NCBI GenBank assembly: GCA_015295835.1
Contig: DVEG01000025.1
Coordinates: forward strand, 1-64,000
DNA: 64,000 nucleotides
Direction: 5' to 3'
Origin: Oscillatoriaceae cyanobacterium M7585_C2015_266
Lineage (GTDB): Bacteria; Cyanobacteriota; Cyanobacteriia; Cyanobacteriales; Oscillatoriaceae
Both the position numbers and the translations under genes were made by a program. Positions 1-64,000 of the stretch are shown one piece after another. The notes under the pieces are model-generated. The model did not search any database, was not told where the DNA came from, and saw nothing but the letters and a program-made list of their open reading frames with translations. Each line of letters starts with the position of its first letter. The stretch's first letter is position 1.

Positions 1-426
1 ACACCCACCCCAACTCCCACACCCACACCCACACCAGAAGCCACCCCTACTCCCACACCAGAACCCACACCCACCCCTACTCCCACATCAGAACCCATAT
101 CACAGCCAACTTCTTCTTCTGGGCAAGTGAAAGCACAACCTCTCAATTTCGCATCAGGCGAAAATCAGACGCAAGTTTCAGATCGACTAGCTCCGCAACA
201 GTTTAAGCGCTATTTAGTAAGTGCCAGCGCCGGACAAGTTCTTAAAGTCGAGATCCTTGCTGGAGATGTAACCGTCGATATTCGCTCTGCCAATGGCGAA
301 CTCCTGGAAGAAGGCTCTGGTAATCTCGCTTGGCAAGCTCAGCTTACTGAAAGCGGCGACTATTTAATTGATGCGCGAGCTTCCAAAGAGACTGATTTTA
401 CTCTGGCTGTCAGTCTTGAAAATTAG
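1..426 (+). CDS. C-terminal part of a Pro/Thr-rich linker protein (5' end outside window)
   Basis: The frame is open from base 1, so the true start lies upstream. The first ~38 residues are a Thr-Pro/Glu-Pro linker made of imperfect 30-bp direct repeats (41-66 and 71-96). About 100 residues follow, forming a compact beta-rich domain with the pattern RYLVSASAGQVLKVEI, a GDVTVDIR strand and a GDYLIDARA strand. Domains like this occur at the C terminus of secreted or membrane-anchored cyanobacterial proteins, including some Ser/Thr kinases, after a low-complexity linker. That parallel is from family knowledge; the catalytic part is not in the window, so the function is unknown. It ends 52 bp before bioD on the same strand. 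Confidence 0.7.
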   Translation, partial: TPTPTPTPTPTPEATPTPTPEPTPTPTPTSEPISQPTSSSGQVKAQPLNFASGENQTQVSDRLAPQQFKRYLVSASAGQVLKVEILAGDVTVDIRSANGELLEEGSGNLAWQAQLTESGDYLIDARASKETDFTLAVSLEN

Positions 427-478
427 CGAGGGGTTATTGATAATCTTTTTTAATCTTTAATCTGTAATTAATTCTTAG

Positions 479-1171
479 ATGAACACTCTTTTAATTACTG
501 CAACTGATACAGACGCCGGGAAAACTGTTTTGACAACGGCTTTGGCTGCTTACTGGCAAACCTATTTTCCTAAAGAAAAGCTTGGTATTATTAAGCCAGT
601 ACAGTCGGGAAGTGGCGATCGCGAACTTTACCAACGCCTATTTTCTCTTGCACAATCTGCTGAGGAAATTACCCCTCTCTATTTCCAAGCGCCTCTCGCC
701 CCTCCTCTTGCTGCTGAGCGTGAAGGGCGGCACGTTGAATTAGAAAAAGTTTGGCCAATTTTGGCATCTCTACGCCGTCGCTTTTCCTTCGTTTTGGTAG
801 AAGCTCTCGGCGGGCTTGGTTCGCCAGTGACGTTTGAATATACTGTGGCAGATGTGGCAGCTTCTTGGCACTTGCCGACAGTTTTGGTTGTGCCTGTTAG
901 ACTGGGAGCGATCGCTCAAGCTGTTGCTAATGTTGCTCTTGCCCGTCAAGTCGGCGTTTCCCTGCGCGGCATTGTCCTCAACTGTGTCCACCCCCGCACC
1001 GAGCAGGAAATCTCTGACTGGGCTCCTGCCCCTCTTATCCAATCTTTGACTTGTGTGCCAGTTTTAGGCTGTTTGCCCCATCTCGATAATCCTACAGACT
1101 TGAGTCAATTAGCTCGCTCTGTCTCTTTTCTCGATTTGGAACGTTTGCTTCCTGTCAGCTTTTATAAATAG
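479..1171 (+). CDS. bioD: Dethiobiotin synthetase BioD
   Basis: Closes the ureido ring of dethiobiotin from 7,8-diaminopelargonate, CO2 and ATP, the penultimate step of biotin synthesis in the cytosol. The 230-residue length is usual for the family. The P-loop is TDTDAGKT (residues 9-16), and the catalytic lysine motif KPVQSG lies at 39-44. The EALGGLGSP stretch near residue 107 matches the second substrate loop. No other bio genes are adjacent, so it is not in a bio operon here. A 6-bp inverted repeat followed by T-rich sequence comes directly after the stop. Confidence 0.93.
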   Translation: MNTLLITATDTDAGKTVLTTALAAYWQTYFPKEKLGIIKPVQSGSGDRELYQRLFSLAQSAEEITPLYFQAPLAPPLAAEREGRHVELEKVWPILASLRRRFSFVLVEALGGLGSPVTFEYTVADVAASWHLPTVLVVPVRLGAIAQAVANVALARQVGVSLRGIVLNCVHPRTEQEISDWAPAPLIQSLTCVPVLGCLPHLDNPTDLSQLARSVSFLDLERLLPVSFYK

Positions 1172-1207
1172 CTTTCATCCGTATATATTCTAAAGCTTTT
1201 TTTATTT
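1170..1207 (+). terminator. Possible weak terminator after bioD
   Basis: AGCTTT (1170-1175) and AAAGCT (1192-1197) can pair across a 16-nt loop and are followed by a long T-rich tract. The stem is short and AT-rich, so this is a weak call. Confidence 0.35.
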
Positions 1208-1623
1208 TTTTATTTTTCTTTATTTATCTTATTTTTAATTTTATAATTTTTTTAAACTTATAAAAAATTATATCATAATTTTTATAAATTTAGTTTTAAA
1301 AAAATTAACACGCTTGCACTGGCTTTCACCAGATCAAATTGTCAAGATTTGCAAACAAATTACAAAAACCATTCTCGAACCAGACGAAAACAAAATATTC
1401 TATCGAATTTTAAGAATTATATAATTAGAAATTGTATAAAACTATAAATATATAAAATATATGTAAAAGCAGAAAAGGCCTATTGAAAAATATTCATTTG
1501 GCAATTAACTTAGTAAGCATAAACAAAAAAAGATAATTTTGGTTGTTTCGTAAACTACAAAAGCCACAATTAGGCCCTAAAATTAATTTAATAATTATCC
1601 TCGCTCAGCAAGGAAAGACCGCC
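1208..1623. other. AT-rich intergenic region upstream of ppc
   Basis: About 400 bp of very AT-rich sequence with no convincing gene in either strand. It must hold the ppc promoter. A TTG-initiated extension of ppc into this stretch (from 1543) is possible but unlikely. I see no riboswitch or clear NtcA site. Confidence 0.6.
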
Positions 1624-4600
1624 ATGAGTTCCTTACTAAAAACCACCAATAGGGGCATCGCCGCCATAAATTCCTCGGACCTATTTCTAAGACATCGCCT
1701 CAAAGTCGTCGAGGACATCTGGGAATCCGTCTTGCGCTCTGAGTGCGGACAGGAACTCGTAGACTTGCTGAGGCGACTACGAGACGCTTGTTCTCCAGAA
1801 GGACAAGCACCAGAGTTTATGGGGTCAGAAGTTTTAAAAATAGTCGAATCTCTGGATCTCAATCAAGCCATCCGAGCAGCAAGAGCTTTCGCGCTCTACT
1901 TCCAACTAATCAACATTGTCGAACAGCACTACGAGCAAAGGGAACAATTGCGGGCCAAAGCAGGAAGCAAAGAAGTAGAGCTTTTCCCCAAAACAGAAGC
2001 TGAAACCTATAGCTCCAAGCCAGAAGCAGAGCTACTGGAAAAAAGCTGGCTAGAAGGATTAGTACCGCGACGGGAAACAGGAAGCTTCGAGTCTTTGTTT
2101 CCCAAATTGCGAAAACTCAACGTGCCGCCGAAGCAAATCCAGAAATTGCTAGAAAAGCTGGATATTCGATTAGTGTTTACAGCGCACCCGACGGAAATAG
2201 TCCGCCAAACCATTCGAGTAAAACAACGGCGGATTGCAAAGATTTTGCAACATCTAGATAGGGTAGAAGAAAGTGTCGACAAAACAGAAAGCAGCGATCG
2301 CGATTTATCTTGGATTCTTCAGCCAGCAATGGAGCAACTGGTAGAAGAAATTCGCTTATGGTGGCGCACCGACGAGCTGCATCAGTTCAAACCGTCAGTA
2401 CTTGACGAAGTAGAATATAGCCTGCACTACTTCAAAGAAGTCCTCTTTGATGTAATGCCGCACTTCTACCAGCGTATAAAAAAGGCTTTAGAAGAGTCAT
2501 TTCCTTACCTCAAACCCCCACGGTACAATTTCTGTAATTTTGGCTCATGGGTAGGAGCTGATCGGGATGGCAACCCGTCAGTAACGGCAAAAATCACTTG
2601 GCAAACCGCCTGCTATCAGCGAAATTTGGTCTTGGAAAAATACATCAACTCCATTCACAATCTCATGCAACTATTGAGCCTGTCTCTGCACTGGAGTGAT
2701 GTATTGCCGGAACTGCTAGAATCACTAGAACAAGATCGGCAGCAAATGCCAGAAATCTACGAACAACTGGCAATTCGCTACCGCCAAGAACCATATCGTC
2801 TGAAACTGGCTTATATACTTAAACGTTTGGAAAATACTCGCGAGCGCAACTGGCGTCTGTATAACGGGCAAGAATTGCAGTCAGGCAAACAACCCACCTC
2901 CGCCCCCATTTATCGCTCTGGAGCCGAATTTTTAGAAGAACTGCGCCTGATTCAACGCAACCTTTCCTCTACCAATCTCAACTGTCGTGATTTAGAAACC
3001 CTCATCTGTCAAGTAGAAATATTTGGCTTTAACTTGGCAAGCCTGGATATCCGTCAGGAATCCTCCCGCCACAGCGAAGCCTTCGATGAAATTGTAGAAT
3101 ATTTACAACTATTTCCCAAGCGCTATAGCGAGCTGACAGAAGAAGAGCGATCGCTCTGGTTAGCAACCGAGCTACAAACGCGGCGACCACTGCTACCGCC
3201 AGAACTGCCATTTTCAGAAAAAACCCGAGAGACAATCGAAACCTTCCGTACAGTTCGCAGCCTGCAGCAAGAATTTGGCCCAGAAATCTGTCAAACTTAT
3301 ATAATTAGCATGAGCCACGAGGCCAGCGACTTGCTAGAAGTATTACTACTTGCCAAAGAAGCAGGACTTTACGATCCCGCAACTGGCAAGAGTACCCTTC
3401 ACGTAGTACCCCTATTTGAAACTGTAGAAGATCTGACTCATGCACCGAAAATAATGCAAAGTTTGTTTGAATTACCGCTGTATCGGGCAATGCTGGCGGG
3501 AGGCTTAAAAGCAGTAAAAGAAGAACAAGAAACCTCAGCTACTCCCCAATCCCTGCAAGAAGTAATGCTCGGTTATTCCGATAGTAATAAAGATTCGGGA
3601 TTCCTCAGCAGTAACTGGGAAATTCATAAAGCCCAAAAAGCTTTGCAGAAAATTGCCGAAAAATACGGCGTCGGCTTGCGTATCTTCCACGGGCGCGGCG
3701 GTTCCGTAGGACGAGGTGGTGGCCCTGCTTACGAGGCGATTTTGGCGCAACCCTATCGCACTATCGACGGCCGAATTAAAATTACTGAACAGGGTGAGGT
3801 TCTCGCTTCTAAATACACTTTGCCGGATTTGGCAATTTTTAATCTGGAAAGCATCGCTACGGCAGTGATTCAATCTAGTTTGCTCGGCAGTGGGTTCGAT
3901 GATATTGAACCGTGGAATCAAATTATGGAAGATTTGGCAACGCGAGCGCGTGCCCACTACCGCGCTCTTATATACGAACAGCCAGATTTTGTCGAATTTT
4001 TCCATCAAGTAACCCCAATCGAAGAAATCAGCCAATTGCAAATCTCCTCTCGCCCTGCTCGCCGTCGCACTGGTAATAAAGATTTAAGTACTCTGCGTGC
4101 TATTCCCTGGGTATTTAGCTGGACGCAAACTCGTTTTCTCCTACCTGCCTGGTACGGCGTGGGCACTGCTCTGAAAAGTTTCTTAGATGAAGAACCAGAA
4201 GAACATCTAAAACTATTACGATATTTCTATTATAAGTGGCCTTTTTTCAAAATGGTCATCTCCAAAGTGGAAATGACTCTCGCTAAAGTGGATATGCAAA
4301 TCGCTCACCACTATGTCCGAGAATTGTCTAAACCAGAAAACCGTACACGCTTTGAAGCACTGTTTGAGCAAATTGCCAGCGAATACCACTTGACACGGGA
4401 ACTGGTATTGAATATTACTGGGCACAAGCGTTTGTTGGATGGCGACCCCATTTTGCAGCGCTCTGTACAGCTTCGTAATGGTACTATTGTCCCCCTTGGT
4501 TTATTGCAAGTTTCTCTGCTCAAACGCTTACGCCAATATGGGGATTATACTGCTTCTGGTGTGATTCATTCCCGTTACAGTAAAAGTGAACTTTTACGCG

Positions 4601-4653
4601 GTGCGTTGCTTACTATTAATGGTATCGCTGCCGGGATGCGTAATACTGGCTGA
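1624..4653 (+). CDS. ppc: Phosphoenolpyruvate carboxylase
   Basis: Carboxylates PEP with bicarbonate to oxaloacetate, the main anaplerotic reaction in cyanobacteria. From the ATG at 1624 the protein is 1009 residues, right for the cyanobacterial enzyme. That ATG has the Shine-Dalgarno sequence AGGAAAG about 7 bp upstream and the family-typical N terminus ([18 protein letters not shown]). A longer TTG frame from 1543 adds 27 atypical residues. Signatures: the catalytic-His motif [12 protein letters not shown] near 185, [18 protein letters not shown] near 650, the Gly-rich phosphate loop [12 protein letters not shown] near 690, and the C terminus MRNTG, the Arg-containing form often seen in cyanobacteria in place of QNTG. 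Confidence 0.97.
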
Positions 4654-4668
4654 TGGAAAATTAAATTT

Positions 4669-4712
4669 GGCAAAAGAGGAAATAAAACTAATTCCCTTTT
4701 GCCTATTTTTTT
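4669..4712 (+). terminator. Intrinsic terminator after ppc
   Basis: GGCAAAAGAGGAA (4669-4681) pairs with TTCCCTTTTGCC (4692-4703), with one bulged base, and a run of seven T follows. This is a standard rho-independent shape 15 bp past the ppc stop. Confidence 0.8.
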
Positions 4713-4766
4713 ATATTTATATTTATTTATTTTGGCTTGATTTATGATTTATATAATAGTGGGCAT

Positions 4767-5033
4767 ATGCATTATAAAAAAAGAGTGCTAGTCTGTAGCA
4801 TAGGAGCGATCGCTTCTGGATTATTTGGTGGCTTTCTAGGTGCGCAAGTCAGTATTGCTACTCGCGCCCACCAATGTCAAGTAGTTCCCTGGGGATTTCG
4901 GATAGTTTGTAGCACTTTATTGATACCGGGGGCTTTCTTTCAAGGCAGTATTACCGGTATGTGGACAGGAACTGTAATTGGAGCTTTCGTTTTTGGTTCT
5001 GTTACCCGCCCTTCGCCAAATGGGGAAGATTAA
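4767..5033 (+). CDS. Small hydrophobic membrane protein, conserved type, function unknown
   Basis: 88 residues from the ATG at 4767; a TTG start at 4737 would add ten residues. A Lys/Arg-rich N terminus (HYKKR) precedes a Gly/Ala-rich hydrophobic segment (about 8-28), and a second hydrophobic stretch (about 42-80) contains the Gly-rich GSITGMWTGTVIGAF. Two Cys residues (CQVVPWG, IVCST) lie between them. The layout suggests a two- to three-pass inner or thylakoid membrane protein. I do not recognise a named family. It follows the ppc terminator, so it is probably a separate transcription unit. Confidence 0.6.
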   Translation: MHYKKRVLVCSIGAIASGLFGGFLGAQVSIATRAHQCQVVPWGFRIVCSTLLIPGAFFQGSITGMWTGTVIGAFVFGSVTRPSPNGED

Positions 5034-5358
5034 CTAGGGTTGATTTGTTGCACACCAAGAAGATATTTGAATTTTAAACAACTGTTTTACTATTAGTTCT
5101 GATATAATAATCGAATAAAAAGCAAACATAAAATTGAGCTATCTAAAAAAGTAGAAATTTGAATGAAAGCAAGGGAGCGCATTTTACAGAAGTTGCGGTC
5201 TAGCCTCCTCAGCCAGAAATCAGCAGACTTTACGCGAACTTTACGATAAACTATGGTTGCGACTTGCTCCACCTGCGTTGAGCAGAAAATTGGGGAAAGA
5301 GTAGCAGTAGATAATTCGAGAAAAAACCAATAAAAAACAAATAAACAGACAGCAAATT
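5034..5358. other. Intergenic region upstream of the SLH-WD40 gene
   Basis: 325 bp with no convincing gene. A 28-codon frame starting at 5164 has no recognisable product. It presumably carries the promoter and leader of the gene at 5359. Confidence 0.5.
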
Positions 5359-7827
5359 ATGGCCAACGCAAACAAATGGCAATCTAAAATAATTTTATCG
5401 GTGGTGTGGGGCATTCCTACGACTGTAAGTCTGGCCATACCTCCTGCCTTTGCTGAAACGAAATTTAGCGACATACAAGGGCACTGGGCACAGTCTTGCA
5501 TCGAACAACTGGCAAGTCGACAAATAGTCACAGGTCGTCAGGATGGTACATTTGCACCAACTGAACCGGTAAGCCGAGCAGAATTTTCAGTTATCGTTCG
5601 CAAGGCATTTCCAAATATAACACCTGCGCGAGAAGCAATAAATTTTGCAGATATACCAAGCGACTATTGGGCAGCAGAAGCTATTCAATACAGCTACCGC
5701 ACTAACTTCCTAACAGGATATTCTAATCGCATCTTTAATCCAAACAGAAAAATAACTCGCCTACAAGCACTGATGGCATTGGCAAGCGGGTTAAAATACT
5801 CTCCGAAATTACCAGCAGCCGAAACGCTTGCAGTAGCCTATGAAGATGCAGCAGATATTCCTGAATGGGGGCGAAATGCGATCGCTGCTGTCACAGAAAA
5901 CCGAATTGTCGTCAATTATCCTAACGTTAAACGCCTCAACCCTAATCAAATAGCAACTCGCGCCGATGTAGCAGCATTTGTCTGTCAAGCCCTTTTCAAA
6001 GGGCAAACAGCAGTAGTGCCAGCACAATATATCGCTGGAATAACACCAATATCACCAAGCGGCAGCACAACACCCCAAATTTCTACAGCTCAAACCCCAT
6101 CAGCAACTTTACCGCCTGGGGTGACAATAAAAACTACAGCAGTCGATTACGGCAATGTGCGGGCAGAATTATCCTATCAAGTCAGAGAATCCAGCAATAT
6201 TGGCTCGAATTTGCGTTTGAAAATTCTTCGAGGTGGTAAAATTATAACGGATGAACTAATACTAATACCAAGGAGAAAAAGTAGCAATGAAGGAGTTTTG
6301 GGAGAGGGGAGTAATGAGGGTCAAGTATTGAATTTAGTAGTGCGGGATATAGATGGCGATCGCGAACCGGAAGTAATTGTTGATTTACTATCTTCTGCTG
6401 GCGACGGCAATGGTTTCTATTCCTATATATATCGTTACGAACCGCTGCAAAATCGTTATATTGCCCTAGAACAATATTGGGCCAACATCGGTTACGAAGT
6501 AAGAGACATAGAGGCAGATGGCATCCCAGAATTTGACAGTCTAGATATTCGATTTGCTAGCGCCCTCGATTTGCCATCAGGAGATACAACTCTTCCTAAA
6601 CGCATCTGGAATTATCGTCAAGGGCAAATGCTTGACGTCACTAAACAGTATCCGGAATTAGTATATGAACATACTAAACAACTTTGGCAATTGTTTCAAG
6701 AGCGACGTCGCCAAAATCAAGATGTAAAAGCAGTTTTGGCGGCTTATATTGCAAATAAATATACCCTAGGGCAAGAAGTTGAAGGCTGGAATAAAGTTAA
6801 AGAAGCTTATAAAGAAAGCGATCGCGAAGATTATTTTGCCTTAGTGCGAAAAATCCTTACTGACTACGGCTATATGGCAGCATCCGCTCCCGAAAAGCCA
6901 ACCGCAAGTAACAATCAAAGCGATACTAATCAATTTCAGCGCCCCCAACTAATCACAAATTTCTCAGGAGTATTAAACCCGGTTTTTTCCACTGCTATCA
7001 GCCCAGATGGCAAAATTTTAGCAATAGGTTCTGATAAACAAATTCAACTCTGGGAGCTAACCAAGGGGCAAGTATTGAAAACTCTAGAAGGACATAATGG
7101 CAATATTTGGTCACTTACATTTTCTCCCAATGGCGAAACTCTGATAAGTTGTAGCGGCGACTCTACTATTAAACTATGGAATGTGCGCACTGGCGAGTTG
7201 CAACGCACCCTTTCTCATGAAAATTGGGTAAATTTTGTCGCTATTTCTCCCGACGGAGAAACTTTGGTAAGTGCTTATAAAACAGTGCGGCTGTGGAAAG
7301 CAAATACCGGCGAGTTGCAAAAAATTGTCGAAGGATTCGGACCAATTGGATTTAGTCCTGATGGCCAAATCCTGCTTAGCAGTGACGGCAAAGGTAAAAT
7401 TCAAATACGCGACGCTAGTACTGGAGAATTACGCCGCACTATAAGGGTTTCTGAATCTTCAGGGGAAGGGCTTAGTTTAATGGCGCTCGCTCCTGATAAT
7501 AAAACTGTGGCAAGTGTGCGAGTTGGCAAAGGCACTATCGAAGTGTGGGAGTTGAGAAATGGCAGACGAATGTATCTACTTGATGGAGAAGTGTCTGAAA
7601 TAAAAGCGATCGCTATTTCTCCCAATAGCGAAATCCTCGCTTCCGCTACTGGTGAAGGTAAAATCCAGTTATGGAATCTCCGTACTGGTGAACTACTAGA
7701 ATCTTTCCCGGCATATTCTATGACAGTCAAGGGAATTGCTTTCACCCCTGACGGCAAACAGTTAGTGAGTGTCGGCGCTGATAATGAAGGCGCTATCAGT
7801 GTTAAAATTTGGCAGTTGTCTTCGTAG
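5359..7827 (+). CDS. Secreted protein with three SLH domains and C-terminal WD40 propeller
   Basis: 822 residues. A signal peptide (1-32, cleavage after AFA) is followed by three S-layer homology domains at about 34-84, 94-147 and 158-212, each with the HWA/YWA/EWG start and TRLQA/SRAEF-type end. SLH domains bind peptidoglycan-linked polymer, so this end should attach to the cell wall. A Thr/Pro/Ser linker (225-250) leads to an uncharacterised region with Asp-rich VVRDIDGDREPEV and DIEADGIPEF segments that recall FG-GAP/VCBS loops (about 255-430). From about 530 to the end there are roughly seven WD40-type repeats (SPDGKILA, IQLWEL, IKLWNV, IQLWNL). WD40 propellers are usually cytosolic scaffolds, so a wall-anchored one is unusual. 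Partner unknown. Confidence 0.85.
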   Translation: MANANKWQSKIILSVVWGIPTTVSLAIPPAFAETKFSDIQGHWAQSCIEQLASRQIVTGRQDGTFAPTEPVSRAEFSVIVRKAFPNITPAREAINFADIPSDYWAAEAIQYSYRTNFLTGYSNRIFNPNRKITRLQALMALASGLKYSPKLPAAETLAVAYEDAADIPEWGRNAIAAVTENRIVVNYPNVKRLNPNQIATRADVAAFVCQALFKGQTAVVPAQYIAGITPISPSGSTTPQISTAQTPSATLPPGVTIKTTAVDYGNVRAELSYQVRESSNIGSNLRLKILRGGKIITDELILIPRRKSSNEGVLGEGSNEGQVLNLVVRDIDGDREPEVIVDLLSSAGDGNGFYSYIYRYEPLQNRYIALEQYWANIGYEVRDIEADGIPEFDSLDIRFASALDLPSGDTTLPKRIWNYRQGQMLDVTKQYPELVYEHTKQLWQLFQERRRQNQDVKAVLAAYIANKYTLGQEVEGWNKVKEAYKESDREDYFALVRKILTDYGYMAASAPEKPTASNNQSDTNQFQRPQLITNFSGVLNPVFSTAISPDGKILAIGSDKQIQLWELTKGQVLKTLEGHNGNIWSLTFSPNGETLISCSGDSTIKLWNVRTGELQRTLSHENWVNFVAISPDGETLVSAYKTVRLWKANTGELQKIVEGFGPIGFSPDGQILLSSDGKGKIQIRDASTGELRRTIRVSESSGEGLSLMALAPDNKTVASVRVGKGTIEVWELRNGRRMYLLDGEVSEIKAIAISPNSEILASATGEGKIQLWNLRTGELLESFPAYSMTVKGIAFTPDGKQLVSVGADNEGAISVKIWQLSS

Positions 7828-7863
7828 TTTTATAACCTGACGCAAAAAATAAAAAAGAAATAA

Positions 7864-7900
7864 AAAGGCAGGAGAAAAATCTCTCTGCCTTTACTAGCAT
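7864..7900 (+). terminator. Stem-loop terminator after the SLH-WD40 gene
   Basis: AAAGGCAGGAGA pairs with TCTCTCTGCCTTT around an A-rich loop (7864-7893), about 37 bp past the stop. A T-run sits a few bases further on rather than directly adjacent, so efficiency is uncertain. Confidence 0.6.
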
Positions 7901-8145
7901 ACTTTTTTACTTAGGTGAATTATTTTCTCACAATTGCTTTTTATAACAAAATTTACGGCTAGGAAAAAGGAAAAATTTTTCTTAATATTTTTTCTAGATA
8001 GTCGCAAAAAGCTTTTGTACAGATAGCTAAGAATAGAATTTGATTTTACTAAACTTTTGTAACTTTTTAGAAATTAGAAATAGAGTTTTATTATAATATC
8101 TAGTAGACCATTATATGGTATCAATTCTCAGAAGGAGAATTACTC
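7901..8145. other. AT-rich intergenic region
   Basis: Together with the stem-loop just upstream this makes a gap of 318 bp between genes. Only AT-rich sequence and a ribosome-binding site (AGAAGGAGAA, ending 6 bp before the ATG at 8146) are visible. Confidence 0.5.
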
Positions 8146-8340
8146 ATGCCAGAACCGACTCGTGCTATTCCCGTTCTGAACACTTGGCAAGAGTTACAAC
8201 TAGCTGTCGAACGTTACAGAACTAGCGATTTGAGCGGTACGGAATTACTTTCTTTGTGGCAAGCAATTCGCGATGCCTCTCTCAATCAAAATTTCTCCCA
8301 GCCGCAGGGTGACGGAGTGGGCGGGGAAGAAAGTTATTAA
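8146..8340 (+). CDS. Small acidic hypothetical protein (64 aa)
   Basis: Begins at an ATG with a strong Shine-Dalgarno site (AGAAGGAG). The sequence is mostly helix-forming (TWQELQLAVERYRTSD, then LLSLWQAIRDASL), ends with a Gly-rich acidic tail, and has no signal peptide or membrane segment. I do not recognise a family. A good RBS, normal codon use and a following GC-rich hairpin support it as a real gene. It lies upstream of the ParA-like gene but is separated from it by a hairpin and 108 bp. Confidence 0.6.
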   Translation: MPEPTRAIPVLNTWQELQLAVERYRTSDLSGTELLSLWQAIRDASLNQNFSQPQGDGVGGEESY

Positions 8341-8355
8341 CAAACTCTGAAGTGT

Positions 8356-8377
8356 AGGGGCGTTTGTAGGCGCCCCT
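8356..8377 (+). repeat. GC-rich hairpin (possible terminator or dispersed repeat)
   Basis: AGGGGCG (8356-8362) and CGCCCCT (8371-8377) form a perfect 7-bp stem with an 8-nt loop. Only a short TCTTT tract follows. This could end transcription of the 64-aa gene, or be a dispersed hairpin repeat of a kind common in cyanobacteria. Confidence 0.55.
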
Positions 8378-8448
8378 CTTTGGTGCTTATCAGATTGCCT
8401 TAATCATTAATCATTATAGTTTGGTATAATTAGTATCAGAAACGAGCA

Positions 8449-9081
8449 GTGCCAAAAATAGTTGCTATTATCAATGGCAAGGGAGGAGTCGGCAAAACGA
8501 CAACAGCCATCAATCTAGCTGCAGTTTTCTCCGAGAAAAGCCGAGTGCTTTTAGTTGATGCCGCTCCGCAGAGAGCGGCTGGTTGGTGGTTGGATCGTTC
8601 TCAGGAAGGAATGGGTTTTGAGCTCGTGGAAGAAACAAACCCTAACCTTCTGAGTGGCTTACGGAAAATAGAGGGTTACGAGTTGGTAATTGTAGATACG
8701 CCACCTGCATTGCGCTCGCAAGCTTTAGCAGCAGTTTTAGAAAGTGCGGATTATGTAGTTTTGCCCACTCCTTGTGCGCCGATGGATTTAGCGGCACTAA
8801 TCGAAACCGTACAAAAAGCCGTCTTGCCGATGGCAGTTGCCCATCGCGTATTGCTAACAAAGGTAGATTCAAGAAGTCTAGGGGAAGCCCTAGAAGCACA
8901 AAATATGCTTTTAGAATTAGGGATTGCGGCTTTTCACGCCTTTGTGCGCGCTTATAAAGCTCATGAGCGAGCAGCTCTCGAAGGCTTATCGATTACTAAG
9001 TGGCGAGGGAAAAATGCGCGGGAGGCTGAAGCAGATTACCGCCGCGTAGCTGATGAATTAAAGCGTGATTGGAGGGAATAA
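8449..9081 (+). CDS. ParA-type ATPase, candidate type 2 McdA (carboxysome positioning)
   Basis: 210 residues from a GTG start. The deviant Walker A is GKGGVGKTTTAINLA (residues 9-23), with the signature lysine of ParA/MinD ATPases. The Walker A' region is LLVDAAPQRAAGWW, where most ParA proteins have DADPQG, and the Walker B-like strand is LVIVDTPP. These proteins form dynamic ATP-dependent patterns on the nucleoid and position cargo through a small partner. No parS-like repeats or replication genes are nearby, so plasmid partition is unlikely. The stop overlaps the next ATG (TAATG), so the two are translationally coupled. The partner's features make McdA the best guess; an orphan ParA for another cargo remains possible. 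Confidence 0.8.
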   Translation: MPKIVAIINGKGGVGKTTTAINLAAVFSEKSRVLLVDAAPQRAAGWWLDRSQEGMGFELVEETNPNLLSGLRKIEGYELVIVDTPPALRSQALAAVLESADYVVLPTPCAPMDLAALIETVQKAVLPMAVAHRVLLTKVDSRSLGEALEAQNMLLELGIAAFHAFVRAYKAHERAALEGLSITKWRGKNAREAEADYRRVADELKRDWRE

Positions 9082-9584
9082 TGGCTAAAAAACGTATCGC
9101 CGACTTGCTAAGACAAGAGGCAAAAAAATTTTCACAAACAGAAGAGGTTTCCGTTGAGAGTGATATCTCCGATATCTCCAAGGATACTGCAAGTGATAGC
9201 GAAACTAGCAAACCCACGGAACCGAATCTGGCTGAGTTGCAAGCGCTGGTAACAGAATTAACCGCTGCTTTAGAACAAGCCCGCAAAAATGAAGCTGCTT
9301 TACAACAGCAAATTGCTGATTTAAAATTCCAGTTAGAAGAGCAAAAAAGTTTTGGAGAAAAGCTAGAAAAGGAGTTTAAACTAGCTAAAAAAGCGGCAGT
9401 AGATTTAGCTGAAGCGAATACAAAATTAATAGAAGAAATTCAAAATTTGAAGAAGCAAGAGAAGCAAGAGGAGAAAAAACAAGCGCAGATTCCTAAAAAA
9501 CCGGCGCCGCAAGTATTGAAGTTCGATACACAGCCAATACCACAATCTGGAGATTTTGCTGCTAACAGTTGGTTATTGGATTAA
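9081..9584 (+). CDS. Coiled-coil partner of the ParA ATPase, candidate type 2 McdB
   Basis: 167 residues. The ATG at 9081 shares one base with the upstream stop and has GGAGGG 4 bp before it; an earlier TTG (9069) is less likely. A basic N terminus (MAKKRIADLLRQEAKK) is followed by an acidic Ser/Asp-rich segment (about 20-50), a continuous coiled coil (about 52-130), a Lys/Pro-rich linker, and an acidic C terminus with a lone Trp (ANSWLLD). A basic N-terminal region, a central coiled coil and an invariant C-terminal Trp are the published hallmarks of McdB, the carboxysome adaptor. The McdB assignment is inference from this architecture and from the ParA neighbour. Confidence 0.7.
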   Translation: MAKKRIADLLRQEAKKFSQTEEVSVESDISDISKDTASDSETSKPTEPNLAELQALVTELTAALEQARKNEAALQQQIADLKFQLEEQKSFGEKLEKEFKLAKKAAVDLAEANTKLIEEIQNLKKQEKQEEKKQAQIPKKPAPQVLKFDTQPIPQSGDFAANSWLLD

Positions 9585-9628
9585 AAAAAAAAGAGGCAGG
9601 ACGATACCCAACCCCTTTCTAATGATAA

Positions 9629-10729
9629 TTAAGCGGGATTGACTTGCGCTTTTTCTTGAAGCAGGCGAATAATACCCGCTTTTTCGATTAAACCGACGAC
9701 TATGCCGTTTTCGCCAATAACGATTAATTCTGAGAGTTTTTTCTGTTCTAAGATTGTGGCGACTTCTAAGAGCGATCGCTCAGGGGTGACAGAAGGGGGA
9801 AGTTGCAGAGGTTTTGTTAGTTGTTTGACGGGAGTTTGTGCCCATAAATTAGTGGGAATAGCTTTAAGCTCATCAGTAGCGATCGCTCCTACCAATTGCC
9901 CCTGCTCATTAGTGACTAAAAACTTGCGCCAAGTTTTTTTGCCGATTACATAGTCATTTGCGAATTCCCGGAGAGAAAGATGTTCTGATACAATTGGACT
10001 ATCTGGTGTCACAGCATCGGCGGCGGTTAAGCCGGCAAGTTTATCTTGTACGGCGGCATTTTGAGCAGAATAACCAGCATTTTGCAGTAAAAACCAGCCA
10101 ATTAAAATATTCCAGAATTGACCGAAAATAAGCCCAGAGATGATGGCTAACCAGCCAAATAATTGCCCGACTCGGCTAGCAAAGATGATGCCTTTGTAGG
10201 GATTGCCTGTAATTTTCCAGACAGCGGCTTTAAGGATGTTACCGCCATCCAGAGGTAAGCCGGGAATGAGGTTAAATAAACCAAGTGCTAGGTTAAGTGA
10301 GGCAAGTAGTTTGACAATAATAGCGGCGGCGATTGGGAGAGGAATAAATGTTGCGCTCGCTGTGAATATAGTAAATAATAGGAAGCTGACGAGAGGACCT
10401 GCGAGCGCCACCCAAAAGGCTTCAGCGGGTGTTTTTGATTCTTTATCTAAAGTCGCCAAACCCCCAAATAAAAATAGGGTAATTGATTTAACTTCTATAC
10501 CTTGACGAATGGCTGCCAAACTATGCCCCAATTCGTGCGCCAAAACCGAGGCAAATAATAACAATGCTGTTATTAATCCCAGCAGCCAAGGTAAGGCACC
10601 GCCCAACCTTGTCAATACAGCCAGTTGTTTTCCGTAGGTGAATGTTATTAAGCCTAGTATAAAAAACCACGATACGTGAATGTAAAAGGGAATGTTAAAC
10701 AATTTGCCAATGCGAAAAGAGCCATTCAT
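9629..10729 (-). CDS. Site-2 protease family (M50) zinc metalloprotease with CBS domains
   Basis: 366 residues. Multi-pass membrane protein with the zinc motif HELGH at residues 65-69 inside a hydrophobic helix, and the third metal ligand in NLIPGLPLDGG (Asp161). The C-terminal cytosolic part (about 235-360) holds a pair of CBS domains, usually adenine-nucleotide sensing modules. This is the Rip/SpoIVFB-like subgroup that cleaves membrane-embedded substrates such as anti-sigma factors; the substrate here is unknown. It converges with the McdAB-like genes, leaving only 44 bp between stops. Confidence 0.92.
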   Translation of the reverse strand: MNGSFRIGKLFNIPFYIHVSWFFILGLITFTYGKQLAVLTRLGGALPWLLGLITALLLFASVLAHELGHSLAAIRQGIEVKSITLFLFGGLATLDKESKTPAEAFWVALAGPLVSFLLFTIFTASATFIPLPIAAAIIVKLLASLNLALGLFNLIPGLPLDGGNILKAAVWKITGNPYKGIIFASRVGQLFGWLAIISGLIFGQFWNILIGWFLLQNAGYSAQNAAVQDKLAGLTAADAVTPDSPIVSEHLSLREFANDYVIGKKTWRKFLVTNEQGQLVGAIATDELKAIPTNLWAQTPVKQLTKPLQLPPSVTPERSLLEVATILEQKKLSELIVIGENGIVVGLIEKAGIIRLLQEKAQVNPA

Positions 10730-10891
10730 TTTGGCGACCTCTTATTTCATTCTGTCACCATTGTAACGAAGTGTAAAGATTATGGGAGTGAAAGAAATAG
10801 AGGGCAAGCCGCCTATTGAGGTTCGGTTTTAGCGAATTTTTATCGTTGTAAGGTTGTGGGGAGGATATGTTATTATATTTTTAGCAGCCGC

Positions 10892-12583
10892 TTATTTTTC
10901 TGCCAATTTATCGAGTTTTTCTCGAATTGATAAAGCAAATAAAGAACGTGCCAGAGCAATAAAACAAACTGCGGCACAAACAAAAGCTGCGATCGCGCCG
11001 CCTTTATAGCCGCCCACTAGCAATATTGTACCTGTTAGTAAGACAAAACCTGACAAACAAGCATAAGTTAGACTTTTCACCGCCATATGAATACGTCTGA
11101 GGGCACGTTCACTTTCCAGGGAGCGAACCCGTACCTTTAACTCGCCCTCTTCAATTCGTTTTTCCAGACGTCGGATTAAAATTTCTGCGGTGCTGGGTTG
11201 TTGCAACTTAAATTTGATAAAATCCCGCGCTTGTCGGGCAAGTTCTCCTAGAGTACCTTGCCCCTTGTAAACCGTTAGGCTTTTTACAAAAGGTTGAGCA
11301 CAGGCTATTAGATTATATTCAGGATCTAGAGTACGAGCAATACCGTCTAGAGTTGTGAGTGCTTTTAAAACAAAAGTCATCTGTGCGGGCAGCCGAAACG
11401 GTTGCTGCTCGAACATCATATAGAGTTCACTTTTTATTTCTACGAAAGCTTGGAAATCGATTGGTTTTTCAGTGAATTTTTCTAAGAGAAAATCTATTAG
11501 TCGTTTGACTGGTGTCATATCGGAGACGGGTTCGATTAAACCCATCTGGATTAATGTATTGACTACCTCGTCTGTATCTTTTTTTAAGATGGCGAAAAAA
11601 TTTTTCACCATTTGTTCTTTAGCTAGGGCTTTGACTTCGCCCATCATACCAAAATCATAGAATATTAAGCTGCCGTCTTGACTGACTGCCAAATTTCCAG
11701 GATGAGGATCTGCTTGAAAGAAGCCATCTAATAGTAATTGTTTTAAGTAACAGCAGATGCCGAGTTGGTTAAGTTTTTTTACGTTGATACCGCAAGCGAT
11801 TAAAGTTTGGCGATCGTCTACTTTGATGCCTGGTAAATATTCAACTGTGAGAACTTTATGAGTAGTGTATTGCCAGTAGACTTTTGGCACGATAATACCG
11901 GGATAGTCTTTAAAGTTCTGGCGAAAGCGTTCGGCATTTTGAGCTTCTTGCAGGTAGTCTATTTCTTGATATAAAATTTTGAAAAATTCTTGATAAATGG
12001 CTTCTAGGTCATATTTTTTAGTCCAGGGGAAATAACGCTGGCAAAAACGTAGGATTTTGTGAACGGCTTTAACATCGACATCAAATAATTGTTTTAAGCC
12101 AGGGCGTTGAACTTTGACGACGACTTCTTCGCCGGAGTGGAGACGGGCTTTGTGAACTTGACCGAGACTAGCGGCGGCTATAGGTTGGTGATCGAAATCG
12201 CGAAATAAAGTAAACAGAGGTTTACCGAGTTCAGTTTCGATGGTAGCGATCGCGACTTCAGCACTGAAGGGGGGTACTTTATCCTGCAATTCCGAGAGAG
12301 CCTGTACATATTCTAGGGGCAGCAAATCGATGCGGGTAGAGAGAGCTTGCCCGATTTTGATAAAAGTTGGTCCTAAGTGCAGGAGTGTATTTACCAGCCA
12401 CTGAGCGCGGCGTTTATTTTGGGCGGGGGAGTTATTGCCGAAAGTTCTATCCCACCATAGATAGAATATAAATCGTGCTGCGGCTTGAAACACGTCGAGT
12501 TGACGTGCCAGGGGGGAATAATTAGGTCGTTGCCAGCGGAGAGGTTTAGGCCCTGCCTTTAATTTCAGCATTCTATTGCTCAA
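10892..12583 (-). CDS. ABC1/AarF/UbiB atypical kinase family protein
   Basis: 563 residues. The TTG start at 12583 has AAAGGA 8 bp upstream; an ATG lies four codons downstream. The ABC1-type atypical kinase core is present: the Ala-rich loop AAASLGQVHKARL replaces the usual Gly loop, VVVKVQRPG carries the lysine, ADPHPGN is the catalytic loop, and YDFGMMG is the metal-binding DFG. Two hydrophobic helices at the C terminus (about 510-550) anchor it to a membrane. Family members support quinone and prenyl-lipid metabolism (UbiB, plastoglobule ABC1K); in cyanobacteria this would mean plastoquinone or tocopherol. The exact substrate is not known. Confidence 0.92.
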   Translation of the reverse strand: MSNRMLKLKAGPKPLRWQRPNYSPLARQLDVFQAAARFIFYLWWDRTFGNNSPAQNKRRAQWLVNTLLHLGPTFIKIGQALSTRIDLLPLEYVQALSELQDKVPPFSAEVAIATIETELGKPLFTLFRDFDHQPIAAASLGQVHKARLHSGEEVVVKVQRPGLKQLFDVDVKAVHKILRFCQRYFPWTKKYDLEAIYQEFFKILYQEIDYLQEAQNAERFRQNFKDYPGIIVPKVYWQYTTHKVLTVEYLPGIKVDDRQTLIACGINVKKLNQLGICCYLKQLLLDGFFQADPHPGNLAVSQDGSLIFYDFGMMGEVKALAKEQMVKNFFAILKKDTDEVVNTLIQMGLIEPVSDMTPVKRLIDFLLEKFTEKPIDFQAFVEIKSELYMMFEQQPFRLPAQMTFVLKALTTLDGIARTLDPEYNLIACAQPFVKSLTVYKGQGTLGELARQARDFIKFKLQQPSTAEILIRRLEKRIEEGELKVRVRSLESERALRRIHMAVKSLTYACLSGFVLLTGTILLVGGYKGGAIAAFVCAAVCFIALARSLFALSIREKLDKLAEK

Positions 12584-12670
12584 TAATACAGTCCTTTCAT
12601 CGGCACTGTGTTACATCCTAATTTAGGTAGAGCGAGGGAAAACCTTTTGCCTAGCTAGAGTCAAGCCGGA

Positions 12671-15085
12671 CTATATAAGTTTATTATGGTAGAATTGCTG
12701 GGGGAGGGTGAGAGTAAAACAAGTTTCCCAGGCGGGGGTATAACCGAGAGGGTGGCTAGTCACGGTTATGGTACCATTCAAATGTTGTACGAGACACTTA
12801 ACTAGGGCCAAACCTAAACCGGTGCCAGCGATCGCTTGTTGGGTGACCCCTGCTCCCCGACGGAACTTATCAAAGATGTGCGGCAACTCTTCCGGAGAGA
12901 TTCCCGCCCCGGTGTTTGTTACACTGATAACAATTTGCGGGATATTTTCTTCAGTTTGGTAACGAGCGCGCAAAAACACTGTTGTTCCTGGATCAGAATA
13001 CTTGCCTGCGTTGATTAAAAGTTCTTGAAGAATGCGATTTAAGCTATCGAAATCAGTTTCGAGTTTCAGGGGGTGAGCCGGCAAATCCACGGCTAATTTC
13101 AAGCCCTTATTTCTCCAGTGATGTGCAGTAGACTGCTGTAAATCGTAGATGAGATTTTTCAAGTCAATTTTTTGCAGTTGAATGCCACTGGTTTGGGATT
13201 CAAGCTGCTGTAGTGTCAGCAAATCATTGATGAGATTAGTTTCTTGCAGACACTGCTGTTCGAGGATATCGAGATATTTGCTACGCCGTTCGTCAGAGAG
13301 TCCTGGCTGACGCAACATACGGATAGCCAGAGTCATGCTGGTGAGGGGGGTGCGCAGCTCATGACTCATAGTGCTGAGGAATTCGTCTTTGAGTTGGTTG
13401 AGGCGGCGGAGTTGCTCTACTTGTTGGCGAGTTTTTTCGTAGAGTTTAGCTTGAACGTCGAGAGAGCGTTGTAGTTGGGCGGTGCGTTCTTCGACGAGAG
13501 CTTGGACGCGCTGAATTTTTTGATTTTGGATGATGGCGGTGCTTATTTGAGCTGCAACCACTTCTAGGAGTTCGAGTTCGTCGGGCTGCCAGGAACGAGG
13601 GGTGGAGTTTTGCAGGAGCAGGAAGCCTAAAACCGTGCTGGAAACGGGGGAGCCGCCGGTTGCTCCCATTAAGGGAACCAGGAGCATTGCTGGCATAGTT
13701 TCTGGGGGAAAGAAGGATGCGAGTCCCTTTTGTGCTTCAAGGGTGGGGAGAGAACGGCGCTGCGCGATCGCCAGAGGGTTTGGCGCTTGAGTGAAAGCCG
13801 AGGAGCACAAAGCGCATTCTGAAAGCCAAAATACTTGGTTTACAAGGTTTTTTTCGGGGTATTGGTTTTGGCCAAAACTGTTTTCTGAATTTGACAAAGT
13901 AGAAACAATTATCACTTTTGCATTTGGTAGCGTGCGTTTGCTGCCGACGGTGGCTGGGCGGGTTGCCAACAGTGGGTCTACATATTTTAACAGCAGGATC
14001 GACCCTACGCTTACTTGTAGGGTTTCCACCATTCCTTCTGTGGCCAACTTAAAAATCTCATTTAGCTCTGAGGAATTGTGGATGGCCATAGTCAATTTTT
14101 TAATCAAGTGTCGGTGTTGAGCCAAGCCACCTACCTGTTTTTGTAGATATTTGAGCAAGCGAGTTTGCACGACTTGGGAAATAGCGATCGCCACTTGGTT
14201 TGATACTGTTTTGAGTAATTCTTGTTCTGAATCTTTCCAACAGTTTGGTTGCGATCGCATGACGACAATTTCTCCATTTACTTGACCCTGAAACTGCGTT
14301 TTGATTGCCAATATTGCTTTTACTTGTAATATTTCCCACAGTTGCGTTTTAAATTTCTGCCCTTCTAAAGATTCCAAATCTGCAATCGCTATAATTTCGC
14401 AAGCATCTATTTGGTTTTCTATTGCTGACAACTCTTGCTGACAAATTGTTTCTTGTTCAAAGACTGCTTGAGTGTGATTAGGATAGGCGTATATTTTCCC
14501 TTGAAAATCCTGATTGATAGAATCTTTGATTAAGCTGTCTCGAACTGCAATCAGACAGCCGTCAACCTGCAATGCTTGACCCAGTGTCATGGCCACTTCT
14601 TTCAGCAAGGTTTCCGGGTCACCTTTTTTCTGGATCAGTTGAGCAATTTTTTGCTCCAAATCGGCGGAAAATGCTGTTTGTTGCATGAGTTGCACTTGAG
14701 GTGCCGGGATGGAAACGGCTTGGGGCTGGCAAGAAGGCAGACTTTTAAACTTTTTTGCCATTACTGCTTCATTTGTTTCGGCGACTGACCAGAAATTGGC
14801 CAAATTTCCTAGCTCTTGTTGGCTTGCGAGCGATGGCTGCTTTTGGTCTTGCTTTTTTGGCTTTGCCGTCTTGCATTTAGTTTGGAAACGGTTGCGTAGG
14901 GGTTTAGCTAAAGAGGAAACACCAGTTTTGTTTTCTGACGGTATCACTTCTGGTGGGTTTTCGTTGTATTCTGAATCACTCGACTTTGTTTCTTTAAAGT
15001 GGCCGCAGAAAGGTTCCTGCGCTCCTGGTTGCTCTTGATTGTGGAAGCACAGATTTTTTTCATTTTTTGAGAAGCTCTCAGCCAT
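12671..15085 (-). CDS. GAF-containing sensor histidine kinase (cytosolic)
   Basis: 804 residues, start ATG with AGGGGCG upstream. No membrane segments. A polar low-complexity N terminus (1-130) is followed by two GAF-type regions (about 145-320 and 330-520), a coiled-coil linker, a HisKA domain with MSHELRTP (phospho-acceptor His near 580) and a HATPase_c with the G2 box GTGLGLALVK near 750. No receiver or DNA-binding domain, so it must pass phosphate to a regulator encoded elsewhere. No Cys-containing bilin-lyase GAF motif is obvious, so a light-sensing role cannot be claimed. Ligand unknown. Confidence 0.9.
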   Translation of the reverse strand: MAESFSKNEKNLCFHNQEQPGAQEPFCGHFKETKSSDSEYNENPPEVIPSENKTGVSSLAKPLRNRFQTKCKTAKPKKQDQKQPSLASQQELGNLANFWSVAETNEAVMAKKFKSLPSCQPQAVSIPAPQVQLMQQTAFSADLEQKIAQLIQKKGDPETLLKEVAMTLGQALQVDGCLIAVRDSLIKDSINQDFQGKIYAYPNHTQAVFEQETICQQELSAIENQIDACEIIAIADLESLEGQKFKTQLWEILQVKAILAIKTQFQGQVNGEIVVMRSQPNCWKDSEQELLKTVSNQVAIAISQVVQTRLLKYLQKQVGGLAQHRHLIKKLTMAIHNSSELNEIFKLATEGMVETLQVSVGSILLLKYVDPLLATRPATVGSKRTLPNAKVIIVSTLSNSENSFGQNQYPEKNLVNQVFWLSECALCSSAFTQAPNPLAIAQRRSLPTLEAQKGLASFFPPETMPAMLLVPLMGATGGSPVSSTVLGFLLLQNSTPRSWQPDELELLEVVAAQISTAIIQNQKIQRVQALVEERTAQLQRSLDVQAKLYEKTRQQVEQLRRLNQLKDEFLSTMSHELRTPLTSMTLAIRMLRQPGLSDERRSKYLDILEQQCLQETNLINDLLTLQQLESQTSGIQLQKIDLKNLIYDLQQSTAHHWRNKGLKLAVDLPAHPLKLETDFDSLNRILQELLINAGKYSDPGTTVFLRARYQTEENIPQIVISVTNTGAGISPEELPHIFDKFRRGAGVTQQAIAGTGLGLALVKCLVQHLNGTITVTSHPLGYTPAWETCFTLTLPQQFYHNKLI

Positions 15086-15439
15086 GAATTCGCCCCTGCT
15101 GGCATAAGCGATTCATCTGTTTGTTCTCCTTATTCTCCTGAAATCAATTTTTCCCATCCACAGCTGTTTTAAATCTTGATAGTGCTTCATGGTTGCAGGC
15201 AGCAGCTCTTAGGCTGTTTTGGGCGGTATCTTGACCCCTATCTTTTTCAGATTACACTGTATTCAACCGACGCAACATCCGTGATTTCTCTACTTAGCGA
15301 GCAAGCACTCTTTATTGAATTTAAGCAAAATTTCAGTCTGGTGTGGTTCAACGAAGGGCTGATGCTATTAGCAGGACTTTGTGAGATACAATCGGCTACA
15401 GTGCTATAATTTGTAACACATTTTAGGGGTTGAAAGGAA
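15086..15439. other. Divergent intergenic region between sensor kinase and GST genes
   Basis: 354 bp carrying the promoters of two divergent genes. A plus-strand open frame (15176-15409, 77 codons) lacks a convincing RBS or family and looks spurious. An AAAGGAA ribosome-binding site lies just before the ATG at 15440. Confidence 0.5.
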
Positions 15440-15997
15440 ATGAAACTATATGGCGGTGCCCGCAGCCGCGCTTCTATAGTTCAGTGGTACTTGGAGGAAA
15501 TCGGTGTTCCTTATGAATTTGTCTTGTTAGACATTCAAGGTGGTGCCAATTTAGAGCCGGAATTTTTGGCAATTAATCCAATGGGAAAGGTGCCTGCGAT
15601 TGTAGACGGCGACTTCAAACTTTGGGAATCTGGCGCAATTCTGATTTATTTAGCTGAGAAGTATGGTAAAATGCCTGTTTCTTTGGAGGAGCGCGCCACA
15701 ATTTTACAGTGGGTATTTTTTGCCAATGCTACTCTTGGGCCAGGAATTTTTATCGAAGCCAATCGCGAGCGCGAACAGCGCCGCTTACTGACGCCCTTAA
15801 ATGACATATTTAAACGACAACCCTTCATTATTGGCGAACAGTTCAGCGTTGCCGACGTGGCCGTTGGCTCTATTCTAGCCTACATCCCCATGATGTTAAA
15901 GCTAGATTTGAGTCCTTATCCGGCAGTGATGGACTATATTAAACGCCTTTCGGAGCGACCTGCTTTTGCAAAAACTATAGGCGTGCGCAGTAAATAA
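15440..15997 (+). CDS. Glutathione S-transferase family protein
   Basis: 185 residues. N-terminal thioredoxin-like domain (1-75) with MKLYGGARSRASIVQWYLEE, the cis-Pro GKVPAIVD and the glutathione-contacting ESGAILIYLAEKYG, then an all-helical C-terminal domain containing the conserved FSVADVAVGSILAY (N-capping box and hydrophobic staple). Somewhat short because the C-terminal helical domain is trimmed. The N-terminal Ser in GARSRAS may be the thiolate-activating residue. Likely roles are peroxide or electrophile detoxification, or dehydroascorbate-type reactions; the substrate cannot be told from sequence. Confidence 0.9.
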   Translation: MKLYGGARSRASIVQWYLEEIGVPYEFVLLDIQGGANLEPEFLAINPMGKVPAIVDGDFKLWESGAILIYLAEKYGKMPVSLEERATILQWVFFANATLGPGIFIEANREREQRRLLTPLNDIFKRQPFIIGEQFSVADVAVGSILAYIPMMLKLDLSPYPAVMDYIKRLSERPAFAKTIGVRSK

Positions 15998-16002
15998 AAT
16001 AG

Positions 16003-16074
16003 AAAGAGGGGAAAGCAATGAAAGGAGAGTGCCTGGAATACTTTTCTCCTTTATTATCTCACTTTTCCCTCTTA
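16003..16074. terminator. Nested bidirectional hairpin between GST and psbK
   Basis: Two nested inverted repeats: outer AAGAGGGGAAAG (16004-16015) with CTTTTCCCTCTT (16062-16073), and inner AAAGGAGA (16021-16028) with TCTCCTTT (16045-16052). The genes on either side converge here, so this is probably a shared terminator. Confidence 0.7.
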
Positions 16075-16094
16075 CTTTACACAATTTAAAGTAT

Positions 16095-16232
16095 TTATCT
16101 GAAGCCGACAGCGGCTTGCCAAACGAAAGCCAGCAGCAGGAAAAATACGGGGATGAGCGGGAGCACGTCTACCAGGGGATCAAACATTGCGTAAGCTTCA
16201 GGCAGTTTTGCCAACAATAAAGCTGCTTCCAT
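16095..16232 (-). CDS. psbK: Photosystem II reaction centre protein K precursor
   Basis: 45 residues. The first eight (MEAALLLA) form a short cleaved leader; the mature part begins [17 protein letters not shown] and continues through a single transmembrane helix ([13 protein letters not shown]) to end AAVGFR, which matches PsbK throughout. PsbK is a single-pass thylakoid subunit bound next to CP43 (PsbC) and needed for PSII stability. It lies 63 bp downstream of tgt on the same strand, a tgt-psbK order I recall from other cyanobacteria. Confidence 0.95.
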
Positions 16233-16295
16233 TTATTTTTATTACCTCTGCACAAGACAATTTTAAGAGTTGAAAAGTATCCTAACATGCTCTGT

Positions 16296-17474
<1,179 letters not shown>

Positions 17475-17936
17475 TCAAAAGGGCAAGTAGCCTTCGTCGT
17501 CTATCTCGGCATCTAATTTGGCAGATAGCACCTCGGCGAGCGCAGTTTCTAAGGCTGATGCGTTAAAATACCTAAGCTCTCGCTCTTTCAGAGGATTAGA
17601 CAGAGGAATTAGCCGTAGTAGGCGGCTATCCTGAATCAAGTCGAAATAAGCCTCGTCTTCCTTGGCTCCTCGACTGAGCTCTAAATAATCAAAACTATAT
17701 ATATTCAAATAAAGAGCATGATTGGCAACGATAGTTGCGCGGTGAGGATCGGCAAATACCTCTAGCACGAAGCCTTCGCCTTGGCTGCAAATTTTGCCAT
17801 CTTGGATGTGTATATAGCTTACTCGCCCTAAATCTGACAGTAGTCGTTGCATATCTTGCTTGTTGACGACTATGCCAGTATCTACAATACAGGGAGCTGC
17901 TAATATTTTCTGCGCTCTGTCAGAATTCATAAACAA
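17475..17936 (-). CDS. Conserved cyanobacterial hypothetical protein (153 aa)
   Basis: Soluble protein without signal peptide or membrane segment. Recognisable segments include AQKILAAPCIVDTG at the N terminus, VSYIHIQDGKICSQGEGFVLEVFADP in two adjoining parts (about 40-65), and TIVANHALYLNIYSFDYLEL (about 68-88). I recall similar proteins in many cyanobacteria but none with an assigned function. It lies 33 bp upstream of tgt on the same strand, so the two may be cotranscribed ahead of psbK. It diverges from cobS. Confidence 0.75.
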   Translation of the reverse strand: MFMNSDRAQKILAAPCIVDTGIVVNKQDMQRLLSDLGRVSYIHIQDGKICSQGEGFVLEVFADPHRATIVANHALYLNIYSFDYLELSRGAKEDEAYFDLIQDSRLLRLIPLSNPLKERELRYFNASALETALAEVLSAKLDAEIDDEGYLPF

Positions 17937-18059
17937 CTAGCCTCTGGGAATTTGAGTTAAGGTGCTATCACCGGAAAAGGCAAGGGGAATGGTGTTCTCG
18001 GTACAATTCTGGCACAGGTGAGCAAGGCTCGCTACCCCCTAGGGGTGAAAAAATTAACA

Positions 18060-18866
18060 ATGATTATGGCAAAGCAGGAATGGTTCCCAAGACGGATTGT
18101 TGAATACTTGCGCTCGCTCTTTTCAACATTGGCAGCGGCGATCGCGTTTTACACAATTTTGCCAGTACCGACAGCTTGGACATTAGAATTTCAGGGTATT
18201 GCCCGTTTGGCTCCCATTGTCGGGCTAGTAATCGGGGGAATTTTAGGGCTTTTGGATGCCGGTTTAGGGCACTTAGGGATGCCAATACTGACGCGTTCGG
18301 CTCTTGTAGTGGTGGCGTGGCTCGGGATAACCGGCGGGCTACATCTGGATGGAGCTATGGATACTGCTGACGGGCTGGCGGTTTTTGATCGACAGCGGCG
18401 CTTGCAGGTGATGGCAGATAGTGTCACAGGGGCATTTGGGGCAATGGCGGCGAGCGTTATATTGTTACTGAAAACTGCGGCTTTGCACGATATCGGGCGC
18501 TGCCGCTGGTTAGCGATTATGGCGGCTGCTGGCTGGGGGCGTTGGGGTCAATTGGTGGCAATCGCCCGTTATCCCTACCTCAGAGAAAACGGCAAGGGAG
18601 CGATACATAAACACTCGCCACATTCACCTTTGGATTTGTTGCCGGGATTGCTGCTGTTGTTGATTCTGAGTGTGGTGCAAGCATTCCTTGACGGCGAGCG
18701 CTTTTTTGTCGCTATTGCTCAAGCCACTGGTGGGGCTGCGCTCGCTATTCTCACCGGCGCCTGGTTTAACCGCCAATTAGGTGGCCATACTGGCGACACT
18801 TATGGAGCAGTTGTAGAATGGACCGAGGCTTTGCTGTTATGTTTAATTGCTGGTTTGTCCTCCTAA
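18060..18866 (+). CDS. cobS: Cobalamin synthase (adenosylcobinamide-GDP ribazoletransferase)
   Basis: Joins adenosylcobinamide-GDP and alpha-ribazole (or its phosphate), the last assembly step of (pseudo)cobalamin. About 268 residues from the ATG at 18060; a GTG at 18018 would add 14 residues not typical of the family. Multi-pass inner-membrane protein with the signature [15 protein letters not shown] (metal-binding Asp cluster) and a C-terminal [10 protein letters not shown] motif. No cobalamin riboswitch is visible in the short upstream gap. Confidence 0.93.
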
Positions 18867-18886
18867 AATATGTTTATTTCCCATTT

Positions 18887-20626
18887 CTACATTTTCAATC
18901 TTTCTGGCAATTCTACTTGGAAACAACTGCCTTTACCCAATTCGCTTTCCACAGATATTTGACCCCCTAAAATTTCACACAAGCGCTTGCTGATAGTCAG
19001 CCCCAGCCCTGTACCGCCATATTTTCGGGTTGTTGAAACATCTGCTTGAGTAAACGGTTGAAAAATTTGCTGTATTTGCTCTAGACTCATGCCAATGCCA
19101 GTGTCAGTGACGCAAAAGCTAATTATAGCAGGGGCTGGTTCTGATACCAAATTACTCTGATTTGACAAAGAAATATTCTCAGCTTGCTCCTGTGTTTTTA
19201 AAAAACTGCGCTTTTGACGCATCTTACTGACGCTGATAGTAATTATTCCGTTCTCCGTAAATTTAGCTGCATTACTAAGTAAATTTAGAAGTACCTGTCT
19301 TACTTTAGTAAGGTCAGAATACATGATACCGATATCGGGTGGGCACTCTACTCGCAGGGTATTATGGTTTTTTTCTACAAGGGGTTGAACTGTGTCGGCA
19401 ACTTCTTTCACCAATTTAGTGATATCGATACTTTCCACATAGAGAGTAACTTGACCCGCTTCTATTTTGGAAATGTCGAGAATGTCGCTAATCATCCCCA
19501 GTAGGTGTTTGCCTGCGGATTGTATTTTTTCCAAGTCGGGAATGAGCTCGTCTGCCCCTAATTCTTCGATTTCTTCTTGCAGCATTTCGCTATAACCGAT
19601 AATCGCGTTTAGGGGGGTGCGCAGCTCGTGGCTCATGTTAGCAAGAAAAGCGCTTTTGGCACGATTGGCTTCTTCGGCTTTATAGGCGGCATTTTCCAGT
19701 TCTTCGGTATACTGGGCAACGCGCTTAATTAGGTGATTGACGGTGATTGTTAATTGCCCAATTTCGTCGTCAGTGAGCACCGGTGCCTGAAGGTTAAAAT
19801 TTGATTCTTCGGTTACTCGCTTAGCAATTTTGGTGGTGACTTCTAGGGGAGTTGCGATCGCTTTATTGGTGCGGTATATTATCACTGCTGCGCTCGCCAC
19901 TGCCAGCAGCAGGCTGCCCACCATTATAACCGTTCCCCACCTTTGTACTTTTTGATACTCTCTCAATTTTTGGTCAACATTTGTTTTGATATAAATTTCT
20001 ATCGTCTCCGCATTCTTTACTATCTCATTTAGATTTAATGCTGTTTTGCTACCGCCAAATTTTATTAATTTTTCCGCCCTTTTCTGTTGCTGCTGCTTTA
20101 ACAGATTTATTATCTCTTTTAGATAACTTTCTTTTGCTTTTTTAGCAAATTTTATTAATTTATTTAATTCTCCAATTAGATATTTATCATTTATATTATT
20201 TTCGGCTGCCAACTTTTCAATTAATTGAATAATTCCTTTTATTTCCTCTTGCAAAACTGCAATTTCATATTTAAAAATTTGAGAATTATTTTCTAAATAA
20301 ATCAGTCCAGCTTCTCTATTTATTACCTGCAATACAGCACTTTTTAAACTCATTAGCAGTTCAGCTTTTTCTAAATTAGCTACTAATTCCTGACTGATGC
20401 GTGCTTCATAAGCATTTTCTACAAAACTACCAATGATTGTACTAACGGCTACTATGCCAATAGCCACAGCAGAACCCAAACTTATTTTCTGTCGAATTCC
20501 CAACCGAGCAAATAAGCTTTTTGTTTTGCTTTTAGTATTTTTATCATCTAGCTGTTGCTGACTAGGAGCGGGAGAGCGTTTTGGTTGGCTATTGGAGTAA
20601 ATTTTTGTAAACTTTTGGGATGTCAT
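18887..20626 (-). CDS. Membrane-bound sensor histidine kinase with HAMP domain
   Basis: 579 residues from the ATG at 20626; a GTG at 20659 would add 11, and neither has a clear RBS. Order: polar N terminus, transmembrane helix (about 50-70), an extracytoplasmic helical sensor of about 140 residues rich in Lys/Gln, second transmembrane helix (about 230-255), HAMP (about 255-310), HisKA with LANMSHELRTPLNAIIGYSE (His near 340), HATPase_c with N box LLNLLSNAAKFT, DTGIGM and GGTGLGLTISKR. The helical sensor resembles four-helix-bundle (CHASE3-like) modules. It ends in the kinase domain, so the partner regulator is elsewhere. It converges with cobS. Confidence 0.9.
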   Translation of the reverse strand: MTSQKFTKIYSNSQPKRSPAPSQQQLDDKNTKSKTKSLFARLGIRQKISLGSAVAIGIVAVSTIIGSFVENAYEARISQELVANLEKAELLMSLKSAVLQVINREAGLIYLENNSQIFKYEIAVLQEEIKGIIQLIEKLAAENNINDKYLIGELNKLIKFAKKAKESYLKEIINLLKQQQQKRAEKLIKFGGSKTALNLNEIVKNAETIEIYIKTNVDQKLREYQKVQRWGTVIMVGSLLLAVASAAVIIYRTNKAIATPLEVTTKIAKRVTEESNFNLQAPVLTDDEIGQLTITVNHLIKRVAQYTEELENAAYKAEEANRAKSAFLANMSHELRTPLNAIIGYSEMLQEEIEELGADELIPDLEKIQSAGKHLLGMISDILDISKIEAGQVTLYVESIDITKLVKEVADTVQPLVEKNHNTLRVECPPDIGIMYSDLTKVRQVLLNLLSNAAKFTENGIITISVSKMRQKRSFLKTQEQAENISLSNQSNLVSEPAPAIISFCVTDTGIGMSLEQIQQIFQPFTQADVSTTRKYGGTGLGLTISKRLCEILGGQISVESELGKGSCFQVELPERLKM

Positions 20627-20659
20627 AGCAAAGTAGTTTCTGAAATTATAGGAATTCAC

Positions 20660-20995
20660 AAGCTGGAAACATTTTTAAAAAAATATTCCGTTTGTTTTCG
20701 AGGCGGTGCGTGCTAGAAAGAGCATTTATTTTTTATTGACATATGTATATTAATTTAAACAGGCTGATTAGACGCCAAGCAGATATAAGGGGCGCTCGGC
20801 GTAGGTTTTCTTATTCAGGAGATTTTTATATTATCACCATTTTCCCCTGTTTACCAATCATATGAAAATAAGGGGCGAAAATCGGCGAACAATTTTATGT
20901 TTTCTTTTTTCTAAACATCTATTGAAATGCTGTAAGTAAGGTAATAAAGTTTTTTAAAATTAATCAAATCTGGAAAGTATAAAGCAAAAACCCTG
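20660..20995. other. Intergenic region between PP2C stop and sensor kinase start
   Basis: 336 bp, AT-rich, holding the kinase promoter. No gene or strong terminator for the PP2C gene was found; a few short inverted repeats are not convincing. Confidence 0.5.
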
Positions 20996-23377
20996 CTAAT
21001 ACTGAGGAGAAACCGTCGGGGTTGGTGTCGAGGTAGAAGTAGATGCGGGGGTAGATGCGGGAGGAGGAGCACATTTGCCAAGCTTTTGCGGGTTGGAATC
21101 AATCAGGGTGAAAAGGCGGGAGAAAATTTCTTTCTCTAGAATCCAACCTGTATCCCCTGGTTTTAAGAGCGTATAAGGCGCGTCTGAATTATTCTTATTA
21201 AGGGAATCGGGGTTAGCTGCGATGCTTGCTTCTGACGAACAAAATTGCAATTCTAGCCAAGTTAAATTATCTTTGGTAGTTATTTTTTTGATTATCTTTA
21301 AAAGACTCCCTTCTGGAAAGATTCCTTTGATTACAGAATTCTGCACAGGCTGCTTGTAGACTTGCAAGCCTGCGGAAGAGTAGTTTTCACCGTTGTCAGG
21401 GGTTGAAATTTGGATTTGTATAAAAGAATTAAGATTTAGAGAAACTGTTGGGGTGCTAGGTTTTGGGCTAGGCAGAGCCGAGGGGTTCAATGGTGTAGTT
21501 TTGGGATTAGTAGGAGAATGCAGCCCGATTAAGGGAGCAATTTTTTGCTTAAATTCTGGCGGAGAGAGGAAGTAAGCCAAAACTGCACCGCCACTGAGGG
21601 TAAGTAGGATAAGAGCGCTTGCCACTAGCCAAGGGAGCGCGCTAGTGTGAGAGGGCGGGGATTGTAGGATTGTGGGGGCACTATCCGCGTCGCCATCAGT
21701 GGAATCGGAATCAGTCAGAGTAGGCTCGTTAGGTAAGCTGCTTAAAAAGTTATCGACTTCGGCTAAAATTGCTTCAGGGGTAACGCTTTGATTTTGAGAC
21801 TCCTGCACATTACAGTATAAAAGGGCAACGGTGACGTTATCGTGAGAATTTTCGGTATTGGCGAGCCAAATTAGTCGCTCTACGACTGTGCGCAAGTCAG
21901 AGGTTTTTTCTAAGACGGGGAGAATTTCTTTTTCCCAATATTGCTCGACGCGATCGTTATCGCTTAGCCCGTCAGAACAGAGTAGAAAAAGGCTATCTTC
22001 ATCTATAATCAAGCGTCTAACGGTGGGGTGGAGTAATTCAGAGGGGTTCATGCCCAGGGCTTGCACTAGGGAGCCAGAGGCGGGTTGCTGAATGGCATCT
22101 CTATATAGGGCGTAGCCGAGTCTGACTTCGCGAGAGGCAAGATCGTCGTCTAGGGTTAGTTGATAGCAGCCTTCACGCCCAATCCAGTAGGCGCGACTAT
22201 CGCCGACGTGGGCGAGGTAGATTTGGTGAGCGCTGCCTAGGGCCATAACTACTGTTGTGCCCATGCGCTGACGCCCTTGACGTTGTTCATCGTTGTTGCG
22301 CTCGCCGATTACGTCGTTAGCCTTACAAATAATTTTTTCTAATTCCGCGCTTAAAGTTTGTGGGTTAATATTAGCAAGTTGCCCCTGGAGAGGGGTGATG
22401 TGTTCAAGGATGGCATCGATCGCCATGTGAGAGGCGACGTTACCGCCTTCGTGCCCACCAATTCCGTCGCATACTATAACCAGAGGTTCGTGTGTGAGCA
22501 ATGTGGTAGTGCCGGTTGGAGGATAACAGGCGTCTTCATTGCGGCGGCGACTAGGGCCAGTATCTGTGCCAGTAGCAATATAATAGCTCCGTTGTTGCGC
22601 TCGCCCGCAAACTCTGAGAGCACAATCCAAGACTGCAACCAATTCCTGGCTTGTTCGCACCCGTTTTTGCAATATCTGCTGGCACAATCGTTCTAAAAAG
22701 CGTGCAATCAGCGGGTGAGCTCCGGCAACCCAGTTTTTCCAGACAGCAGCCAACTGAGATAGAGAAGGAGGGAGTCTATCGTATTCTAGTTGCAGCAGTC
22801 TGACGAATGAACCCTCTACTCGCAGCAAGTTTTCGTTTAGCAAACTGGAAGCCACCTTTTCTTCGCTGGCGGGCTGCCACAGTTTAGCAATTTGCCACAG
22901 CCAATTGAGCTGGCGCATTGCAGTAGAATTTTTCCAGACTTCTATCAATTTAGGTTTCGGCTTTGCGATTAGAGGCGCGTCTGGTTTTGAATTTGAGTTA
23001 ATGGCAAGGGGAGCTTCCTCTAGCAACCAGATATCAGTTGCCTGACGACTTTGGGAGCGGGGTAACAATCCGTACACTTGGGGTACATGCAGCCTTTCTG
23101 GAAACAGTTTGAGATAGGGGGCGAGCAACGGCGGCACCTCTTCTGGCATCATCGGTGGCAACCCCGGCTGCAAATCCAGAAAAACATTTTCTCCTTTGTA
23201 TAAATAGCGCTCCGCTAATATCTCTCCTGGTTTACAGGTGATTTTCCCTTCGTGGAGCGCCCATAGAAAGCGTCGCGGTAAGGGAGTGCCACATTTCTCG
23301 CAAATATCTTTAGTCTCAAGATTTAGAGCTTTACAGTCGGGATTGGGGCAATAGATATTAGCCGCATAGTTTTGCAT
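20996..23377 (-). CDS. PP2C-type Ser/Thr phosphatase with zinc ribbon, TM helix and C-terminal SH3-like domain
   Basis: 793 residues. An N-terminal four-Cys zinc ribbon (CPNPDC then CEKCG, about 10-35) precedes about 230 residues of unassigned sequence. The PP2C domain (about 270-540) shows GTDTGPSRRRNEDA, VIVCDGIGGHEGG, HVGDSRAYWI, LLCSDGLSD and DNVTVALL, giving all the metal-binding Asp residues. A transmembrane helix (about 585-610) is followed by a Pro/Thr linker, an SH3-like region (about 660-760) and a Pro/Ser/Thr tail. The catalytic part should be cytosolic and the SH3-like part extracytoplasmic, so it may link envelope state to protein dephosphorylation. No kinase gene is adjacent. 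Confidence 0.88.
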   Translation of the reverse strand: MQNYAANIYCPNPDCKALNLETKDICEKCGTPLPRRFLWALHEGKITCKPGEILAERYLYKGENVFLDLQPGLPPMMPEEVPPLLAPYLKLFPERLHVPQVYGLLPRSQSRQATDIWLLEEAPLAINSNSKPDAPLIAKPKPKLIEVWKNSTAMRQLNWLWQIAKLWQPASEEKVASSLLNENLLRVEGSFVRLLQLEYDRLPPSLSQLAAVWKNWVAGAHPLIARFLERLCQQILQKRVRTSQELVAVLDCALRVCGRAQQRSYYIATGTDTGPSRRRNEDACYPPTGTTTLLTHEPLVIVCDGIGGHEGGNVASHMAIDAILEHITPLQGQLANINPQTLSAELEKIICKANDVIGERNNDEQRQGRQRMGTTVVMALGSAHQIYLAHVGDSRAYWIGREGCYQLTLDDDLASREVRLGYALYRDAIQQPASGSLVQALGMNPSELLHPTVRRLIIDEDSLFLLCSDGLSDNDRVEQYWEKEILPVLEKTSDLRTVVERLIWLANTENSHDNVTVALLYCNVQESQNQSVTPEAILAEVDNFLSSLPNEPTLTDSDSTDGDADSAPTILQSPPSHTSALPWLVASALILLTLSGGAVLAYFLSPPEFKQKIAPLIGLHSPTNPKTTPLNPSALPSPKPSTPTVSLNLNSFIQIQISTPDNGENYSSAGLQVYKQPVQNSVIKGIFPEGSLLKIIKKITTKDNLTWLELQFCSSEASIAANPDSLNKNNSDAPYTLLKPGDTGWILEKEIFSRLFTLIDSNPQKLGKCAPPPASTPASTSTSTPTPTVSPQY

Positions 23378-24013
23378 GGGATTCCTCGTGCCTGTCAGCT
23401 TTTGTATTCTTTCGCTCGCCTTGAAAGCAGACTCCAGAATATATCAGCTTTTTTTAGATTCATCTGTTTTAGTTTTAGTGCCGTTTTGTTTTATTTTAGC
23501 TGCAACCGCTAGCCCCCTATTTGGGGATGTGCAGGATTTTTCTTATTTCCAGCAAATTTTATCAAGGATAGCACCCTATGCTAGAGTCGAGGCTTGCCGT
23601 CAACAATTCCTGACTGCACTAGGTATGTCATAAGCTGTCAGGGGGTATTTGGGTGACTGTAGTGCCCTTTCGTAAAAATTCGGGTGAGCAATCCGTCAAC
23701 ACTTGCTGCTCGTTGGATGGGAGCTTGTGCTGTGCCAGTTGGGGAATTGTCTGCTTAATCCAACTATATCACATTGAGCCGCGCAATGTACTATTAAATG
23801 CTTTCTGTTTGAAAATCAAGGCTTTCACCTAGGGGAGTCTATGCTGATAGTAAGTGCCAAATTATAGTCGTTTAAAAGAGTGGCACAAAATTAGTACTAT
23901 TGGCGGAATATTTTTTTTAATGTAGAAACATCGAAGCAGTACTTTTGCTTTTTGCTTAATTTTTCTGAATGTATTGTTTTAGTCTATCAGAGCGAGGAAT
24001 CTAAAGAAGATTT
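23378..24013. other. 636-bp intergenic region
   Basis: Contains an 85-codon plus-strand frame (23376-23633) whose ATG overlaps the PP2C start codon; it has no RBS or family. On the minus strand, 23628-23767 reads as a protein-like 45-codon tail (KQTIPQLAQHKLP, then PEFLRKGTTVTQIPPD) with no start codon, perhaps a gene remnant. The rest holds nothing I recognise except the promoter side of the 70-aa gene. Confidence 0.4.
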
Positions 24014-24226
24014 ATGTTACAAGAAAGTCATCTGGCAATGATTGCTACTCTAAATGATATAGAAGCTTTAATTGAAGAGATTGATAATAATCCACATTTG
24101 TCTATTTGGGTGGTTCGCTTGATTCTTAAGTCGATTAAAGATAATGGGAAAAGGAGGTTGCAAGAATCGCTAATGGGGCAGGGTTATATTGAAAATGTAA
24201 TTGATGTACAGGTGTCTCGCAGTTAG
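24014..24226 (+). CDS. Small hypothetical protein (70 aa)
   Basis: Begins at an ATG preceded by AAAGAAGA. Contains LNDIEALIEEIDNNPHL and a positively charged helix (SIKDNGKRRLQE), no signal peptide or membrane segment. No family recognised. Normal codon use and an RBS-like sequence support it, but the length makes it uncertain. It converges with the TPR/PLD protein gene. Confidence 0.5.
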   Translation: MLQESHLAMIATLNDIEALIEEIDNNPHLSIWVVRLILKSIKDNGKRRLQESLMGQGYIENVIDVQVSRS

Positions 24227-24282
24227 CGCTTTCTGTTTGTTTTTGCCATTTGAAGCATAGGAAAGTATCTTGTAGCAAATGT

Positions 24283-24307
24283 AAAAAAACCCCTGGTGAT
24301 AGGGGCT
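24283..24307 (-). terminator. Intrinsic terminator of the TPR/PLD gene
   Basis: Read on the minus strand: CCCCT, a 6-nt loop, AGGGG, then seven T. It lies about 40 bp past the stop at 24348, a canonical form. Confidence 0.85.
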
Positions 24308-24347
24308 GGTAAATGTGCTTTAATTGAATTTTAAAAAGAGTGACAGG

Positions 24348-27300
24348 CTACAGTTTGTGCAGGGCTTCTATAGTTTGATTGTAGCTATCGGTTTCGCTTT
24401 TAGCAGAAAATAACTCTGCTGCTTTCTGTAAGTCTTCCTTTGCGCCTTGTTTATCGCCTAGGAAATTGCGAGCTAATCCCCGATGATGATAAGCGGCGGC
24501 ATATTCGGGATTTCGCTGCAAAGCTTGGGAAAAATCCTCAATGCTGTGGGAATATTCGCCGAGGGCATATTGGGCGACTCCGCGATTAAAATAAGCTACT
24601 ACGTCATCAGGATTAATTCGCAGTGCCTGGGTGTAATTTTCGATCGCTTTCGGATATTCTTTGAGGTGATAGTAAACTAATCCCCGGTTGTTATAAGCTA
24701 CCGCATCTTTAGGATTGCAGCGCAGTGCTTCTGTATAATCAGCAATGGCTTGCAGATAATCTCCTGAAAGGCGACGGGCTTCTCCCCGGTAAAAATAAGC
24801 GTCAGCATCGGCTGGTTTCAGACGAATTACTTCGCTAAAATCGCTGATTGCTCCGCGATAATCTTGTAAATTCAAACGAGCAAACCCGCGATTGAAATAA
24901 TATGCGGCTTCGTTTGGTTTAAGCTGTATGGCTCGATTGCAATCTTCAACTGCCCCCTGATATTCTCCTAAGTTATAACGGGCAATTGCTCGGTTATTGT
25001 AGGCTATGGCATAATTGGGATCGTTGGCAAGTACTAGGGTATAATCTTCGAGCGCCCCTAGGTAATCTCCCATATCCAAACGCTCTAAACCCCGTTTGCG
25101 AATTAGCTCCGGATGGCTAGGAGGAAGAGCTGATGCCTGAAAACGAGCTATTAAAGCTTGTATTATGCGGGGATCGGTGGTTTGTATCCCTATTTCTCTT
25201 TCAGGAAAATCGGTTTCTGCACTTAGGAAATTGTATGTTGTCAGTAATGCCCAGTCGCCATCGCAGACAATAAAATTCTCGTGAGTGCCTAATACTTTTA
25301 ACCGCAAGCATCCTGGATATTTTGCCCGTAGCCTTTCTATATCATTTAGGGCGTCGTACAAACCGCTATTTTTTAGGTTACCGGTTTGCCACTGTTGATT
25401 AATGCGTCGAGGGAATTCCCCTGTTTCGATATCTTTTAAAAGCCCCCAACCGATGTCAATACAGCCATTGCGCTGTAAGAATGCTTCTAATTTTTCCAGA
25501 AGGTTATTGTCAAGGCTGGCTCGGCTCAGCCACGGGCAGACTATAATTAGCCGCTCTCGCGCTGAGAGTAAGGCTTTCTCTAGTACTTCTCGTATTCTCT
25601 GCCGCTGGAAAATTAGTTCGTATTCGTAGGGTTGCAGTGTTTTGAGTAATTGGTTTATTTCTGCTGTGAGAATACTTGCGCTCGACTTTTCTAAGTCTGC
25701 TTGCAATTGCGCCAGAGTGCGTTGGATTGAGGCTATTTCTTCTGTTTCGATTTTCTGTAAGGTTTTTTGCAGTTGAGGAATATTTTCCCTCATGGGGTTG
25801 ACAAATTCCTCTAGCTGTGCTATCCGCGTTTCTAGTTGAGATTTGGCTTCGCTGAGGGTATTTTCTAGTTGGGTTTTTGCTTCGACGACGGCATCTACAA
25901 TTTTAGCGATCGCTTCTGTCACTCCTGTAAGATCTACTGGTTCAGGGGGCGGTGGCAGTGCGTCGATACGTTGCTGTAGATGAATAATAGCCCTTTCTAA
26001 TCCATCGACTTTGGAAGCTTCAGGCAGACGATGCAGGCGAGTGGTAATTTCAGTTAGGGCTGAATTTAAAGTATTGTATTGCTGGGTTAGTCGCGGGAGC
26101 TCATTGACGAGAGAATGTAGTTCTAGAGCTTCTAGAGAAGCAATTCGGTTTTCGAGTTGGGTTTTTGCTTCGTTGAGAGTTTCGACAATTTTATTGATTG
26201 CTTCGGAAACTCCTGTTATATCTACTGGCTCGGCAGGCGGCGGCAATTCGTCGATGCGTTTTCCAACTGCTGCGATTGTGTTTCTGATTGCTTGTATTTG
26301 TTCTTGGAGATGTGTCTCTTGTTGGTTTACTCGTGTGTTGAGGGTATCTAGCTGCTCTCGCACATTTGCTCCCCAGGCTACAAGGGGTGATGTTACTTTT
26401 TCTAGCTCGGCTACTGTTGCTGTTAAGAATTCAAGTTCTGATTTAGATACGCGATTTTCGGTTTCTTCTGTTAGTTGGGTAACTTTTTCTGAAAGGGATT
26501 GCAATTCGCTAGAAAAATCTATTAGCGATCGCTGTACGTCTGCTGCTATCGGCTGCAATCTTTCAGACAACTCGGCTTGTAACTGGGCAATCCCTTGCAA
26601 AGCTTTTTCAACTTCCTTTTCTAAATCCTGGATTGAGGCAGAGGAAAGAGGGGATTCTGCTAAGCGGGCGTATTCCTGCCGCAATTGGGCGAGCGCTTCT
26701 GGTATTGACTGAAGTTCTAAGGCTTCTATAGACTCTAAACGACGTTCTAATGCTGCGCTTGCGCCTCTAATTTGTTCCAGTTGTTCGAGAATTGTGCTTT
26801 GAAAGGTTTCTACGTTTTGACGGTTTACCTGTTGGCTGATAGCTTCGAGTTGTTTTTCTAGAGCCGCTATAGCTTGGCGAGAGGGTTGTACAGTTTGTTC
26901 TAAGGCTGCGAGCGCTGATACCAACGAGGTAAAATCCTGTTGAGATGCTCGATTTTGGACATTTTCTTCTAACTGCGCCAGTTTCTCAGTTAAAAGCTTT
27001 ACTGTTTCTTTTTCTTCCTGGCTTTCCTTTTTGAGAATAGATTCTCGCAATGCAGCATATTGCTCCTGTATTCTTAAGATATCTTGCTCTATCGCTACCA
27101 GATTAGAATTTTCTAACTGCTGCAAACGTTGCCGCTCTGATTGGATTGCTTCTTGAAGCAAAACGAATTGCTCCTGGCTTGGCAATCCTTGCACGCAGGC
27201 GCGCAGGGATTCTATTTCTTTAGATAGTTGCTGTTGTAACTGAATGAAAACGTCAGAGCGATTTTGCTCGGCTTGTTGCTCCAACCGACGACGATTTGCT

Positions 27301-27434
27301 ACGTTTAGCAGCAAAGCCGCAGACATTGGTGCCGCCGCATAAATGACTTGCTGTGACGTTACAGCTACTGCTGCTCCCACGACTGAGCCTGCGAGGGAAA
27401 CATATTCTGCTATGTCTAGCCAACTATTTTTCAT
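24348..27434 (-). CDS. Membrane-anchored coiled-coil protein with PLD-like domain and seven TPRs
   Basis: 1028 residues. The N terminus (5-50) is a hydrophobic hairpin (SLAGSVVGAAVAVTSQQ, then an Ala/Leu-rich stretch) ending in NRRRLEQ. About 520 residues of coiled coil follow, with two repeated PPxEPVD blocks (PPPAEPVDITGVSEAI and PPPPEPVDLTGVTEAI). A phospholipase D-like domain (about 585-750) has one HKD-type motif, HENFIVCD, with Asn replacing the catalytic Lys. Seven tandem 34-residue TPRs (about 765-1005) carry AYNNR/AYFNR/AYHHR. It looks like a membrane-tethered scaffold with an impaired or non-catalytic PLD module. The next upstream gene shares the N-terminal hairpin. Confidence 0.85.
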   Translation of the reverse strand: MKNSWLDIAEYVSLAGSVVGAAVAVTSQQVIYAAAPMSAALLLNVANRRRLEQQAEQNRSDVFIQLQQQLSKEIESLRACVQGLPSQEQFVLLQEAIQSERQRLQQLENSNLVAIEQDILRIQEQYAALRESILKKESQEEKETVKLLTEKLAQLEENVQNRASQQDFTSLVSALAALEQTVQPSRQAIAALEKQLEAISQQVNRQNVETFQSTILEQLEQIRGASAALERRLESIEALELQSIPEALAQLRQEYARLAESPLSSASIQDLEKEVEKALQGIAQLQAELSERLQPIAADVQRSLIDFSSELQSLSEKVTQLTEETENRVSKSELEFLTATVAELEKVTSPLVAWGANVREQLDTLNTRVNQQETHLQEQIQAIRNTIAAVGKRIDELPPPAEPVDITGVSEAINKIVETLNEAKTQLENRIASLEALELHSLVNELPRLTQQYNTLNSALTEITTRLHRLPEASKVDGLERAIIHLQQRIDALPPPPEPVDLTGVTEAIAKIVDAVVEAKTQLENTLSEAKSQLETRIAQLEEFVNPMRENIPQLQKTLQKIETEEIASIQRTLAQLQADLEKSSASILTAEINQLLKTLQPYEYELIFQRQRIREVLEKALLSARERLIIVCPWLSRASLDNNLLEKLEAFLQRNGCIDIGWGLLKDIETGEFPRRINQQWQTGNLKNSGLYDALNDIERLRAKYPGCLRLKVLGTHENFIVCDGDWALLTTYNFLSAETDFPEREIGIQTTDPRIIQALIARFQASALPPSHPELIRKRGLERLDMGDYLGALEDYTLVLANDPNYAIAYNNRAIARYNLGEYQGAVEDCNRAIQLKPNEAAYYFNRGFARLNLQDYRGAISDFSEVIRLKPADADAYFYRGEARRLSGDYLQAIADYTEALRCNPKDAVAYNNRGLVYYHLKEYPKAIENYTQALRINPDDVVAYFNRGVAQYALGEYSHSIEDFSQALQRNPEYAAAYHHRGLARNFLGDKQGAKEDLQKAAELFSAKSETDSYNQTIEALHKL

Positions 27435-27620
27435 AATTTATAAATTTTGACCCCACCGCATTTGGCCACTACCTCACTTAGTATAGCAATCTTTCTTCGC
27501 CAGCGTCAATTTTACAAAAGTGAAATAATTCTTTCAAATCAGGAAACAATTCCCTCCTTTTCACTTTTCAAATTTTTTCACTTTTAAAATTATTTAAGTT
27601 ATAGTAGTAGCATTGGCTTT

Positions 27621-29228
27621 TCACTCCCGCTGCCAAATCTCGATTGTACCATCAGCACTGCCACAGGCGAATAACATTCCAGATGGACTCAGAGCCAAGG
27701 AGAGAATGGGCGGGCTATTCTCCCTCAGGCTACACAGTCGTTTCCCAGTCGCCAGTGCCCAGATTTTTACACTGCCATCGGCACCGCCACTGAACAAAGT
27801 TTGCCCATCGAGAGAAAATGTCACTGCATATACTGGACCTACATGTTCGCACAGGCTGCCGATGAGAGAGCCGTTTTTGACGTGCCACAGCTTAACAGTG
27901 CCGTCGCCGTTGCCGCTTGCCAGCAGCTCTCCATCCGGGCTAAAGGCAAGGGACCAAACAAAATCGAGATTGCCGGTTAGTTGATTAATGCGTTTGCCAC
28001 TGGCGACTTGCCAGAGCTGTATCAGCCCATCGCCGCCGCCGGAGGCAAGCAATTGCCCGTCTGGCGCAAAGGCGAGGGCGTAAACCGGGCCTAAATATTC
28101 TGTCCAACTGGATTGCAAAACTCCCGTTTCTAACTCCCAGATTTTAATTGTCTCGTCAAAACTGCCGGAAGCAATCCGCTTGCCATCAGGAGAGATGGCA
28201 ACTGAGCGTACGGAACCGGAATGGGCGGTGAGGGTATCCTGCAGGGTTCCGTCTTCTAGATGCCACAGTCTGACGGTTTCATCCCAACTGCCGCTAGCAA
28301 TCAGCTTGCCGTCAGGGCTTATTGCCACAGAAAATACGCCTTTAGTATGACTGTTGAGAGTGTTGAGCAGTTCTCCAGTTTGGAGGTGCCAAATCTTGAG
28401 AGTTTTGTCAAAACTACCGCTGACTAGGCGCTGTCCATCCGGTGCGATCGCTAACGTACTTACCCAATCGGTATGGGCTTTAAATGTAGTCCGGCAGTGC
28501 CAATTCTGGCTTCCGACTTCTGAGGTAAATTTCGGCAGCATCACCGATTTAGTCGCCACTTGGCTCTTGAGCCGCTCTTGGCTGTCAGGGTTGGAAATAA
28601 CGCTTACTTCCTGTTGCTCCGGTGTCGGCGACTGGAGTTTTTCAGCCCATCGCACTCTGGCTAAAGCCTCTAGTTGGTTAGTTAACCCCGCTATTTTCTC
28701 CGACAGTTGGGTGACGCTGCGCTCTAACCGATCAACTCTTTCCAACAAGGAGGAGCTGTTGAGATAATGAATGACGCTGCTGACAGATTCTTGTACACTG
28801 GCAGACTGCTCTTTGAGTTGGGCAACTTCTCGCTCTAGTCTGGCGCGCCAGGCAGTGTTCTCTTGAAGGGAATTGCTCCTTTCTTCTGAACTGACTGGCT
28901 GTTTCACCTCACCGGAGAGCGGCGTCTCTGAAGAAGAAGATGATGATGATGATGATATGCCGCTCGATGGCAACTGTTGCACTGTGGCAGCAAGTTTGGC
29001 AATGTCTTCTGTAAATTGCTGCTGGATACGCGCGATCGCTGCATTCATCCTCCTACGAGAAAGCATCTCTAAACGGTAGCGGTTAATCAGGTTCAGCGTT
29101 ACTGCCAGTGTCAGGGGAACATAGGCAAAGGCTGCTTGCTTAGATGCTACTGCCGCAACTGCTCCTACTATGCAGCCAGCAAGTGCAATGTACTCTGCTG
29201 TTTCTAGGCGGTGAGGGTTGTTCCACAT
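27621..29228 (-). CDS. Membrane-anchored coiled-coil protein with seven-bladed WD40 propeller
   Basis: 535 residues. N-terminal hydrophobic hairpin (IALAGCIVGAVAAVASKQ, then AVTLNLINRYRLEM) clearly paralogous to that of the 1028-aa protein just downstream. Next are a polyserine run (about 94-104, from GAA/GAT triplet repeats), a coiled coil (about 125-190) and seven WD40 repeats (about 235-534) with SPDGKLIASGS, KIWHL, RLWHL and KIWEL. The propeller likely binds a partner protein while the hairpin places it at the membrane. No catalytic domain. It lies divergent to the coiled-coil pair at 29.6-31.8 kb. Confidence 0.88.
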   Translation of the reverse strand: MWNNPHRLETAEYIALAGCIVGAVAAVASKQAAFAYVPLTLAVTLNLINRYRLEMLSRRRMNAAIARIQQQFTEDIAKLAATVQQLPSSGISSSSSSSSSETPLSGEVKQPVSSEERSNSLQENTAWRARLEREVAQLKEQSASVQESVSSVIHYLNSSSLLERVDRLERSVTQLSEKIAGLTNQLEALARVRWAEKLQSPTPEQQEVSVISNPDSQERLKSQVATKSVMLPKFTSEVGSQNWHCRTTFKAHTDWVSTLAIAPDGQRLVSGSFDKTLKIWHLQTGELLNTLNSHTKGVFSVAISPDGKLIASGSWDETVRLWHLEDGTLQDTLTAHSGSVRSVAISPDGKRIASGSFDETIKIWELETGVLQSSWTEYLGPVYALAFAPDGQLLASGGGDGLIQLWQVASGKRINQLTGNLDFVWSLAFSPDGELLASGNGDGTVKLWHVKNGSLIGSLCEHVGPVYAVTFSLDGQTLFSGGADGSVKIWALATGKRLCSLRENSPPILSLALSPSGMLFACGSADGTIEIWQRE

Positions 29229-29607
29229 TACAAATACCTTGTTTGATGCGCGCTGACTCCTGCGGCTCGATTAGCAGTAGATGATTTGAAATCGTCTTCG
29301 CCCAGATTAGTTATGGCGTAATTCAATCGTAGCGAACAAAGCCACAAACCTGTCTGGTGAGATGATCGAAGTCCCTTTGTGGGCATGGTTTTTATTCTAT
29401 CACTTTACAAAAAATATGAACAGCGGCAATTGGGGGATTAGTGTTGCAATTCTCTCCTCCCCCCACTCTCTGTAACGAATTACTAAGAATTCTTGACAAA
29501 AAAATCAACAAAAGTTATTTTAGTTGAAGAATAAATCAACAAGAAGCATGGGCCATTCGTGTCAGTTGCCAGCCCAATTGTATCCCACTATATAGCAGGA
29601 AAAAAGC
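29229..29607. other. Divergent promoter region
   Basis: 379 bp between the WD40 gene (minus) and the first coiled-coil gene (plus). No gene, repeat or recognisable binding site seen; the RBS GCAGGAAAA precedes the ATG at 29608. Confidence 0.5.
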
Positions 29608-30621
29608 ATGAACATGAATAAGTTAGCAGAGAAAGATAGTAAAGTTAAAATACTATCAGGATTTCAACAATTACTTGCTGAACGAAAAAAAGTAGGATCA
29701 AAAGTTTCTACAAAAGAAGAAGAGGCAGCTAAAGAAAAAAATAAGCAACTTCTAGAGGTGACTTCTACATATACTATTGATAGTATTGTTAAAGGGCTGG
29801 CAAATTTACAATTAGACTTTAACAGGATTATAAACGAACTCTCCGATAAATTAACGGGTGAGTCTTCTAAGTTGGATGAACTCAAGCAAGCGATCGCTAT
29901 TGAAACCCAGCACTTGCAAGAGCTACAGCAAATCCGCATCGTAGCCGAAGCCTTACATATTTTAACCTTAGAACATCAAGAAAAATTAAAGCTTCTGGAA
30001 AGAGAAGCCGCTGATTACCGACAAGCCCTAGAAAAAGATATAGCATTCCAACGCAAGGCTTGGCAAAAAGAACAAGAGGAATTTGAAGCAACTGTAAAAG
30101 AACAAGAAGAAATATTAGCAAAAGAACGTCAGCAGGAAGCAGAAGATTATCAATACCAAATAAACCGCGATCGCCAAATTGAAATGGATGAATATGAACA
30201 AAGAAAACGCCAACTGCAAAGAGAGCTACAAGAAACAGAAGAAAATAAACAAAAACAGTGGCGAGAGCGTGAAAAAATCCTGGCAGATAATCAAAAATTA
30301 TTTGAAGAATATCAACAGAAAATAGCAGCTTTGCCAGAGGAACTAAAACAAGCAGAGGAAGAAGCCCGTAAAAAAGCGATCGAAGAAATTAACCGAGATG
30401 CAAAAGTTAAAGCAGAGCTATTTGAAAAAGAATGGCAAAGCACCAAACAGGGATATGAGTTAAAAATTCAATCTCTAGAAGCAACAATTCAGCGACAATC
30501 CCAACAAATCGCCGATTTATCTTCACAATTACAAGCAGCAATGCGACAAGCTCAAGAACTTGCTATGAGAGCATTTGCCAATTCTTCCAATACTGCACCG
30601 GCGGAAAAAGAAAAAAATTAA
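29608..30621 (+). CDS. Coiled-coil protein, tandem paralogue 1
   Basis: 337 residues. A short N-terminal segment precedes an almost continuous charged coiled coil (about 75-320) rich in Glu, Lys and Gln, often labelled myosin-like in automatic annotation. Shared with the next gene: a GLANLQLDFNRIINELSDKL segment near residue 65, the DYQYQINRDRQIEMDEYE block near 180 and YELKIQSLEATIQ near 290. No signal peptide or membrane segment. It could be structural or filament-forming, but nothing shows this directly. The pair is separated by 52 bp and probably cotranscribed. Confidence 0.8.
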   Translation: MNMNKLAEKDSKVKILSGFQQLLAERKKVGSKVSTKEEEAAKEKNKQLLEVTSTYTIDSIVKGLANLQLDFNRIINELSDKLTGESSKLDELKQAIAIETQHLQELQQIRIVAEALHILTLEHQEKLKLLEREAADYRQALEKDIAFQRKAWQKEQEEFEATVKEQEEILAKERQQEAEDYQYQINRDRQIEMDEYEQRKRQLQRELQETEENKQKQWREREKILADNQKLFEEYQQKIAALPEELKQAEEEARKKAIEEINRDAKVKAELFEKEWQSTKQGYELKIQSLEATIQRQSQQIADLSSQLQAAMRQAQELAMRAFANSSNTAPAEKEKN

Positions 30622-30673
30622 CTTTCAAAATGGTTTCTGAACGAACAATTAATATAAAATGCCCGAGGTAAAT

Positions 30674-31765
30674 ATGGCAGCAAAAAAAATAAACTCTAAG
30701 AGTACAAAAGAAGAAATTTTAAAAGCGTTTGAAGAATTAAATCAGGAAAAAGTAGCCCTAGAGGAGGAATTAACTAAACTACGAAAAGAGCAGAAATCTT
30801 TAGACTCACGCCAGCCGATTAATCAAGTAAAAATAGAACCTCAACACAAAAACGCACCAAGTCAAGTTGCCCAAGAGCGAATGAAACAGAAAATTGAAGG
30901 GCTAAAAAAGTTACAACTGGGATTTGGAGGTGCCGTCAGCGAGTTATCAGAAGAGCTTACTTCAGAAGCCTCTAAGCTGCAAGAAATTCAAAAATTGGTT
31001 GCAGAAGAAATTGAGCAGTTAAAAGCTCTGCACAATATAGAAGTCTCTGAAGATACTTTAGATACACTGCTCCAACAATATGAAGAAAGCGTCAAAAATT
31101 TTGAGACAGAATTAGAGGAGCGGCAGGAATCATTAGAGCAAGAAAAGCTGGAGCTGAAAAGAAGTTGGGATAAAGAGCAAGAAAAACGGAAAAAGACAAT
31201 TAAAGAGCGCAATGAATTGCAGACAAAACTACGGGAGCGGGAAGTACAAGAATATCAGTATAATATAAAATTAGAACGCCAACGCGATACAGAGGAATAC
31301 GAATTACGCAAACAAGCCCTCTATAAGGAATTGGAAGAAATTAAGCAGCAAAAGGAAAAAGAATGGGCAGAGCAAGAAAAAGCACTTTCTCTTCGCGAAA
31401 AGCAATTTGAAGAAGCGAAAGCTAAGGTAGAAGCCTTTCCAAAAGAAAAGGAAGCGGCGATTAAGAAAGCAACAGAAGAAGGCAAAAGCATTGCCTTCTA
31501 TCAAGCAAAAATTAAAGCTGATTTGTATGCTAAAGAAGTAGAAGGGCAAAAGCGCTTCTATGAGTTGAGAATTCAATCCCTAGAAGAAACGATTAAAAAT
31601 CAGGAAGGGCAAATTGCCAGCCTCTGGAAGCAACTTGAAGCCGCACTTAAGCAGGTTCAGGATTTAGCAGTTAAAGCAATCGAGGGAGCCTCGAATTTAA
31701 GTTCGTCTCAAGTTCTTAAAGAAATCGCTCTGGAGCAAGCAAAGACAATTCAAAAAGGCAAGTAA
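30674..31765 (+). CDS. Coiled-coil protein, tandem paralogue 2
   Basis: 363 residues from the ATG at 30674, which has GAGG 6 bp upstream; an ATG at 30659 adds five residues and lacks an RBS. Same plan as the preceding gene: GLKKLQLGFGGAVSELSEEL near 75, EYQYNIKLERQRDTEEYE near 200 and YELRIQSLEETIK near 295 align with it, so the two arose by duplication. Nearly all of it is predicted coiled coil. It ends 7 bp from the stop of the converging SPFH gene. Soluble, function unknown. Confidence 0.8.
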   Translation: MAAKKINSKSTKEEILKAFEELNQEKVALEEELTKLRKEQKSLDSRQPINQVKIEPQHKNAPSQVAQERMKQKIEGLKKLQLGFGGAVSELSEELTSEASKLQEIQKLVAEEIEQLKALHNIEVSEDTLDTLLQQYEESVKNFETELEERQESLEQEKLELKRSWDKEQEKRKKTIKERNELQTKLREREVQEYQYNIKLERQRDTEEYELRKQALYKELEEIKQQKEKEWAEQEKALSLREKQFEEAKAKVEAFPKEKEAAIKKATEEGKSIAFYQAKIKADLYAKEVEGQKRFYELRIQSLEETIKNQEGQIASLWKQLEAALKQVQDLAVKAIEGASNLSSSQVLKEIALEQAKTIQKGK

Positions 31766-31772
31766 AGAGTTT

Positions 31773-32648
31773 TTAATTTCCTTGAAGCAGGATTGGCAAT
31801 TTTTCTTCGCCAGAGCCAATAACGATGACTTTGGTGTTAGAAGAGGTTGCCAATTTTTCCATGGCTTCGATATTTTTCCACTGCAGGTATTGCGGTGTCA
31901 GCCCTTGAGAGACTATTTTTTGAAAATTGGCGATGCCTTTAGCTTCTATTTGTTTGCGTTCCGCTTCTTTGCGTTCTTTTTGTAGTACGAATTCCATTTG
32001 TTGGCTTTCCTGCTCAGCTCGCAGTTTTTCTTGGATCGCAGCTTGCAGGTTTTGCGGCAGTTGTACATCTCTTAAGAGAGTTTCTTCAACGATGAAACCT
32101 AGGGGAGTCACCTGCTGGGAAAGCTCTTCACGAATTTTGTCAGTAATTTCTTGCCGTTTTTCTGTGTAAACGCCTTTGGATTCGTAGCTTGAAGTGATTT
32201 TGCGGATAATGGAGCGAAAGCGGGAAATTACTATTTCTTGTTCGTCGGTGCCAATTTTTTTATAGACTTCCGCAGCTTTTTCGGGATTGAGAGAATATTG
32301 CAAGCTAACATCTAAATTGAGGAGCAATCCTTCTCTGGAAGTGGTGGATACCGTTTCTTTGATATCCTTGATTCGCGTCGAGAATTTGACAAGTTTGGAG
32401 AAGGGATTGAGGAAATGGATACCTGGTTTGAGGGGAGTGGGGGAGACAGAGCCGAATGTGTCAACAACCCCTACATAGCCAGCGGGTATAATGGTAATGA
32501 GCCGGGAAATACAGATAAGCGCTCCCAATAGGGCGACTACTAGCGCGATTGCTTTTACTCTCTTGCGTTTGTTTTCCGGCAAATAATTTGCACCCGCAAA
32601 GGTTAAACTAGAACTTAGAGTTACGATTAGTGAAAAAATAAATAGCAT
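31773..32648 (-). CDS. SPFH/Band 7 (prohibitin-like) membrane protein
   Basis: 291 residues, start ATG with AGGAATTC upstream. An N-terminal hydrophobic segment, a second membrane helix (about 33-55, VVALLGALICISRLITIIP), then the SPFH domain beginning IPAGYVGVVDTFGSV (about 53-220) and a charged helical tail (EKLRAEQESQQMEF, KERKEAERKQIEAKG). Such proteins oligomerise into ring-like cages in the membrane and often shield or regulate proteases such as FtsH. It resembles the prohibitin homologue Slr1106 of Synechocystis in architecture. Two M48 proteases and an M50 protease are in the same window, though not adjacent. Confidence 0.9.
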   Translation of the reverse strand: MLFIFSLIVTLSSSLTFAGANYLPENKRKRVKAIALVVALLGALICISRLITIIPAGYVGVVDTFGSVSPTPLKPGIHFLNPFSKLVKFSTRIKDIKETVSTTSREGLLLNLDVSLQYSLNPEKAAEVYKKIGTDEQEIVISRFRSIIRKITSSYESKGVYTEKRQEITDKIREELSQQVTPLGFIVEETLLRDVQLPQNLQAAIQEKLRAEQESQQMEFVLQKERKEAERKQIEAKGIANFQKIVSQGLTPQYLQWKNIEAMEKLATSSNTKVIVIGSGEEKLPILLQGN

Positions 32649-32880
32649 GAATTCCTAACCTCTACTTTCTCTCTTTCTATCTTACTCATTTCTACGCCTA
32701 AACTTTTATGCAAATTGCTAAATATTAATTTTTGTAACAAAAAGCCACAGTGGGGGGCGCTCGCTGTGAGTCAACAGTAGTATCAACCAAAAGATATCTT
32801 AATATTCCGCAGGTTGGCAGGCGCAGCCATTGCTAGGCAAGCGTTATCTGCCTAAACGTATAGACAAGGTAGAATAAGGA

Positions 32881-33843
32881 ATGGCAAAGGCTCTGTTAGC
32901 AGGTTGCACTATTAGCAAGGATAATAATAAAATGGAGGAGAAACTCAGACAGCTCGTGCGCTCTGCGCAACAGCACCCCCCCGAAACCGAAGAAAAGCAA
33001 AAGGCTATCTGTGAATTGGCAGATGAAATTCTGCGAGCGCGAAAAATTTGTCGTTTGCCAAAAGGGCAACCGCTCTCAGGAATTTATTTAGATATTTACC
33101 AGCAAGCACACGCTAGCCTTTGCCGTCAGCTTGAGGAAAAAATTGACACATACGCTCCCCAATCTCAATCCCTGAGAGAGTGGGCAAATTTATTACGCGA
33201 TAGTGCATTAAAAGAAGTATTAGATGACGCTCAACTGAAAAAAATAGCCCTCGAAGCCCAACGCCACCCCCCAGGCAGTGAGCTGCGACAGCACGCTTTG
33301 CGGGAATTAGTAGAAGCAATTCGCCTGTCGGGCAAACTTTGCCGCCCCCATCGCAGTAAATTTTCACCAGCATTTTACGAACTTGCTTATGAGGAAGCAG
33401 TAAATCAAACATTACTTTATGTTTGCCAGAAAATAGACAATTACGATCCCAACAGAGGAAAAGAAAAAAAATTTATTAACTGGGTAAATTTCCGGATAGA
33501 TAAAATTCTTATAGATTTGCAAAACGAAATAAGAAATACAAAACAAGATAAATTTCCCACCTTAGCAGAATTGGAAAATATAGTTAATTATAAAGAAGAA
33601 AATGAGCAATTAATATCCGAAGTGTTGAGAGAGTTGATAGAAAAAGATGAGAAAAAAATTTTTAGAAAAAAGTATATCAGAGACTATCCCGCTGCCAATT
33701 TCCAAAACCTTGCCCTAGCAATTATCGCGGGTAAAAGCTGGCAAGAGATTTCGGCAGAATTAGGAATTAAGGAAACAACACTAAGAAGTTTTTTCCGGCG
33801 ATGCTGTCAAAAATTTGCTCCTATTTTTCGCGAATACTTGTAA
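32881..33843 (+). CDS. Sigma-70-like DNA-binding protein with internal duplication (CHAT operon gene 1)
   Basis: 320 residues from the ATG at 32881; an ATG at 32932 is an alternative. Two related blocks each begin QQHPPE/QRHPPG and resemble sigma region 2: one near 25-110 and a second near 125-210 that retains YDPNRGKEKKFINWVNFRIDKIL. The C-terminal part has a helix-turn-helix-like AIIAGKSWQEISAELGIKE (about 280-300) as in sigma region 4. Sigma-like proteins of this type occur beside DUF1822 and CHAT genes in cyanobacteria. It may work as a regulator or atypical sigma factor for the operon; this is inference. The next gene starts 19 bp on. Confidence 0.75.
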   Translation: MAKALLAGCTISKDNNKMEEKLRQLVRSAQQHPPETEEKQKAICELADEILRARKICRLPKGQPLSGIYLDIYQQAHASLCRQLEEKIDTYAPQSQSLREWANLLRDSALKEVLDDAQLKKIALEAQRHPPGSELRQHALRELVEAIRLSGKLCRPHRSKFSPAFYELAYEEAVNQTLLYVCQKIDNYDPNRGKEKKFINWVNFRIDKILIDLQNEIRNTKQDKFPTLAELENIVNYKEENEQLISEVLRELIEKDEKKIFRKKYIRDYPAANFQNLALAIIAGKSWQEISAELGIKETTLRSFFRRCCQKFAPIFREYL

Positions 33844-33862
33844 TTGAATAAGGCAGGCATTT

Positions 33863-34852
33863 ATGAATCACGCTATCGAACCCATAACTTTCACAGTTTC
33901 TCTATCCCTGTCTGCGCATCGCGCCGCAGAAAAATTTTCCCGCCAGCAATCCAATCCGCGCAAAGCTAAACAAGTCTATCTAAATACACTGGCAGTATAT
34001 GCCGTAAATTTTTATTTGGGGTGTCTAGGATTCGAGACGGATTTAGAAAACAGCGAAAGTTGGAATCCAGTAATGCAAACGCTGCTAGATGCAGCCGATT
34101 TAAAAATAAAAAATATCGGAAAATTAGAATGCAGAGCCGTGCTGCCTGATGCCGATTGGATTGAGGTGCCGCCCGAAGTTTGGGAAGATAGAATTGGCTG
34201 CGTGGCAGTAAAACTCAGCAAATCTTTGCGGGAAGCAACCCTGCTGGGATTTATTAAACAAATGCCGGAAAAATTTTTTATGTATCAATTGTCATCACTG
34301 GAAGATTTACCGGAATATTTGCAAACAATTGCCAGGCGATCGCAGCCACTCTCAAAAATAGAAAATCCTCAGAATAAGGAAGAAGCAACCAAACCCATCG
34401 AAGGAGCAATTGCCAAATTAAAACAGTGGTTTGAAGGGATTTTTGAGCCAGATTGGCAGCCAGTTGAATTAGTCTTAGCAGCGAATTTTAGAAGCCCAAC
34501 TCACCCCGTCAGTGGCAATATTGAAACATCAAAAGCTAGCATCAGTCGAGCAAAAATCATAAACTTGGGAATGCAACTGGCTGAAACTACCGTCGCTCTA
34601 GTAGTGCGCCTGACAACCACCGCGACTGAAGAAATCGATGTGCGCTTGCGACTATATCCCGCTCGCGAGAATTACCTACCAAAAGATCTAAAATTAACCG
34701 TAGTGGATGAATCGGGAAAGGTTTGCATGGAAGCGCAAGCCCGCAGAGCCGATAACTGGATACAATTGCAATTCGGAGCCTTACCGGGAGAAAAATTCAG
34801 CACGATCATTTCTTTAAGAGATGTTAGCATTAAAGAAAACTTTGTAATCTGA
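33863..34852 (+). CDS. DUF1822 family protein (CHAT operon gene 2)
   Basis: 329 residues. The N terminus fits DUF1822: TVSLSLSAHRAAEKFSRQQ, then KAKQVYLNTLAVYAVNFYL and a WNPVMQTLLDAADLKI block, followed by PPEVWEDRIGCVAVKLS. The C-terminal part (about 190-325) is beta-rich and contains LRLYPARENYLPKDLKL. No signal peptide or membrane helix. The molecular function is unknown; the family is found almost only in cyanobacteria and repeatedly next to CHAT and sigma-like genes. It starts 20 bp after the sigma-like gene and ends 30 bp before the CHAT gene. Confidence 0.85.
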   Translation: MNHAIEPITFTVSLSLSAHRAAEKFSRQQSNPRKAKQVYLNTLAVYAVNFYLGCLGFETDLENSESWNPVMQTLLDAADLKIKNIGKLECRAVLPDADWIEVPPEVWEDRIGCVAVKLSKSLREATLLGFIKQMPEKFFMYQLSSLEDLPEYLQTIARRSQPLSKIENPQNKEEATKPIEGAIAKLKQWFEGIFEPDWQPVELVLAANFRSPTHPVSGNIETSKASISRAKIINLGMQLAETTVALVVRLTTTATEEIDVRLRLYPARENYLPKDLKLTVVDESGKVCMEAQARRADNWIQLQFGALPGEKFSTIISLRDVSIKENFVI

Positions 34853-34882
34853 GATTACAAGCTCTGTCAGGAGAAAGCTATT

Positions 34883-35980
34883 ATGCCAAAAGTAATCAGA
34901 CTGCGACTCCTAGAAGAAAACTCCGTACAGGGATTCCCGGTAATTTTAGAAATAAGGGAAGAGGGGGCGTTAGTTCACAGAGAATATGATAACATAGGGT
35001 TTCTCCCACCACTGCCGCAACAGCTAGAAGCATCTTTTGCTAACTGGCAGACAACTTATCGTGAATTGACAGACGCCCGCTCCCTAACCCAAGTGGGCAC
35101 CCGCCTTAGCCCCAAACCAGGAGTAACCAATCGCTCTTATTGCGAATACAGCGACGAATTAGAAAAACGATTGAATGAATGGCTTAACTCCGTAGATAGC
35201 CGCTGGCAGACCATCCGAGACAGTTTAATCGCAAATCGAGCAGTTTCAGGAGAAGAAATTCGCGTCATTATAGAAACAGACGATATCCGTTTACAGCACT
35301 TACCCTGGCAAGAGTGGGATTTATTTACAGAATACTACCCGCAAGCAGAAATCGCTTTGAGTGTTCCCGTAAAAGCCACGTCAATTATTCCTCCACCTAG
35401 ATATTCGCAAGTAAGAATCTTAGTGGCTGTCGGCAAAAGCGACGGAATTAATACCGAATTTGATCTAGAAGTGATCCATAATTTAAAAACAAAAGGGGCA
35501 GAGGTGATTTCTCTTCTCCAACCCAAACCGGAGAAGTTATATAATGCCCTGCGGGATGAAAAAGGCTACCACATTTTTGTTTTTATCGGGCACAGCGGCA
35601 GCCAGGAAAACGGGCAAATCGGCTGGATTGAAGTAAACGAAACAGATAGTTTACGGATTAAAGATTTTAAAGATGCCATAAAAAGAGCAATAAAAAACGG
35701 GCTACAATTGGCGATTTTTAATTCCTGCGACGGGTTGGGATTGGCGAGACAACTAGCTGAGTACAATCTGCCTCAAAGTATCGTCATGCGCGAACCAATA
35801 CCCGATCCGGTGGCTCAGGATTTTTTGAAACATTTCTTTGCGGAGTTTGTGGGAGGAAAATCTTTATTTAGCGCTGTGCGAGAAGCACGAGAACGTTTGG
35901 AACATTGGAATTTATTTTATCCGGGGGCAAAGTGGCTGCCCACTATTTGTATTAATCCGTCAGTGCAACCGCTAACGTGA
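34883..35980 (+). CDS. CHAT-domain caspase-like protease (CHAT operon gene 3)
   Basis: 365 residues, start ATG with AGGAGA upstream. The N-terminal ~150 residues form an uncharacterised domain containing ERLNEWL-type helices and the LPWQEWD motif often seen just before CHAT domains. The CHAT domain covers about 165-360: the catalytic His lies in VFIGHSG and the catalytic Cys in IFNSCDGLGLA, both present. It lacks the N-terminal TPR array of TPR-CHAT proteins such as Csx29, so activation must come through another partner, perhaps the DUF1822 or the anchored protein of the same operon. CHAT proteases are linked to programmed cell death and phage defence; the role here is inferred. Confidence 0.88.
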   Translation: MPKVIRLRLLEENSVQGFPVILEIREEGALVHREYDNIGFLPPLPQQLEASFANWQTTYRELTDARSLTQVGTRLSPKPGVTNRSYCEYSDELEKRLNEWLNSVDSRWQTIRDSLIANRAVSGEEIRVIIETDDIRLQHLPWQEWDLFTEYYPQAEIALSVPVKATSIIPPPRYSQVRILVAVGKSDGINTEFDLEVIHNLKTKGAEVISLLQPKPEKLYNALRDEKGYHIFVFIGHSGSQENGQIGWIEVNETDSLRIKDFKDAIKRAIKNGLQLAIFNSCDGLGLARQLAEYNLPQSIVMREPIPDPVAQDFLKHFFAEFVGGKSLFSAVREARERLEHWNLFYPGAKWLPTICINPSVQPLT

Positions 35981-35986
35981 CAGGAA

Positions 35987-37084
35987 TTGGGGAGCAATAA
36001 GATTGCGAAATCCCTTTTGCCTCCGACAACGTCGCCGCCTGTTAATACACCGCAAAAATTTTTTAAAGTAGCGCTCGCTTCGGGAATGATTGGCGCAGTT
36101 GCCGGAGGTGCACTCGCTTTATCTGTTACAAAAACATCCGCCCCACTACCACCACCTACTCCTCAAACCTACAAACCTTCTACCTTCCTTTCCCTTAAAG
36201 AAATAACATATCCTCGCGCCACATTGCACTATGGCGGTAGCACTGCTTGGGCACCAATTCGTCGCTTAGTAGACGAAAAAATCAAAAAAGATTTAGTCGA
36301 TTTTAATATAGTCTATACACAACACCCCACCCAACCAGCAGGTTCCGGCACTGGTATCAAAATGTTACTAGACGGGCAGCTATCTTTTGCTCAATCTTCC
36401 CGCCCAATTTCCGATAGCGAATATGAAATAGCAGCGCGTAGGGGATTACGGTTGAGACAAGTGCCCGTCGCGATCGATGGAATTGCGATTATCGTTCACC
36501 CTAATTTAAAAATAGAAGGATTAACTTTAGCGCAATTAAAAGATATTTACACGGGTAAAATTACTAATTGGCGCCAACTCGGCGCTCAACCTATAAAAAT
36601 AAAACCGTACATGCCCCCGCTAGGTAGCGGTGCAACTGAACTGTTTAAAGAAACTATTTTACTATCCGAAAATTGGGGAAAAAATGTTGTATCTATAGAA
36701 ACACCAACTGAAGCCATCAGAAAAGTCAGTCAGCCTCAAAATCCAAACGAAATAGGAGGCATCTATTTTGCTTCAGCTTCTAATTTAGTCCGGCAGTGCA
36801 ATGTCAAACCACTACCTATCAGCCGCCACGCCGGAAGTTCATTAGTAGCTCCCTATGAAGGAAAACTCGTTCCCCGTGAAAAATGTCCAAGAGAACGAAA
36901 TACTCTTAATACTAAAGCTTTTGAAAATGGAGAGTACCCACTTACCCGCCGTTTGTTTACAATCATCAAGCAAGACGGGCAAATAGACGAGCAAGCGGGA
37001 GAAGCTTATACACAGTTGCTATTAACCGACGAGGGGCAAGAACTAATCGAAAAGGCAGGGTTTATTCCGATCCGCTCTAGGTAA
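35987..37084 (+). CDS. Membrane-anchored PstS-like substrate-binding protein (CHAT operon gene 4)
   Basis: 365 residues from a TTG start 6 bp after the CHAT stop; the start is uncertain since no good ATG or GTG is near. One N-terminal hydrophobic helix (about 30-48, ALASGMIGAVAGGALALSV) precedes a Pro-rich linker and a PBP-like domain of the phosphate-binding type (about 75-360), with GGSTAWAPI, GSGTGIKMLLDGQLSFAQSSRP and IDGIAIIVHP. The GSGTG and SSRP ligand loops are present. No ABC transporter genes accompany it, so a sensor role is more likely than uptake. It would sit on the outer face of the membrane and could signal to the cytosolic operon partners; that is inference. Confidence 0.8.
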   Translation: MGSNKIAKSLLPPTTSPPVNTPQKFFKVALASGMIGAVAGGALALSVTKTSAPLPPPTPQTYKPSTFLSLKEITYPRATLHYGGSTAWAPIRRLVDEKIKKDLVDFNIVYTQHPTQPAGSGTGIKMLLDGQLSFAQSSRPISDSEYEIAARRGLRLRQVPVAIDGIAIIVHPNLKIEGLTLAQLKDIYTGKITNWRQLGAQPIKIKPYMPPLGSGATELFKETILLSENWGKNVVSIETPTEAIRKVSQPQNPNEIGGIYFASASNLVRQCNVKPLPISRHAGSSLVAPYEGKLVPREKCPRERNTLNTKAFENGEYPLTRRLFTIIKQDGQIDEQAGEAYTQLLLTDEGQELIEKAGFIPIRSR

Positions 37085-37096
37085 GCGGATTTTTTG
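37070..37096 (+). terminator. Intrinsic terminator overlapping the stop of the PstS-like gene
   Basis: ATCCGCT (37070-37076) pairs perfectly with AGCGGAT (37084-37090) across a 7-nt loop, and a T-run follows. The TAA at 37082-37084 lies inside the loop and 3' arm, so the last codons encode the 5' arm. It closes the four-gene operon. Confidence 0.85.
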
Positions 37097-37168
37097 GTTT
37101 TCTACCAGAAATAAAAAGTATATATATTAATATGTATGTAAACGCCATTCCTCGCTAAGTTCACCCCT

Positions 37169-38164
37169 ATGCCCACCTATACTGGAATCTCCAGCGAAGC
37201 CTTTCGCCACCCCCTTGATCGCGAAGCCGAGCAAGCATTGCGAAGTTTACCAGGATTCGATCTCGTCGCTCGCAAATTTGTCGAATTTATCTATGAACGC
37301 CCGCAGTACGTTTTTCTGATGGGCAACAGTATTCAAGTAGGACCGCGCCAATATTCCAGCATTTATCAGATATTTCGAGAATGCCTGCGCGATTTAGACA
37401 TTTACCCTGAACCTGCTCTATTTATCAGCCAAAATCCTCTCGCCAACGCCTACGCATTAGGACAAGAGCAGCCCTGTGTAGTATTAAATGCTGGTTTGTT
37501 AGATTTATTGAATGAGGCAGAACTCCGTGCCGTAATTGCCCACGAATTGGGACATATTAAATGCAGTCACACAACTTTAACTCAGATGGCACTATGGGTG
37601 ACGGGATTTGCTTCTTTCATTGGCGATTTGACACTTGGAATTGGTAATATTCTCAGCAGAGGCTTAATATTTGCCTTTTATGAATGGCTACGAAAAGCAG
37701 AATTATCTGCAGATCGCGCCTCTCTTTTAGTCATGGATGACTTAAATCCTGTTTTATATTCTATGATGAAATTATCGGGCGGCAGCATGCGTCGTGGACA
37801 TGAATGCAGTTTAGATGAGTTTATCAAACAAGCACAAAAATATCAGGAACTCGACGAAAACGCCCTCAATCAAGTCTATAAGTTTTTGTTGTATAATAAT
37901 ATCGCACAAGGAGTGTTTCTAAGTCATCCGTTTACGGTAGAACGAGTCACCTACATACAAGAGTGGGCAAATTCGGAAGAATACCGCCAAATTCGCTTAG
38001 GCAATTACAAAAGAGCTGAGGCTGAAGGAGCTGTGGAAGTGCCTGCCCAACCCTCGACTTCAAAGACGAATAAAAAAGAAGATGTGGAAGCATTGCGGCG
38101 TCAAGTAAAGGAATTACAAGAGCAAATAGAGCGAATTAAACAAGAGCGTTCTTCCTGCAAATAG
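37169..38164 (+). CDS. M48 family zinc metalloprotease, cytosolic type with C-terminal coiled coil
   Basis: 331 residues. The zinc motif is AHELGHIKCSH near residue 131, with the third ligand in KAELSADRAS near 177. Unlike HtpX there is no pair of N-terminal membrane helices; a single hydrophobic stretch (about 145-172) follows the motif. The C-terminal 40 residues form a coiled coil (VEALRRQVKELQEQIERIKQ). It comes 84 bp after the CHAT operon terminator, so it is probably separately transcribed but may belong to the same neighbourhood. The family degrades misfolded membrane or soluble proteins; the substrate is unknown. Confidence 0.88.
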   Translation: MPTYTGISSEAFRHPLDREAEQALRSLPGFDLVARKFVEFIYERPQYVFLMGNSIQVGPRQYSSIYQIFRECLRDLDIYPEPALFISQNPLANAYALGQEQPCVVLNAGLLDLLNEAELRAVIAHELGHIKCSHTTLTQMALWVTGFASFIGDLTLGIGNILSRGLIFAFYEWLRKAELSADRASLLVMDDLNPVLYSMMKLSGGSMRRGHECSLDEFIKQAQKYQELDENALNQVYKFLLYNNIAQGVFLSHPFTVERVTYIQEWANSEEYRQIRLGNYKRAEAEGAVEVPAQPSTSKTNKKEDVEALRRQVKELQEQIERIKQERSSCK

Positions 38165-38183
38165 GAGTTATAATTTCGCGAAA

Positions 38184-38210
38184 GCCCCTATTATAATACA
38201 GGGGGTTTTT
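38184..38210. terminator. Terminator hairpin between M48 protease and MFS genes
   Basis: CCCCT and AGGGG enclose an AT-rich loop and are followed on the plus strand by GTTTTT. The genes converge here, and A-rich sequence on the other side (AAAG) could let it act weakly in both directions. Confidence 0.65.
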
Positions 38211-38213
38211 GAG

Positions 38214-39380
38214 TTATATTAGTGCTTTTCTTGCCAACCATAACAGGGGAATAGAACCCAGTTGCATGACAAGGGAGAAAACTACTAGGGAGTTAATTGA
38301 CAAATCATATAATATGCCCATTACCAAGCTACCCAGAAACCAGAAAAAGCCATATCCAGCCTGAAAAATTCCGTAAGCAGAGCCGCGTCTATCGGCAGGC
38401 ACCATGCCGGCAATTGCAGCTTTCAAAATTGATTCCTGCGCTCCCATACCGATTCCCCAAAGCGCCATACCTAGTAAGGATAGATTAGAATTTCCCAAAA
38501 ATATCAAAGGTGCAAATAGGGAGGATATAAAAGCTGCTAACATTAAGATATAAAGCCCAGCGCGATCAAATAGACGCCCGAAAATTACTGCGGCGAGCGC
38601 ATCTATACCCATTGCTAAAGCATAAAATAAAGGAATGGTATTACCAGATGCGATCGCTTTCCTCTCAAAATGATATGCAATCAGAGGAAAATCTGCATAG
38701 CCTGCTGCAATCAACGCCACAGCCCCTAAATAAATCCAAAATGTAGGCGGCAATCCTTCCCCTTTTAAAAAATCAGCCGTTTCCTCTTCAAAATCACGAG
38801 GATTAGGATAGATGCGCTGAGCAATTAATAGTATAGTTAATCCCAGAAGAGCCGGAACTATTAAAATTGCAAAACCGCTGCGATATTCTCCTTGAAAATA
38901 CAGAACCGCCGCTACAGCTAAAGGTCCCATTACAGCACCTATTTGATCCAATGCCTCATGCAAACCAAAAGCAAACCCTCGCCCTACTCTTTGGGCGGCA
39001 TGAGAAAGCAGCACATCCCGTGGGGGAGTACGAATTGCTTTTCCTGTGCGCTCGGCTATCATCAATCCGGCTGCGATTTGCCAACTTCCCGCTAAAGATA
39101 ACATAGGTACAACAGCGGTATTCAGAAAATAACCCAGGGTTGTAATTCCCCAATATTTTCGCAGTTTATCGCTGATATAACCGACTAATAGACGCAATCC
39201 ATAACCTATTAATTCCCCTAAACCTGCTACCAGCCCTACGACTGTGCCGCTGGCTCCCAAAACACTAAGATAAGCCCCCGTGATGCTGCGAGCCCCTTCA
39301 TAAGTAGCATCGGCGCAGAGACTGACAGTGCCGAGTAAAATAACGAACTTTAAAGCAGAATTTTTGGAATTTGGCTGCAC
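38214..39380 (-). CDS. MFS transporter
   Basis: 388 residues from a GTG start. About twelve hydrophobic helices, with the MFS loop 2-3 signature in degenerate form (GYISDKLRKYWGI near 70) and a second-half counterpart GRLFDRAGLYIL near 270. The loop RTPPRDVLLSHA near 118 is characteristic of a subfamily of uncharacterised MFS permeases in cyanobacteria and other bacteria. Substrate unknown; the neighbours do not suggest one. The next gene upstream is DUF190, 30 bp away, so they may share a transcript. Confidence 0.88.
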   Translation of the reverse strand: MQPNSKNSALKFVILLGTVSLCADATYEGARSITGAYLSVLGASGTVVGLVAGLGELIGYGLRLLVGYISDKLRKYWGITTLGYFLNTAVVPMLSLAGSWQIAAGLMIAERTGKAIRTPPRDVLLSHAAQRVGRGFAFGLHEALDQIGAVMGPLAVAAVLYFQGEYRSGFAILIVPALLGLTILLIAQRIYPNPRDFEEETADFLKGEGLPPTFWIYLGAVALIAAGYADFPLIAYHFERKAIASGNTIPLFYALAMGIDALAAVIFGRLFDRAGLYILMLAAFISSLFAPLIFLGNSNLSLLGMALWGIGMGAQESILKAAIAGMVPADRRGSAYGIFQAGYGFFWFLGSLVMGILYDLSINSLVVFSLVMQLGSIPLLWLARKALI

Positions 39381-39410
39381 GAATAATTTTTTTAGATATC
39401 TGAAAGTAAA

Positions 39411-39740
39411 TTAAGACTGCTGCTGCGGCGCGTGGTGGACGATTTCTACTGTTTGTAAAGTAACTAATCCGTCTTTCACCATTTCTTTTACCAAAGGCAA
39501 AAATTCTGCCAGCGCCTCCTCTCGGTCAATAATTGTTACAATAATTGGCAAATCAGAAGATAAATCTAATAATCTAGTCGTGCGTACAATACTGTGCTTG
39601 CCGAAGCCACTAATTGCGCGCGATGCGGTTGCTCCTGCCAGCCCTCGCGCCCGCGCTTGTTCGATTAGCGCCATATAGAGAGGCTGATGGTGCCAGATAT
39701 CTGATTCTCCAATATAGATAGTTAGTTGTTTCCAAATCAT
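39411..39740 (-). CDS. DUF190 family protein, partner of the CrcB fluoride channel
   Basis: 109 residues, start ATG with AGGAGG directly upstream. Soluble, ferredoxin-like alpha/beta protein of the DUF190 family (PII-like fold): LTIYIGESDIWHHQPLYMAL and RGLAGATASRAISGFGKHS, then LPIIVTIIDREEAL. DUF190 genes are commonly found next to crcB and may regulate the channel. Only 7 bp separate it from crcB, so they are cotranscribed. Confidence 0.9.
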   Translation of the reverse strand: MIWKQLTIYIGESDIWHHQPLYMALIEQARARGLAGATASRAISGFGKHSIVRTTRLLDLSSDLPIIVTIIDREEALAEFLPLVKEMVKDGLVTLQTVEIVHHAPQQQS

Positions 39741-39747
39741 CCCCCTC

Positions 39748-40146
39748 CTACCTTCCCAAACGGGCTAAAATTGCTCCCAACTCAACGCTGATAATTCCCA
39801 GTAAAGCACTGCCAGCCCAATAAAAGCTAGCCGCCATAATAGCATTCGTTCGCAGTAAGTTAATCGTCTCTAATCCATAAGTCGAAAAAGTCGTATATGC
39901 ACCTAAAAATCCCGTCGTCACCATCAACCGCACGTCTGGAGAAATGCTGGGCAATCTTTCCATCGCTAGAGTAAAGAAAAAACCCATGCCGAAACAGCCG
40001 CTGATATTGATAAAAAAGGTGCCGTAGGGAAAAGCGCTGCCGAATATCTGGGTAAACCACAAGGTAAGGTAATAGCGACTCAGAGCTCCGGCGATCGCAC
40101 CTAGACTGATAGCAATGGGCGTGCGAATTACAGGATCTTGCAGCAT
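39748..40146 (-). CDS. crcB: CrcB/Fluc fluoride ion channel
   Basis: 132 residues with four membrane helices, right for a Fluc subunit that works as a dual-topology dimer exporting fluoride. Signatures: GALSRYYL near the N terminus, [15 protein letters not shown] (helix 2), and [15 protein letters not shown] (helix 3, with the polar-track Thr/Ser and the conserved TTFSTY). No fluoride riboswitch is possible in the 33 bp before it, since the DUF4330 gene ends there. Detoxifies fluoride leaking in from acidic or fluoride-rich water. Confidence 0.95.
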
Positions 40147-40179
40147 TCTAAAAACTCTTTCTTGCCGGCTCTCATAGGT

Positions 40180-40713
40180 TTATTTATCTAAAATCCGCAC
40201 ATCAATCACACTGGAATTAAAATTATATTTGAAGCCTTCTAGCTCCACTGGCGTGCCGATTTTCAACTTGCTATTTCCAAGAACTGGTCCATTCTCGGTA
40301 ATTTTCGCTTTCCCTGTTAGCGTGATCAGCATGTTTGTACTGAAAGATTCTTCAATTCTCGGATCTGGTAATGGTTTGACGCTGCCATTTGGTTGAGGTA
40401 CTGCTAGGAGTTTCTCTAGTATTCTTACAGATTTAATATCAACTTGACCATAGGGCTGATTGCGAATAATAATATTAGTCTTTTTAGTTTTTTCCCATTC
40501 GGCTATCAAACTTTGAGGATCGCGTACGCTCAGCCCCCGCACGATCAAATCAACCTCTATGGGTTTTTCAGTCACCCCCAGTTGAGCCACTGAGCCAGTA
40601 GTGCCGGGGAAAAAGAAAATCCCCACCACCACCAGCAAAATCACCAGTGCTGCTCCCACGTCGAGGATGCTTACCTTACCGAATAAACGACCTTGAGAAT
40701 CTAATAGTTTCAT
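40180..40713 (-). CDS. DUF4330 family membrane protein
   Basis: 177 residues from the ATG at 40713, which has CAGGA about 9 bp upstream and the family-typical start MKLLDSQGRLFGKVSILD; a longer frame from 40770 adds 19 unlikely residues. One membrane helix (about 20-38) and a beta-rich extracytoplasmic domain with KPIEVDLIVRGLSVRDPQ. DUF4330 has no known biochemical role. It precedes crcB by 33 bp and is probably in the same operon with DUF190. Confidence 0.85.
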   Translation of the reverse strand: MKLLDSQGRLFGKVSILDVGAALVILLVVVGIFFFPGTTGSVAQLGVTEKPIEVDLIVRGLSVRDPQSLIAEWEKTKKTNIIIRNQPYGQVDIKSVRILEKLLAVPQPNGSVKPLPDPRIEESFSTNMLITLTGKAKITENGPVLGNSKLKIGTPVELEGFKYNFNSSVIDVRILDK

Positions 40714-40967
40714 AAAAAACAGTCCTGACCGAATAGTCACAGCTGTATAAACTAACACAAAGATTACCACTCTACGCGCTTTGCGTCAGGCCAACTTGGC
40801 GCGCACCAGTTTTCGCTATTTTTTGGTTATAGTCTTGCATTGAAAAAGATAGAATATTTAAAAATAGAGTTTTTTGAGCGTGCCGATTTGTGGTAGGGAA
40901 CAATAAACTAGATTATAGCAGTCTTTCCCTACAGAAAGATTGTAAAAAATTTCCTTATCGAGATAAT

Positions 40968-41834
40968 ATGTTAGATTCGCTGTTGTCGCTCGCCCGCCGT
41001 TCTGGACGACGTTGGTTATATGCCTTCCTCTCAGTCACTGTTGCTCTGGGTTTAGTGGTGGGTTCTCCCCATGCCACGCAAGCGATTTCCATCGGAGATT
41101 TAATTCGCGGTGGTATTCAAGTGATTCAGGGGGTGCAAATAGGCAATATGTCCGACGAACAAGAGGTCGATTTCGGTAGGCAAATTGATAGAAGGTTGCG
41201 TAGTCGTGAAATCAGACTATACCGGGATCCCGAAATCAATGCTTATATCGACCAGATCGGTAAGCGATTAGCAGCTAATAGCGATCGCCCCAATATTCCT
41301 TATACCTTTCAAATCGTCAACGATAAATCCATTAACGCTTTTGCCACAACAGGCGGATTTGTTTATGTCAACACCGGCTTGATTGCCGAAGCCGATAACG
41401 AAGCCCAACTTGCCAGCGTCATAGCTCACGAAATTGGCCACATTGTTCACCGTCACGTTCTCAAGAGTATCCAAAAAGCTGCCCTTGAGCAAGGCTTAGT
41501 CTCAGCCGCTGGACTTGAGCGCAACACGGCGATTGGGCTTGGCGTGCAACTGGGATTGAGGTTACCCAGAAGCCGCGAATATGAATACCAAGCCGATGAA
41601 TCAGGGCTGAGAACTTTAACAAAAGCCGGCTATGCTCCCATCGGCATGACCGGATTTTTTGAAAAACTCCTGAATAAAAGAGGTTCGGTACCTACCTTTT
41701 TAAGCACCCACCCGAATACTAGAGATCGTATCGAAGCCATCAATCGAGTGATCGATCCAGCCACGGCAAATCAGGGCGATGGGCTTGACAGTGCTGCTTA
41801 TAAAGCGAAAATCCAAAAACTTTTGCAGCGATAG
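40968..41834 (+). CDS. Secreted M48 family zinc metalloprotease
   Basis: 288 residues from the ATG at 40968; a longer GTG-initiated frame (40890) lacks family similarity. A long signal sequence or anchor (about 14-42, ending HATQA) precedes an Oma1/BepA-like M48 domain: NAFATTGGFVYVNTGL, zinc motif AHEIGHIVHRH near residue 152, third ligand in EYEYQADESG near 205, and the FLSTHPNTRDRIEAI C-terminal motif. It should act in the periplasm, probably in envelope protein quality control. Not adjacent to any BAM or Lpt gene. Confidence 0.9.
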   Translation: MLDSLLSLARRSGRRWLYAFLSVTVALGLVVGSPHATQAISIGDLIRGGIQVIQGVQIGNMSDEQEVDFGRQIDRRLRSREIRLYRDPEINAYIDQIGKRLAANSDRPNIPYTFQIVNDKSINAFATTGGFVYVNTGLIAEADNEAQLASVIAHEIGHIVHRHVLKSIQKAALEQGLVSAAGLERNTAIGLGVQLGLRLPRSREYEYQADESGLRTLTKAGYAPIGMTGFFEKLLNKRGSVPTFLSTHPNTRDRIEAINRVIDPATANQGDGLDSAAYKAKIQKLLQR

Positions 41835-41901
41835 ATATAAACTTTAATCTATTGTTTGTAACATTTTTATTTTCACAAATCAATTAGAAATGCTAGAAGA
41901 T

Positions 41902-42642
41902 TCACCTTGCCAGTACCAGTTTGGGTTCAATTGAAATCACCACCTCATCTAGAGGCAAGATGCGAGTAATGCGCTGAAAAACATTAACTTGATAAACTTG
42001 TCGATTGGTAATGTCCACGCCAGTAAGCCAGCCGCTTAGGGGGTGATAGACACCGGTATCGATATCGAGCCACCCTGGGCCTTGGGCCAGTTCTCCGGGA
42101 AGCACTCCGGGCAGAGTAAACGTAATCGTGTGACCAGTGACTATCAGTTTGTCAGGGAAATAGGGCTTGGTGATGCTGTGGAATTGATGCCGCACCCAGC
42201 AAAATTGTTCTCTACTTTGCTTGTAAATAGGTAGCTTGGGAGCGACTCCGGCATGAACGAGCCAGATGTCACCTAAGTCTAGGTGCGTCGGCAAGGTTTG
42301 TATCCAGTTGAGGTGTTTTAGTAATTTTTCATTATCGTCGCCGTAACTGGCGAGGGTACTCCTACCGCCGCTGTAGAGCCATGTTGCAAGGGCGGAGTTA
42401 TTCTCAGGTTTTTTGGAAAAGGCATCTAATAGCATTTGCTCGTGGTTGCCTAGCAGGCAGGAGTAAGAGCTTTGCTGTACAAATTCGACAACCTTGGCGC
42501 TCTCAGGGCCACGATCAATTAAATCGCCCAGGAAATAAATGTGATCATCTGAATTAGGGGCGCTCGCCTCCAGTAGAATCATCAAACCATCGTAATAACC
42601 ATGTACGTCACCGATAAAAATTCGCCGAGAAATTGTGCTCAT
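41902..42642 (-). CDS. PPP-type metallophosphatase (Ser/Thr phosphatase or ApaH-like)
   Basis: 246 residues. Ordered metallophosphatase motifs: GDVHGYYDGL (metal site), GDLIDRGPES, GNHEQM, then VHAGVAP and VTGHT. This is the bacterial PPP family, which includes protein phosphatases and diadenosine tetraphosphatases; sequence alone does not separate them. Soluble, no signal peptide. No cognate kinase next to it. Confidence 0.9.
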   Translation of the reverse strand: MSTISRRIFIGDVHGYYDGLMILLEASAPNSDDHIYFLGDLIDRGPESAKVVEFVQQSSYSCLLGNHEQMLLDAFSKKPENNSALATWLYSGGRSTLASYGDDNEKLLKHLNWIQTLPTHLDLGDIWLVHAGVAPKLPIYKQSREQFCWVRHQFHSITKPYFPDKLIVTGHTITFTLPGVLPGELAQGPGWLDIDTGVYHPLSGWLTGVDITNRQVYQVNVFQRITRILPLDEVVISIEPKLVLAR

Positions 42643-42767
42643 TGAACCTTCTGCCTAATAGCGTTTCGTTCTCAGTCGGTGCGGCAGAAGAGTTTAAATT
42701 ATTTTTCTTACAGCCCTATAATATGCCGCCACCGACAACTTGGACCTAATTTAATTCTAAAGCTCAG

Positions 42768-43502
42768 TTACTGACTCAGAGCTCTAAAAAAACTCTTCAG
42801 CCCTGATAAAAAGCCCCGACGTTTAAGCTGCGGTTTTTGCCCTTCTGCAGCCGTATCAATTTTCCCTCCTATTGCTTTTGCCAAAATTTGCTCTAGAGCA
42901 TCTCCCATAGGCTTAGAGGGAGTTTCGGAAATTAACTCGTAAGTGTCTCCTTTTTCTAGCCAGACTTGCCAGGGGGAAGGATAACAGCGGAAAATAGCTG
43001 CTCCTTCTAAAGGGCGAATGTAATAGCAGGATTCAAAGGTGTTCAGAAAGCGCTCCCGTAACTGTCTTCCTGCATAACCGATGCCAATGGTGGCCACGTT
43101 TTCTAGCCGAGGTAGCAGTAGCACCACTGGGCGAGCGCCGGCTTCCTGGCACATCTGCTCAAGTTGCGTCACTTCCACTGAAGAAGGCTCAACAAATAGA
43201 AATATTTCATCCTCTGGCTGCATTTTCCCTTTAATCTCGCCCATGCCGCGCACTACATAGGGGGTTTCTCCCCAGTCGCGGCGGGCAAGGGCAGCCGCTC
43301 CCGCATCCGGGAAATATACTTTCAACCTTTCTGCATAGGTGTCGGCAAGGGCAGGGATGAATTTTTGGGCAATTGGCTGTACTTTTAGTTCTGGAAATAG
43401 TAGTTCTATTTGCAATCTCCGCAAGCCGTCTGCTAGTGCTGCTAAAGTGGCTTGCCGAGATTGGGCGATCGCTTCATCTATATCTTTGGGAAGTTCTAGC
43501 AT
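42768..43502 (-). CDS. DUF1995 family protein
   Basis: 244 residues. DUF1995 proteins are shared by cyanobacteria and plastids (plant LPA3 is an example linked to PSII assembly). Seen here: ELPKDIDEAIAQSRQAT at the N terminus, RLQIELLFPELK, the internal DEIFLFVEPSSVEV, and the late FRCYPSPWQVWLE motif, followed by a basic tail (KRRGFLSGLKSFFRAL). A role in thylakoid biogenesis is possible by homology, not shown. Confidence 0.88.
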   Translation of the reverse strand: MLELPKDIDEAIAQSRQATLAALADGLRRLQIELLFPELKVQPIAQKFIPALADTYAERLKVYFPDAGAAALARRDWGETPYVVRGMGEIKGKMQPEDEIFLFVEPSSVEVTQLEQMCQEAGARPVVLLLPRLENVATIGIGYAGRQLRERFLNTFESCYYIRPLEGAAIFRCYPSPWQVWLEKGDTYELISETPSKPMGDALEQILAKAIGGKIDTAAEGQKPQLKRRGFLSGLKSFFRALSQ

Positions 43503-43669
43503 TTATCTGGTGTTTTATACTAATTAGCGCTTCAATGTTTCTAGTTTCTCACGCAACCCCTCTCGGCTAGACACTCGCCACTATTATTTTTTATTTTAGT
43601 TTAGTTAGGCGCGCCCTTTTCGAGAAGTCTTTCGCCTTGACGACTTTTCAGTCTCTTTTAGCGATTCTG

Positions 43670-44449
43670 CTATTTGCTTGTAGGTTTTGGCTGCTCTATC
43701 TCACTGAGCTCCTCTGCCGCTTCTTCTTTTAGCAATTGCGGCACCCATTTCTTAGATTTTGGCTGCTCTATCTCACTGAGCTCCTCTGCTGCTTCTTCTA
43801 CCGCTTCCTCTTTTGGCAATTGCGGCCTCCATTTAGCCGATTCTGTCTTTTGCAGTTGCGGTTCCCATTTAGCAGGTGAAAATTCCTCTATGCTGATTTC
43901 TTCTACTACTTCTTCTTTTAGCAGTTGCGGCACCCATTTAGTCGGTTTTGATTCTGCTATCTCAATAACTGGCTCTGCCGCTTCTTCTTTTGGCAGTTGC
44001 GGCACCCATTTCGTGGGTTCTGCCTCCCCTGTCTCCTCTACCCCTTCATTTTTTGGCAGTTGCGGCACCCATTTAGTCGGTTTTGCCTCCCCTGTCTCTT
44101 TGGCTTTCTCTGCCGCTTCAGCAGCAAGTTTAGCTTTTATCGCTTCTTTGAGTGCTGCTTTCTGCGCCTCTCTTTTTGCTTCTTCTTTCTGGATTTGTTC
44201 TAATTCTTCTTTGGAAACAATCCGCTGCCAAAACCAGAGTTCGGGTTCTGAGACTATATGTCTGTGTTGATCCCGCACTGCTACTGGGCAGTAGCCCATT
44301 TTCCGCCAATCCTTGCGTTTGATTTCTTCTGGGCGCGCTACTAAAACGCAGTGATACTTGTTAAAGACTGCAACGTGGCTGCCGTTGCGTTTGTAGATGC
44401 GATCCGCCATCCAGAATCCCTTGATTTGAAGGGCTTTGACTCTTCCCAT
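43670..44449 (-). CDS. KWVPQL-repeat protein, probably frameshifted near its C terminus
   Basis: 259 residues from the ATG at 44449, which has AGAAGGAAA upstream; a GTG-type extension to 44542 is less likely. An N-terminal ~90-residue domain (VKALQIKGFWMADRIYKRN, WRKMGYCPVAV, ELWFWQRIVSKEE) is followed by an Ala/Lys/Glu helix and then about seven copies of a unit centred on KWVPQLPKEE with a Glu-rich spacer. The last two units are nearly identical 72-bp DNA repeats. After the annotated stop, the minus-strand -1 frame continues to 43605 with a charged, Lys/Arg-rich tail (YKQIAESLKETEKSSRRK), so one base was probably lost or gained near the final AAAA run. Function unknown. Confidence 0.72.
   Translation of the reverse strand: MGRVKALQIKGFWMADRIYKRNGSHVAVFNKYHCVLVARPEEIKRKDWRKMGYCPVAVRDQHRHIVSEPELWFWQRIVSKEELEQIQKEEAKREAQKAALKEAIKAKLAAEAAEKAKETGEAKPTKWVPQLPKNEGVEETGEAEPTKWVPQLPKEEAAEPVIEIAESKPTKWVPQLLKEEVVEEISIEEFSPAKWEPQLQKTESAKWRPQLPKEEAVEEAAEELSEIEQPKSKKWVPQLLKEEAAEELSEIEQPKPTSK
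43685..43788. repeat. Two-copy 72-bp direct repeat inside the KWVPQL gene
   Basis: A 32-bp block (43685-43716) recurs identically at 43757-43788, 72 bp later, in step with the 24-residue protein repeat. The high identity indicates a recent duplication. Confidence 0.75.
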
Positions 44450-44712
44450 TTTTTCCTTCTGACAAAATTTGAGTAGTCTACTGATCCTGATTTTAAAATG
44501 GTTTTCTAAAGCCTTATCTATGGCTATACTGGGCGAGCGCACTTCCTAGTTTAGCCCCTCTTTTCTCTCTCCCCCCCTCCCCCGCCTAAACACGTTATAT
44601 CTTTTTTAAAAATAATAAAATACTCATTTTACTAAATTTGTTTCTACTGATTATTTGTATTTGCTTTGTATATATAAATTTACCACCCTAAACTTATCTT
44701 TAGAGGTATAAA

Positions 44713-45120
44713 ATGAATCTGTCGATTATTTTAGGTCTTGCTTCGGCTTTGACGTTGACAGCCGCAGCTTCAGCTAATCCCAATCAAAATCAATATAAAC
44801 TTGATTGTTTCGGCAATGAACCCTTTTGGAGTGTACAGGTGAGGGGTAATCATGTTAAGTTTAGCACTCCTAATATAGCTAACAATTTTAAAAGCTATTG
44901 GGATGCGCGCTCGATAAAAGCAGATGGTGTGCCTGCTGATTATGGTTTTCAGGTGCGAGCTTCCCGCAATCGCGGGGCTGAAAAAATTGTTCTTTCTGTG
45001 GTAAAAGATTCTAAAAATAGTTGTTTGGATAGTATGAGCGGTTATAAATACTCCCATCACGTTTTGGTAAGTTTGGAAAACGGTACTCTCTATAAAGGGT
45101 GTTGTAAATTTATTAAATAA
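44713..45120 (+). CDS. Small secreted protein, COG3650-like
   Basis: 135 residues. Signal peptide (1-21, cleavage after ASA) and a compact beta-rich domain with the diagnostic DCFGNEPFWSVQVRGN, also seen in COG3650-type periplasmic or lipoprotein domains. Four Cys residues in the mature part (CFGNE, SCLD, CCKF) could form disulfides. Ligand and role unknown. A hairpin terminator follows before glsA. Confidence 0.7.
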   Translation: MNLSIILGLASALTLTAAASANPNQNQYKLDCFGNEPFWSVQVRGNHVKFSTPNIANNFKSYWDARSIKADGVPADYGFQVRASRNRGAEKIVLSVVKDSKNSCLDSMSGYKYSHHVLVSLENGTLYKGCCKFIK

Positions 45121-45162
45121 TGTGCGCGCCTGCTATCTGAGCTAATATTTAATATTTTTTCT

Positions 45163-45187
45163 TTGGGTTTGAAAAAGCCCATTTTTT
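45163..45187 (+). terminator. Terminator upstream of the glutaminase gene
   Basis: TGGGTTT and AAGCCCA flank a GAAA loop with one mismatch, followed by six T. The hairpin is immediately before the ATG at 45190, so it ends the previous transcript or attenuates glsA. Confidence 0.6.
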
Positions 45188-45189
45188 AG

Positions 45190-46098
45190 ATGATGAAAAA
45201 AGAAGAGCTAAAAAAACAACTAGAAAAATGGGTAATTCAAGCAAAAGCGGCTAGTATACAAGGGCGACTACCAGATTATATTCCCAAATTAGCTGCTGCA
45301 AATCCGGCAGCTTTTGCTTGGCAAATTAAAAGTGTAGACGGGGAATCTATTATTTTAGGGGATGCTAGTATTTCGTTTTGTTTAATGAGCGTAATCAAGC
45401 CGTTTGTGTTGTTTTATTTGCTTTTAGAGATAGGAGCGGAAAAGGTATTTAAACGAGTAGGCACTGAACCATCTGAAGAAGCATTTAATTCTTTGAGTCA
45501 ACTAAAAGCAGATAAAGGATGGCCAAGAAATCCGATGATTAATAGCGGTGCGCTCGCATTAGCGGCAATGTTACCGGGTAAGGATGCAGCATCTCGCTGT
45601 GAAAATCTGCGTTGCTGGCTTAATTTACAAGCAAATTCTCAACTAATTTTAGATGAATCAATGCTAGATTCTGTGCGTTCAGTACCCAATCAAAATAATC
45701 GAGCGATCGCGTATGAATTACAAGCATCTGGCTATATAGAAGATGCCGAAATTGCTCTGGATACTTATAATCACATTTGTTGTTTGTCTGGAAAAATAGA
45801 AGATTTAACTCGTTTGGGAATGCTGTTAATAAAGTATCCCGATTCAAATTGGGAAGACTCAGCTAAGACAGTAAAAACACTAATGACGACTTGTGGATTA
45901 TATCAGGCATCAAAACGTTTTGCCGAAAAAGTAGGGCTGCCAACGAAGTCAGGAGTGAGCGGTGCGATGCTGTCAATTGCAGGAGAAAGAGCTATTATTG
46001 CTTGCTACAGCCCTCCGCTTGATGCTGAGGGAAACTCTGTAGCAGGTTTATTTTTATTGGAAATTTTGGCTAAAAAGTGGGGCGAGCTTATAATCTAA
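45190..46098 (+). CDS. glsA: Glutaminase (serine-dependent beta-lactamase fold)
   Basis: 302 residues, usual for GlsA. Hydrolyses glutamine to glutamate and ammonia. Seen: the Ser-Lys pair of the active site in FCLMSVIKPF (near 62), the NPMINSGALA motif (near 115) with the substrate-contacting Asn, and KSGVSGAMLSI near the C terminus. In cyanobacteria it would help recycle amide nitrogen alongside the GS-GOGAT cycle. There is no glnA RNA or NtcA site that I can identify upstream. The tRNA-Gly gene follows on the opposite strand. Confidence 0.93.
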   Translation: MMKKEELKKQLEKWVIQAKAASIQGRLPDYIPKLAAANPAAFAWQIKSVDGESIILGDASISFCLMSVIKPFVLFYLLLEIGAEKVFKRVGTEPSEEAFNSLSQLKADKGWPRNPMINSGALALAAMLPGKDAASRCENLRCWLNLQANSQLILDESMLDSVRSVPNQNNRAIAYELQASGYIEDAEIALDTYNHICCLSGKIEDLTRLGMLLIKYPDSNWEDSAKTVKTLMTTCGLYQASKRFAEKVGLPTKSGVSGAMLSIAGERAIIACYSPPLDAEGNSVAGLFLLEILAKKWGELII

Positions 46099-46126
46099 CA
46101 TATAACATAAAAGCCATTTCATCAAA

Positions 46127-46197
46127 AGCGGGCAGCGAGAATCGAACTCGCATCAATAGCTTGGAAGGCTATGGTTTTACCACTAAACTATGCCCGC
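46127..46197 (-). tRNA. tRNA-Gly (anticodon UCC)
   Basis: A 71-nt cloverleaf on the minus strand: acceptor arms GCGGGCA and TGCCCGC, anticodon stem ATAGC/GCTAT with loop CTTCCAA (anticodon UCC), and a T arm with GTTCGATTC. The discriminator is T; CCA is not encoded. Confidence 0.95.
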
Positions 46198-46303
46198 GCA
46201 GAGTTTACTTGCTTTTGTTGCTCTTCTTAAGCTAGCACAAGTTTAGAAAAATTGCAAGAGGTGAGAGAAAAATTATCGCCAGCGCCTGCATAGTAGCAGT
46301 ACC

Positions 46304-49300
46304 CTACACTGTCATCCAGTCTGTAGGAGCAATACCCCCGTGCCCGCTCTCTCCTTCTGGCTTAACTACAAACGTCAAAACCGTTTCGTCAATTCCTTTC
46401 AACTTAAGGGGGCGGAATTTAATGATTTCATCCTCTTCCATATAATCTGCCACTGCAGCTGAAACCAAGATACTACCGGGATCTGATGCTTCTTGCAAAC
46501 GCGCCGCAATATTCACCGAAGGTCCGATGGCAGTATAATCCGCTCGTTCTGGGCCACCGAACATGCCCACAACAGCCGTGCCTTGATGAATACCACAGCG
46601 AAATTGAATAGGAGGCACACCATTTACTCCAACAATACCCTGCTCTTGCCAGCGTTGATTAAGTCGATGGAGGGCTCTCTGCATATTGCGTGCGGCTGCG
46701 AGCGCTCGTCGCACCTGTTCATTAGGAGTAAGTTCTTCCGGTGCGCCAAAAAGTGCCATTACTGCATCGCCAACAAACTTATCCACCGTGCCGCCACATT
46801 CAAATATTGCTCGCGTCATTTCTCCGAGATATTCATTCAGCAATTCTGCCACACGACGCGATCGCAGAGTATTTGCCAGACTCGTAAACCCAACAATATC
46901 ACTAAACAAAATCGTAATCAAACGAGGTTCCGGGCGTAAATCCAACACCAGTTCTCCTGCCGCCGCCTTCGCCACCATTGCTGGTGGTAAAAATCGGCGC
47001 AGCACCGATTCTGTCAGATAATTATTTAACTCCTGTACTCGCCTTTCCTGAGCCTTCAGCGCCAGCAGATTACGCACCAATGCCAACAGTTCTCGATCAT
47101 TAAAAGGTTTTGCCAGATAAGCATCTGCACCCTGTTCCACCCCTTCAACACGAGTATCTTCATTTACCTTTGCCGTCAGCAGTATAATCGGTATTCCCTT
47201 CAATGCCTCATCTTCTCGAATCATGCGGATCATATCCAATCCTGAAACCAGAGGCATCATCAAATCAGTAATAATCAAATCTGGGCGGTACTTTTGGGCC
47301 ATTTGGACCCCTTCCGAGCCATTGCGCGCCAGAATTACCTGATAATTTTCCTGCTTGAGAATTCCGTAGACATAAGTTCGCAAATCAGGATTATCATCAA
47401 CAAACAAAACCCTATTTGCTCGCTCCAGCCCATCTTTTTGAGCTTCACTTCCTTCAGGGTTTATCAAACCCACTTGCTGGATACCGTTATACTCTTCATT
47501 TTCTGCTGCCAGCTCTACTTCCAAATCTGCCAATTCTATAGAAGCGCGAGAAGGCAACACTCCAGTTGGTACTTCTATAATTTGTTCCGGCGGTAGGTGA
47601 GCGGTGCCCATTGGCAGCCAGACTGTGAAAGTAGCGCCTTTGCCATAAACCGACTCTACAGAAATTTGACCACCGTGTAAGGTTACTAATTCTTTTACCA
47701 AAGCTAGCCCTAAACCGCTGCCTTCATAAGAGCGACTTACAGATCCTTCTGCTTGCCGGAACCTTTCAAATAAGTGGGGGATCTGATCAGCGCGGATACC
47801 GATACCTGTATCTCTGACTTGCAGCAGTACGTGATCTCCTGCTTTTTGCAGGGTGACTGTAATATTTCCCCCCTTGGGGGTAAATTTCATAGCATTGGAT
47901 AGGAGATTGTATAGTACTTTGTCAAAACGTTCTAAATCTAAGTAGATAGAAGGGCAGTCAGAAAGTTGAGTTGTCAGGCTAATGCCTTTTTTCTCACAGT
48001 AAGGACGGAAGGTTTCTACAGTTTGTTTGACGAATTCTTGTAAGTTGCAGGGGCGGAAAGTCGGCTGCATTTTGCCGGCGTCGAGGCGCTGTAAGTCTAG
48101 GAGCTGGTTTACCAGTCGCAGTAAGCGGCGGGAATTGCGCAGGGCGATTTCTACTTGTTCGTAGGGTAAGTCTTTTTTCTGTTCGACTGCTGATTCCATT
48201 GGGCCAATCATCAGTGTCAGAGGCGTGCGGAACTCATGGGAGATGTTTTGGAAAAATTCGTTTTTCAGGCGATCAAGTTCCATGAGTCTTTCTGCCTGCT
48301 GACGAGTTTTTTGGTATAGTCGCGCTTGCTGAACTGCTATTGCTGCTTGTGCTGCTACTGCTTGAGCAAGTTCGATTTCTGAGGTAGTCCACTTGCGGGG
48401 ATTGTTTGCTGTGCGCAGGGAAATACTGCCTATGATTTTGCCATCTGCGATTAGAGGCACTACCAGTAATGCTCGTGCTGGCGAGCGCAATGGCCAATCG
48501 AAAACGTTCAATTCTGGTTTTTTTTCTAAATCGTCTACGACGACTGGCTTTTGCGTCATTAGTAACTGTAGCAGTACTGGATTGCCGCGTATAGGCACTA
48601 GGGATCTTGGTAACTGGTGATTTTTTTTCTCTTCTGCTTTGTGGTTGTTTTTTTCTGGTATTTCTTCTACTTCTACTTCTGCCGAGGCGGCATCATACAA
48701 TCCTACGCACTGAACATATTCGTCTTCTTCTGTCCACAGAGATAGTGCGCAGCCATCTGTATGTAGTGCTTGTCCGAGTTGTTTAGTAATTGCGGCAAAA
48801 ATATCTTGCGGATTGAGGGATGAGCGAATTGCTGAGGTAATTGTGTTAATTAGGGCTTCTCGTTTTGCCAGTGATCGCACTTGCTCATAAGCCCACGCCT
48901 GAGCTAGGGACAGGGCCGCTTGATCCGCTACCATTATTACCATTTGCACCTCGTCATCCTGCCAAACCCGTGGACTTCCGCACTGGTGTAGTGCCAGTAC
49001 TGCCATTAAATCCAATCTGCAGTACAGGGGCACCACTAGACTAGAGCGGATATTTGCCGCCTGATATGCTGCCAATCTTTCTGGGTTGGATTTAAATCGA
49101 TCATCTATGATTACGTCTGTGATTATTTCTACATCTCGTGCATCCCAGATCGTTTGTTGTAGTATTTCTTGTGGAACCAACTGATAATTTTCTTGGCCGT
49201 TAGTTTTTTCTTTATTTTCTCTCTGATATATAAACCATTCGTCCACGAATTGGTCTTCTTGAACTGGCTGCAGGATGCAGTAACTGACCTCAAACATCTG

Positions 49301-49819
49301 GCCGACCGTTTCTACGATCGTTTGCATGATTTGCCGATAGCTTGTGCGCGAGCGAATTGTATTTGTCACCGCATTCAGTAGTGACTCCTGACGTAGGGCT
49401 CGGCAGAGTTCTCTTGTGCGAGCTTTTAAAACGTTGTGAGTGTCTACTGCTTGTCTGACTACGGTTTGTAATTGTTCGGCATCCCAGGGTTTGGTGACGT
49501 ATTTAAATACTTTACCGGAGTTGATGGCATCGACGAGATCTTCTACGTCTGTATAAGCGGTGAGGATAATCCGAATGACATCGGGATATTGAGTGGCAGT
49601 TAAGCTTAGAAATTCAGTGCCACTCATCATCGGCATTCGCTGATCGGAGATAATTACGGCAATATCCCCCTCTTTGGCCAGAATCTCTAGGGCTTCTGGG
49701 CCATTTTCTGCTTTTAGCACTTGATAGTCTATATGGAATGTGCGGTAAAGCAGATCCAGGTTGTCTGGTTCGTCATCGACGACCAGAATTTTGGGCTTAG
49801 TGTTTTCTTGAGGGGTCAT
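46304..49819 (-). CDS. REC-GAF-GAF-histidine kinase-REC-adenylate cyclase hybrid protein
   Basis: 1171 residues from the ATG at 49819, which has GGAG 8 bp upstream; an ATG at 49861 adds 14 and lacks an RBS. Order: receiver (about 10-125, VVDDEPDN, SDQRMP, KPW), two GAF domains (about 155-320 and 330-510), HisKA with NISHEFRTPLTLMIG (His near 535), HATPase_c (GSGLGLALVKEL), second receiver (about 815-935, FVDDNPDL, TDLMMP, KPF) and a class III cyclase (about 970-1140). The cyclase keeps both metal Asp residues (FSDIVGFT, FVGDAVMALFG), the substrate-specifying Lys (VDKFVGD) and NIAAR, so cAMP synthesis under phosphorelay control is likely. No membrane helices. Signal unknown. Confidence 0.93.
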   Translation of the reverse strand: MTPQENTKPKILVVDDEPDNLDLLYRTFHIDYQVLKAENGPEALEILAKEGDIAVIISDQRMPMMSGTEFLSLTATQYPDVIRIILTAYTDVEDLVDAINSGKVFKYVTKPWDAEQLQTVVRQAVDTHNVLKARTRELCRALRQESLLNAVTNTIRSRTSYRQIMQTIVETVGQMFEVSYCILQPVQEDQFVDEWFIYQRENKEKTNGQENYQLVPQEILQQTIWDARDVEIITDVIIDDRFKSNPERLAAYQAANIRSSLVVPLYCRLDLMAVLALHQCGSPRVWQDDEVQMVIMVADQAALSLAQAWAYEQVRSLAKREALINTITSAIRSSLNPQDIFAAITKQLGQALHTDGCALSLWTEEDEYVQCVGLYDAASAEVEVEEIPEKNNHKAEEKKNHQLPRSLVPIRGNPVLLQLLMTQKPVVVDDLEKKPELNVFDWPLRSPARALLVVPLIADGKIIGSISLRTANNPRKWTTSEIELAQAVAAQAAIAVQQARLYQKTRQQAERLMELDRLKNEFFQNISHEFRTPLTLMIGPMESAVEQKKDLPYEQVEIALRNSRRLLRLVNQLLDLQRLDAGKMQPTFRPCNLQEFVKQTVETFRPYCEKKGISLTTQLSDCPSIYLDLERFDKVLYNLLSNAMKFTPKGGNITVTLQKAGDHVLLQVRDTGIGIRADQIPHLFERFRQAEGSVSRSYEGSGLGLALVKELVTLHGGQISVESVYGKGATFTVWLPMGTAHLPPEQIIEVPTGVLPSRASIELADLEVELAAENEEYNGIQQVGLINPEGSEAQKDGLERANRVLFVDDNPDLRTYVYGILKQENYQVILARNGSEGVQMAQKYRPDLIITDLMMPLVSGLDMIRMIREDEALKGIPIILLTAKVNEDTRVEGVEQGADAYLAKPFNDRELLALVRNLLALKAQERRVQELNNYLTESVLRRFLPPAMVAKAAAGELVLDLRPEPRLITILFSDIVGFTSLANTLRSRRVAELLNEYLGEMTRAIFECGGTVDKFVGDAVMALFGAPEELTPNEQVRRALAAARNMQRALHRLNQRWQEQGIVGVNGVPPIQFRCGIHQGTAVVGMFGGPERADYTAIGPSVNIAARLQEASDPGSILVSAAVADYMEEDEIIKFRPLKLKGIDETVLTFVVKPEGESGHGGIAPTDWMTV

Positions 49820-50329
49820 GCACCGGTCTCCTGCTGGCAGGGCAGTTAGATCCAACATCATCTCATTGGGCTTAGTTATTTTGCAGTTGAATTTTGGAAT
49901 AGTGAATGGACGATGGTGGATTTATCTCCCATTTAAAATCTACATTCAATGGAGCTGTTTGAGCTTTGACACCCTTTAAAATAAAAATAGAGGACGGGAG
50001 ATTCCACCACTTTATAAAGCTTCTGCACCCTGATTAGCACTATCGCTCGCAATAAGCCATCGATATTCCAATCCCACTCCTGACTGATTTTTTAAAAAGG
50101 CGATCGCTACCTTCTTTTCTGGGTTAGCTTTAACTGCTCTGCCTACTTGCAACTTCTACACACTGATGCACTTTCTATTTAATCCTAATATACCTATATA
50201 TACAAGTTTTGGCTGCAATAGAGCTACCCATACATAACTTTGCTGGACTTTGCTGGGGCTTGGTGGATGCATGCCTGTAAAACTTTCATCTCGGGCCAAT
50301 TTTCCCAGCCCTGCACCAGCGTTTACTCA

Positions 50330-50350
50330 GAGTTCCTCTGATAGGAACTC
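50330..50350. promoter_or_regulatory. Perfect 8-bp hairpin in a long intergenic gap
   Basis: GAGTTCCT, a 5-nt loop, and AGGAACTC. It is not followed by a T-run, so it is not an obvious terminator; an operator or small RNA element is possible. Function unknown. Confidence 0.4.
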
Positions 50351-50600
50351 CTTAACAAATTGTTTACCACACTTGCAAGTAGATGCACGCTAGGGTTTTT
50401 TCTGATTTTTACCTGCCGCTCTGTCAGAATTAAGTACGCTTATATTTTTTTATATTAAAATTTTATTTTATATTTTAAAGTTTAGCGTAACAAAAATAAC
50501 TTTATAAAAAGCTTTAATTAATTTTTGAAAAGTTGCAAATTCAACGTAAAATTTGTTAAAAAAGCGAGCATGCTCCGGTAATAGCGAGGAAAGTAAGAAA

Positions 50601-50696
50601 ATGTCAGAAGAGAGAGACAAATGGGCGATCGCTCTGCTCTTTACTTCGCTACTGAATTGGTGCGCAAGTGTAGGGTGGGCTAAGAAACACTCATAA
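50601..50696 (+). CDS. Possible small single-pass membrane protein (31 aa)
   Basis: A 31-residue frame beginning MSEERDKWAIALLFTSLLNW, with a charged N terminus, one hydrophobic helix and a Lys-Lys-His end. An AGGA sequence lies 12 bp before the ATG, which is a little far. It does not match PetG, PetL, PetM, PetN, PsbX or Psb30 as I know them. Could be spurious. Confidence 0.33.
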   Translation: MSEERDKWAIALLFTSLLNWCASVGWAKKHS

Positions 50697-50860
50697 ATCT
50701 ATGCCACCCCCATAAGCTTCGCCCTTCAAACCGAAACAGAAAAGAAAAAATTAAGTAACATAAGGAAAAATCTGCTCATAATTGACAAAAATCACGCTCT
50801 ATAGGCTCCCCTCATTTACCTAGAATCTAGGATTAAACTTGCTAAGCAACTTCAGCCGCC

Positions 50861-51502
50861 GTGAATCCCTGCTTTTCTTCCCCAAAGCAATACCAATCAG
50901 AATTTACTAACCTTACCGTCGATTTGTCTCGGTTAATCGTCCGCCAAGCAAGAGATCAGGATTTAGCCAGCCTTGCGGACATTCTCGCCGACAGTTTCCA
51001 CTCGCGCGAGGGAATCATGCGCTGGACTTATCCATTTTTACGCATGGGCATCTACGAGGATTTACGACATAGATTGCGTTTTGCCTCAGGTTATTATGTC
51101 TGTTTAGCAGCGATCGCGCCTTTCTCGACAGCAGGAGAGCAACCTAAAGCTTCCCTTGTGGGTACGGTGGAGATGGGGCTGCGATTCAACTACTGGCAAC
51201 CCCAAGATTCACAATATCTCTATATTTCCAATTTGGCAGTGCGGCGAGAATGTCGTCGCCAAGGAGTGGCGGCGCAATTGCTCACCGCCTGTGAACGAAT
51301 GGCTATAGATTGGGGCTTTTCAGAGCTATACCTACATGTCTTAGAAAACAATTATAAGGCACGGCGACTGTATTTCAAACTGGGCTATCGCTTGCAGCGG
51401 GTTGAAGGCTCGTGGACTACTTGGCTGCTCAAACAACCTAGACGGATGTTACTACGCAAGTCTCTAGTTAAAGACGGCACTGATGCTGGCGGGGGCATTT
51501 AA
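50861..51502 (+). CDS. GNAT family N-acetyltransferase
   Basis: 213 residues from a GTG start. GNAT fold features: IVRQARDQDLASLADIL (N-terminal strand and helix), acetyl-CoA pyrophosphate loop RRECRRQGVAAQLL near 125, and ENNYKARRLYFKLGY near 165. A hydrophobic IAPF insert sits near 85. Acceptor substrate unknown; similar proteins in cyanobacteria and plastids are often uncharacterised GNATs. Confidence 0.88.
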   Translation: MNPCFSSPKQYQSEFTNLTVDLSRLIVRQARDQDLASLADILADSFHSREGIMRWTYPFLRMGIYEDLRHRLRFASGYYVCLAAIAPFSTAGEQPKASLVGTVEMGLRFNYWQPQDSQYLYISNLAVRRECRRQGVAAQLLTACERMAIDWGFSELYLHVLENNYKARRLYFKLGYRLQRVEGSWTTWLLKQPRRMLLRKSLVKDGTDAGGGI

Positions 51503-51682
51503 AAACATAAGCTTTATGGTTTGCCATCTTTATAAACTCTTTACAAAAAAGTCTATTTCTTGAGTCTAAATTTTTTAAATATTGTTATTTAAAGTTGATA
51601 GCATCCGTCATCATTGAAATAAGCAATAGAATAGTTTGTTTGCTCACCCGGCAATCTACTATTTTCCGGAGTGTGATTTGAG

Positions 51683-52288
51683 ATGAATTGTAATGCTCGA
51701 CAGTATCATCAGCCTATTTTAAATCCAAACACCAGCCCTAAAAACTCTTTCGACAGATGTACAAAGTCAGCGCTCGCCCAAGATGAATTGTCCAGTCCAA
51801 GCTCTTGCCAGAAATTGATCACTTACTCAAATCAATCAACCCTGCTCACACAAATCAACAGCGGACAGTTGCTTGTTGTAGATAATCGCCGTCGTAACGG
51901 GCTAATTATCTTTAAGCGTTTTCATGCTGAGTTCGCTGGTCCAGGTGCAGCAGTGGGCGGTTTCTTTGATATCGACGCTCAGCAAATCGTGGCAGTAGGA
52001 GATGTGGCCCTGATTTATCCGCAATCCCACGAGGAGCGACAAAAAGCTTTTTGGATTCGGCGGCACTGGATTCGCTTGACTGAACAAATTACGGAACATT
52101 CGGTGCCTATGGAGCGGGCACGGATAATTTTAAAGCACTTTGAGCATTACTTTGATTGCCAAACTGTCGTCAAAATACCAGATGAAGCTCTGGCTTTGCT
52201 CGTGGGAGTTTTGCCGTCAACTATGCGTATGGTTCGCCGTACTGACTGCTACTCGGAGGCGCTCGCTCATATGCCTGATAAATTCTAA
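51683..52288 (+). CDS. Conserved-looking cyanobacterial hypothetical protein (201 aa)
   Basis: The N-terminal 45 residues are polar and disordered-looking. The rest includes GQLLVVDNRRRNGLIIF, GPGAAVGGFFDIDAQQI, VGDVALIYPQSHEER and a late EHYFDCQTVVKIPDEALALL block near 165. No signal peptide, membrane segment or known catalytic motif. I recall related sequences in cyanobacteria without assigned function. It lies 180 bp after the GNAT gene. Confidence 0.65.
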   Translation: MNCNARQYHQPILNPNTSPKNSFDRCTKSALAQDELSSPSSCQKLITYSNQSTLLTQINSGQLLVVDNRRRNGLIIFKRFHAEFAGPGAAVGGFFDIDAQQIVAVGDVALIYPQSHEERQKAFWIRRHWIRLTEQITEHSVPMERARIILKHFEHYFDCQTVVKIPDEALALLVGVLPSTMRMVRRTDCYSEALAHMPDKF

Positions 52289-52453
52289 CGCTTACACAAT
52301 AAACACAATAATATTTCCCTAGCTACTATTAGTTTTCTGGCACTCTTTTTCTTCCTGGTTTTTATTTACTTAAGTGATATTATTTAAGTCTAAATTTTTA
52401 ATTTTTTTAAAAATTATTATTATTTATTAATAATATTATTTTTAATATAAAAC

Positions 52454-53425
52454 TTAATCCTCACTGAGCGATCGCAGTGCCAGCAAAGCTGCTCCATAAG
52501 CCGGTTCGTATCGCGGCATAATCACCCGTGCAGTCGGAGCGAGGCTCTTCAGTGCCATTTCAAACCGACTGCGCACGCAGCCGCGCCACACGCCCCCAAT
52601 TGTCACAACTTCAAAAGTTTCATCTGGCTCAAATAGGGCTGCAATTACCGTTTGCGTTGAGAGAACTAATTCCTCCACTGCCTGATTAATAATCATATTG
52701 GCTACTGCGTCACCGTTTGCTGCTGCTTTATCGACTATTGGTGCAAGCCCAGCAATTTCCTTAACACCCCAGCCCCGCCGATAGATGACTTCTACCAAAT
52801 CTTCGATATTTTTCAAGCCGAGATGTTGTAGAATGAGTTCGGTCAAAATCGTCTTGCCCAACCTACCATCATGAGAGCGCACCACTGCCCGCAAACCCCT
52901 GACAGCAATATCGTAGCCGCTGCCTTCGTCGCCTAAAATATAACCCCAGCCACTGGTTCTTTTTGTTTCTCCGCGACGATTTTGTCCATAGGCGATCGCT
53001 CCTGTTCCCGCAATTACTGCTATTCCCAGTGGTTCCCCTATCCCCCCTACTAAGGCGATCGCACAATCATTGCAAATCACAGCCTTTTTTATTTTTTTTA
53101 ATGAAATAAGCTCCCCTAACTTAGTACATTCTTGCAATTCTTTTACCAACTCTTCTCCTATGTGTATATCTTCTACACGCCCCACACCTGCCAATCCCAA
53201 ACAAATTCCCTCTATATTGATAAGCCCAGTTTTTTTAAAAAACTGGGTAGATGAAGTTACTGCTTGTAATATTGCGTTTTTAATAGAATTGCTAGCGGCT
53301 TTTATTCCTACAACCTGATAATTAGAAGGCCCTGATTCTCCACGCCCAATAACTTGGCCACACTGCCCCACCAGCACACAAACTGTTTTGGTGCCGCCGC
53401 CATCAATCCCCAACACACATGCCAT
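52454..53425 (-). CDS. BadF/BadG/BcrA/BcrD-type ATPase, N-acetylglucosamine kinase-like
   Basis: 323 residues, actin-like ATPase fold. The first phosphate loop is GIDGGGTKTVCVLV, the second AVIAGTGAIAYGQN near 145, followed by the RTSGWGYILGDEGSGYDI signature near 165 and an adenosine loop with VTIGGVW near 280. This set fits eukaryote-like GlcNAc kinases; the bacterial subgroup phosphorylates GlcNAc or related amino sugars from wall recycling. The ATG overlaps the stop of the upstream PEP-CTERM gene (TAATG). Confidence 0.88.
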   Translation of the reverse strand: MACVLGIDGGGTKTVCVLVGQCGQVIGRGESGPSNYQVVGIKAASNSIKNAILQAVTSSTQFFKKTGLINIEGICLGLAGVGRVEDIHIGEELVKELQECTKLGELISLKKIKKAVICNDCAIALVGGIGEPLGIAVIAGTGAIAYGQNRRGETKRTSGWGYILGDEGSGYDIAVRGLRAVVRSHDGRLGKTILTELILQHLGLKNIEDLVEVIYRRGWGVKEIAGLAPIVDKAAANGDAVANMIINQAVEELVLSTQTVIAALFEPDETFEVVTIGGVWRGCVRSRFEMALKSLAPTARVIMPRYEPAYGAALLALRSLSED

Positions 53426-53751
53426 TAATAATTTTCGCTCCCTTCCTGCGAAACCTCCAAGGGTAAAGACGATGGCTTACTTTTTCTCCTAGACAATAGC
53501 ACCCCTGCTCCAATTACCAACAATGCACCCACCATACCTGGTTCTGGAACACTTTTTGGCGCTGATGTGGTGGTTGCGAAAGTAGGAGAAGACCTTTGAT
53601 AGATGCACGTGCCTCTGCTACAGTTAAGAGTCCCTGTACGGAAATAGATGGGGTCGTAGGAAGTCATTGTTGACGCCAGAGCCACCGCCCCCCCATCCAC
53701 AGTGGAGAGGGTCAGCAATGCGAGAGCGAATTGAGAAATTAGTTTATACAT
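53425..53751 (-). CDS. Small PEP-CTERM protein
   Basis: 108 residues from the ATG at 53751, which has GGGAG 7 bp upstream; a GTG-type start at 53784 is unlikely. A signal peptide (about 1-26), a short Ser/Thr-rich body with two Cys, then a VPEPGMVGALLVIGAGVLL helix and a basic RRKSK cluster: the PEP-CTERM sorting signal. An 18-residue tail follows the basic cluster, whereas the signal normally ends the protein. An exosortase would be required; none is seen here. Coupled to the downstream kinase by TAATG. Confidence 0.75.
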   Translation of the reverse strand: MYKLISQFALALLTLSTVDGGAVALASTMTSYDPIYFRTGTLNCSRGTCIYQRSSPTFATTTSAPKSVPEPGMVGALLVIGAGVLLSRRKSKPSSLPLEVSQEGSENY

Positions 53752-53915
53752 ATTTAGCTCCCACGGCCAAATAACTCCTGACACAACTATAATCGCCTTA
53801 AACTCAGTACCATAGAGTATTACCTCTCACAATTTGTCAGTGTTTCTAGCTTTATTGCCGCTGTGATTTAGATCATGGTTTTTTAGTTTGGAGCAGACTA
53901 CAAGGCAAGATGGAA

Positions 53916-54581
53916 CTATCCCGGATTGCTCGGCAATTGGCAAAATTGGCAAATAGCTTCCCAAATTTCAGCTTGGACATTGCCTAGAGCATGATCGCTG
54001 TCGATTTCTAACAGTTTCACCCAAGGGCGCTCGGCGGCAAAGTCTCGGCTTGCTTGAATAGGAATGACTTCATCGTCAACTCCGTGCAAGATCAGGGTAG
54101 GTACAGCTCGCTGTAGTTGCTGCTCTGCATACTCGAGGATATCCTCTATAAATCTATAGTTTAGCGGCATTTTTTTCATTTCGCCATAGTGATATACCGG
54201 AAGATATACTTCGACTTGCCAGCGTTGTAGTTGTTCTTCCCCTAGTTTGGGCAACCAATGCTGGAGAAATTGAAAAGCAGGGGCAAGTAAGATTAATCGC
54301 TGCACTTGGGGATACATTTGTGCAAGCCAAGCAGCAGTTAATCCGCCAAAGCTAGAGCCAATTAAGGTTATTGAAGAAGGCGGTGGTGGAAATTCTGCTG
54401 CTACTTGTTTTATTTGGCGAGTTAGGGTAAGATTGGAAAAATCACCTTGATTGAGATCTGGAATCTTTAGGGACAGTCCAAGGGCAGCAAAGCGATCGCC
54501 GAGATATCTAGCTTTAGCAGATTTCGGGCTAGAGGCAAAACCGTGTAAGTAAATATAAGTTGGCTCATCTGAAGATTGCAT
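53916..54581 (-). CDS. YqiA/YcfP-like alpha/beta hydrolase
   Basis: 221 residues. Starts YIYLHGFASSPKSAKA (oxyanion-hole HGF), contains the nucleophile elbow GSSFGG near 92 and the late VDDEVIPIQASRDF and SDHALGN, giving the Ser-Asp-His triad. Soluble esterase-like protein; substrate unknown. It lies 17 bp after the Spy-like gene on the same strand, so may be cotranscribed. Confidence 0.88.
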   Translation of the reverse strand: MQSSDEPTYIYLHGFASSPKSAKARYLGDRFAALGLSLKIPDLNQGDFSNLTLTRQIKQVAAEFPPPPSSITLIGSSFGGLTAAWLAQMYPQVQRLILLAPAFQFLQHWLPKLGEEQLQRWQVEVYLPVYHYGEMKKMPLNYRFIEDILEYAEQQLQRAVPTLILHGVDDEVIPIQASRDFAAERPWVKLLEIDSDHALGNVQAEIWEAICQFCQLPSNPG

Positions 54582-54598
54582 TTTCTTCTAAAAGCCTA

Positions 54599-55048
54599 TC
54601 AAAGCGGATTCAGACGATGAAGACTATTTCTCCGTCGCTGTTGCATCATTTGTATGAACTGACGACGTTGAGCGGGGTTGAGGACTTCTCTAATTTCCAG
54701 CATACTTTCAAAACGTATCTGTGCCAGTTGCTGCCGCAACTGTTGTACTTGGCGGTGTTTCTCGCGGATTTCGTTTGTGGAAGCAACTCCAGCCATAAGA
54801 TTGCTTAGTTCTTGCTGAGCAAGACGTAAAGTTTGTGAATTTTGTTCTATTTGGCTTTTGTAGCGAGCGCGAATATCTTGGATTTTCTGCATCTGCTCCG
54901 GGCTGAGATTAAGCTGTTGTAGCCAGCGAGCGCCCCCTCTATCGGGACCTTTTTGCGCCAATATTACAGTGGCAGGTACTTCTTGGGTAAGAGCTGCTTG
55001 CGGCACTACCATCAAAGCCCCCAAAATTCCAACTCCAGGCAACAACAT
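54599..55048 (-). CDS. Spy/CpxP family periplasmic chaperone-like protein
   Basis: 149 residues with a near-perfect Shine-Dalgarno AAAGGAGG 5 bp before the ATG. An N-terminal hydrophobic segment (1-24, no basic residue before it) acts as a weak signal or anchor; the rest is all helical with the LTXXQ-like SPEQMQKIQDIRARYK and NPAQRRQFIQMMQQRR motifs. Spy/CpxP proteins are ATP-independent chaperones or metal-stress sensors. The decayed ECF sigma and anti-sigma genes sit just upstream in the same orientation. Confidence 0.82.
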   Translation of the reverse strand: MLLPGVGILGALMVVPQAALTQEVPATVILAQKGPDRGGARWLQQLNLSPEQMQKIQDIRARYKSQIEQNSQTLRLAQQELSNLMAGVASTNEIREKHRQVQQLRQQLAQIRFESMLEIREVLNPAQRRQFIQMMQQRRRNSLHRLNPL

Positions 55049-55086
55049 AAAAACCTCCTTTGTTTATTCAAATTTTTGTTAACTCA

Positions 55087-55259
55087 CTAAGCAGGCAGGC
55101 GGCAAGCCCCTCGCCAGGGCCACAGGGACAATACCTGGCGATTAGGACTTTCCGGCAACTTTAGAATCTTATCTTCCAAATCTGGGCAAGCTGCTGTTTA
55201 GGGGAATACTGGCGAAGAAAATCCACCAAAGGTTTGTCATCTTTTGGCAAGTGCCTCAT
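55087..55259 (-). pseudogene. Anti-sigma factor gene remnant
   Basis: Starting at an ATG (55259) the frame reads MRHLPKDDKPLVDFLRQYSP, then stops early. A different frame continues CPDLEDKILKLPESPN and VLSLWPWRGA, the typical layout of a cyanobacterial anti-sigma cytosolic segment running into the membrane helix, and stops at 55087 before the helix is complete. One frameshift and a truncation, so it cannot be functional. Confidence 0.65.
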
Positions 55260-55277
55260 ATTTGTACTTGCTCCTTT

Positions 55278-55668
55278 TCAAGCAAGAAATTGCCTTACAG
55301 TAGCGCGGGCGTAAGGCGTGAATTAACTGTTCCTACCGGTACCCCTAAAATCGCCGCTGCCTCCTTTTGCGGTAAGTCATGCAAGTCGTGGAGCACCAAG
55401 ACACTGCAATGCTCAAAACTCAATTGAGCCAGAGAGCGCTCTAATACGATAGAGCCAAGTAGAAAAATTCGATTGCTGCCGGGGGCAATGCTTTTCAAAC
55501 TCGCAGGAAAACCTCTTGTATCAGCTCGTCTAAATCCTCTGCACCGCACAGTTGATACAGACTTCACTTTTGGTTGATAGCGTCTATAAAGTTACACATA
55601 ACTGAGGCGAGCGCCTTGTAAGCACCGATGCACGAGATCACAATCGGACAGATTGTGGATTGATATTT
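55278..55668 (-). pseudogene. Decayed ECF sigma factor gene (SigG/RpoE-like)
   Basis: Fragments in three frames line up in order with an ECF sigma factor: NLSDCDLVHRCLQGA and LYRRYQPKVKS with an internal stop; LYQLCGAEDLDELIQEVFLRV followed by TGA where TGG (Trp) is expected (55495-55497); RQQSNFSTWLYRI after a frameshift; a deletion; then region 4 as LAQLSFEHCSVLVLHDLHDL and KEAAAILGVPVGTV with another frameshift into YARATVRQFLA. At least two stops, three frameshifts and a deletion make this a pseudogene. Confidence 0.8.
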
Positions 55669-56065
55669 GAGCTAATACGAAAGGCACCTGCGAGTTCTTC
55701 TCTTGAAGCGACTAATCTCAACTTGCCTAGTGCACTCGCATCTGTAACAATAAACAATAATCAACTCGACTACAGCCGTTTCATCAACTGCCCTATCTAG
55801 TAATTTTATCACCAAGGAGGGTGCCGGGGATTAAGTGTGAAATTTGCCGGAATCTTTTTTAGGGATTTCTGCTACCCCTAGAAAAAAATCAAAACAAACG
55901 CGCAATTTCACGGGGATTAAAGTAAGATTAAGCATATAAATAATTATTTCTCGACAAAGAGAAAGATTGCGCGTTAGCAAGCGGCTGTTTCGGTAACCCT
56001 AAGTTTCCGAAAAAAACAGCGGCTTTAGTTGCAGGTGAGTGGATCTCAACCAACACCACTGTTTT
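55669..56065. other. Intergenic region upstream of the decayed sigma locus
   Basis: About 400 bp between the sigma remnant (minus) and the zinc-ribbon gene (plus). I see no gene. It may keep the former promoter of the sigma operon, and must hold the promoter for the gene at 56066. Confidence 0.45.
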
Positions 56066-56467
56066 ATGCCTAGGAGAAAAAAAACATTTCCATGTGGACA
56101 TCAGGGGTATGGTCAAACCTGTCATCGGTGCGCTCAAGCCCGCGCGGCACGGGATAAGGCCGAGCTTGAGCGCGCAGAAAAACGACAGAAAAAACAAGAG
56201 TGGGAGGCTTCCTTTGCTGAAGATCCTATCGATCTGAGAAATCTGCCTGACCATGTGGTGATAAAAGCCCGCAGTATCATTGCTGGCTTGCGGACAAGTC
56301 GCAATTATAGAGAATTTGGCGGCAAGCGGTTGCGCCACAATCGCTTTATTATTAGTATCCCAGTTACGCGTAACTACCGAATGCTCTGCCGCGACTATGG
56401 TAGTTTTTTGGTTCCTGAAGAGGTGCTTTCTCACGAAGAGTATAATGTCTGCAAGCCAGGAGGATAA
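56066..56467 (+). CDS. Zinc-ribbon protein with RelE-like C-terminal part
   Basis: 133 residues from the ATG at 56066. N-terminal zinc-binding motif FPCGHQGYGQTCHRC (Cys-His-Cys-Cys) after a basic MPRRKK start, a charged helix (about 25-55), then a segment KARSIIAGL and KRLRHNRFIISIPVTRNYRM that has the strand pattern of RelE/ParE toxins. No antitoxin partner is evident. Small cyanobacterial proteins with this zinc ribbon are known but uncharacterised. Confidence 0.72.
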   Translation: MPRRKKTFPCGHQGYGQTCHRCAQARAARDKAELERAEKRQKKQEWEASFAEDPIDLRNLPDHVVIKARSIIAGLRTSRNYREFGGKRLRHNRFIISIPVTRNYRMLCRDYGSFLVPEEVLSHEEYNVCKPGG

Positions 56468-56620
56468 GTGTATGAGTGGGATGAAATGCTTTTAAAAATG
56501 TGAGATATAAAGTGAGATAAGAAAAAAATTAATTAAAAGTACAGAATTTGAGCAAAAACTAAGTCCACTAGGACTGGCAAAAGTTATATCCTGAAAAAAA
56601 AGACAGCCAGTCTTTCTGTT

Positions 56621-57790
56621 ATGCAAATATATCTGGATTACAGCGCTACAACCCCTACCCGCCCAGAAGCGATCGCCGTAATGCAAAATGTGCTAACCCA
56701 GCAATGGGGCAACCCCTCTAGCATCCACCAATGGGGAGAGCGCGCCGCAACAGTAATAGAACAAGCTAGAACCCAAGTCGCCGAGCTGTTGAATGCCCCC
56801 TCCCCAAAATCGATTGTCTTCACTTCCGGGGGTACAGAAGCAGATAATCTAGCTATCATAGGTGTTGCCCGCCGCTATAAAAAACCTCAGCACATGATCA
56901 TCTCCTCAGTAGAACATTCGGCTGTGGCACAAACGGCAGCATTGCTAGAACAGTGGGGCTGGGAAATAACACGCTTACCAGTGGATTGCTTCGCACGAGT
57001 TAATCCCCATCACCTGGAAGAGGCTCTCCGCCCTAATACGGTTTTAGTTTCTATCATCTACGGGCAAAGTGAAGTGGGCACTCTACAGCCTATTGAAACC
57101 CTCGGCAAAATCGCTCGCTCGCAAGGAGTGCTGTTTCACACTGACGCTGTGCAAGTAGCAGCTCGTCTGCCAATCAATGTGCAGCAGCTACCAGTAGATT
57201 TGCTTTCTCTCTCTAGTCATAAAATTTATGGACCGCAAGGAGCTGGGGCCCTCTATGTCCGCGAGGGGGTGGAGTTACAACCTCTGCTGTGCGGCGGGGG
57301 ACAAGAGTTTAATTTGCGTTCCGGTACTCAAGCTGTACCAGCGATCGCAGGTTTTGGCATTGCCGCTGAACTAGCAGCAAAAGAAATGTCAGTCGAAACT
57401 CCTCGCTTAATTCAACTACGTGATCGCCTTTTTGAAAACCTCGCAGATATTCCTATACTCCTGCCCACAGGTCATCGCTTACACCGATTGCCTCACCACG
57501 TCAGCTTTTGTCTTGCCCCTGGCGTCAGCGAATCAATCACCGGCAGAACCCTCGTCCGCCAAATGAATCTCGCTGGAATTGCTATCAGTTCCGGTTCTGC
57601 TTGTAGCAGCGGCAAACTCAATCCCAGCCCTGTACTCCTAGCAATGGGATATCCTACCTCTACCGCAACTACAGCTGTGCGTATGACTCTCGGCAAATAT
57701 ACCACCGAAGAGGATGTGGATTGGGCGGCAATGGTTCTCAAACAAATTTTAGAACGATTAATGCTAAAACCAATTTTATTAAAAGTCTGA
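56621..57790 (+). CDS. Cysteine desulfurase (NifS/IscS family)
   Basis: 389 residues. PLP enzyme that removes sulfur from cysteine for Fe-S clusters or thiolation. Starts YLDYSATTPTRPEA; HTDAVQVA (near 190) contacts PLP; the PLP-lysine motif is SSHKIYGPQGAGAL near 202; the catalytic Cys is in SSGSACSSGK near 325. The short active-site loop SACSSGKLNPSP places it in the IscS/NifS group I. No isc or nif genes accompany it. Confidence 0.93.
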   Translation: MQIYLDYSATTPTRPEAIAVMQNVLTQQWGNPSSIHQWGERAATVIEQARTQVAELLNAPSPKSIVFTSGGTEADNLAIIGVARRYKKPQHMIISSVEHSAVAQTAALLEQWGWEITRLPVDCFARVNPHHLEEALRPNTVLVSIIYGQSEVGTLQPIETLGKIARSQGVLFHTDAVQVAARLPINVQQLPVDLLSLSSHKIYGPQGAGALYVREGVELQPLLCGGGQEFNLRSGTQAVPAIAGFGIAAELAAKEMSVETPRLIQLRDRLFENLADIPILLPTGHRLHRLPHHVSFCLAPGVSESITGRTLVRQMNLAGIAISSGSACSSGKLNPSPVLLAMGYPTSTATTAVRMTLGKYTTEEDVDWAAMVLKQILERLMLKPILLKV

Positions 57791-58175
57791 TTGCCTCAGT
57801 TAATCTAAAAAAATCGGGTTTCTGGTAATGATTTATTCAAATCTCATAACAGGCTCTATAATACTACTAGCAACGGTTAAGAAGAGAGCCTTACCAATAT
57901 TACTATTGGAAAATATATTTTATTTTAAAAATATGTTAATATTATAGCAAACTGGCTGCTATCTTTGCCAGTAAATAAACTAGCATAAAGGAGAAGTGAA
58001 TAACTATGTAAGCAACGCCCATTTTTATGAAAAGTAGATTAAAGCACAAAAACATTTAAATAACAAAAATAGTGCGAGTCGAAGAGTCGAAAAATAAGAA
58101 TAATATTAAAGCAAAAGTGATCGCAGGAATCATTAATTTAATTTAATTAATGTAAAAAATACTAGAAGGGAACTC
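57791..58175. other. Intergenic region upstream of the hybrid kinase
   Basis: 385 bp, AT-rich, without genes or strong hairpins. An AGAAGGGAA RBS precedes the ATG at 58176. Confidence 0.5.
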
Positions 58176-61100
58176 ATGTTAGAGCTAGTCAGTGCATTTG
58201 CTCGGCAGTTAGGAGCTTTCATTCAGTATCGAATTCTGGCAGAAACTTTACCAGTTTGTATTTTCTATGCTGATATGACAGGAAATTGGCTATATGTAAA
58301 CCAACGCTGGAGTGAAATTACTGGAATTAGTAGTAACTTGGCACTCGGTAGGGGCTGGATAAACTGTCTGCACCCCTTAGATAAATCCCGCGTTGAAACT
58401 GAATGGTATACAGCTATTAGTGAGCGCAAATCTTTTAAATCCGAATATCGTTTTGCCCGCCAGGATGGCAGCATCTGTTGGGTTATCGCTCAGGCAATAG
58501 TAGAAATTAATGACGAAGGGCAAGTGACTGGTTACATTGGCACTATTACCGATATCAGTGAGCGCAAACAAATAGAAACAGAGCTCCTTTCGACTCGCGC
58601 TCGTTTAGAATATCTACTCACTTACACTCCAGTAGTTATTTTTAGTTGCCGTGCTGGATACAATTACGATGTGACTTTTATTAGTGCTAATGTCAAGGCT
58701 TTACTCGGTTACGAAGCGCAGGAATTTTTAAAAAATAGTAATTTTTGGAGAGCGCACATCCACCCAGATGATATTGAGCGTGTCATTACTAATTTATCTC
58801 AACCTTGGGAAGAAGAAATTTATAGCCAAGAATTTCGCTTCCGACATAAAAGCGGAGAATATCTCTGGATTTATGCTCAGCTCAGGTTAGTTAAGGATGA
58901 AACAGGTAACCCCCTAGAATACGTTGGGTATTGGGTAGATATCAGTGAGCGCATCCGTGTCGAGAAATCACTACACACTAGTAAAGCAATGAATCGTGCT
59001 CTGTTAAATGCTATTCCCGATTTGATGTTTCGCTGTTTACCTGACGGTACTTATATTGATTTTAAACCAGCTAAAGGTACAGAAACTTGGGTGCCGCCTG
59101 AAGTTTTCTTAGGGAAAAAAGTTCAGGAAGTTTTGCCGCCTGACTTAGCCGAAAAATTTTTAGCAGCTTACCAGCAAGCTCTGGCATCGGGGGAAACGCA
59201 AATTCTTGAATATCAGTTGCAATTAGGTGAGAAAATTTGTTGTTATTATGAAGCTCGCATTGTCGCTAACGAGAATAATAATGAAATTCTTGTGATGGTG
59301 CGGGATATTAGCGAGCGCAAAAAAGCCGAGCAAGCCTTGCAAGAAATAGCTGAGCGAGAAAAAGTGTTCTCTAACATAATTAAACAAATACATCAATCTC
59401 TAGATATTCAAACCATTTTTAATACCACTACCAGTGAATTACTAAAACTTCTCAAATGTGAGCGAGTAGCTATCTATTCTTTAAATCCTAACTGTATAGT
59501 TGCTGAATCCTTTGCCCCTGGCTGGAAGCCTCTGCTCGACATAACAAAAAAAGAAGCTCCCCTTTTCATAGAAGACTTTCTAAAACACTGTCTTAGTGCT
59601 ACTCAAATAGCAGCTCCCTACGAAAGTCAAGAAACCTCTAGTAGCCCCCCAAATTACTTCTGCGTTTCCGATGTTTATCAAGCAGGTTTGACTTCAGATT
59701 ATATCAAATTTTTAGAAAAATTGCAGATTCTATCTTACCTGATTGTGCCCATCTTTTGCCACAATAAACTGTGGGGAATACTGGCGACTTATCAAAATTC
59801 TTGCCCCCGTAAATGGAGCGAATCTGAAATTAAAATAGCTTTGCGGGTGGGGGAGCAACTGGGAGTGGCATTGCAGCATGCAGAATTACTCGCACAAACA
59901 CAAAAACAGTCTGCCGCACTGCAACAAGCTGTTTTGGCTACTGACACTGCTAACCGTGCCAAAAGTATTTTTCTCGCTAATATGAGCCACGAATTGCGCA
60001 CGCCCCTGAATGCTATTTTGGGTTTTACCCAAGTTATGGTTAGAGATAATTCTCTGACGGCACAACAACAAGAAAAATTAAGAATTATTAATCGCGCCGG
60101 GGAACACCTGCTAGCCTTAATCGACGATATTCTAGAAATGTCAAAAATTGAAGCAGGGCGAATTACTTTAAATCCAAAAAGTTTTGATTTGATAAAATTG
60201 TTACAAGAATTACAAGAAATGCTGCGAACGCGTGCCCGAACTAAAGAATTACAGTTAAATTTTGAAATCGCTCCTGATGTCCCTCAATATATATACACAG
60301 ATGAGAGAAAATTACGACAAGTCTTAATAAATATTTTAGGAAACGCTATCAAATTTACAGAAACGGGCTGGATTGCCTTGCGAGTAAAAGTACTTAAGCC
60401 CGCAGCGGATACTCGTTTATTTTTTGAAATCGAAGATACCGGTAAGGGTATTAAACCTAGTGAACTCAACCAATTGTTTGAACCTTTCATACAAACCGAA
60501 ACAGGGTACAAATCCCAGCAAGGAACTGGATTAGGTTTGGCAATCAGCCGAAAATTCGTACAACTGATGGGCGGAGATATCTCTGTTACCAGTACACCCC
60601 TTAAGGGAAGTACCTTTTCTTTCGATATCCCTGTCAAAGTTGTTAATGCTTGCGAAGTTGAAACAAGTAAGCCACAGTGTAAAGTGATCGCATTTGCCCC
60701 CAATCAACCAGAGTATAAAATTTTAGTTGTGGACGATCGCTCTGAGAGCCGCTTACTGCTTGTCACCTTACTTACTTCTATCGGCTTTGCCGTACGGGAA
60801 GCCGAAAATGGCTTGCAAGCCATAGCAGTGTGGGAAAATTGGCAGCCGCACTTGATTCTCATGGATATGCGGATGCCAGTTATGGATGGCTATGAAGCTA
60901 CCAAACAGATTAAATCTCGCCTCAAAGAAAACCAAACAACCATCATTGCCCTAACTGCTAGCGCTTTCGAGGAGGAACGAAAAAAGATTTTGTCGGCTGG
61001 CTGCGATGACTTCATTAGCAAACCTTTTAAAGAGGAGCTATTATTAGAAAAGGTGAGACAGCATCTGGGGGTAGTGTATGTTTACGAACAAGAAACTAAA

Positions 61101-61364
61101 ATAGCAGAGGCAAGCGGGCAAAAAACTCAGGCAATCCTTACCGATGAGGAATTGAAATATTACTTGTCTCAAATGCCCGAGGCTTGGTTAAACAAGATAT
61201 ATAATGCGTCTCGTGATGGTAGTGATGACGACATATTAGAGGCGCTTCAGGAAATACCCTTAGAAATTCAGCCTCTTGCAAGCGCGCTTACCGAATTAGC
61301 TACTAACTACGAGTTTCAGAAAATTATAGAATTAACTCAGCCAGGAGAAGAAGGAAAACAATGA
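58176..61364 (+). CDS. PAS-PAS-PAS-GAF hybrid histidine kinase with receiver domain
   Basis: 1062 residues, cytosolic. Three PAS/PAC units (about 19-130, 145-262, 268-385), each ending GYIGTITDISERK, GYWVDISERI or VMVRDISERK. A GAF domain (about 400-570), HisKA with ANMSHELRTPLNAILGF (His near 608), HATPase_c with NILGNAIKFTETG and GTGLGLAISR, then a receiver (about 845-965, VVDDRSES, LMDMRMPVMDGYEA, KPF) and a short C-terminal helical extension. The stop overlaps the next start (ATGA), so it is cotranslated with the response regulator. Confidence 0.93.
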   Translation: MLELVSAFARQLGAFIQYRILAETLPVCIFYADMTGNWLYVNQRWSEITGISSNLALGRGWINCLHPLDKSRVETEWYTAISERKSFKSEYRFARQDGSICWVIAQAIVEINDEGQVTGYIGTITDISERKQIETELLSTRARLEYLLTYTPVVIFSCRAGYNYDVTFISANVKALLGYEAQEFLKNSNFWRAHIHPDDIERVITNLSQPWEEEIYSQEFRFRHKSGEYLWIYAQLRLVKDETGNPLEYVGYWVDISERIRVEKSLHTSKAMNRALLNAIPDLMFRCLPDGTYIDFKPAKGTETWVPPEVFLGKKVQEVLPPDLAEKFLAAYQQALASGETQILEYQLQLGEKICCYYEARIVANENNNEILVMVRDISERKKAEQALQEIAEREKVFSNIIKQIHQSLDIQTIFNTTTSELLKLLKCERVAIYSLNPNCIVAESFAPGWKPLLDITKKEAPLFIEDFLKHCLSATQIAAPYESQETSSSPPNYFCVSDVYQAGLTSDYIKFLEKLQILSYLIVPIFCHNKLWGILATYQNSCPRKWSESEIKIALRVGEQLGVALQHAELLAQTQKQSAALQQAVLATDTANRAKSIFLANMSHELRTPLNAILGFTQVMVRDNSLTAQQQEKLRIINRAGEHLLALIDDILEMSKIEAGRITLNPKSFDLIKLLQELQEMLRTRARTKELQLNFEIAPDVPQYIYTDERKLRQVLINILGNAIKFTETGWIALRVKVLKPAADTRLFFEIEDTGKGIKPSELNQLFEPFIQTETGYKSQQGTGLGLAISRKFVQLMGGDISVTSTPLKGSTFSFDIPVKVVNACEVETSKPQCKVIAFAPNQPEYKILVVDDRSESRLLLVTLLTSIGFAVREAENGLQAIAVWENWQPHLILMDMRMPVMDGYEATKQIKSRLKENQTTIIALTASAFEEERKKILSAGCDDFISKPFKEELLLEKVRQHLGVVYVYEQETKIAEASGQKTQAILTDEELKYYLSQMPEAWLNKIYNASRDGSDDDILEALQEIPLEIQPLASALTELATNYEFQKIIELTQPGEEGKQ

Positions 61365-61981
61365 ATTTTTCTACAGTAAAAGATAATGGTTGGGATATTC
61401 TGATTGTTGACGATACGCCAGTAAACCTGCGGGCTTTAGCGCATATCTTAACCAAAGAAGGGTATAAAGTTCGCAAAGCTTTAAACGGTAAAATGGCGCT
61501 GACAGCTTGTCATACAACTATTCCAGATTTAATTTTACTCGATATTCTCATGCCGGAGCTCAACGGATATGAAGTGTGTAGTCTACTCAAAGTTAATGAA
61601 AAAACACGGGAAATACCGGTAATTTTTTTAAGTGCTCTCGATGCTCCGAGTGATAAGGTAAAAGCATATAATGCCGGAGGAGTAGACTATATTTCTAAAC
61701 CGTTTCAAGTAGAAGAAGTTTTGGCAAGGGTGGCTACGCAACTGCGCTTACAACAATTGAAGCGCCAGCTAGCTGAGCGAGAAGCGGAGGTGGAAAAGTT
61801 AAATAAAACTTTTGATTTATACCAGAGAAAAGTAGAAAAGTTTACTTGTCTGGCATTGCAGGAAATAAACTCGCTTTTACAAGAGCAAACATGTATAAGT
61901 GAGGTTTTCGATAAAAGTATGAAGATAAAAAAACTTGTCGACGATTTACAGACTGATTTTTCTCTAAACGCGCGCAAATAA
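61361..61981 (+). CDS. Response regulator with degraded kinase dimerisation region
   Basis: 206 residues. Receiver (about 12-130) with VDDTPVNLRAL, the phospho-acceptor Asp in ILLDILMP, and the conserved Lys in YISKPF. After a coiled coil, residues 160-205 (CLALQEINSLLQEQ, then SMKIKKLVDDLQTDFSL) resemble a HisKA helix pair that lacks the His box. Its receiver is closely related to that of the diguanylate cyclase 220 bp downstream. Kinase C-terminal scraps at 62081-62203 suggest this gene was once a REC-histidine kinase. Confidence 0.85.
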   Translation: MNFSTVKDNGWDILIVDDTPVNLRALAHILTKEGYKVRKALNGKMALTACHTTIPDLILLDILMPELNGYEVCSLLKVNEKTREIPVIFLSALDAPSDKVKAYNAGGVDYISKPFQVEEVLARVATQLRLQQLKRQLAEREAEVEKLNKTFDLYQRKVEKFTCLALQEINSLLQEQTCISEVFDKSMKIKKLVDDLQTDFSLNARK

Positions 61982-62080
61982 AGGCTTTGAAACATTGAAT
62001 GTGTAGAGGTATTATAGTGAGCGATAATTTGAGCGAAAAAATAATCCCCCTACCAAAAGTGCGCTCGCAACTTTCCACCT

Positions 62081-62203
62081 CTAAGCCGAGATTTAAACCT
62101 TTGTCAAGAAATTGTAGAGCATCACGAGGGGCAAATATAGATGGATTTTCACTTCCCAGAAGGAAGTACTTTTTATTTTACGATTCCGGTAAAAATAACA
62201 GAA
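62081..62203 (+). pseudogene. Histidine kinase C-terminal remnant
   Basis: In one frame: LNLCQEIVEHHEGQI, a TAG where Trp is expected, then FPEGSTFYFTIPVKI. This is the G2-to-end part of a HATPase_c domain, with about 40 residues left. The remnant runs into the ATG of the diguanylate cyclase. Confidence 0.7.
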
Positions 62204-63259
62204 ATGATTCAAAATATAAATCAAAAACCCACCAAAGTAAATATTCTCGTGATAGATGATCATCCTGATAACTTACGTGTTTTATCCGCTATGCTTTCAA
62301 AACAAGGATATCATGTTCGTAAGGCACTCAATGGCAAAATAGCACTAATTGCCTGTGAGGTAACACCCCCTGACTTAATTTTACTAGATATCAACATGCC
62401 CGACATGGATGGCTATGAAGTATGCCAGCGTCTGAAAGCTTGCGAAAAAACTAAAGATATTCCTGTGATTTTCTTGAGCGTTTTAGATAATGTTTTGGAT
62501 AAAGTAAAAGCATTTAAAGCTGGCGGAGCAGATTATATCACAAAACCTTTTCACATAGAAGAAGTTACAGTAAGAGTAGAAAATCAACTCAATCTCCAAC
62601 GCCTGAAAAACGAACTTCAGGAAAAAAATCGCCTTTTAGAAAAACAAAATGCTTTATTAATTGAAGAAAATGAAAAACGACGTCTTGCCGAAAGCGCTTT
62701 GCAACAAGCTAATGAGAAACTCCAGAAATTAGTTATTATAGATAGTTTAACAGAAGTAGCTAACCGCCGACACTTCGATGAGGTTTTACAAAAAGAGTGG
62801 TATCGTTGCCAGCGTGAGCAATTTTTCCTTTCTTTGATTCTATGTGATATCGACTATTTTAAATTATATAATGATACCTATGGGCACTTAGCTGGCGATG
62901 CTTGCTTGAGACAAGTAGCAGGCGCGATTACTAAAGCAGTTAGGCGCTCAACAGATTTAGTAGCTCGCTACGGAGGGGAAGAGTTTGCCGTCATCCTGCC
63001 CAATACCAACTTGCAGGGAGCAGAGGGTGTGGCGCAAAAAATTCAGAGAGAAGTTATAAAGCTGGAGATTGTTAATGCCTTATCTCCCTGTAATAGTTAT
63101 ATTACATTGAGTCAGGGAATTGCTAGTGTGATTCCCAGTTATAATCTTTCGCCAGATATACTGATTGCTAATGCTGATAAGACACTTTATCAAGCCAAGC
63201 AACAGGGGCGCAATTGTTACTGCCTGTGCCGCGAGTTAGAGTTACCAAGTTTGTTATAG
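62204..63259 (+). CDS. Response regulator diguanylate cyclase (REC-GGDEF)
   Basis: 351 residues from the ATG at 62204; the open frame runs back to 62141 but those residues are the kinase remnant. Receiver (about 10-130) with IDDHPDNLRVL, phospho-acceptor Asp in LLDINMPDMDGYEV and Lys in ITKPF; a coiled coil (about 135-185); and a GGDEF domain (about 190-345) with SLTEVANRRHFDEVL and active-site RYGGEEFAVILP. GGEEF is a functional variant, so c-di-GMP synthesis under control of a kinase is expected. Confidence 0.9.
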   Translation: MIQNINQKPTKVNILVIDDHPDNLRVLSAMLSKQGYHVRKALNGKIALIACEVTPPDLILLDINMPDMDGYEVCQRLKACEKTKDIPVIFLSVLDNVLDKVKAFKAGGADYITKPFHIEEVTVRVENQLNLQRLKNELQEKNRLLEKQNALLIEENEKRRLAESALQQANEKLQKLVIIDSLTEVANRRHFDEVLQKEWYRCQREQFFLSLILCDIDYFKLYNDTYGHLAGDACLRQVAGAITKAVRRSTDLVARYGGEEFAVILPNTNLQGAEGVAQKIQREVIKLEIVNALSPCNSYITLSQGIASVIPSYNLSPDILIANADKTLYQAKQQGRNCYCLCRELELPSLL

Positions 63260-63315
63260 GGAAAATAAAGAAAGCGATCGCTTTTCGCTTTAAATAAAAA
63301 AGAATCTGTCTTTTA

Positions 63316-63600
63316 TTATTGCAAGGATAAAAATTCAATGCGGGGCAACAGAGGATCTTGCACCATGCCCACGCCGACGAAGCCCCAGCGGTTGAGTAAA
63401 CCCTTCAATTGAGAGCCGGGGAGCGACTCCACCCCAAACTTATCAGCCAAATCAGCAGCGTGTGCCTTCAGGTAGCTAAGGGCATCGAAATATTCACGAA
63501 ACATCAATAGATAACCAGGTCCATTATTGGCCTTGGGATGGGCTACGAGATAGCTACCGTCTATTTTGGAGCGCACCAAGTAATAAACTTCAGAAAACAT
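63316..63600 (-). CDS. Conserved-looking small hypothetical protein
   Basis: 94 residues from the ATG at 63600, with GAGG just before; a TTG at 63621 would overlap the permease stop by 17 bp. Contains YYLVRSKIDGSYLVAHPK, GYLLMFREYFDALSYL and GFVGVGMVQDPLLPRIEFL. No signal peptide or membrane segment; a compact alpha/beta protein. Function unknown. It follows the permease gene by a few bases and is likely cotranscribed. Confidence 0.7.
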   Translation of the reverse strand: MFSEVYYLVRSKIDGSYLVAHPKANNGPGYLLMFREYFDALSYLKAHAADLADKFGVESLPGSQLKGLLNRWGFVGVGMVQDPLLPRIEFLSLQ

Positions 63601-63604
63601 TCCC

Positions 63605-64000
63605 TCAGTTGATATTTTCAAGTTTAATTCTGGGATCGACAGCCTTCAGGAGTAAGTCTGCTAGCAGATTTCCTACTATTAACATTACTGCACCCATCAT
63701 CAAGCTGGCCATCACCAGATAAAGATCTTGGGAATTCACGGCTTGTAAGATTAGCCGTCCCAAACCGGGCCAATTAAAGAAATTTTCAGCGATGAATGCA
63801 CCACTGAGCAAGCTAGCAAATTCAAATCCCAATAGGGTAATTAGGGGGTTGACGGCATTTCGGAGGGCGTGGATGTAGATAACTCGGTTTTCTGGGAGCC
63901 CTTTAGCGCGAGCGGTGCGGATATAGTCTTGGCGGAGTACATCGAGTAATTGCCCACGCATTAGCCGTTGTAAGCCAGCAAAGCCGGTGATAGTGAGGGC
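63605..64000 (-). CDS. DppB-type ABC transporter permease (5' end outside window)
   Basis: The C-terminal 131 residues of a binding-protein-dependent permease; the frame continues past the edge of the window. The EAA-like loop is ARAKGLPENRVIYIHALRNA; helices follow (LITLLGFEFASLLSGAFIAE, VMASLMMGAVMLIVGNLLAD) and the typical end is DLLLKAVDPRIKL. Belongs to the peptide/nickel/opine uptake family (DppB/OppB/NikB); the substrate cannot be told from this part. Confidence 0.9.
   Translation of the reverse strand, partial: ALTITGFAGLQRLMRGQLLDVLRQDYIRTARAKGLPENRVIYIHALRNAVNPLITLLGFEFASLLSGAFIAENFFNWPGLGRLILQAVNSQDLYLVMASLMMGAVMLIVGNLLADLLLKAVDPRIKLENIN

Follow-up and report, generated by a model that had tools for sequence, protein, structure and literature searches.

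In the window (the whole 64,000-nucleotide stretch of DNA analysed here, from contig DVEG01000025.1 of the Oscillatoriaceae cyanobacterium M7585_C2015_266), an operon that is real and of a known kind has been misread as four genes owing to a single stop codon. We lean towards the view that it encodes an EACC2-caspase (CHAT) receptor-protease system, the gene of which is interrupted by a TGG-to-TGA change that has probably disabled or weakened the receptor. A preliminary description had reported four open reading frames with gaps of 19, 30 and 6 nt, followed by a terminator. These frames lie as described on the forward strand (32881–33843, 33863–34852, 34883–35980 and 35987–37084), but they do not represent four genes, since the third and fourth are one frame interrupted by a TGA. 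The terminator-like element, a hairpin of 8 pairs with a T-run (37069–37091), is also present and overlaps the last stop codon; such sites occur in the region at chance frequency (6 found versus 5.6 expected).

The reading frame and its stop codon

The ORFs for the CHAT and PstS-like proteins share a reading frame in which they are separated by TGA CAG GAA alone. The TGA (35978–35980, forward strand) stands at codon 366. From stop to stop the CHAT frame of the window comprises 375 codons, giving 365 residues from its ATG, and the open frames of CHAT relatives found in a whole-genome search are mostly about 700–800 residues long. When 81 CHAT domains, including that of the window, are aligned, the column occupied by the TGA contains Trp, always encoded by TGG, in 79 of the 80 other domains, and Phe (TTT) in one. 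This Trp is kept also in proteins in which no domain follows CHAT (loci L128 and L139) and therefore belongs to the protease domain; in a structural model of the read-through protein it starts the last ordered helix (residues 366–370).

The arrangement CHAT-TM-PBP occurs as a single protein in 12 other loci, from Nostoc, Amazonocrinis, Pleurocapsa, Tolypothrix, Scytonema and others, and a plasmid of Nostoc sp. HK-01 also carries the fused form, with 94% of the query matched in one piece. The nearest relatives (L010, L011, L013 and L041) are all fused and align with the window from end to end at 44–52% identity. The PBP tree places the window in a six-row clade in which the other five members are all fused (support 100/93), with stand-alone PstS-like proteins outside it, while in the CHAT tree it belongs to a 12-row clade containing seven fused proteins and four with other C-termini (SH-aLRT 100). 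The single frame, the fusion in relatives, the Trp at the site and the shared descent of the PBP domains are thus established at the level of sequence comparison, and the fused relatives, the trees and the Trp alignment together indicate that the fusion is ancestral and the stop secondary. By origin, and as judged from these comparisons, the PstS-like ORF is the part of the protease gene that encodes its C-terminal sensor, and not an independent gene.

We rejected adjacency in the same frame as proof of fusion in its own right, because DUF1822 and CHAT also share a frame here by chance; in relatives these two are separate genes, and in L011 their frames differ. The argument for fusion rests instead on the aligned Trp column and on the relatives that carry the fused protein. 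The protease had been described as having no sensor of its own. That claim fails, since a sensor follows in the same frame past the TGA and is fused to the protease in the nearest relatives, and since the family at large carries a variety of C-terminal domains: among 55 members we found CHASE2 in 18, PBP_like_2 in 13 (window included), Peripla_BP_6 in six, nSTAND1 in five and WD40 in four.

Protease, sensor and partner proteins

The protease half of the gene (34883–35977, forward strand) encodes residues 1–365, an EACC2-like lobe followed by a CHAT/caspase lobe. PF12770 (CHAT) matches with E 1.7e-9 and 38.0 bits against a curated 24 bits, and the match covers the caspase part only. Both catalytic residues named in the preliminary description are present, as H237 in the GHSG motif (codon 35591–35593) and C282 in NSCDG (codon 35726–35728), and this dyad is invariant in 55 homologues, in which residues 1–366 are conserved. 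The structure was modelled for the read-through protein, with Trp in place of the TGA (mean pLDDT 83, with low values in the linker and helix region). The model predicts a separase-like protease fold and a PstS fold with a single helix between them. Within the protease half, the strands and helices of an N-terminal lobe are placed at residues 3–160 and the caspase lobe at residues 178–357. Residues 1–372 of the model match separase with Z scores of 22–25 (best 24.6) over about 300–314 residues, and Craspase TPR-CHAT/Csx29 with Z 20–21, the protease fold beginning at residue 1. This suggests that the N-terminal and CHAT lobes together form one predicted protease of the separase/Craspase type. 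The N-terminal lobe, which lies outside the Pfam match, would appear from its position and from the published description to be the EACC2 of Kaur et al.

The sensor half (35981–37084, forward strand) consists of a linker, one predicted transmembrane helix, ALASGMIGAVAGGALALSV (36071–36127; mean hydropathy 1.78 over 19 residues), and a PstS-type PBP domain matched by PBP_like_2 (PF12849, E 2.6e-31). Residues 445–733 of the model match PstS structures with Z up to 27.6, and sequence matches agree; the score against TIGR02136 (PstS), 142.7 bits, lies below the curated cut-off of 206.6. A comparable single hydrophobic helix is found in all of the fused relatives (hydropathy 1.33–2.77). No permease gene lies beside the PBP, the adjacent genes encoding an SPFH protein and an M48 peptidase. 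The PBP is probably an external sensor, with putative ligand binding. The earlier picture of an anchored, PstS-like external sensor lacking an ABC transporter partner is in these respects upheld, and only its status as a separate gene is lost.

The DUF1822 protein (329 residues; 33863–34852, forward strand; PF08852, E 5.8e-76) is the product of the only DUF1822 gene in the window's genome and has no sequence relative in the PDB. Its model (pLDDT 88.6) combines an alpha/beta N-domain with an Ig-like beta sandwich at about residues 225–329. Fold matches reach Z 7.1 with beta-sandwich proteins; none is strong, and all fall in the C-terminal sandwich. We rejected a TPR assignment for this mixed alpha/beta and beta-sandwich model, the N-domain of which is barely covered by fold matches.

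The first ORF (32881–33843, forward strand) encodes a sigma-70/ECF-like protein of 320 residues with a C-terminal helix-turn-helix and with homologues 5' of DUF1822-CHAT at other loci. Residues 161–311 match TIGR02937 (sigma70-ECF) with E 6.1e-10 and 39.0 bits, against a cut-off of 42.9. Pfam gives helix-turn-helix matches below threshold only, Sigma70_r4_2 scoring 17.3 bits, and a PDB profile search with the family returned mostly helix-turn-helix regulators and no sigma factor. About 100 residues at the N-terminus are repeated in the next segment (24/82 identical, E 6e-9); a partial internal repeat is also seen in the L081 homologue. It had been proposed that this protein could control expression, and it is a plausible output of the system, with a score just short of the family cut-off.

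The linkage of DUF1822 and CHAT is not fortuitous. Where a CHAT locus has 1.3 kb or more of upstream sequence, DUF1822 lies upstream on the same strand in 54 of 78 cases (window included), so that the neighbourhood check proposed for the DUF1822-CHAT pair gave a positive answer. Of the 45 CHAT loci with 2.6 kb or more upstream, 14 have a sigma-like homologue, a lower bound given the narrow search model, and 13 of these also have DUF1822. Of 60 related genomes, 54 contain DUF1822 and 54 contain this CHAT family. The DUF1822, CHAT and sigma-like genes belong together. The M48, SPFH and coiled-coil neighbours were rejected as parts of the system, other CHAT loci having no matches to them save M48 at L145 (69%) and a weak match at L085.

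Consequences of the interruption and competing explanations

The TGA is a true stop in the window's genome. We rejected its use as a sense codon because RF2 is encoded (489 bits) and the DUF1822 gene itself ends in TGA. The start of the CHAT frame is preceded by a clear ribosome-binding site, AGGAG, at normal spacing. Ahead of the in-frame starts of the PBP half there is no well-placed Shine-Dalgarno sequence. The UGA probably uncouples sensor from protease in this genome, and the interrupted receptor was probably disabled, or strongly weakened, recently.

In its intact form, ligand binding outside the cell would switch the cytoplasmic protease through the one helix, and the protease might then process DUF1822, the sigma-like protein or both, or itself, with the processing altering transcription. 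In its present form, the main product would be a soluble 365-residue protease deprived of its last conserved residue and of the sensor, and readthrough of the UGA would yield at most a little full-length protein. The preliminary description saw here a complete sense-and-cleave module. The parts do belong together; their completeness is doubtful, as in the assembled sequence the sensor is cut off from the protease.

A different outcome of the same stop would be gene fission. Translation would reinitiate at TTG 35987, the first in-frame start past the TGA (or at ATG 36086), so that the protease, now soluble, and the sensor, anchored on its own, cooperate as two proteins. The would-be restart codon lies only 6 nt past the stop, the linker and helix at the new N-terminus would serve as a signal anchor, and past the TGA the frame runs uninterrupted to its natural end, with the PBP half open for 367 codons. 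In a crude comparison of the end branches of both trees, the PBP branch of the window is not unusually long relative to fused relatives. Because the PBP half is still open and its branch not unusually long, the PBP may still be made and used. We nevertheless regard the two-protein arrangement as unlikely: the start is a TTG at which an AGGA nearly abuts the codon instead of standing at normal spacing, all 12 other CHAT-PBP loci are fused, and the split costs a Trp that is conserved even where CHAT ends the protein. The stop could also be an error of sequencing or assembly, the true codon being TGG and the gene an ordinary intact receptor protease. A lone G-to-A change at a near-invariant codon with both flanks intact is what a base error would produce, and of the nine CHAT matches in this genome the other eight have no internal stop. 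Set against this, the genome, in 35 contigs, has a completeness of 98.5%, no other error was seen in the operon, and in a second lineage, Okeania hirsuta (L098), a gene of the same protein family is likewise interrupted by a stop, there within the protease domain. An error is in our estimation rather improbable. Among the matches listed for 8 genomes of the family there is no other CHAT-PBP fusion with which the TGA could be compared.

The remaining explanations turn on the leakiness of the codon. Of the bacterial stop codons UGA leaks most, being read through at frequencies of 10^-2 to 10^-3 in enteric bacteria (PMC4989110), and Trp is the residue inserted when UGA is read by a near-cognate tRNA. 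The stop context here is UGA-C, and +4C raises readthrough in yeast (PMC5289835). Because UGA is leaky, is misread by tRNA-Trp and is followed by this favourable base, a small pool of full-length receptor is conceivable. That tRNA-Trp should restore the residue often enough to supply a functional amount of receptor, while most of the protease stays soluble, seems to us quite unlikely, given that no other family member has a stop at the position of codon 366, so that the device is not conserved, and that no readthrough element was identified. It is more speculative still, and we give it very little credence, that the UGA is a working switch in which termination releases free cytosolic protease, Trp readthrough maintains a small membrane pool of receptor-protease, and translation conditions set the ratio. 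Of these accounts we continue to favour the interrupted receptor gene.

Relation to known systems

The set of sigma-like, DUF1822 and CHAT genes is of a known kind, as genome surveys and a published prediction indicate. In the sections of their study that deal with these systems, Kaur et al. 2021 (eLife, PMC8195603) describe a constant EACC2 and caspase module with a highly variable C-terminus, whose genes mostly lie beside ECF sigma and DUF1822 genes where a TRADD-N gene is absent; in their proposal, stimuli bring about activation of the autopeptidase and the sigma factor provides the output. The view that the full set was undescribed is therefore superseded, EACC2-caspase, ECF sigma and DUF1822 already appearing together in those sections. 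The window shares with these systems the N-terminal alpha+beta lobe joined to a caspase/CHAT lobe and the DUF1822 neighbour. Its C-terminal sensor lies in the same frame as the protease, as in these systems, but is severed from it by an in-frame TGA, and its sigma-like neighbour would correspond to their ECF sigma factor, with a score just below the family cut-off. Its sensor is a PstS-type PBP, a domain that the corresponding text of PMC8195603 does not name, speaking of small-molecule-binding domains. The same source labels DUF1822 as TPR, contrary to our model, in which the protein is not TPR-like; beyond this, the literature searched says very little about DUF1822.

Separase (clan CD) and Craspase TPR-CHAT/Csx29 share the two-lobed protease fold and the His-Cys dyad. 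The window protein differs from both in having no helical-repeat or TPR part and an anchored receptor architecture, and identity is 9–14%. When compared specifically with Craspase, it has no N-terminal TPR domain, and no CRISPR gene is found in the operon or its immediate neighbours. The PBP domain resembles PstS phosphate-binding proteins (Synechocystis Sll0540, PDB 9l8j; PDB 4gd5) in its fold (Z about 25–27.6; 20–30% identity), whereas its connection by a helix to a protease, its score below the curated cut-off and the lack of an adjacent permease set it apart. HetF is a cyanobacterial putative protease, likewise of CHAT type, for which there are genetic data (PMC8406250); the match to its model (NF045509) is weak and partial (23.9 bits against a cut-off of 1200), and by score it is a different family. 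An assignment as an anti-phage system was rejected as well, PADLOC giving no convincing match: two of the four proteins had hits, all weak and partial, the best of them to GajB (E 5.7e-4, 16.9 bits, 67 residues).

The gene call is hereby corrected, in that the supposed module of a protease and a separate sensor is a receptor protease encoded by a single gene, which one codon has broken, and the structural model of DUF1822 disagrees with its published TPR label. The main value of the analysis lies in this corrected anatomy, in the interpretation of the protease as separase-like and in a list of intact relatives. The modelled pairing of an EACC2 lobe with a caspase lobe as a separase/Craspase-type protease suggests a concrete biochemical model for cyanobacterial EACC2 systems, and intact fused relatives such as L079 and L082 would be good first test cases of a bacterial surface-receptor caspase-like protease.

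Sigma-like and DUF1822 proteins

In the sigma-like protein, the first third of the chain, at the N-terminus (window 32881-33243), is a degenerate copy of the segment that follows it (24/82 residues identical, E = 6e-9), and among the homologues aligned this internal repeat is clearly present elsewhere only in the protein of L081, another locus with a CHAT-family homologue. The DUF1822 protein (window 33863-34852) is predicted to comprise an alpha/beta domain and an Ig-like sandwich, a modelled fold which differs from the TPR-protein label that DUF1822 carries in the literature (in a passage of Kaur et al. 2021; PMC8195603).

Other genes in the window

Two neighbouring coiled-coil proteins of 337 and 368 aa, alike in appearance (window 29608-32648), lie opposite a gene on the other strand that encodes a membrane protein of the SPFH/band-7 type and is oriented towards them; Pfam gave no family above cut-off for either coiled-coil protein. 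An 822-aa protein (window 5359-7827) displays S-layer homology repeats near its N-terminus and WD40 repeats at its C-terminus, seemingly an unusual pairing.

Related loci and their sensors

Beyond the terminator, the operon is followed by an M48 peptidase gene (window 37169-38164), whose counterpart in Planktothricoides sp. SR001 (L145:9392-10351; 69% identical) also lies downstream of a DUF1822-CHAT locus. The CHAT protein there ends in a multi-helix C-terminus instead of the window-type sensor, which suggests that the two loci occupy the same chromosomal place with the sensor exchanged.

The CHAT gene of Okeania hirsuta (L098:5899-8472), adjoined by DUF1822 and sigma-like genes, is interrupted by an in-frame stop (6475-6477) within the protease domain, and its sensor looks like a periplasmic-binding domain of another type. 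A fused CHAT-PBP gene, annotated simply as a hypothetical protein, is found on a Nostoc sp. HK-01 plasmid (AP018323.1:30049-32124); members of the family are therefore also plasmid-borne.
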